In this document: positions 1 to 24,036 of the stretch, in pieces
How the letters are laid out: each line of letters starts with the position of its first letter
Position numbering within the stretch: position 1 is the first letter of the stretch
Origin: a virus
DNA: 24,036 nt
Direction: 5' to 3' (one strand)
IMG/VR virus record: IMGVR_UViG_3300008012_000187
Span: 1 to 24,036 of that record
The notes under the pieces: generated by a model
Told to the model about the DNA's origin: nothing
Databases searched by the model: none
The model's input: the letters and a program-made list of their open reading frames with translations, nothing else
Made by a program: the position numbers and the translations under genes

Positions 1-335
1 AGTTCTTCCATCTGATTTGCATCTATCTTTGCTTCTTCCTTAAGAAGTGCAAGTGCAACAGCGTATGATGCAAATGCAGTCTTACCGAAAGGAACTTTAT
101 TGATGAGTCTCTTGAGATTGAATACCAATCTATGGAGTAGTGTCATAGATGACTTTTCTTCAGATGTAGAAGGGTCATTAGGAACAAATAGATTAGGATT
201 GTCCTCTCTTGGTTTTGTTTTGATTCTCTTACCTTCTTTATCGATAAATCCAAACTTATATGCAGCTTGTTTTTCCCAAGGTGTAGTTAACAACTTGAGG
301 ATACGGAAGACTATAAGGGTGTCGACTATTTTCAT
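1..335 (-). CDS. Conserved phage protein of unknown function, cut by left edge
   Basis: The reading frame is open from an ATG at 335 to the left edge, giving at least 111 residues without a stop; the C-terminus lies outside the window. The protein begins MKIVDTLIVFRILKLL, then has KxAYKFGFIDKEGK, an acidic and polar stretch, and LLHRLVFNLKRLINKVP followed by an alanine-rich helix (ASYAVALALLKEE). The pattern is reminiscent of a small conserved protein found in T4-like marine phages, probably virion-associated, but I cannot name it. A late promoter box lies 5 nt before the ATG and no clear Shine-Dalgarno is seen, so it may be translated from a nearly leaderless late mRNA. The tRNA-Ala gene lies just upstream. 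Confidence 0.75.
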   Translation of the reverse strand, partial: MKIVDTLIVFRILKLLTTPWEKQAAYKFGFIDKEGKRIKTKPREDNPNLFVPNDPSTSEEKSSMTLLHRLVFNLKRLINKVPFGKTAFASYAVALALLKEEAKIDANQMEE

Positions 336-340
336 ATTAC

Positions 341-348
341 TATTTATG
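341..348 (-). promoter_or_regulatory. Putative T4-type late promoter box (CATAAATA)
   Basis: CATAAATA on the minus strand differs by one base from the T4 late consensus TATAAATA. It ends 5 nt before the ATG at 335. If it is a real -10 element, transcription would start at or within a few bases of the ATG. Confidence 0.45.
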
Positions 349-357
349 TCTTAAGAC

Positions 358-433
358 TGGTGGAGCATGAGGGAATCGAACCCACGGCCTCCTGCTTGCA
401 AAGCAGGCGCTCTCCCAACTGAGCTAATGCCCC
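358..433 (-). tRNA. tRNA-Ala (anticodon TGC)
   Basis: A 76-nt cloverleaf with encoded 3' CCA. The acceptor stem GGGGCAT pairs with ATGCTCC and contains the G3:U70 wobble, the classic alanine identity element. The anticodon stem CCTGC/GCAGG is perfect, with loop TTTGCAA and anticodon TGC (plus-strand 398-400). The T stem GTGGG/CCCTC has one T-T mismatch. It is separated by 7 nt from the tRNA-Thr gene and is probably co-transcribed with it. It would read GCA codons, common in these AT-rich genes. Confidence 0.96.
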
Positions 434-440
434 ATGAAAG

Positions 441-516
441 TGGTGCTGGATGCAAGAGTCGAACTCGCGACCTTCTCATTACAAGTGAGTTGCTCTACCA
501 ACTGAGCTAATCCAGC
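441..516 (-). tRNA. tRNA-Thr (anticodon TGT)
   Basis: A 76-nt cloverleaf with encoded CCA. The acceptor stem GCTGGAT/ATCCAGC is perfect. The anticodon loop CTTGTAA gives anticodon TGT (plus-strand 481-483), reading ACA. The anticodon stem has an A-A mismatch at its outer pair, and the T stem GCGAG/CTTGC has one G-U. The gene starts 1 nt after the stop of the protein gene that ends at 518, so it is probably processed from the same transcript. Confidence 0.95.
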
Positions 517-517
517 G

Positions 518-889
518 TTATAGTTCTCTTAATCTTTGTGCAAGTTTTTCATCTATAGAGATATCAACTTTCCAATTTTCTTCAACATAACCTAGATATA
601 ATAACATAGTTTTGATTGAACTCCAATAGGTTTTTTCTTTAATTTTGAAATCCAACATTCTCATACATGCGTCATATCCAAAGACATTGAAAAGACAGAT
701 GACATGATTCAACATGAGTCTTTCTCTCATCTCTCCGTTTTCGTGGTATCTGTGTAGTAGACGTTTCAGGTATCGAAACCTCTTCAAGTCCTCTTGAAAA
801 TCCTCAATGTCTGTGCATTGAGGGTCGTCATAGTTTTGAAGGGCATAAGCCTGAAAGTTTTTAGATGTTATTTTGTCAAATAGACCCAT
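518..889 (-). CDS. Conserved hypothetical protein (MGLFDKI... family)
   Basis: A 123-residue protein starting MGLFDKITSKNFQAYALQNY, followed by DIEDFQEDLKRFRYLKRLLHRYHENGE, MLNHVICLFNVFGYDACMRML and YWSSIKTMLLYLGYV. The frame is open to 922, but the ATG at 889 is chosen because the extra N-terminus (MSFCIPTYYYI) overlaps a terminator hairpin and does not resemble this family, which I recall as a mainly helical unknown protein of marine myoviruses. No strong Shine-Dalgarno is visible at 889. It is the first gene after the terminator and is followed directly by tRNA-Thr. Function unknown. Confidence 0.8.
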   Translation of the reverse strand: MGLFDKITSKNFQAYALQNYDDPQCTDIEDFQEDLKRFRYLKRLLHRYHENGEMRERLMLNHVICLFNVFGYDACMRMLDFKIKEKTYWSSIKTMLLYLGYVEENWKVDISIDEKLAQRLREL

Positions 890-912
890 AATGTAATAGT
901 ATGTAGGTATAC

Positions 913-935
913 AAAAAGACACCCAAAGGATGTCT
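913..935 (-). terminator. Rho-independent terminator
   Basis: On the minus strand AGACATCC, loop TTT and GGGTGTCT form an 8-bp stem (one U-G pair), followed immediately by a run of T (plus-strand A at 913-917). It lies just after the stop of the gene at 944-1357. The plus-strand reading lacks a T-run, so it acts on minus-strand transcripts. Confidence 0.85.
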
Positions 936-943
936 ATTGTATA

Positions 944-1357
944 TTAATCAAGTGAACCGTAAACTTTGTAAGTTCCAGTATCTAGTTTTTCGAAACGAAT
1001 AGAAAGGTTATATGCTCTTTCTTCATGTTCAATTTCATCTATAGGTGTATCGACTGATTTGCCCATGATGTCCCCATATCTTTTCATAGGGATATCAAAA
1101 CTGCCTTCTTCACTTAAACCATCAAATTCAACTGCACTATGATCTAACTCTAAACCTAACAGTGAAAGTTTTGCTTCCATCTGTGCAATGGCAGCTTTAG
1201 GGTTTAAGAATTCTGAGGTAGCAGCGTGTCCTAGAACAGCATTTACTGCTGAAACAACTTGTGGGTCATCTATATCATGTGGGATATGTTCAGATGATAA
1301 ACCTGAAGTTTGGAACACTCCTACATTTTCTTTAAAAAATTCTTTAAACTTTTTCAT
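944..1357 (-). CDS. Hypothetical phage protein with MKKFKEFFKE N-terminus
   Basis: A 137-residue protein with a good Shine-Dalgarno (AAGGAAAATA before ATG). The N-terminus MKKFKEFFKE resembles the T4 capsid-targeting leader (MKTYQEFIAE), although the residue before the expected cleavage point is not I/L-x-E. Then comes IDDPQVVSAVNAVLGHAATSE and FLNPKAAIAQMEAKLSLLGLEL, both helical, and a C-terminal beta-like part (AYNLSIRFEKLDTGTYKVYGSLD). It is last in a run of small late-type genes and is followed by a terminator. Probably a virion or prohead-associated protein; function unknown. Confidence 0.8.
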   Translation of the reverse strand: MKKFKEFFKENVGVFQTSGLSSEHIPHDIDDPQVVSAVNAVLGHAATSEFLNPKAAIAQMEAKLSLLGLELDHSAVEFDGLSEEGSFDIPMKRYGDIMGKSVDTPIDEIEHEERAYNLSIRFEKLDTGTYKVYGSLD

Positions 1358-1365
1358 TATTTTCC

Positions 1366-1596
1366 TTATGGTATAAGATTATCGTAATAATCTTTATTTA
1401 TCTCTCCCCTTACAATGGTCTCTCCAGTCTTCCTACACTTAATATAGGTTTTCTTTTCGAGACCAGTAAATGGAGAAGTATATGTTCTAACCCCAGCAGA
1501 TATTGTTCCAGGCGTATCTCTATATGTGTCAACTGCTGATGCAGCGTTATCATATTCCCAAATACTGTTGGAACCAGCTACGGTTACCCAAGCCAT
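1366..1596 (-). CDS. Small probable virion protein (MAWVTVAGSNSIWEYD)
   Basis: A 76-residue protein starting 2 nt after the stop of its upstream neighbour. It begins MAWVTVAGSNSIWEYDN and contains TYTSPFTGLEKKTYIKCRKTGE, with a beta-rich look and no predicted membrane segment. The W-x-TV-x-GS-x3-WE pattern also occurs in the neighbouring 96-residue protein (GWLQRTVVGSRTRWE), so the two share a small motif or domain. Similar paired genes are, as I recall, found among structural genes of marine T4-like phages. Function unknown. Confidence 0.78.
   Translation of the reverse strand: MAWVTVAGSNSIWEYDNAASAVDTYRDTPGTISAGVRTYTSPFTGLEKKTYIKCRKTGETIVRGEINKDYYDNLIP
1395..1402 (-). promoter_or_regulatory. 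Possible late promoter box (GATAAATA)
   Basis: GATAAATA on the minus strand, inside the end of the 1366-1596 gene and 37 nt before the ATG at 1357. The spacing would suit a late promoter with a normal leader, but it lies in coding sequence and could be chance in AT-rich DNA. Confidence 0.25.
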
Positions 1597-1598
1597 TC

Positions 1599-1889
1599 TT
1601 AACTGTCAGCTAATACTGAATCGTCATCAACATCAGGTGTGCCTGAATCAGAATCGTCATCATAGTCTGCAACGTCACCGCCCATAGAACCTGAAGACAT
1701 TGCAACCAATGTTTCCCATCTTGTTCTAGAACCGACTACAGTTCTTTGTAACCATCCCTCTGACACAACACCGTTGTCTGCATTTGCAGTTACTTCAGCA
1801 GTATCAACACCATAACATTCAACTTTTTCAGCATCTGTTAACCATTTTGGTTTTGATGCTTCGTTGTCTAGTAATCCCCATAGTGCCAT
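1599..1889 (-). CDS. Small acidic-tailed probable virion protein (MALWGLLDNEASKPKWL)
   Basis: A 96-residue protein with a strong Shine-Dalgarno (AGGAGAAG, then AAAA before ATG). It begins MALWGLLDNEASKPKWLTD, has GWLQRTVVGSRTRWETLVAM in the middle and ends in a highly acidic tail rich in D and S (about residues 73-96). The MALWG/SKPKWL start is a pattern I associate with small structural proteins of marine T4-like phages. It shares the W-x2-TV-x-GS-x3-WE motif with the next gene. It probably forms part of the virion; the exact role is unknown. Confidence 0.8.
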   Translation of the reverse strand: MALWGLLDNEASKPKWLTDAEKVECYGVDTAEVTANADNGVVSEGWLQRTVVGSRTRWETLVAMSSGSMGGDVADYDDDSDSGTPDVDDDSVLADS

Positions 1890-1905
1890 TTTTCTTCTCC
1901 TAAAT

Positions 1906-2448
1906 TTAGTTTACAACCTTTAATATAGCATTAAAAGTTTTTTTGAAAGAATTTGCATCTTTCTGTAAAAGTCTAAGGTATTTATCACGAATAGGTGCCT
2001 TAACAGACAATAATGCATCTTTTACTTTAACTGCATCTGCAGCTTTGACCTTTGTCTTTTTCATATCATCTGTTCTAACTTCTGTGTCTCTACCTGTATC
2101 TTCCATAGATTTTAACTGCATTAGAACATTTGCATCAGGTCGAAGTTGAGTTCCTCTAGCTGTTGATGCAAGTGCATCTATAGCTCTAGATATAACTTCA
2201 TCCTCTTGAGCTTCGGAATATTTTCCACCTGCCATTGTTGATATACTTGCAAGTCTAGCTCTCAAATCTTTCTCGTCTTTTGCTTGTGCAACTGCACGTG
2301 CAATCTTTTTATTACCAGCATCAGACATCATACCAAAGTCGGCAACTTTTTCCATTACCTTTCTGACTTTAGCAGTCTCTTGTTTGATATAACCTAATTT
2401 CTTAAGTTTCTCTTTAAACAATTTGTATCTTGCGTCTACTCTATCCAT
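1906..2448 (-). CDS. Helical, lysine-rich hypothetical protein
   Basis: A basic, mostly helical protein of 180 residues, starting MDRVDARYKLFKEKLKKLGYIK and ending in LRLLQKDANSFKKTFNAILKVVN. Three starts are possible. The ATG at 2448 follows the upstream stop by 1 nt and gives the most compact layout. The ATG at 2478 has a better Shine-Dalgarno (AAGAAGGG) and adds MTEKSTQIRN. An ATG at 2505 overlaps the upstream gene more. I see no catalytic motif. It sits in the block of small late-type genes, so an internal head or scaffold-like role is possible but not shown. Confidence 0.72.
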   Translation of the reverse strand: MDRVDARYKLFKEKLKKLGYIKQETAKVRKVMEKVADFGMMSDAGNKKIARAVAQAKDEKDLRARLASISTMAGGKYSEAQEDEVISRAIDALASTARGTQLRPDANVLMQLKSMEDTGRDTEVRTDDMKKTKVKAADAVKVKDALLSVKAPIRDKYLRLLQKDANSFKKTFNAILKVVN

Positions 2449-2449
2449 A

Positions 2450-2767
2450 TTACGAATCTGTGTCGATTTCTCCGTCATACTCACCCTTCTTAACTTGTTC
2501 TTCATAGTTAATAAGACCTATGTATGCATCGTTTATCTTATCCCAAACTTTTGAGACTGTATCCACTACGTTAGGATACTGCAAGTCTGAATGTAGTTTA
2601 TCTGCTTGTTCTAATGTCTTTTTGATTTTTGCAATTTGTTTGATTTCTTTATTTCTATCAAACTCTTTACCATCATACTTACTTTTTCTTTGATACGAAC
2701 CATTAAATCCTAGTTTCTCATCTAGTTGATGCATATCTCTGTATGTTTCGAACAAGTCTTTAGACAT
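2450..2767 (-). CDS. Hypothetical phage protein
   Basis: A 105-residue protein starting MSKDLFETYRDMHQLDEKLGF. The first ATG overlaps the upstream stop as TAATG, suggesting translational coupling. It is charged and helical (EIKQIAKIKKTLEQADKLH), with YPNVVDTVSKVWDKINDAYIGL and an acidic C-terminus. There is no signal peptide, membrane segment or known motif. It is part of the unbroken run 4100 to 1906 of genes touching end to start, so probably made together with them late in infection. Not recognised. Confidence 0.75.
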   Translation of the reverse strand: MSKDLFETYRDMHQLDEKLGFNGSYQRKSKYDGKEFDRNKEIKQIAKIKKTLEQADKLHSDLQYPNVVDTVSKVWDKINDAYIGLINYEEQVKKGEYDGEIDTDS

Positions 2768-3900
2768 TACTTCAAACCTTTAGTCAACATCTTGTCAATC
2801 TGAGGTGTTGATGTGTCCTTTTCTGTTGGGTCACCATATGATGACCTACCGATAACCATTCTTAAGAAGTCATTAACTGCCTTCTTATTACCTTTAATTC
2901 TTATGTGTTTACCTAATTGTGATGCTTTGATACCAAATCTTCTTGCTTGTTTTACAATTTCTAATGAGTGTTTGTTTTGACCAGCAGGTGTTGGTATTCT
3001 GTTTTTAGGGTCAACTGTGATGTTTGCAACTTCTTCGTCTAACCACATTTCAACCATTCTTCTATAAGAGTTGAATACTGATTCGTTCTTCTCTTCTTTC
3101 TCTTTCTTTGCAATTGCGATTGCAGCTTGTTGAGCAGGTGATACTGCTTCTCTGATTTTACCTTTAACTATATCTTCAAGGTCACGAGACAACCAGTCAA
3201 AAAAGTCATCGGGGTCATCACTCTTGACTTCACCATTGTTCATTGCCCACTGCATTAAATCGTCTTCTGCTTTCTTACCAGCAGATGATGAGAATGATAA
3301 ATCACCCGTTTTGTATGCTTTTGTAATTTCTCTTTTGTGTTTCCTGAAGATATCTTTTATTTTCATTGCTTCACCAAGTTGTGTGTCTTCCTTTGTTAAA
3401 AGTTTCTTTGCCTTTTGTCTGTCTAGGAACATAAAAGTGTGGGTTTTCCCTTTCTCATCTTTAACAGTGTAACCTTTTCTATCTTTCTTTACAATCTTAC
3501 CAAATTGTTTGTTACCCTGTGAATCATAAAAGTCTAACTCAAGACCAACCCTTGCATCCTTTTCGGACTCTGTTCCCATTCCTTTTTGTGCAAGTGTTCT
3601 GTAGTTTTCACCGATTACTTCTACTTCTTCGTTTGCAAATCTAAGTGCAGTTTGCACTTCTTTTGACTTTAGAATCTTGTCTCCGTAGAAGTTTTTGATT
3701 GCTTTCATTGCAACATCAAATGCACCTTCTAAGTCTAATGCAACCTCTACTGCCTTTTTAACTTGAGGGTCTCTGACAGGATGTTTTCTAAAATAAGAAG
3801 CAACCTCAGACCCAGTAAGTTTTGACTTACCGTATGGGCCAAGTGGATTCACTTTACCGTCTTTGTCTAATACTTGTTTTGCTTCTTGAAAGATATTCAT
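2767..3900 (-). CDS. Large hypothetical phage protein, possibly head-internal
   Basis: A 377-residue protein coupled to its upstream neighbour by TAATG. It begins MNIFQEAKQVLDKDGKVNPLGPYGK. A helical N-terminal part (about 30-110) is followed by a small beta-like module, LELDFYDSQGNKQFGKIV and KGYTVKDEKGKTHTFMFL (about 125-160), which looks like a KOW/SH3-like barrel. A long charged middle follows, then a C-terminal section (about 290-377) with HSLEIVKQARRFGIKASQ and GNKKAVNDFLRMVIGR, resembling a small nucleic-acid-binding or translocator-like fold. None of this is diagnostic. Several L/I-x-E tripeptides could be prohead-protease sites. Function unknown. Confidence 0.75.
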   Translation of the reverse strand: MNIFQEAKQVLDKDGKVNPLGPYGKSKLTGSEVASYFRKHPVRDPQVKKAVEVALDLEGAFDVAMKAIKNFYGDKILKSKEVQTALRFANEEVEVIGENYRTLAQKGMGTESEKDARVGLELDFYDSQGNKQFGKIVKKDRKGYTVKDEKGKTHTFMFLDRQKAKKLLTKEDTQLGEAMKIKDIFRKHKREITKAYKTGDLSFSSSAGKKAEDDLMQWAMNNGEVKSDDPDDFFDWLSRDLEDIVKGKIREAVSPAQQAAIAIAKKEKEEKNESVFNSYRRMVEMWLDEEVANITVDPKNRIPTPAGQNKHSLEIVKQARRFGIKASQLGKHIRIKGNKKAVNDFLRMVIGRSSYGDPTEKDTSTPQIDKMLTKGLK

Positions 3901-4100
3901 TAGTCTGTTTCCTTTTCCCCTTTCCAGTTCTTATCGACATAGTCGTAGAACTCTTTTTCTTTGTCTCCTGACAATTCTTTAGGTGATGTTACACCAAACT
4001 TTTTCAGTGCAGACTGAAAAAACTTTTGGTATTCTGTTGTCTCTTTGTAGATTTTAGCTACTGAATCAACTAAACCTTGTGGTAAATCTTTTATACTCAT
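3900..4100 (-). CDS. Small hypothetical protein (YxxFFxxALKKFGVTSPxEL domain)
   Basis: A 66-residue protein, MSIKDLPQGLVDSVAKIYKE followed by YQKFFQSALKKFGVTSPKEL and KEKEFYDYVDKNWKGEKE. The stop overlaps the next start as TAATG. The FGVTSPxEL...F(Y/F)DYVDKNW pattern recurs, to my recollection, as a short helical domain in virion-associated proteins of T4-like marine phages, alone or at the C-terminus of longer proteins. It starts 2 nt after the stop of the preceding gene. Role unknown. Confidence 0.75.
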   Translation of the reverse strand: MSIKDLPQGLVDSVAKIYKETTEYQKFFQSALKKFGVTSPKELSGDKEKEFYDYVDKNWKGEKETD

Positions 4101-4102
4101 TG

Positions 4103-4675
4103 TTATAATTCCCCTTTTTCAAAGTAGTCAAACATTTTTTGTTTACCTTCTTCGTTTAATCTTAGTTGTTTTGCAAGACGACCTAACATGTTTCTTTCTA
4201 CGAGTTTTTCGGTTGTCTTTTCTACTGTTTCTTTTACTGGAGTTTCTTCGACTTCATCTTTTAGGGGTGTTACACCTGCATCTTTGAACATTTTCATTAA
4301 CTGATTGTTTGTTGCAAGTTTGATTTTATTGTCTTTACCTAATGCTCTTACAGTATTTAAGAATCCTTGAGGATTTTGTTTCTGCATTGATTGAATGACC
4401 TTTACACCAGTCATGTTTAACATTTTTGCAACACCATAACCTGCATCTTTATCACCTTTTAGATTGAATAATTTATCAATCATCTCACCAGCAGATGCTT
4501 CGAGGATGACTTCTTCTTCAATAAAAGAATCATCGGGTTCGATTTCGTGTAGAAGTTCTTCGATTTCTTCGTTAATGATTTCTTCTGCTGTTTTTTCAAC
4601 AGAACCTTCTTTTCTCTGAACGAATTGTCTTACTTCTTCTAACTTTTCTTTCCAGTTTTCTGATTTATAACTCAT
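4103..4675 (-). CDS. Acidic, helical hypothetical late protein
   Basis: A 190-residue protein, MSYKSENWKEKLEEVRQFVQ, with a strongly acidic coiled region (EIINEEIEELLHEIEPDDSF, about 27-47). A helical domain follows (MIDKLFNLKGDKDAGYGVAK to LMKMFKDAGVTPL, about 64-137), then a charged linker rich in EETP/VEKTTE and a C-terminal helix (LGRLAKQLRLNEEGKQKMFDYFEKGEL). A perfect TATAAATA box ends 8 nt before the ATG and no Shine-Dalgarno is seen, so the gene is probably expressed late. It opens the downstream run of small genes. Not recognised. Confidence 0.78.
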   Translation of the reverse strand: MSYKSENWKEKLEEVRQFVQRKEGSVEKTAEEIINEEIEELLHEIEPDDSFIEEEVILEASAGEMIDKLFNLKGDKDAGYGVAKMLNMTGVKVIQSMQKQNPQGFLNTVRALGKDNKIKLATNNQLMKMFKDAGVTPLKDEVEETPVKETVEKTTEKLVERNMLGRLAKQLRLNEEGKQKMFDYFEKGEL

Positions 4676-4683
4676 AGTAGTAT

Positions 4684-4691
4684 TATTTATA
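4684..4691 (-). promoter_or_regulatory. Late promoter box TATAAATA
   Basis: An exact match to the T4 late promoter -10 consensus on the minus strand, in the 31-nt gap between genes and 8 nt before the ATG at 4675. The start of transcription would be within a few bases of the ATG. Confidence 0.7.
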
Positions 4692-4706
4692 ATATTTAAT
4701 TATCCA

Positions 4707-4991
4707 TTATCTCTCTTGTATACGAATAATCAAGTCGTCTGTTCCTTTTAACAAACGATGATATTCCCCCTGTGTAATAATGTATTCATTACCAACCTTT
4801 AATTCTAGTGGTAAAGAATCATCTATCTGCAACTTCCAACCACTACTTTGGAGAACATGTATTTTCCTAGTATTGTGGTCACGGTGCCAAATCAGTTCGG
4901 TTTCTTCGACATCTTTAGAAAAACTTCTAATTATATATCGTTCATTTGTCCCGTATTTTTCTTGTATTGTTTCTGTATATGGTTTAGTCAT
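4707..4991 (-). CDS. Small cupin-like hypothetical protein
   Basis: The chosen start, ATG at 4991, gives 94 residues (MTKPYTETIQEKYGTNERY...). It overlaps the upstream stop by 8 nt, while the longer form starting at 5033 would overlap by 50 nt. The core LIWHRDHNTRKIHVLQSSGW, then LPLELKVGNEYIITQGEYHRLLKG, has the spacing of a small beta-barrel cupin-type domain, with histidines in WHRDH and YHRL as possible ligands. I recall similar short proteins in T4-like phages. The domain call rests on pattern only and a biochemical role cannot be given. Confidence 0.72.
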   Translation of the reverse strand: MTKPYTETIQEKYGTNERYIIRSFSKDVEETELIWHRDHNTRKIHVLQSSGWKLQIDDSLPLELKVGNEYIITQGEYHRLLKGTDDLIIRIQER

Positions 4992-5298
4992 CGACTTCGG
5001 GGTCAAAGTTGTCTGTTTTTTGATTGTATCCATAATATCCTACACTATTAGGATTAGTTGGGTCATTTTTTATTTGTAGATGTTTTGAATCTATGGGATA
5101 GACTCCTTCTACCCAATTTTCTGCAGCTGATTCTGCATAGGATTCTGAATGGTTATGTAGTGGAACTAATGCCATCCATCCATCATCCTTAAACATTTCT
5201 ACTTCCCAACCCTTATTTGAATCGTAGACTACGTGAGCTCTTCGACTACCGTTCCAGTATTCGTGAACTAATTCTCTTCTTTGTGTTGTTTTTTTCAT
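4984..5298 (-). CDS. Hypothetical phage protein
   Basis: A 104-residue protein, MKKTTQRRELVHEYWNGSRR, with WEVEMFKDDGWMALVPLHNH and a conserved-looking AESAAENWVEGVYP segment. It then ends in a polar, asparagine- and aspartate-rich tail (GYYGYNQKTDNFDPEVDD). The mix of beta strands with one helix suggests a small soluble fold. It starts 6 nt after the stop of the upstream gene and overlaps the downstream cupin-like gene by 8 nt, so it is part of the same unit. Not recognised. Confidence 0.75.
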   Translation of the reverse strand: MKKTTQRRELVHEYWNGSRRAHVVYDSNKGWEVEMFKDDGWMALVPLHNHSESYAESAAENWVEGVYPIDSKHLQIKNDPTNPNSVGYYGYNQKTDNFDPEVDD

Positions 5299-5304
5299 AA
5301 TATA

Positions 5305-5838
5305 TCACCAGTAAAAGCTCCCACCACCCGATAGTCCTAATTGCTTAGCATAATAAGGAAGTCTACATGCCCAGTAGGATGCTTTTGTTTTATCCTTCTG
5401 TTGGTCACATTTGTGACGAGCTGCAAAACTCTTTCGTGCTTCGGGGTCACTTATTTTAACTTTGAGACCTGTTGTGTCTCCCCAAGAAACTTTTTTGATA
5501 TTACCTGTTGATGGGTCTTTAACATATACATAGTATTTCTTTGAACCACCCACTTTAGGTTTGTTCAGTTCAACATCTTTTTCTTCCATTATCATTGGAC
5601 AATCAAGTGGGACAATCTCTCCCTCATACACTTCAAACTCACCGATATCTGTTTCAAGTATTTGTTTGTCTACTTCAGTAAGTGTGTATCGACCTTCTGC
5701 AACTAATCTACGTGCTTCTTTGATGGTCTCGAAATACATCATAGAACCTAGTCTAAACGGATTGTCTAATAGGTTTGTTTTCTCCTGTTGGAGTGTATCA
5801 AGTGTTTCGTTGATTGTGATTTGATGAAATGTTTTCAT
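5305..5838 (-). CDS. Conserved phage protein with C-terminal ARHKC/YWACR domain
   Basis: A 177-residue protein. The N-terminus MKTFHQITINETLD resembles a T4-type capsid-targeting leader, with a possible I-N-E cleavage site. The C-terminal half (about 95-177) contains KKYYVYVKDPSTGNIKKVSWG, then SDPEARKSFAARHKCDQQ and KTKASYWACRLPYYAKQLGL. This domain recurs in many T4-like marine phages as an uncharacterised domain; I think it is one of the DUF58xx families but am not sure. The two cysteines (ARHKC, YWACR) and nearby histidine could bind metal. The gene is coupled to its upstream neighbour by TAATG. Probably virion-linked. Confidence 0.8.
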   Translation of the reverse strand: MKTFHQITINETLDTLQQEKTNLLDNPFRLGSMMYFETIKEARRLVAEGRYTLTEVDKQILETDIGEFEVYEGEIVPLDCPMIMEEKDVELNKPKVGGSKKYYVYVKDPSTGNIKKVSWGDTTGLKVKISDPEARKSFAARHKCDQQKDKTKASYWACRLPYYAKQLGLSGGGSFYW

Positions 5839-6680
5839 TATGCTGTATTATCCACTAAAATAATGTCAAATGAAGAAGATATATTTGTTCCTGTAGAAGC
5901 AATCCCAATTATTTCAACATCAGTTTTTGCTGGTAATCTAATAGGAACTGAATAACTTCTTACATGAGAACCGCCTGGCACATCCATAATATCTCTTGTT
6001 CTGAAAGCAGAATTGAATTCTCTTGACAGTAAGGATACTGTCACAGAGTCATTATAAGAACCAACACCAATATTCCATGATGTTAAATACCCTGTGCAAT
6101 GTGCTGGGATAGTATAAAGAGCAAGTTGTGTTTGTCCTAGACCATAAGTTGTTCCAGTTCCAATTGTTCCAATGTCTGCAAGAACTGTTCCTGCTCCAGC
6201 AGCACCAGTAGAAATTATAATATTTTCTTCGTTAGTTCCAGTTGAACCAGCAGTAACAACAAAGGCACGAAATACTCTTAGAAATTGGGCAGTTGATGCA
6301 ACACCTGAACTTACTGTAACTGTTTCTTCTATGGATTCATAGTTTACATCTAGTCCTTGAATAGTGACTGTTCTCGCACCTGTTCCACTGACACTATCTT
6401 CTGTATCTGCACTATGGGCATAAACAGTAGATGGTGATGTAAGATATACATACCTTCCACCATACATCCAAATTGTTTCTGGCGCACCACCAACATTTGG
6501 ATTTCTTCCAAATTTGTTGATAGCAGAGTAACCTGTCAAATCTCCGGCAGAGATAACAATATTAGAAGCTGCAGCGAATGAGTTAATAATATTACCATCT
6601 TGGTCTGATAACATCACTACTTCGTGATTAGTAGTTTGTTGTGGTAGATATGCGTTGGTATACTTGCTATATTGTGCCAT
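5838..6680 (-). CDS. Beta-rich virion protein (fibre or head-decoration type)
   Basis: A 280-residue protein with few charged residues and high G/S/T/A/V content, typical of beta-rich virion surface proteins. It begins MAQYSKYTNAYLPQQTTNHE, contains GARTVTIQGLDVNYESIEET and the central TIGTGTTYGLGQTQLALYTI, and ends with IIGIASTGTNISSSFDIILV. The sequence AHCTGYLTSWNIGVGSYNDS and the following strands suggest a jelly-roll-like or beta-sandwich domain. An AGG-type Shine-Dalgarno lies 8 nt before ATG. A tail fibre, head fibre or decoration protein are all possible; I cannot choose from sequence alone. Confidence 0.8.
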   Translation of the reverse strand: MAQYSKYTNAYLPQQTTNHEVVMLSDQDGNIINSFAAASNIVISAGDLTGYSAINKFGRNPNVGGAPETIWMYGGRYVYLTSPSTVYAHSADTEDSVSGTGARTVTIQGLDVNYESIEETVTVSSGVASTAQFLRVFRAFVVTAGSTGTNEENIIISTGAAGAGTVLADIGTIGTGTTYGLGQTQLALYTIPAHCTGYLTSWNIGVGSYNDSVTVSLLSREFNSAFRTRDIMDVPGGSHVRSYSVPIRLPAKTDVEIIGIASTGTNISSSFDIILVDNTA

Positions 6681-6688
6681 TTGTTAGC

Positions 6689-6910
6689 CTATTTCTTTTC
6701 TGTAACTTTGATTTCTTCGTTGTATGGAAAACCTTTCAATGGATTTTGAAACACTTGACTAAACTGTTTCTTTGTATTATCCTTTTTAGTTTTTTGATTT
6801 TCTTTAATAAACGATTCTACCTTCTGGCCAGGTGTGTCATCTTGATATGCACATCTAGTTTCGTCAGTTCCTTGTTCCCATACACCGTTATCTTTTTTAT
6901 TACCTGTCAT
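6689..6910 (-). CDS. Small polar hypothetical protein
   Basis: A 73-residue hydrophilic protein, MTGNKKDNGVWEQGTDETRC, with QDDTPGQKVESFIKENQK and FQNPLKGFPYNEEIKVTEKK. There is no membrane segment or signal peptide. Its ATG overlaps the stop of the preceding HNH/coiled-coil gene as TAATG, and it is followed 8 nt later by the virion-type gene. It is probably expressed late along with these. Not recognised. Confidence 0.7.
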   Translation of the reverse strand: MTGNKKDNGVWEQGTDETRCAYQDDTPGQKVESFIKENQKTKKDNTKKQFSQVFQNPLKGFPYNEEIKVTEKK

Positions 6911-8208
6911 TATTTGTTCCTCTCGTTGTAAGCTGCAACTGCCATCTTAATAATCTTATCCTTTGTCTTACCTTTAAATTGAGGTGCATCTGACTTCAGG
7001 AAATCATCAATGTAGTCTTGTTGAGTTGCTGATTTATCCAAAACTTCTGTTCTGAGTCTTGGTTCTGTTCTGTTGAATTTCTGTGTTACTATTGATAGAT
7101 TAGACTTATCGTTATTCATAGGATTGTTATCTTTATGATGAACGTCCTTTCCCTTAATATCTTTGTTGTTCTTCATTAACCTACGTGCTTCATTTCTCTT
7201 TGCACGTCTTTTGATTTGTTCAGGTTGAGAATGGTAGTTTGCATACTCTTTTTTGTAATCTCTTTCTTCTTCGACTTCAGTCTCTTCTTTTTTACCCTTT
7301 TGATATTTCTTAATAGAGTCTCTTGCAGACTTCATCATTGCTTTTTGATGTGCCTTTTGTTGAGACTTAGTTTTTTCTCTTTGTCTATCTGCAAGTCTTT
7401 TTTCTGTGACTTCTTCTTTTTTACCTGAGTGTTGTTTCCATAGGTCTGCATCAGCAGTGGTTCTTGTCTTACCCCCTGTGATAAAGGAATTAACTCTTGC
7501 ATGTCCCCACTGTTCAGGGGTAGTCCCAGGCCTATGACCTGTTCTCCATGCAGCTACTCCTCTCTTATACACTTGTTTTAGAATACCAACTGCAATTCCT
7601 GACTTCGATGCTTTACTTTCAAGTGATTTATCTGCATCTCCTTCCTCTAACTCACTTAAGTGTGTAGAGTCTTCTGCATCGGGTAGTGTATCAAGTGTAT
7701 CTAAGAGAGACTCCATTGCCTTTTCTCTTTCTTTCTCTGCAGCTTTTCTTTCTGCATCTCTTTGTTTTTGAAGAGTCTCGTTTTCCTTTTCAGTAGTGTC
7801 TTTATCTTTTTGAGTTTCGTTTTGTCTCTCGTGTCTATCTTTGAGTGCTTCTAACTCATCTGTCTGTTTGTCTTTAAGTCTTTCTAGTTCATCTGCCTGT
7901 TTTGCTTTGAGTTTGGCAGCTGCCTGTGCATCTTCTCCAAACATCTTTTTAAATTTCTTAGTGTGTTGTGAAGGTTTAGTCTTTGCAGTTGCATCGCCTG
8001 GTGCAGGTTTGTATGCAGAAGAGTCGTTATCGTCCTTCTCTGCACCTTTCTCAAAGTGTCTTGCACGGTCTTGTTTAGTAGACTTAGACATTTCGTCTCC
8101 CTCTGCATCCTTACCATAGTATTTTGCAGGTTGAGTTCCATCTCTATCTTCGATGTCTTTATCCTGTCTTGCAGCTTTTTTAAATTTTTCTAAAATTATA
8201 TTTAACAT
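6910..8208 (-). CDS. Multi-domain coiled-coil protein with DUF5824-like and HNH endonuclease domains
   Basis: A 432-residue, very charged protein. The N-terminal part has a YKPAPGD segment and KPSQHTKKFKKMFGED. Residues about 97-170 form a lysine/glutamate-rich coiled coil with an imperfect 11-residue repeat (KQADELERLKD, KQTDELEALKD). Residues about 204-260 (VYKRGVAAWRTGHRPGTTPE, QWGHARVNSFITGG) match, from memory, the uncharacterised DUF5824 domain of T4-like phages. Near residues 350-380, VHHKDNNPMNNDKSNLSIVT is a typical HNH nuclease core with H357, H358 and N365. The fusion suggests a nuclease carried in or near the head, but that is inference. A GATAAATA box lies 5 nt before the start codon. 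Confidence 0.8.
   Translation of the reverse strand: MLNIILEKFKKAARQDKDIEDRDGTQPAKYYGKDAEGDEMSKSTKQDRARHFEKGAEKDDNDSSAYKPAPGDATAKTKPSQHTKKFKKMFGEDAQAAAKLKAKQADELERLKDKQTDELEALKDRHERQNETQKDKDTTEKENETLQKQRDAERKAAEKEREKAMESLLDTLDTLPDAEDSTHLSELEEGDADKSLESKASKSGIAVGILKQVYKRGVAAWRTGHRPGTTPEQWGHARVNSFITGGKTRTTADADLWKQHSGKKEEVTEKRLADRQREKTKSQQKAHQKAMMKSARDSIKKYQKGKKEETEVEEERDYKKEYANYHSQPEQIKRRAKRNEARRLMKNNKDIKGKDVHHKDNNPMNNDKSNLSIVTQKFNRTEPRLRTEVLDKSATQQDYIDDFLKSDAPQFKGKTKDKIIKMAVAAYNERNK
7837..7902 (-). repeat. Two tandem 33-bp coding repeats
   Basis: Two adjacent 33-bp units (7870-7902 and 7837-7869) encode KQADELERLKD and KQTDELEALKD in the coiled coil of the HNH-containing protein. A third, diverged unit (RHERQNETQKD) follows. 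They differ at synonymous positions, so the duplication is not recent. Confidence 0.7.
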
Positions 8209-8213
8209 AATAG

Positions 8214-8221
8214 TATTTATC
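8214..8221 (-). promoter_or_regulatory. Putative late promoter box (GATAAATA)
   Basis: GATAAATA on the minus strand overlaps the stop codon of the adenylyltransferase-kinase gene and ends 5 nt before the ATG at 8208. It differs by one base from the T4 late consensus. Confidence 0.45.
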
Positions 8222-9704
8222 CTTTCTTATTAAGGAGTTCTATTTCTCTCCATTTAGATGCAAGTTTATTAGATGGAAACTTAGATGTCCATGTTAACAT
8301 CTTACCGTAGAGTGCAGATGATTTTTGTTCTAATGCTTTTTTAGTATCATCGTTTTTAATTTCAACAAAATCTTTACCAAATAACCTTTTAAAATCGTTT
8401 GCATTTTTTTGAGCTGCATTCCAATCTGATTGAACAATTTCAGGTGGTAGTTTACGAGCTCTCTCTGCATTTCGTTCTTGTGCAAATTCTAATGATGTGT
8501 TTACATATACCATCTTATATTCATATCCAAGTGCATCTAACATATTTTTATATGTGACAATCTTTTCTTTCTTTGCAGCTGTGGTATCAAAGATTAATCC
8601 AAGTCTACCTTCAATATAGTTATCCATATTCTTTCCAGTAATCTGTTTTGCTTTTGCACGGATAGGGTCTACTTTACTAAAGTCTGCACCTCTAAGGTCA
8701 AGTGTCATCCCTGCTTTCTTTAGACCAACTTCAAATGCTTTATCTGTATTGACTAGTTTAAGACCAAGTGCTTTAAGGTTTAGTTTATCGACCACAGTGG
8801 ACTTACCACTACCTGGCCCACCCATAAGGAATACTGCTTTGAATATGCCTGGGTCATAAACACCCTCTTGTATGAGGTCTTCAATCATATAGTCGGGAAG
8901 TTCGTTCTCTATGAGTTTCATTCCCTTACGAATTGCTTTATATAAACCCTCTGCATCTGATTTGTTTTTAGTAGGAACACCTTCTTTAAATGATTCGAAG
9001 TCACCCTTCTCTGCAAACATTCTCATTTTAGATGCACTCATTCCTGATACATCATCTGCATCAGGGTCACGTTCACCTGCTGAGATAATTGTAATCTCTG
9101 CAAAATTGTAGAAACCGTGTCTACCTTTTACATTGTTGTATTTGGTGATAATGTTTTCGAACTCTTTAACTCTGTCTGAACCTACGACCATACGAATGTT
9201 GGTGTATTTCTTATCATAGAGGTAAGTAAGTATTTCAAAAATCTGACGTGCAGGTGTTTCTACGACAGTCACATTTTTGAAAAACTTCTTGAGGTATTTG
9301 ATTTTGTCTTTGTAAGATAAAGGATTCTTTACAGGGTCATTTGAATGTGAAGTAAACAATAGAGGTTGATAACCACCACTGGATGCCTTTGTAAGTTTAT
9401 CTACAAGTTTTGCATGTCCTGTGGTAGGTGGATTGAATCTTCCAAAGGTAAATACTACACCTTTACCTTTTGCCTCGGTTAAATTTTCAAAACTGTTTCT
9501 TTTTCTTTTCATTTTCTCTCGGTCTTGGTCTACCATGTCATCCATTTTATCCATGTTTTCATAACCATCTTTTGAAGTGTCGTATTCGAATGCTTTTGTG
9601 GGGTCACCCACTACCCAGTCATCTCTTTTAAACTTGATATTTGTTTGCATAGGATACTTTGGTAATGCAAACTCTTCTTCTAAAAATTGTTTAAATGATT
9701 TCAC
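8217..9704 (-). CDS. Bifunctional nucleotidyltransferase (NMNAT-like) and P-loop kinase with capsid-targeting-like leader
   Basis: A 495-residue protein starting at GTG 9704, which overlaps the upstream TAG as TAGTG. Leader: MKSFKQFLEE (1-10), similar to the T4 internal-protein capsid-targeting peptide MKTYQEFIAE that gp21 cleaves after I/L-x-E. A second L-T-E-A site lies at 75-78, just before the first domain. Domain 1 (about 80-265) is an HxGH-type nucleotidyltransferase: FTFGRFNPPTTGHAKL with TxGH at 94-97, VVGSDRVKEF, and SGMSASKMR (220-228) for the usual ISGT/S-x3-R motif. Domain 2 (about 288-450) is a P-loop kinase with GGPGSGKST (295-303). The layout recalls NadR (NMNAT plus nucleoside kinase), but the kinase is not clearly ribosylnicotinamide kinase. 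The substrate is unknown. Confidence 0.85.
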   Translation of the reverse strand: MKSFKQFLEEEFALPKYPMQTNIKFKRDDWVVGDPTKAFEYDTSKDGYENMDKMDDMVDQDREKMKRKRNSFENLTEAKGKGVVFTFGRFNPPTTGHAKLVDKLTKASSGGYQPLLFTSHSNDPVKNPLSYKDKIKYLKKFFKNVTVVETPARQIFEILTYLYDKKYTNIRMVVGSDRVKEFENIITKYNNVKGRHGFYNFAEITIISAGERDPDADDVSGMSASKMRMFAEKGDFESFKEGVPTKNKSDAEGLYKAIRKGMKLIENELPDYMIEDLIQEGVYDPGIFKAVFLMGGPGSGKSTVVDKLNLKALGLKLVNTDKAFEVGLKKAGMTLDLRGADFSKVDPIRAKAKQITGKNMDNYIEGRLGLIFDTTAAKKEKIVTYKNMLDALGYEYKMVYVNTSLEFAQERNAERARKLPPEIVQSDWNAAQKNANDFKRLFGKDFVEIKNDDTKKALEQKSSALYGKMLTWTSKFPSNKLASKWREIELLNKKG

Positions 9705-10081
9705 TACTCTTCACCTTCATCTTTCTTTTGTGTCTTTTTTAGTTCTTTTGCTTTAACAGATGGTAGAATTCTTTTTGCAAGTTTTTGAATGAATGCCTTT
9801 TTCTTTTCTAATCGTTTTTCTAATTCTGCTTTTGCACCTAACGATAAGTCTGACTTAGACTTATCCTTTAATATTTTCTTAATTAGAATATTTCGTGCTT
9901 GTTTTTCAGCTTTCGTTTTTAACTTTTCAGGATTCATCTGTGCCTTTTTCATTGCACGTTTTCTTTTCATAAGAATCTTTCCTTTGTTCTTACGAAATGC
10001 AGCTCGTTTCTTCATACGAGTTGCAAGTGAATCTACTTCATTAAGTTCTTGTTCTTCTAAAAAGTCTCTAAAAGATTTCAC
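9704..10081 (-). CDS. Small, highly basic protein with capsid-targeting-like leader
   Basis: A 125-residue protein rich in lysine and arginine (KKRAAFRKNKGKILMKRKRA, with LEKRLEKKKAFIQKLAKRIL further on), which suggests nucleic-acid binding. The N-terminus MKSFRDFLEEQELNE is nearly the same as that of the adenylyltransferase-kinase and resembles the T4 internal-protein leader, with L-E-E as the likely cleavage site. The start codon is GTG at 10081, overlapping the upstream TAG, with GGAG 6 nt before it. Short, basic, head-targeted proteins are the hallmark of T4 internal proteins (IPI-III), so I propose an internal head protein injected with the DNA. Not shown directly. Confidence 0.75.
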   Translation of the reverse strand: MKSFRDFLEEQELNEVDSLATRMKKRAAFRKNKGKILMKRKRAMKKAQMNPEKLKTKAEKQARNILIKKILKDKSKSDLSLGAKAELEKRLEKKKAFIQKLAKRILPSVKAKELKKTQKKDEGEE

Positions 10082-11289
10082 TATTTACTCCAGTTCTTTG
10101 TTGCAGTAAAGTTATTCTGACTAAATTCTAATCTGTCAACAAACTTGACAGCCTTACCATTAATGTCTATGCAAACATATCCTTCAGGATTTACTGCTTT
10201 CAATCCTTTATCTGTTTCTACAAAAGTTCCGATTGACTTTATTCTATTTAGAGAGTTTATAATAATACTCTTTGCCTCTACAATCTTCTCTTGAAACTTG
10301 GTGAGTGCAATTAGAAAGTTCTTCAAACTTCTGAGTTCTCTTAATACTTGTTCACCAATCTCTCTCTTCATCTGTTTTGTTTTTTCTTGTTTTACTTTAC
10401 CAACTACTTTATCAGTCCAATAACTTTCAAAGTGTGTAATATATCCTTCGTAGGTAGGTTTAAAACTATTACCTCTAATTAATCCATTAGTGTATGTCTT
10501 GTATGATGCACCTGCAGCTGACTTTGCAGCAACAGTGTCTTGTATTTTTCTAAAAGTATCTAAGTCTTTCTTTTTAATCAGATGAAACTGTTTTCCTACG
10601 TCAGTTAATACTTTTGTAAGTTCAACACTTTCTTTTGCAGTCATAGATGAACTACCTGATTCATCTTTATACTTTGCATCATCAATCCAAACATCTCTGT
10701 TGTGTCCTAAACTAGAAATGTTTGCACCAAAGGATGCACTTAAATCTTCAATCGTTCCACCTGTGTAGGTAGTGTGAAACACAATACCCATCTTTGCATC
10801 ACCAATAGTCTTACCTAATTCAGAATCTTTCTGCACTGCATACTTAATAGTGTTAGGTTGGAAGGTAATACACTTCATACCATCAATGGTTTCTTCTTTT
10901 TTATCTGAATCAGTAAACATGAGATCACCTTGGAGAATGGTGTTCCATGATAACCTAGAAAGATATTTAAAACCAATTAAAAACTTATCCTTGAGGTCAC
11001 CACCTATATCAGAAGATTTCTTAATCTCATCTTCTGAAGTGTAGTAGAGAGGTGTCTTATTAAATAATGATTTTTTTGCAATGAAAAACTGTTTGGTCTC
11101 AGGATGAAGACCACAGAAAAATGCAGGAGCTCCGTCCCATTTGACTGTCATGTTGACACGAGACTTACTGTTACCCTTTAACATGTCTCTAAGACCTAAT
11201 AAAAAGTATACAGCTCCTCTTCCCCCATCAATTCCTTGATTAAGGATTTCATCTTCAACATGTTCTAAATGGAGATTTTTTGCTCCCAT
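10081..11289 (-). CDS. KxDG nucleotidyltransferase-like protein (ligase/capping superfamily candidate, DUF6267-like)
   Basis: A 402-residue protein. It starts MGAKNLHLEHVEDEILNQG and then VNMTVKWDGAPAFFCG, where K50-W-D-G53 fits motif I (KxDG) of covalent nucleotidyltransferases such as DNA/RNA ligases. Further signs in the right order are FFIAKKSLFNK (62-80), TILQGDLMF (motif III-like, about 115-123), GIVFHTTYTG, and near the C-terminus PEGYVCI (E369-G370, motif IV-like) followed by GKAVKFVDR (K379, K382, motif V-like). I recall it as the DUF6267 family of T4-like marine phages. Ligase, adenylylating or inactive relatives are all possible. AGGTG lies about 4 nt before the ATG. The downstream gene overlaps by 1 nt, so it probably works together with the kinase-nucleotidyltransferase. 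Confidence 0.75.
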   Translation of the reverse strand: MGAKNLHLEHVEDEILNQGIDGGRGAVYFLLGLRDMLKGNSKSRVNMTVKWDGAPAFFCGLHPETKQFFIAKKSLFNKTPLYYTSEDEIKKSSDIGGDLKDKFLIGFKYLSRLSWNTILQGDLMFTDSDKKEETIDGMKCITFQPNTIKYAVQKDSELGKTIGDAKMGIVFHTTYTGGTIEDLSASFGANISSLGHNRDVWIDDAKYKDESGSSSMTAKESVELTKVLTDVGKQFHLIKKKDLDTFRKIQDTVAAKSAAGASYKTYTNGLIRGNSFKPTYEGYITHFESYWTDKVVGKVKQEKTKQMKREIGEQVLRELRSLKNFLIALTKFQEKIVEAKSIIINSLNRIKSIGTFVETDKGLKAVNPEGYVCIDINGKAVKFVDRLEFSQNNFTATKNWSK

Positions 11290-11301
11290 AATACACCTAT
11301 T

Positions 11302-11760
11302 TTATGCAGGGGTTGGATATGATGTTCCGTCCCAAGTTCCTGCTTCTATTTGTAAGTATACATCTTTTTTTGCAACAAGTAAAGTTTTATGTGTTTCAAA
11401 ATTTGCTTTTTCTGAAGTGTATAATGCTGCCATTCTCTGACAATAATGTTCAACAGACTCGTGTCTTGCATAATCCAAATTTGCATTTACATGAGTTGCA
11501 TCAGGTTCCCAATTAACTGGATTACCCTCATCATCTGTCCATGTGTAGTATAACTCCCATACAAAATCATTTCCGTTTTCCTCATCTTGGACACCGAATT
11601 CAGCTGTATGTAGTGCTGCTAATTGTTCTCTTGTTGTTACTGTAGAGATATCTACATTACTAAAAAAATCAATTCTTTGCTGGACTTGAGCAATATTTGC
11701 ATCTTGTATATCAATTAAAGGTTGTAGGTGATTATCAATGTAATCTTGTTGTTCTGACAT
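11302..11760 (-). CDS. Hypothetical late protein (MSEQQDYIDNHLQPL)
   Basis: A 152-residue, acidic and mostly helical protein, with the start set at ATG 11760 by a strong GGAGG Shine-Dalgarno (plus-strand 11766-11770). A TTG four codons upstream is not used in this model because it overlaps that site. It begins MSEQQDYIDNHLQPLIDIQD, has YYTWTDDEGNPVNWEPDATH in the middle and ends LQIEAGTWDGTSYPTPA, a GTW-G-x-SYP ending like those of small tail-fibre assembly or virion accessory proteins. A late promoter box lies 31 nt upstream, so it is a late gene. Function unknown. Confidence 0.8.
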   Translation of the reverse strand: MSEQQDYIDNHLQPLIDIQDANIAQVQQRIDFFSNVDISTVTTREQLAALHTAEFGVQDEENGNDFVWELYYTWTDDEGNPVNWEPDATHVNANLDYARHESVEHYCQRMAALYTSEKANFETHKTLLVAKKDVYLQIEAGTWDGTSYPTPA

Positions 11761-11791
11761 ATTTGCCTCCAAATAAATATGTTTACAAGAC

Positions 11792-11799
11792 TATTTATG
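11792..11799 (-). promoter_or_regulatory. Late promoter box (CATAAATA)
   Basis: CATAAATA on the minus strand, 31 nt before the ATG at 11760 and followed by a GGAGG Shine-Dalgarno, the normal late-gene arrangement. It overlaps the stop codon of the 58-aa gene just upstream. Confidence 0.65.
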
Positions 11800-11971
11800 T
11801 TTTTGATAACGGTGTGGACTGGAGTTTGTTGTCTATCTTCTCTAATCTTGAAGAGATTTGTGCAACTTGTTCTTGATTTTTGTTCTTTTTTGCTAAGCGG
11901 AGTGCTTTTTTAAGTTCTATCTTCTTTGATATACTTTCAATAACTTCACGACATTTTAAATAATTAGCCAT
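11795..11971 (-). CDS. 58-residue helical hypothetical protein
   Basis: A short gene on the minus strand, ATG at 11971 and TAA at 11797-11795: MANYLKCREVIESISKKIEL, then KKALRLAKKNKNQEQVAQIS, SRLEKIDNKLQSTPLSKT. It is basic and can form one or two long helices (a small coiled coil). A perfect TATAAATA box lies 28 nt upstream, a normal late-promoter distance, which supports the gene being real. Its stop codon lies inside the next late promoter. No strong Shine-Dalgarno is visible. Not recognised. Confidence 0.65.
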   Translation of the reverse strand: MANYLKCREVIESISKKIELKKALRLAKKNKNQEQVAQISSRLEKIDNKLQSTPLSKT

Positions 11972-11999
11972 AATTAATTACATTTTTTACTTCACTTAC

Positions 12000-12007
12000 T
12001 ATTTATA
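12000..12007 (-). promoter_or_regulatory. Late promoter box TATAAATA
   Basis: A perfect TATAAATA on the minus strand between the helicase stop and the 58-aa gene, 28 nt before its ATG. It marks the change from replication genes to late genes. Confidence 0.7.
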
Positions 12008-12028
12008 CCATCATAAAGGAAAAAATGT

Positions 12029-13426
12029 CTAAAAATTAAACTCTTTAAATTTGTTTGAACGACCTCTATCAAATAGTGGAACACTGTCATCGGCAGTTTC
12101 AGCTGCATCGATTAACTCTTCTTGTGCTTCCTGTTCACAATCATACAACTTCATACGTGAACGGTCAACTCCAATTACAAACCTTTTAAACACAGTTGGG
12201 TCATTATATCGATTCTTCAACTGTTTAACCACTAGTTGGTCAAGTTCTTCAAGTTCATCACTTGTAATAAGTGCAAACATAAAGTCTGCTGTTGCAGGTA
12301 GACCAAATGACTCTGAAGTATCAGTTAGACTAATGTCTGTTGAACCATAACCACTTCTTGTAGTTTGTGTTGCACTGACCATAGGGACATCCATTTCAAC
12401 TGCAAGACCACGAAGTTCTTCTGCAATACTCTTTACAAGTGTGTAAGAGTTTGCACCTTGGCCTGGTCTGATTCTATGTGATGAACATATGTTAAGATAA
12501 TCAATAAAAATAATATCAGGTTTGAAATCTTTTTTGATTTTCAACTCTTGTGCAAGATGTCTGAAGTGACCTACGTGTGCTTGTGCAGTAGGATACTCTT
12601 TAATGATTAATCTACCCTTAGTTTTATCTTTGAGTTTCTCAATCTTTTTATCAAACAACTTCTTGTTCATTTCAGGAAGGTCTTTCATAGGAACATTCAT
12701 TATATTTGCATCAATACGTTCTGCAATACGTTCCTCTGACATTTCCATAGTAATGTAGAGAACATTTTTGTTCATCATTAGAGCTGATGCTGCCATGTGA
12801 CACATGAACAATGACTTACCAACACCCGTCCCTGCAAGGACGATATTAAGTGTTTTATTTGGTAGTCCACCTTTAGTGATTTTATTGAAATACTCTAAAT
12901 CAAAAGGAAGTTTTTCTTCTTCAGTATGATAAAATTCAAATCTTCTATCTGCATCTTCTAACTGGTCATGACCAATATGTTGGTCAAAAGACACGGAAAG
13001 TGCTCCCTTAAGAAGTTCAGGTATTTCACCAGTAGACCGTTGAGACTTCTTATCAAGGACATCAATAGAGTCCATAACTGCAATATAAATTGCACGGTCT
13101 TTACACCACTGTTCGGTTTCGTTGACTAACCACTCTTGTGGAGTAGGTTCAACATCTTTTCCTATAAACTCAACAACTTTTTTTGAATCCTTAAGAAGGT
13201 TATCACTAATATTAGTGACCTTATCAAGGTTAATGAGAAGTGCTTCAGTTGTTGGTGATTTTGTATACTTTTCAAAATAGGAATTTATCTCTGTAAAGAT
13301 AGTCCGTTCAGAAGCTTCGGTGAAATACTCTGACTTCAGATAAGGAATACACTTCCGTGTAAACTCATCACTCTGAATCAGATTCTTCAGTATTGTTTGT
13401 TCTATTCTCTGTTCCATCTGTTCCAT
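12029..13426 (-). CDS. 41: Replicative DNA helicase, T4 gp41 (DnaB-fold) type
   Basis: A 465-residue DnaB-like ring helicase that unwinds DNA at the phage fork together with primase. The N-terminal region ([20 protein letters not shown], then SEYF) lines up with the T4 gp41 start. Walker A is [10 protein letters not shown] (G199-S205), and Walker B lies in [11 protein letters not shown] (about 303-312). Later motifs include [12 protein letters not shown] and [10 protein letters not shown]. The start overlaps the end of uvsX by 59 nt; a second ATG at 13417 is equally possible. The uvsX-41 order is the same as in T4. Length is close to T4 gp41. Confidence 0.95.
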
Positions 13427-14429
13427 ACTTAAAATGCTTGTTTACCACTGTTTCTAATTTAACCATCACATCGTCTGTGAAATACTTTTCAGGATTGTTA
13501 TTGATTGTCTTTGCAAACTCAGTCTTACCATTAGGAAGTTCTACTCGTGTAGATGACTTCTTAAAGATACCACTTGCAAGTGCAAGGTCTAACAACCCAT
13601 AGTATCTGTCGAGACCTTTATCGTATGTCAAACGGACATCAACGACTCTGTTTTCAACAGTCAATCTAGATTTTGCATTCTTACAATGCACAATATTACC
13701 AATCACCTCAGTTCCATCTTTCTCTTTCTTTTTAGAAAGATATACGATAGATGAAGCTGCATACTTAAGACCTGAACCACCACCCATTTCTTTCTGTGGG
13801 AACATGGAACCGATAACATCGTATGTATGATTTGTAACAATCATAGGAACTTTTGCACGTCCTAACTTCAATGTCAAAACTCTGAATGCACCTTTTGTTA
13901 CTTGTGCTCGAGTCATGTCACGAGTTTCCTTACCGTCTGCTGTGTCTTCAATTTCTTTAGTAGTTGATAACATACCAAGTGAATCTAAAACGAACATCAT
14001 AGGTGGACGTTTGTCCTCAGGGGTTTCAAGATATTTGTCTAGTATGTTGATTGACTGTGTTCTAAATTCTTGAACAGTCACAACAGGAACAATGACAACA
14101 CGAGTCGAGTCAATACCTCTTGACTCAATCATATCTTTTGTAATTGCAGATTCAGACTCAAAGTAGATAACTGCACTATCGGGATGGTCTTCCAAGAATT
14201 GTTTTACCATACCTAATGCAAAGAAAGTCTTACCAGTTGCAGATTCACCTGCAAGAGCTGTAATCTTGTTTGAAGGTAGTCCACCGTATAGTGAACCACT
14301 TAATAATGCATTGAAGATGAATGACCCACTATCTATAAATGTGTCTACATCCCCAGCTGCAACACCATCAGCAACGATACTAGCGTATTCGTTACCACTG
14401 GATTTAACTAAGTCTTTTATAAATGACAT
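13368..14429 (-). CDS. uvsX: UvsX RecA-like recombinase
   Basis: A 353-residue strand-exchange protein of the T4 UvsX family, acting in recombination-dependent replication and repair. Walker A is GESATGKT (61-68), and Walker B is MMFVLDSLG (about 144-152). Other RecA-like features are [14 protein letters not shown] (87-100), [20 protein letters not shown] and [20 protein letters not shown] (DNA-binding loop region), with an acidic C-terminal tail (NNTEESDSE). The ATG at 14429 is chosen over GTG 14435 because GAGGAG then sits at proper spacing. It is followed by the gp41 helicase. Confidence 0.96.
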
Positions 14430-14471
14430 ATGCACTTCTCCTCATAATGTATTATTTCTTTTTACTATGTA

Positions 14472-14500
14472 ATAATAGTATATAAATGTCTATTTGTCTA
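14472..14500 (-). promoter_or_regulatory. Possible sigma70-type early promoter for uvsX
   Basis: On the minus strand TAGACA (14500-14495), a 17-nt spacer and TATTAT (14477-14472) fit a host sigma70 promoter. It lies about 43 nt before the uvsX ATG and overlaps the end of the upstream small membrane gene. In AT-rich DNA such matches can be chance. Confidence 0.3.
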
Positions 14501-14684
14501 GAGGTTTTTGCTTTTTATTTTTATTTGGGTGACAATGTCCCATAGATAGGGGCTCATCGAATCTTACATGTTCTTCCATCATTACTTTAATTTGATGTAT
14601 TTGTATTTCCATTATACCTAAAATAATGAAAACTACTACAAATCCAAGTAAGAAGAAACATTCTAACACTGATAACGTCATCAT
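14490..14684 (-). CDS. Small single-pass membrane protein
   Basis: A 64-residue protein with one N-terminal membrane helix (LECFFLLGFVVVFIILGIME, about 7-26), followed by a helical polar segment and a charged C-terminus (HCHPNKNKKQKPLDK). The start ATG overlaps the nuclease stop as ATGA; a second ATG follows at once. Phage proteins of this size and shape often act on the host membrane, for example in superinfection exclusion or lysis timing, but nothing here shows which. Confidence 0.65.
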   Translation of the reverse strand: MMTLSVLECFFLLGFVVVFIILGIMEIQIHQIKVMMEEHVRFDEPLSMGHCHPNKNKKQKPLDK

Positions 14685-15124
14685 ACTAAACCTTGTTCAA
14701 TCAGAAACTTTCTGTTCTCCATGTGTTTGGATTGAACTAACTCCTTGTTTTCACCAGTGTATTCCACTGCATGTCTATCAGTTATCATTTGTGCATTGAC
14801 ACAAAACTTAGTTTCGTTTTCAAATACTGGATGACCTTCATTCTCTACAGAATGAACCCATATCTCACCTAGTATTCTTCCGAACTTACCTTTGTCGTGT
14901 GAAATGAGAGAGACTTTACCTCTAGATAAAAGGTCTTTAAGATGTTTCTTGGATGCCTTACCGAACTTCTTCTCTTCTAAATCTCTTGTGCGAGATTCAG
15001 GAGTATCGATACCCATAAGTCTGACCCTTTGTTTTTTGTAGGTCATTCCGAATCCAAGGTCAATGTCGACATCGATTGTGTCACCATCAACCACTTTTGT
15101 TACTGATACATTATATTGATACAT
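14681..15124 (-). CDS. Thermonuclease (SNase-fold) family nuclease
   Basis: A 147-residue protein with the staphylococcal nuclease-like OB fold: VTKVVDGDTIDVDIDLGF (7-24), KKQRVRLMGIDTPESRT (30-46, with R and the metal-linked D) and HDKGKFGRILGEIWV (about 75-89, catalytic R). It has no signal peptide, so it acts inside the cell and may take part in host DNA breakdown or DNA repair. An AAAGGA Shine-Dalgarno precedes the ATG, and a perfect TATAAATA box is 8 nt before the start. A hairpin terminator stands just upstream. It overlaps the downstream membrane gene by 4 nt. Confidence 0.88.
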   Translation of the reverse strand: MYQYNVSVTKVVDGDTIDVDIDLGFGMTYKKQRVRLMGIDTPESRTRDLEEKKFGKASKKHLKDLLSRGKVSLISHDKGKFGRILGEIWVHSVENEGHPVFENETKFCVNAQMITDRHAVEYTGENKELVQSKHMENRKFLIEQGLV

Positions 15125-15132
15125 AATCCTTT

Positions 15133-15140
15133 TATTTATA
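15133..15140 (-). promoter_or_regulatory. Late promoter box TATAAATA
   Basis: A perfect TATAAATA on the minus strand, 8 nt before the nuclease ATG and only 2 nt after a terminator hairpin (15143-15166). An AAAGGA Shine-Dalgarno falls between box and ATG, so a transcript from here would start inside or after it. Confidence 0.55.
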
Positions 15141-15142
15141 AG

Positions 15143-15166
15143 AAAGGGGAACTTTAGTTCCCCTTT
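15143..15166 (-). terminator. Hairpin terminator, perfect 10-bp stem
   Basis: AAAGGGGAAC and GTTCCCCTTT form a perfect 10-bp stem with a 4-nt loop, followed on the minus strand by CTTAT. It ends the unit carrying the lipoprotein gene. The symmetric A/T ends could make it bidirectional, though the plus-strand T-run is short. The stop codon of the possible frameshift extension lies in its loop. Confidence 0.75.
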
Positions 15167-15249
15167 ACAGTTCTACATTTCTGTGGGAACTCTGAACAAT
15201 AGAGCATCATTGCCTCAAGCAACATTGCTGTTGGAATGATATCCTCTAC
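15154..15249 (-). other. Possible -1 frameshift extension of lipoprotein, or tiny ORF
   Basis: The lipoprotein gene ends GAA AAA AAG TAG, which contains the slippery heptamer A AAA AAG (15255-15249) directly before the stop. A -1 shift would read on for 31 residues (VEDIIPTAMLLEAMMLYCSE, then FPQKCRTVKGN) to a TAA at 15156-15154. The segment looks protein-like and has two cysteines. The other reading is an independent peptide from ATG 15225, or a non-ATG start after GAGG. No gene with a normal start explains this interval otherwise. Confidence 0.35.
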
Positions 15250-15521
15250 TTTTTTTCAGGTTGCTCTTTCTGTAGTTCGTCTGTCTGTCTGTCGACTTCT
15301 TCAGCAACGTTATCAACGATACCTGTTGCTGTATCAACAGCCAATGTTCCGACTGATACTACATCATTAGCAACTGCCTTGGTGATTGTTGCAGTTCCTT
15401 TGACTGCTCCATCAACAACGCCAGTTGTAAACTCTTTTCCACCTTCAATAACTGCTCCAACTGAGGCACATGAAGGGAGAAATACCACAGAAAATAGTAA
15501 CATATACATTACTATTCTCAT
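15246..15521 (-). CDS. Small lipoprotein
   Basis: A 91-residue protein with a lipoprotein signal peptide: MRIVMYMLLFSVVFLPSCAS, with lipobox LPSC (cysteine at 18). The mature part is a small, repetitive A/V/T/G-rich helix (VVDGAVKGTATITKAVANDV, VDTATGIVDNVAEEVD) with a charged end. It would sit in the outer membrane after lipidation. A possible outer-membrane spanin (Rz1-like) is one reading, but no partner inner-membrane spanin is recognised, so that is speculation. GGAG lies 5 nt before the ATG, and a late promoter box is 59 nt upstream. See the separate entry on the -1 frameshift at its end. Confidence 0.8.
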   Translation of the reverse strand: MRIVMYMLLFSVVFLPSCASVGAVIEGGKEFTTGVVDGAVKGTATITKAVANDVVSVGTLAVDTATGIVDNVAEEVDRQTDELQKEQPEKK

Positions 15522-15528
15522 AATTACT

Positions 15529-15572
15529 CCAATATTGGTGTATTTCGTTAGACTGCCAACTGCAAATCTAAC
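15529..15572 (-). promoter_or_regulatory. Hairpin and palindrome in lipoprotein leader
   Basis: In the leader between the late promoter and the lipoprotein ATG, a 6-bp inverted repeat (GTTAGA/TCTAAC, 15547-15572) is followed by a perfect 10-bp palindrome CCAATATTGG (15529-15538) that includes the Shine-Dalgarno GGAG. Pairing could limit ribosome access. Regulation is inferred only. Confidence 0.35.
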
Positions 15573-15579
15573 CCCTCAT

Positions 15580-15819
15580 TTATTTATGTAAGGTGATAAC
15601 CTGTGGATTATGATGTTCGTAATTATAAAATTCCATAGTCTCTTCTATTTGCATTCTTAAATGTCCGTATGCTAAAATAAGGGCACAGCAAATGCATAAT
15701 GCAAATGAGTATATTACGATATTAAACATTGCAATAGGGAATAGATAGAAGAGTGCAAGTATGTGAGCAACCAACACACTATACACATAAAACTTGATAC
15801 TAATCAGTAGATACCACAT
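15580..15819 (-). CDS. Small two-helix membrane protein (holin-like size)
   Basis: A 79-residue protein almost wholly made of two membrane helices (about 4-27 and 30-51, FNIVIYSFALCICCALILAY) with a polar C-terminal tail (HLRMQIEETMEFYNYEHHNP). It overlaps the upstream 57-residue membrane gene by 20 nt. The size and topology fit a class II-type holin, and a T4-type lysozyme is encoded 4 kb away, but no further evidence supports holin function. It ends at a late promoter box serving the lipoprotein gene. Confidence 0.65.
   Translation of the reverse strand: MWYLLISIKFYVYSVLVAHILALFYLFPIAMFNIVIYSFALCICCALILAYGHLRMQIEETMEFYNYEHHNPQVITLHK
15581..15588 (-). promoter_or_regulatory. Late promoter box (CATAAATA)
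   Basis: CATAAATA on the minus strand, overlapping the end of the two-helix membrane gene and 59 nt before the lipoprotein ATG, with a good Shine-Dalgarno further on. A normal late-promoter layout. Confidence 0.55.
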
Positions 15820-15973
15820 CTTTATCTAAAAGTAAATCTTTGAAGTCATTTGAATGCCAATAACTGTCCAGTGTAATATCCACTACCAGTGCAATCAAAA
15901 CAAATGTTAAAATTATTCCGAGATATAAGTTGATGAAGGCATTAATCTTCATCCATCGTATCATGTGTTTCAT
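15800..15973 (-). CDS. 57-residue single-pass membrane protein
   Basis: A short minus-strand gene, ATG at 15973 and TAG at 15802-15800: MKHMIRWMKINAFINLYLGI, then ILTFVLIALVVDITLD, SYWHSNDFKDLLLDKDVVSTD. One membrane helix spans about 12-33, with a basic N-terminus (inside) and an acidic C-terminus. The start overlaps the upstream stop as ATGA and its end overlaps the next membrane gene by 20 nt, so the three are translationally coupled behind the polymerase gene. Function unknown. Confidence 0.65.
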   Translation of the reverse strand: MKHMIRWMKINAFINLYLGIILTFVLIALVVDITLDSYWHSNDFKDLLLDKDVVSTD

Positions 15974-16200
15974 TTTCTATTCCTTACAAATTCTAATTCT
16001 TGTTGCCAGTTCTTTTTATTCTGTTCTGCTTCACCACTTCCTCTTTGGGCTAGTATAACCCTACCCCCATCCATATCAATACGAATACTGTCAGTGGTAA
16101 TAACCTCACCATGTCGTCCAACGAATACTCCTGTTAGTTCTCCTGTTGTATCTTCAGGATGTAGATTAGTTATTAGTTCAATTAGTTCTTCTTTTGTCAT
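15970..16200 (-). CDS. Small hypothetical protein coupled to DNA polymerase
   Basis: A 76-residue soluble protein, MTKEELIELITNLHPEDTTG, then ELTGVFVGRHGEVITTDSIR and GGRVILAQRGSGEAEQNKKN. The beta-like core with a helical N-terminus is not recognised. Its ATG overlaps the polymerase stop as ATGA, and its own stop overlaps the next ATG in the same way, so its synthesis is tied to that of the polymerase. Function unknown. Confidence 0.7.
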   Translation of the reverse strand: MTKEELIELITNLHPEDTTGELTGVFVGRHGEVITTDSIRIDMDGGRVILAQRGSGEAEQNKKNWQQELEFVRNRK

Positions 16201-18713
16201 GCGAAAAATGAGTCGAGTGATGCAACTGGTTCTACGTTCCAGTTGATTAAATTAATTACTGCTTTCAATGGTTCTATGAAAGTCTTGTCAAACTGTAGGT
16301 CATAATCAACAAACCTATGAAGGTCAAATTCTCTAGGTAGAACACCCACAAAGGATATAACATTTTCATTGATAGGATTTGGAGTTGATAGATAAGTGAA
16401 GTGTATCTTGTCACTGTTTTTGATGGTTTCATATCTCATTTCCAAGTTCTTTTTATTAAGAAGATGATTATAGAGTAGAGCTCCTCTCACATGAATTGGA
16501 GTTCCTTTATCGTATATGTTTGTTCCGTGTCTGTATTGATGAAGGTTGTTACATCCACGAGGACATGCAACTTCCTCAGGTGGTAGATTACGAAACTCCT
16601 TACGAGAAGTTTCTACGAATTTCCATAAGTCTTGTTCCGTTCCACTCATCACTACTTTAAATGCTTCAGTAAGTTTCTTTCTGACCCATTGTGGAGTTGA
16701 AGACTTTGCAGTCTCAATACCCATCATCTTAAGTTTAGGTTCTTCAAAACGAACCCCCTCTGAGTCATACACATTTAGAATGTATCTTTTCTTTGCAGTC
16801 CAAATACCTCTGTCTGCAATAACTTCACGTCCCATATCCATCTTCTGTTGGAATGCATTGGTATAGTCTGCAAGTTCTTTAAATCCGTCTTTAAGACATT
16901 TCTCAATCTGCACTTCAGCTTTAGAAAGGAAGTCAATAATTTTGTCCTTCGGTGTGTCTTCGGGAAACACTTGTTGCACTAGTTTGTCCATAGTGATATA
17001 AACAGAGTCCGTATCCATTGCAACAACATAGTCTTCATTGTCTGTCTTAAGTGTATTGTTTAGAAACTCATTAACTTTCTTCTCTGCCCCCTGGATGACA
17101 TATTGACCACTCATGGTGATTGACTCTGCAAGGTCGATAGAAAAGAATGCAAAGTATTGATTTGCTAATGCACCATAAGCTGAGTTTAGTGCAATCTTTC
17201 TGACCTGTTGATTGTTGTATGCACGTTTGATAAGTGTATCAAGTTCCCTTTTTCGTTTGGTGTCCTTACACTTCTCTCGTTCCTTCTGATACTCAATCAT
17301 CTTACCTTTCCATGCCTTACGTTCTTCATAGAAAGTTTCCATAAGTTCAGGAAGAAACCCTTGTTTTTCTCGTGTATACAAAACACCATTTGGACAAACA
17401 GTTAAATTCTTTTGTTTGATATACGACAGGTCTTCATCTTTGTTCAACATCTTCTGAACATTTGTAGTGAGTCTATTACCCCTAACCATCTTCTCAGGTG
17501 AAATATTAAACTGCATAATCAAATGTGGATACAGTGAGTTCAAGTCAAAAGACATAACCCAATCGTGCATTCCAGTAATAGGTTCTTTCACGTATGCACC
17601 AACGATTCGTGTAGTCTTATCGTTTCCAGTTTTAAGTCTCTGTGGTGGTGTTTGAATACCTTGGTCTTTTAAGAAGTTGTAGATGATTGTTTCCCAATAC
17701 TTCACCATTCCAAAAGTATCGTTGTAGTTACACTTTGCAGTATAACTCATTGTTTGAACGAGTTCAAGTAGTCCAAGTTTCTCTTCAAGTTGTTCAACCA
17801 ACACTGCATCTTTGACATTGTATTCAAGGAACTTTGCATAATCTTGTTTGTAGAGTGTGTGCAATGAACCATATTCAGAATAGTCCAACTTACCTGTTCC
17901 AAGTTCTACATTTGAAATGTGGTCTAGTTTATAAGACTCTTGGTTAACAAAGGTATGTTTCTTGTAGAGTTCTAGATAGTCAACAATATTAATACCGTAG
18001 AGTGTATAAGCTTGGTTCTTTTGTCCAAACCCACTACCAAACTCTCTCATGTCTGACATACCCCATGGAGAAAGTTTCTTGTGTTCTCCCTCACCAAAGA
18101 GTCTATCAATACGATTACAGATATAAGTTATGTCAAAAGTGTCAACATTCCAACCTGTAATAATATCAAACTGTTCCTTTCTCCAATACTTTATAAATTC
18201 AGTTAGAAGGTGTGCTTCATTCTTACAATTGTAGTAGACTACATCTGTTCTATCGTGTTCCCAAGGGCCTATACCAAAGACATGTGAATCTTTACCGAAT
18301 GGTTTAATTGTAATTGCATTAATCTTTTCATTTGCAAGTGAAGGTTCGGGAAACCCATCTTCACACTCACACTCTATATCAAGTGTTGCAGTCCGAATCA
18401 GTTTAGTATTGTAGTTGATGTCCCCCTGAAATTTATCAGAGATATAAGTGTAGACATATCTGTCGTATCCATGGATTTCAAATCCTTCAACCCCTGTATA
18501 CTTTTCTCTGAACTTTCTTGCACCACCCATTGAATCAAGTTCAACCACTTCAAGTGGATAACCATCTAATGAACGATAAGGTGTATCACCTTTCTTAGAA
18601 CGAACAAAATGTTTAGGGCGATAAGATACTGACAACTTTTGTTTTGTGTTGCCTTTGTATCCTGTTACGAGTATTTTGTCACGTGTGCGACAGACATTTG
18701 TGTAGAAATCCAT
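16197..18713 (-). CDS. 43: Family B DNA polymerase, T4 gp43 type
   Basis: An 838-residue replicative polymerase with 3'-5' proofreading, a little shorter than T4 gp43. Exonuclease motifs: LDIE (D112, E114), ITGWNVDTFD (N189, D194) and YNVKD (Y298, D302). Polymerase motifs: A, SFDLNSLYP (D389); B, KIALNSAYG (K505 to G513); C, AMDTDSV (D566, D568). All catalytic residues seem intact. The start lies in a perfect hairpin and lacks a clear Shine-Dalgarno, which suggests autogenous translational control as known for T4 gp43. Three small genes follow by overlapping starts. It carries out genome replication with the gp41 helicase and UvsX. Confidence 0.97.
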   Translation of the reverse strand: MDFYTNVCRTRDKILVTGYKGNTKQKLSVSYRPKHFVRSKKGDTPYRSLDGYPLEVVELDSMGGARKFREKYTGVEGFEIHGYDRYVYTYISDKFQGDINYNTKLIRTATLDIECECEDGFPEPSLANEKINAITIKPFGKDSHVFGIGPWEHDRTDVVYYNCKNEAHLLTEFIKYWRKEQFDIITGWNVDTFDITYICNRIDRLFGEGEHKKLSPWGMSDMREFGSGFGQKNQAYTLYGINIVDYLELYKKHTFVNQESYKLDHISNVELGTGKLDYSEYGSLHTLYKQDYAKFLEYNVKDAVLVEQLEEKLGLLELVQTMSYTAKCNYNDTFGMVKYWETIIYNFLKDQGIQTPPQRLKTGNDKTTRIVGAYVKEPITGMHDWVMSFDLNSLYPHLIMQFNISPEKMVRGNRLTTNVQKMLNKDEDLSYIKQKNLTVCPNGVLYTREKQGFLPELMETFYEERKAWKGKMIEYQKEREKCKDTKRKRELDTLIKRAYNNQQVRKIALNSAYGALANQYFAFFSIDLAESITMSGQYVIQGAEKKVNEFLNNTLKTDNEDYVVAMDTDSVYITMDKLVQQVFPEDTPKDKIIDFLSKAEVQIEKCLKDGFKELADYTNAFQQKMDMGREVIADRGIWTAKKRYILNVYDSEGVRFEEPKLKMMGIETAKSSTPQWVRKKLTEAFKVVMSGTEQDLWKFVETSRKEFRNLPPEEVACPRGCNNLHQYRHGTNIYDKGTPIHVRGALLYNHLLNKKNLEMRYETIKNSDKIHFTYLSTPNPINENVISFVGVLPREFDLHRFVDYDLQFDKTFIEPLKAVINLINWNVEPVASLDSFFA

Positions 18714-18734
18714 ACTGTAATGATACTACAGTAT
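18712..18734 (-). promoter_or_regulatory. Hairpin over the DNA polymerase start codon (putative translational operator)
   Basis: A perfect 8-bp inverted repeat, ATACTGTA and TACAGTAT, with a 7-nt spacer; a G-U pair can extend it to 9 bp. The mRNA 3' arm ends in the A and U of the polymerase AUG. No clear Shine-Dalgarno lies before the start. T4 and RB69 gp43 bind a hairpin in their own mRNA leader and block translation, so this is a good candidate for the same role. The sequence of the loop differs from the T4 operator, as far as I recall. Confidence 0.6.
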
Positions 18735-18961
18735 TAGGATTCTGTCAATGTGGTTTGTGGTGTTCCGAAGTGTTTATTTAGAACATCTTTCATATCTTCA
18801 TAGTGTGCAATGTGTTCTAATTCTTTTTCGATTGTTTCTAAATGGTCGGAGTGTTCTGCAACCCCTATTGGATTTTTAAGATGAATCTCAACATTCATCT
18901 TATGTTTCGTAATGTGTGCATCTGCATGTGCAATTAAAGCTTTAACTATTTCATCTTTCAT
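18734..18961 (-). CDS. Conserved hypothetical protein upstream of polymerase
   Basis: A 75-residue, histidine-rich helical protein (MKDEIVKALIAHADAHITKH, with HLKNPIGVAEHSDHLETIEK and ELEHIAHYEDMKDVLNKHFG). I recall a similar small protein in T4-like marine phages. The Shine-Dalgarno AGGATAAG precedes the ATG. The stop codon lies right at the outer edge of the hairpin over the polymerase start, so ribosomes ending here would disturb that hairpin. Function unknown. Confidence 0.75.
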   Translation of the reverse strand: MKDEIVKALIAHADAHITKHKMNVEIHLKNPIGVAEHSDHLETIEKELEHIAHYEDMKDVLNKHFGTPQTTLTES

Positions 18962-18970
18962 AATCTTATC

Positions 18971-19237
18971 CTACTCAACTATATTCATTATCTCTAATAC
19001 AGACCACCCATTAGTAGAAATCATATTTTGTAGTTGTGTTCTTTTTTCAAGAAATGTTGTATCTTCTATACTTGATAATAACATTACATTAGAGTAAGCC
19101 TCAACTACAACTGTCTCAGTTCCATCATCAATTGCTTCTTGTAGATAAACATTAAACCTATAGATATCGTCTTCTGAATAAGTTTTATCTATAGTAAATG
19201 CAGTTTGTTCTACTTCTGTTGTTAGTGGTGCTTGCAT
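18971..19237 (-). CDS. Hypothetical phage protein
   Basis: An 88-residue acidic protein, MQAPLTTEVEQTAFTIDKTY, with DIYRFNVYLQEAIDDGTETV and FLEKRTQLQNMISTNGWSVL. There is no membrane segment and no known motif. Shine-Dalgarno GAGGAAG lies 3 nt before the ATG, and its first base overlaps the stop of the previous gene. It is part of the small-gene run leading to the polymerase. Not recognised. Confidence 0.72.
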   Translation of the reverse strand: MQAPLTTEVEQTAFTIDKTYSEDDIYRFNVYLQEAIDDGTETVVVEAYSNVMLLSSIEDTTFLEKRTQLQNMISTNGWSVLEIMNIVE

Positions 19238-19512
19238 TATCTTCCTCTTTGATTTCCTGTAGACACTTTGTAATTTGTTTCTAACTGTGGTTTCACTTCA
19301 AAGACATTCATAACCATGTCTTTTTTAAATGTGAAATTGTATTCTTTTGCAAATGGAACGTAATCTGCAAGATTAACTTCCATTCTCCCTTCAGTGATAT
19401 TTACTAGACATTGTTTAACATCTACTAATTTGTGGTTACCATTCCATGTTTGGTTGTGGAACCCCATAACAACCTCACCAGTTGTTAATCGTAGAGCTTT
19501 GATATTAGACAT
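19237..19512 (-). CDS. Hypothetical protein, possibly Sm/LSm-like fold
   Basis: A 91-residue protein, MSNIKALRLTTGEVVMGFHN, then HKLVDVKQCLVNITEGRMEV and FTFKKDMVMNVFEVKPQLET. The alternating short strands (IKALRLTTGEVVMGF...KLVDVKQCLV) resemble the start of a small Sm-like beta barrel, as seen in several phage proteins of this size. This is only pattern resemblance. Its ATG overlaps the lysozyme stop by 8 nt and is preceded by AAGG. Function unknown. Confidence 0.72.
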   Translation of the reverse strand: MSNIKALRLTTGEVVMGFHNQTWNGNHKLVDVKQCLVNITEGRMEVNLADYVPFAKEYNFTFKKDMVMNVFEVKPQLETNYKVSTGNQRGR

Positions 19513-19948
19513 TTTCTAACCTTGACATGAGTCTTTCTGCACGATTAGTAACCTGTCTATACCATTTACTGTCACGTCCTTCGACTCCTGCTCGTTTCCA
19601 GTCTCCTTCTTCTAATGCCTTTCTAAAGTTTTTAAATCCACCTAATCTTGTTCGTCCCATGTTAAACATCATGTTTACAATAACTTGTTGAACTTCATCT
19701 GGCCAGTCTGTAAAACCTTCTCCGTATAGTGCAACACATTCGGAGATTGCTGTGTCGAGGTCTCTTTCGAAACACTCCTTAACTCTTTCTTCACTGACTG
19801 GAGTTCCAACAGGTTTTCCAAATTCTTCATCACTTTCGAGGATAAGATGACCGACTCCAAATGTGGGTAGACCTAAATGGTCAAGGTAAACCTCATTTAC
19901 CACCCCTTCATCAATTTTAAGTTGATTAAATACTGCTTCTCTATTCAT
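19505..19948 (-). CDS. e: T4-type lysozyme (endolysin)
   Basis: A 147-residue muramidase of the T4 e family that breaks the glycan chain of the cell wall at lysis. The catalytic triad is placed as in T4: E14 (in IDEG), D23 (YLDHLG) and T29 (PTFGVGH). Other family signs are VIVNMMFNMGRTRLGGFKNF and SKWYRQVTNRAERLMSRLE. It has no signal peptide, so it needs a holin. The ATG at 19948 is chosen because it matches the T4 start and has AGGA at fitting spacing; the frame is open to 20029 inside the preceding gene. A CATAAATA box lies 9 nt before the ATG. Confidence 0.95.
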   Translation of the reverse strand: MNREAVFNQLKIDEGVVNEVYLDHLGLPTFGVGHLILESDEEFGKPVGTPVSEERVKECFERDLDTAISECVALYGEGFTDWPDEVQQVIVNMMFNMGRTRLGGFKNFRKALEEGDWKRAGVEGRDSKWYRQVTNRAERLMSRLENV

Positions 19949-19957
19949 AGTTGTCCT

Positions 19958-19965
19958 ATATTTAT
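19958..19965 (-). promoter_or_regulatory. Late promoter box (CATAAATA)
   Basis: CATAAATA on the minus strand, 9 nt before the lysozyme ATG, in the gap after the phosphoribosyltransferase stop. An AGGA Shine-Dalgarno lies between box and ATG. Late expression of lysozyme is expected. Confidence 0.55.
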
Positions 19966-19967
19966 GT

Positions 19968-20405
19968 TTACCACGGAAAGTAAAAACCTGTTTTTTGCAA
20001 ATGATATCTTGCAAAAGTGACTTTATCATTTATCTCATTACTCTCAGTAGCTGTTAATGTAAAACCCAAACTATTGGGTATAAAATCTAAAACTGTATCA
20101 AGTGTAAGACCTGAGTCATACATATCATCTAATACAAGTGTTCTACCTTCAACTCTAATGTCGTGTATCCAATATGGATTCTTATCATTACCATTTCTTG
20201 TTTGAAACCCGACAATACTTAACGGTAGTTGTGTATATGAAGATGCAATTATTGCTGGGATTAATCCACCTCTGTAGATACCTACAATATTTTGAAAATC
20301 ATTCTCTCTTAAATATGTTTTAAGAATTGATTCATCTTCTTTAAGATGACGCCATTGGTAATGACTAAGTCCACCAGCACCAACTTTAACTGCTGGGTTT
20401 ATCAT
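19968..20405 (-). CDS. Phosphoribosyltransferase
   Basis: A 145-residue type I phosphoribosyltransferase. The PRPP-binding motif is TLVLDDMYDSGLT (about 89-101, D93-D94), and an upstream IVGIYRGGLIPAIIAS (40-55) matches the pyrophosphate loop region. The overall look is like the xanthine/hypoxanthine-guanine or small bacterial gpt-type enzymes that join a base to PRPP. It starts within the end of the 99-residue gene (20-nt overlap), which itself follows the DpdA-like gene. A role in handling 7-deazaguanine or purine bases is attractive, but the substrate cannot be read from the sequence. Confidence 0.85.
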   Translation of the reverse strand: MINPAVKVGAGGLSHYQWRHLKEDESILKTYLRENDFQNIVGIYRGGLIPAIIASSYTQLPLSIVGFQTRNGNDKNPYWIHDIRVEGRTLVLDDMYDSGLTLDTVLDFIPNSLGFTLTATESNEINDKVTFARYHLQKTGFYFPW

Positions 20406-20685
20406 CCTTTTCTTTTTCCCTTTCTATCTGCTCTTGCATGATTTCGATAAGAATGTCACCCATCAATTTATTTAGTTCCATATTATTTAGTAGATTGTCT
20501 ATCTCTTCTCCTGACTTTGGTAACCGTCTGATGGTTCTTTGAAAATTTATATTTGGTTTACCCTCTTCAAACTGAACCTTACCATATTGATAAACGAGTC
20601 CTTCAAACTCCCCACTAATAAGTTCTATAGCTGCATCCTGTTCAAAAGGATTTTCAACTACTCTATAAACACTACCAAACATCAT
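20386..20685 (-). CDS. 99-residue hypothetical protein coupled to dpdA
   Basis: A 99-residue protein, MMFGSVYRVVENPFEQDAAI, then ELISGEFEGLVYQYGKVQFE and acidic/helical EIDNLLNNMELNKLMGDILI with a charged tail. The N-terminal half is beta-like, the C-terminal half helical. The first ATG overlaps the DpdA-like stop as ATGA, the same linkage as in the preceding pathway genes, which suggests joint work. Its end overlaps the phosphoribosyltransferase start by 20 nt. Not recognised. Confidence 0.75.
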   Translation of the reverse strand: MMFGSVYRVVENPFEQDAAIELISGEFEGLVYQYGKVQFEEGKPNINFQRTIRRLPKSGEEIDNLLNNMELNKLMGDILIEIMQEQIEREKEKDDKPSS

Positions 20686-21974
20686 GAGAAAAACCCATCC
20701 AAACTACCTGAAAACGATTCTTCTAATTTGTCTTGAGAACCTTGTAGTGGTAACCAATCATTCACAAATTGTTTATAGTCCTTTATATTAGATAGACCTC
20801 TGTTAGGCACACTGGAAGGATTATTAACCATATCATTTACACGAGTCATAAAATTTTCTACTACTTGCATTTGCCAAAAGAATGGTAGTAGTTTTGCACC
20901 ATCCTTACCTTTGTCTGTATTATACAAACGTTCCTTTTCTGTATTCTCTAATGACCACTTAGTGCATTCTTGAATTAGAAAATCAAACGATGGTATATTC
21001 CATTGACTAAAATAGGATTTATTCAATTCAAATAACTCTGAAAACACTGGAACCAATTGATTTCTATAAAGGTCATCATAAGCTCTTGTTGTTGTTGCAG
21101 GACTATCTAAATCTGTGTTAACCCATAAGGTATCTCTGTATCTTGAGAAAAACCAAGAGTTAGCTTGTGTCGATGAATCGTATGAAACATTTTCAACAAA
21201 GTCAAAGTATTCAGGTGATACAAAAAAAGGTGTCAACATTTCATGTGACCCAACACCTAACAGATGTATATTCTTTTTGAGTTCTAATGGAATTTGAAAC
21301 TCTTTAACAGAATAAATCATTTCTGCACGATTTACAAATCCAATACCTGAACATGCAGATGAAAGACTAATACCCAAACAAGACTTTAATTCCTCTTCTG
21401 TTAGTCCTTCAACAATAGTCTCAATGTATTCTCTATATGATTCTAAATCTTGACCTTGAACAATTAAAGAAATTTTTGCACTAGAATCCATTTCATCAAA
21501 AACTTCAATCTGTCTCTTACAGTTTTCAAGTGTAGACTTTGCCTTTTCTTTAATAAGTTCTCTTGCAAATCTTCTTCCTACTGTAGAAGTCTTCATAGAC
21601 CATCCACTGTTAGACCCATCAAACTCTGTGGGGATGTCATCAAAAATCATTGCAACATCAGAATATTTAGCTTGGTGTTTATAGATACCTTCTTTGATTT
21701 CATCAGTAAGACCCTTCTTTGTTCTAGATAACTGTAGACCCCCTGAATCTGCAAAGTGTTGATACCATGAAGGCATTAACTCACGAATACACTCTCCGTG
21801 TTTAGGTTCACAATGTGAATTGAATAACATAGATACATTTTGGTTTTGGTATTTGTCATCTATGTCCTTTATCTTTCTATTGAATACGTCAACATAAGGT
21901 AAAAGAACAGAAGACTTATAATACAAGTCACCCGTTCCCATGGTCATACCCGAGATTACATATTCAAAATTCAT
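20682..21974 (-). CDS. dpdA: DpdA-like TGT-family transglycosylase (7-deazaguanine insertion into DNA)
   Basis: A 430-residue TIM-barrel enzyme related to tRNA-guanine transglycosylase. Key matches: HFADSGGLQLSR (D76, the TGT DSGGFQ motif), SDVAMIFDDIP (105-114, substrate-binding Asp region), SLIVQGQD (169-176, for GIVQGG), CLGISLSSACSG and LLGVGSHE (238-245, for MGVGTPE). D266 in YDSST is a likely nucleophile. The C-terminal CxCxxC-H zinc site of tRNA TGTs is not seen. Its place after queE-queC-folE makes exchange of DNA guanine for preQ0 or a derivative the most likely role. A tRNA-acting TGT is the alternative. It is translationally coupled on both sides by ATGA overlaps. Confidence 0.85.
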   Translation of the reverse strand: MNFEYVISGMTMGTGDLYYKSSVLLPYVDVFNRKIKDIDDKYQNQNVSMLFNSHCEPKHGECIRELMPSWYQHFADSGGLQLSRTKKGLTDEIKEGIYKHQAKYSDVAMIFDDIPTEFDGSNSGWSMKTSTVGRRFARELIKEKAKSTLENCKRQIEVFDEMDSSAKISLIVQGQDLESYREYIETIVEGLTEEELKSCLGISLSSACSGIGFVNRAEMIYSVKEFQIPLELKKNIHLLGVGSHEMLTPFFVSPEYFDFVENVSYDSSTQANSWFFSRYRDTLWVNTDLDSPATTTRAYDDLYRNQLVPVFSELFELNKSYFSQWNIPSFDFLIQECTKWSLENTEKERLYNTDKGKDGAKLLPFFWQMQVVENFMTRVNDMVNNPSSVPNRGLSNIKDYKQFVNDWLPLQGSQDKLEESFSGSLDGFFS

Positions 21975-22210
21975 CGACTATAATACTTCCATAACCCATA
22001 TACACTTATTATAAACCAAAAAAATTCAATCACTAAACTTGCAAGGTTAGGTGTGTAGAACAAACTAACGGTTACTAAAATTGCAACCATCATATTATTA
22101 AAACTATACCAAAATCCCTTAGGGTCTATACGTTCTAATTGTAAAAGTGCATAAGTTGATATGAGTAGTGCAACACCAACAAATCCAATTATATCAGGTA
22201 TACTAATCAT
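21971..22210 (-). CDS. CBU_0592-like small membrane protein in the preQ0 operon
   Basis: A 79-residue protein with three membrane helices (about 7-25, 38-54 and 58-75). Patterns are DIIGFVGVALLISTYALLQL, FWYSFNNMMVAILVTVSLFY and SLVIEFFWFIISVYGLWKYY. The IIGxxGVALxxxxYALLQL...VIExFWxxISxYGL signature matches, from memory, the CBU_0592 family of small bacterial membrane proteins, whose role is not known to me. It is fused into the operon by ATGA overlaps at both ends, between folE and the dpdA-like gene. Transport of a pathway base or anchoring of the enzymes are possible but unproved. Confidence 0.8.
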   Translation of the reverse strand: MISIPDIIGFVGVALLISTYALLQLERIDPKGFWYSFNNMMVAILVTVSLFYTPNLASLVIEFFWFIISVYGLWKYYSR

Positions 22211-22851
22211 TTCACTATTTGCATAAACTCTGCACGAGTCTTATCATCATCAAAGAATGCACCACCCAATCTACTTGTTACCATAGATGAGTTCACATCC
22301 TCTACTCCTCTTGCCTTGACACAAAAATGGTCACACTCCATGTATACTGCAACTTGTTCTGTTTTTAAAATAAACTGGAGAGCTCTATAGATTTGTTCTG
22401 TTAGTCTTTCCTGCACTTGAGGTCTTCGTGAAAAAAAGTCTACCACTCTGTTTAGTTTTGAAAGACCTACAACATTACCTGTAGGAATATATGCAACATG
22501 ACACTTACCATAGATAGTTTGAAAGTGATGTTCACACACTGACTTCACAATGATGTTCTTTTGAACTACCATTGAATCAAACGAAAACTTATTAGTAAAG
22601 GTTGTGCATTTAGGAAACTTATCATAATCCATACCCACAAACAGTTCATCTAAAAACATTGATGCAACTCGATGAGGTGAATCATGTAGTGAATCATCAT
22701 GCATATCACATCCAATCTTTTCCATAATTACTTTAAAATGGTCTGCAACAACATCAATGTTATGTTCTCTTCCACCATTCATAGGTGTCTCTACACCCAA
22801 CTCAAGTAAGTGGTTTTTCACTCTTTGTCCTAAACTGCTATCGTATTTCAT
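22207..22851 (-). CDS. folE: GTP cyclohydrolase I
   Basis: A 214-residue enzyme that turns GTP into dihydroneopterin triphosphate, the first step of folate and 7-deazaguanine synthesis. Zinc ligands fit the family: C106 and H109 in VCEHHF, and C177 in ECDHFCVKARGV, with H175 nearby. The ATG at 22851 is preferred over 22860 because it overlaps the queC stop as ATGA and has GGAG at better spacing. It lies after queE and queC and before the membrane protein, so a role in preQ0 synthesis is most likely. It acts in the cytoplasm, usually as a toroidal decamer. Confidence 0.95.
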   Translation of the reverse strand: MKYDSSLGQRVKNHLLELGVETPMNGGREHNIDVVADHFKVIMEKIGCDMHDDSLHDSPHRVASMFLDELFVGMDYDKFPKCTTFTNKFSFDSMVVQKNIIVKSVCEHHFQTIYGKCHVAYIPTGNVVGLSKLNRVVDFFSRRPQVQERLTEQIYRALQFILKTEQVAVYMECDHFCVKARGVEDVNSSMVTSRLGGAFFDDDKTRAEFMQIVK

Positions 22852-23612
22852 AATTTCCATTCTCCGTTTTCACTTATTATCATAGCTTTAAGTATATCTC
22901 TATCCTCTTTACCTCTGTATGTTTCATTATACACATCATCTTTAATATTGTCAAGCCAGTTTGCTTCCCAAGGTGGATTTTCCCAATAGTCATCTTCAAA
23001 AAAGATATTATTGTTTACCAATGATACCCATTTTCTAAAACATGCCTTACACTGACCACAGTGTTTCTGTCTACCTTCATAACATGAATAGGATTGAAAT
23101 AGTTCTCTCTCTGCAAAATCTTTACCCTTTACCTCAATAAACTCTCTGACTAATTCTGTTTTTGTTTTGTTCTTATATGGTGATTCAATTGTAAATTTTC
23201 TTTCTTCAGTCCAGTGTTGTTCTTGCCACATGTGATTGAGAAGGTCTTCCATTCTTAAATAAAACTTCTCATCTTTATCAAATGACCTATCTCCACTTAC
23301 ACTACCTAACCAAATAGTTTCTCCGTAGTGTGATGCAAGAAGAATTAAATGTGCATTTCTGTTTGGAACTATTGCATCGTCTCTTTCAAATTGTCCTAGA
23401 TTTAGAACATCATCAAGGAATATCATTCTCTCATCCAATCCACTCATAGACTTTCTTTCTCTATGGTCGTAATTAGATTTCATACTGATATTCAATAGAA
23501 TGTCGGGCTGTAAAAGATGGTCAATGATTATTGAATCTTGACCACCACTGTAGAGAAGAACAGTCTTGTCTCTGACTTTCTCTCTACTATTTGTTATCAT
23601 ATTTACACTCAT
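22848..23612 (-). CDS. queC: 7-cyano-7-deazaguanine (preQ0) synthase
   Basis: A 254-residue PP-loop ATPase that converts 7-carboxy-7-deazaguanine to preQ0 using ATP and ammonia. The PP-loop is YSGGQDSI (S22-S27), and VPNRNAHLILLASHYGET (82-99) is the family's VPxRN motif. A zinc site of four cysteines lies at C177, C185, C188 and C191 (YSCYEGRQKHCGQCKACFRK). It is a little longer than typical QueC, with a polar, acidic C-terminal extension (about 200-254, FFEDDYWENPPWEANWLDNI). Its start overlaps the queE stop as ATGA. Confidence 0.93.
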   Translation of the reverse strand: MSVNMITNSREKVRDKTVLLYSGGQDSIIIDHLLQPDILLNISMKSNYDHRERKSMSGLDERMIFLDDVLNLGQFERDDAIVPNRNAHLILLASHYGETIWLGSVSGDRSFDKDEKFYLRMEDLLNHMWQEQHWTEERKFTIESPYKNKTKTELVREFIEVKGKDFAERELFQSYSCYEGRQKHCGQCKACFRKWVSLVNNNIFFEDDYWENPPWEANWLDNIKDDVYNETYRGKEDRDILKAMIISENGEWKL

Positions 23613-24036
23613 GTTCCGATTTGGTTACCCCATATGTAACAATGAACTCTTGCAGATACATTGTATCCTCTATCCATTGTTTGTTCTGCAATTGAAGCTG
23701 CATTATCTTTTTGAGTTTCTTCTAATGCACCTACAGGCATAATCCATATAGGATAATTAACCCCAACATCACGGAAGGATTGGATTGCATTTTCAATCTC
23801 TTCCCATGATTCATCTGTTCCATTACATACAAACTTAAGTTGTCCTTGTTGTGATAAGTCATGATATTGTTTGACAACTTCAGGTTTGACTGCATCCTTC
23901 TCTCCACTAGTGTTGAAGATTTTAGGACTGATAGAAAAGAATAACTCTTTATCATATGAAGAAAAGTAATCTTGAAATTCTTGTTTTAATATTTGTGTTC
24001 CGTTAGTCTCAATAGTAATGTTATAATGGTTCATCG
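23609..24036 (-). CDS. queE: 7-carboxy-7-deazaguanine synthase, C-terminal part (cut by right edge)
   Basis: The last 141 or so residues of a radical SAM enzyme that makes 7-carboxy-7-deazaguanine from 6-carboxytetrahydropterin. The CxxxCxxC iron-sulfur site must lie beyond the window. Visible QueE features are ITIETNGT, FFSISPKIF, YPIWIMPVGA and the C-terminal SARVHCYIWGNQIGT (the family's Q/H...YxWG-x2-G ending). The ATG near 24034 is internal to the family alignment and is not the true start. The stop overlaps the queC start as ATGA. queD would be expected upstream. Confidence 0.88.
   Translation of the reverse strand, partial: MNHYNITIETNGTQILKQEFQDYFSSYDKELFFSISPKIFNTSGEKDAVKPEVVKQYHDLSQQGQLKFVCNGTDESWEEIENAIQSFRDVGVNYPIWIMPVGALEETQKDNAASIAEQTMDRGYNVSARVHCYIWGNQIGT

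Follow-up and report, generated by a model that had tools for sequence, protein, structure and literature searches.

A DpdA2-type 7-deazaguanine gene cluster with a divergent QueC, predicted to modify the DNA of a marine T4-like phage

The DNA analyzed here, a stretch of 24,036 nt that we refer to as the window, belongs to a marine T4-like phage and contains a chain of 7-deazaguanine genes at positions 20682–24036 of the minus strand, all five of which were confirmed. These are the 3' part of queE, encoding the C-terminal 141 aa (23609–24036; phrog_2076 "QueE-like radical SAM," 9.3e-26), a gene for a divergent QueC-family ATP pyrophosphatase that we designate QueC* (22848–23612; Pfam QueC, 1.5e-15), folE for GTP cyclohydrolase I (22207–22860; Pfam, 4.5e-60; NCBIfam FolE, 277.9 bits with a cut-off of 202), a gene for a small membrane protein of the CBU_0592 family (21971–22210; NCBIfam NF047864, 1.2e-25), and dpdA2, predicted to encode an nt-1-type DNA-guanine transglycosylase (20682–21974; phrog_10773, 4.9e-60). 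Consecutive genes overlap by 4, 13, 4, and 4 nt. As the identical gene order recurs in many independent marine viral contigs, a chance origin of these overlaps can be ruled out. The chain is thus as described in the initial annotation, which left the membrane protein unnamed and ended the operon at 20682. The operon in fact continues into the gene for a 99-aa protein, a conserved neighbor (phrog_3998; 20386–20685, minus strand) that overlaps dpdA2 by 4 nt, and from there, with an overlap of 20 nt, into a previously missed purine phosphoribosyltransferase gene (19968–20405, minus strand; PRK09177 xanthine PRT, 4.4e-11, below the cut-off; Pfam Pribosyltran, 1.4e-5). Of 39 non-redundant loci, 21 have a phosphoribosyltransferase gene in the vicinity of dpdA2. 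The DNA polymerase of the phage is 46–48% identical to those of cyanophages, which hinted at a cyanobacterial host, but no psbA-type gene scored above the cut-off in seven related records, including those of 135 and 153 kb.

The N-terminus of QueE falls outside the window, and the initial annotation proposed to look for it, together with queD, to the right of position 24036. Related contigs supply both: queD and a complete queE lie just upstream in L002, L003, and L004, whose DpdA2 proteins are identical, 99%, and 87% identical to that of the window, respectively. The complete QueE comprises 276 aa (L002, 2274–3104), and Pfam identifies the upstream genes as PTPS/QueD (1.7e-19) and radical SAM (3.2e-9). 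With FolE in the window and QueD and full-length QueE in these contigs, all three enzymes are present, which supports the earlier proposal of a DNA-type transglycosylase linked to a preQ0-type pathway (FolE, QueD, QueE, QueC-like).

By sequence, the transglycosylase is a member of the known DpdA2 family, of the type found in Vibrio phage nt-1. It is 29–31% identical to the proteins of pf16 and KVP40-like phages; 48 Vibrio records were matched, and identity to the nt-1 record is 30.9% over 65% of the length (E 2e-25). We identified the motifs DSGG (residues 76–79), FD (111–112), QG (173–174), and YDSS (265–268); D76, D112, and D266 are invariant with the catalytic motifs in an alignment of 33 rows. 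As a profile search against PDB sequences returned only noise, a fold comparison was needed. The structural model (pLDDT 89.8) matches TGT (E 3e-8, Z 19.0, 3.8 Å across 287 residues) and DpdA 7ui4, a solved DNA preQ0 insertase (E 1.6e-6). The assignment as TGT/DpdA-like in the initial annotation therefore holds for the fold, and can be narrowed to DpdA2 rather than the DpdA type of 9g and CAjan.

The best structural matches of the model, and its fold, are those of tRNA TGTs, and sequence and model alone are compatible with a DNA as well as an RNA substrate. The enzyme could thus act on tRNA, or the genes could merely raise host queuosine as a form of auxiliary metabolism; preQ0 genes without DpdA do occur in some phages (PMC6884629). 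We consider this unlikely, for several reasons. The CxCxxC zinc motif of tRNA TGT is found in none of the 33 aligned rows, that of the window included, and DpdA2 scores below the cut-offs of both Pfam TGT (E 0.017; 14.6 bits, cut-off 26.3) and TIGR00430 (15.6, cut-off 306.75). QueF is the supplier of preQ1 for bacterial TGT, and no QueF above the cut-off is present in 25 DpdA2 records, an absence that is provisional because the records are fragments. The QueF matches in 16 of the 25 all fall short of the cut-off, in keeping with the weak score that FolE itself obtains for QueF. The absence of queF and arcS noted in the initial annotation also extends to window-type contigs of up to 135 kb, in which neither QueF above the cut-off nor an ArcS-domain gene was detected. 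Moreover, DpdA2 homologs come from phages with modified DNA, as insertion of 7-deazaguanines is known for them from mass spectrometry (PMC6884629; PMC12028318). In phage 6E351A, 15% of dG is present as dPreQ1 (PMC12028318), and nt-1 DNA contains traces of dPreQ0, dADG, and dG+ (PMC6884629). In the latter only ~0.1% of G is modified, and the activity of DpdA2 may thus be low in certain phages; the closest phage with such data shares only ~30% DpdA2 identity with the window and has another QueC type plus QueF. Together, family membership and the published mass spectrometry place the window among DNA-modification operons of a known kind.

Nt-1 and other KVP40-like phages share with the window both the DpdA2 family and the FolE/QueD/QueE/QueC-family set (PMC6884629; 6E351A, PMC12028318), as well as the CBU_0592 membrane protein, there located beside queE. 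However, the Vibrio phages carry QueF and a canonical-like QueC adjoining a GATase-like gene, with the genes split across two loci, whereas the window has QueC*, neither QueF nor GATase, and a single operon. The dPreQ0 operon of Escherichia phage CAjan is like that of the window in containing FolE, QueD, QueE, a QueC-family protein, and a DpdA without an amidotransferase, but its DpdA is of the 9g type, its QueC is canonical (YPDC), and it has an annotated preQ0 transporter where the window has CBU_0592. Bacteroides phage BS162P1 and Bacteroides (pro)phage operons encode the same QueC* subfamily with QueE and an adjacent DpdA, which is of the CAjan type and not DpdA2.

According to alignment, QueC* retains SGGxDS, VPNRN, and CY(x)nCxxCxxC (the zinc site and its Tyr), and lacks YPDC (FDKD instead) and YxQxHxxE (YDHRER instead). 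It reaches 45.2 bits with the NCBI QueC model TIGR00364, below the cut-off of 150.3, while the canonical-type relative in L038 scores 175.3 bits. In a QueC tree the QueC* proteins form a separate clade, with an aligned YPDC in none of the 71 members; this quickly built tree has long branches, and we rely on it only for the split between QueC* and canonical QueC (SH-aLRT 90) and leave its finer branching aside. The operon partner of QueC* is DpdA2 in some cases, a CAjan-type DpdA in others, and elsewhere a third TGT-like protein; another 7-deazaguanine gene is present at 79 of 85 QueC* loci. We found no description of the subfamily in the literature examined.

A phmmer search with the single QueC* sequence gave no match, and the best match of a QueC* profile was QueC itself (9.9e-6); the profile also matched Cap9 (E 0.0018) and QatC (0.003). 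The latter two are QueC-like proteins of bacterial immunity that carry out N-terminal deazaguanylation. Cap10, from the complex type with a deazaguanine-modified CD-NTase, is a weak fold match to DpdA2, and QueC* and the TGT-like protein might by analogy modify proteins. This appears very improbable, given the top rank of QueC in the profile search, the lack of a recognized defense-system partner within the operon, and the presence in QueC* of VPxRN, which is missing from QatC (PMC13329287).

PreQ0 as the simplest product, proposed in the initial annotation, presupposes a canonical QueC and is not secured for an enzyme without YPDC and YxQxHxxE. Tyr131 and Tyr35 of E. coli QueC, within those motifs, are required for preQ0 formation (PMC13329287). 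Within the same pathway, QueC* could halt at the amide, so that the base in DNA would be dADG or some other, new adduct of CDG, not dPreQ0; we give this a substantial chance, if short of even. In Campylobacter phages with full replacement of dG by dADG (PMC8306585), QueC has FPDC, in which the same Tyr is altered, and the dPreQ0 maker CAjan keeps YPDC. On the other hand, the ATP loop, VPxRN, and the zinc site, including its essential Tyr, are intact in QueC*; other residues might serve in the nitrile step; and the QueC of CP220 clusters with canonical QueC rather than with QueC*. The QueC relative in the operon is an unusual form, and dPreQ0 and dADG are both plausible products, with the amide or another base no less credible than preQ0.

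In 39 non-redundant DpdA2 loci, we recorded which genes, if any, separate queE from folE. QueC* occupies this slot in 15, in none of which a GATase was found alongside (provisional, as the records are fragmentary). A canonical-like QueC is present in 11 loci, with a GATase in all 11 and an ArcS-like or DUF6884 gene in nine; a methyltransferase is found in three loci and no QueC in 10. The close DpdA2 relatives (66–69% identity) that hold QueC, GATase, and ArcS-like/DUF6884 genes in the same slot resemble the Gat-QueC/ArcS route to archaeosine (dG+), but the window and its closest relatives have none of these archaeosine-route genes. The ArcS domain DUF5591 is confined to the types with QueC and GATase, again provisionally, as the records are fragments. 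On the DpdA2 tree the slot states switched at least six times. From these contents and changes, we interpret the slot as a site for exchangeable enzymes that tailor a common intermediate, 7-carboxy-deazaguanine. Tentatively, and with less than even confidence, QueC* may be a separate DNA-modification enzyme of phages converting CDG to a product other than preQ0, at a step readily exchanged among DpdA2 operons.

The CBU_0592 gene can separate folE from dpdA2 or queE from queC*, or follow dpdA2, and in the Vibrio phages it adjoins queE. Its varying position first suggested a real link to the pathway, but only one of 40 other CBU_0592-bearing viral records, all possibly fragments, has DpdA2 (18 have a clear QueE), so that we regard the association as non-specific and rejected a dedicated pathway component. 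Its model (pLDDT 68) has helices at 4–26, 30–52, and 56–78. A SemiSWEET-like PQ-loop transporter fold, similar by eye, received no support from fold comparison: no match had an E-value below 6, and SemiSWEET (Z 3–4) and the best hit, a nucleotide-sugar transporter (Z 6.4), are within noise.

Overall, the operon likely builds a 7-substituted 7-deazaguanine from GTP and installs it in phage DNA. Our results establish the identities and order of the genes, the TGT/DpdA fold, the conserved motifs, and the swapping of cassettes; the chemistry, the use of DNA as substrate, and the protection from restriction are inferred. FolE and QueD (the latter outside the window) would convert GTP to a pterin, from which QueE would form 7-carboxy-7-deazaguanine (CDG). 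QueC* would act on the carboxylate of CDG, with the amide (ADG) or the nitrile (preQ0) as the most likely product, and DpdA2, with D266 as aspartate nucleophile, would exchange guanine in DNA for the modified base. The guanine freed may be salvaged to GMP by the phosphoribosyltransferase of the operon. The inserted base should conceal restriction sites, and the modification probably serves to blunt host restriction enzymes.

As the pathway is already known, its presence in another marine phage is no surprise. Close relatives with an almost unchanged DpdA2, however, carry differing enzymes where the 7-substituent is determined. This makes it testable what QueC* produces, and also whether DpdA2 tolerates a range of bases or has coevolved with a single one. 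In some relatives a SAM methyltransferase replaces QueC*; if the tailoring step is indeed exchanged in this way, a methyl ester or a comparable base, which to our knowledge has not yet been seen in DNA, would be expected there. A QueC subfamily without residues thought essential for preQ0 also informs the chemistry of QueC.

The window record comprises 24,036 bases of viral DNA with 35% G+C. Its minus strand carries T4-like replication genes, including a UvsX-like recombinase and a family B DNA polymerase with cyanophages as closest matches (46–48% identity). Also on this strand are a cytidylyltransferase-like domain (FGRFNPPTTGH) fused to an AAA_33/zeta-toxin-like kinase domain (8217–9704), possibly of phage NAD or nucleotide metabolism, a DUF6267 protein (10081–11289; 7.9e-95) and a staphylococcal-nuclease homologue (14681–15124). 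The five-gene operon described in the initial annotation is present at the right end as an overlapping chain, and continues on both sides. It runs from the 3′ part of queE through a QueC-family gene, folE, a CBU_0592-family membrane protein gene (1.2e-25) and the TGT/DpdA-like gene to a 99-aa gene and a phosphoribosyltransferase; consecutive genes overlap by 4, 13, 4, 4, 4 and 20 nt. The queD gene and queE N-terminus, sought beyond the window, lie upstream in the related contigs L002, L003 and L004, with DpdA2 proteins identical, 99% and 87% identical to that of the window. We conclude that the chain is genuine and can be recognised as a DpdA2-type operon for 7-deazaguanine DNA modification, in which the QueC step is non-canonical.

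Upstream of the operon in the 46-kb relative L004 are a FecR-domain protein (1228–2370) and a CHASE2-adenylate/guanylate cyclase (3880–5727; C-terminus also in L002), unusual cargo for a phage. The second and third cluster cysteines of QueE are approximately 38 residues apart (GCNLEC...GCDSSYSW) in L002 (2274–3104), nt-1, Vibrio phage 1.081, pf16 and BUCT-ZZ01, whereas QueE of CAjan, Saguaro and ACP17 has CxxxCxxC. In locus L045, a flavodoxin gene (3383–3880) between queD and queE plausibly encodes the electron donor for the radical SAM enzyme QueE.

The window transglycosylase barely matches Pfam TGT (0.017) and matches phrog_10773 at 4.9e-60. With tblastn it retrieved 70 phage records at approximately 30% identity. 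Most of these are KVP40-like Vibrio phages, among them nt-1, whose protein defined the DpdA2 family (PMC6884629). An AlphaFold2 model built from a 33-row alignment (mean pLDDT 89.8) matched tRNA-guanine transglycosylase (Foldseek 3e-8; Z 19.0, 3.8 Å across 287 residues) and DpdA 7ui4, a solved DNA preQ0 insertase (1.6e-6), in line with the earlier TGT/DpdA-like assignment. DSGG (76–79), D112, QG (173–174) and D266 are invariant, as the TGT mechanism calls for, and the CxCxxC zinc motif occurs in none of the 33 rows. In phage 6E351A, taken to be record 6E35.1a, dPreQ1 amounts to 15% of dG (PMC12028318), and published measurements of nt-1 DNA found traces of dPreQ0, dADG and dG+. Since both measured DpdA2 phages carry 7-deazaguanines in their DNA, DNA modification is, by homology, the best reading of the window protein.

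Glycosyltransferase-family genes adjoin dpdA2 in Synechococcus phage BUCT-ZZ01 (L008, 4557–5900), ACP17 (L009, 7263–8291) and Xanthomonas phage X1 (L010, 4680–5840), where no QueC was detected; they may add a sugar to the 7-deazaguanine.

The window QueC scores 45 bits against an NCBI cut-off of 150. Canonical QueC, according to the definition of a 2026 study (PMC13329287), carries SGGxDS, YxQxHxxE, VPxRN, YPDC and the zinc motif; the same study showed that its function requires Tyr35, Arg99, Tyr131 and Tyr189. The window protein retains SGGxDS, VPNRN and the zinc region including its Tyr, and has YDHRER instead of YxQxHxxE and FDKD instead of YPDC; by these motifs it is a non-canonical form, which we name QueC*. 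Scans starting from QueC* yielded 80 viral and 16 bacterial-genome loci. Of the 85 loci annotating as QueC*, 79 contain another pathway gene and 60 a detected DpdA or DpdA2; GATase occurs in none. A quick tree places QueC* in a single clade (71 rows, SH-aLRT 90), with canonical QueC, CAjan, CP220 and GATase-linked QueCs outside. No row of the clade has an aligned YPDC; a regular expression for YPDC-like motifs matches a single row, that of L251 (FKDC), where the DKD motif is present as well.

Some remaining QueC* loci carry a third TGT-like protein immediately after QueC*, as in the T4-like contig L213 (6747–7982; DSGGYQ motif), where it has no Pfam match and no DpdA2 was found. Faint DpdA2-profile matches in L219, L226 and L240 are possibly akin to it.

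The reported lack of queF- or arcS-type genes holds: window-type contigs, among them records of 135, 65, 55 and 46 kb, gave no ArcS domain and no QueF match above cut-off. Since only QueC* follows QueE, dPreQ0 and dADG are the leading candidate products. PreQ0, predicted earlier as the simplest product, corresponds to one of the two, and the QueC motifs lean to the other: Campylobacter dADG phages have QueC changed at the same Tyr (FPDC), whereas CAjan, a dPreQ0 maker, retains YPDC. This comparison tilts towards the amide, not decisively.

The CBU_0592 protein occurs in KVP40-like Vibrio phages, with its gene immediately after queE in the two records viewed, in 57–60 kb Vibrio siphophages (ALK is classed in Queuovirinae) and, alongside a QueC*, in phage NCTB. 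Among 40 other viral records with it, 39 are without DpdA2 and more than half lack a clear QueE; its model gave no reliable fold match. The protein therefore recurs beside the pathway genes but is not specific to them. Of 39 non-redundant DpdA2 loci in which queE, folE and dpdA2 can all be seen, 21 have a phosphoribosyltransferase gene no more than 3.5 kb from dpdA2; in other loci this gene sits in the interval from queE to folE. Because transglycosylases of the DpdA2/TGT kind set guanine free, a simple putative role is guanine salvage to GMP.

In the same 39 loci, the queE-folE slot holds QueC* in 15 (GATase in none), canonical-like QueC in 11 (GATase in all), a class-I methyltransferase in three and no QueC in ten (QueC type versus GATase, Fisher p 1.3e-7, phylogeny not corrected). 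The 11 GATase loci include five with a DUF6884 gene and four with an ArcS-domain gene, called on Pfam DUF5591 and weak NCBI ArcS matches under cut-off. Methyltransf_23-type SAM methyltransferases replace QueC in L018 (1528–2388), L025 (6472–7332) and L026 (924–1784), and occupy the same slot in L273, L274 and L275; DpdA2 in such operons is 70–76% identical to the window's. On the DpdA2 tree, with at least six cassette changes, the row beside the window's pair is L018 (75% identity), a methyltransferase locus. These patterns are evidence of repeated cassette exchange among DpdA2 operons. From gene content, we infer a shared intermediate, 7-carboxy-7-deazaguanine (CDG) made by QueE, with the cassette setting the 7-substituent: QueC* would give an amide or nitrile, QueC with GATase an archaeosine-type substituent, and the methyltransferase, which may act on CDG, perhaps methylated CDG.
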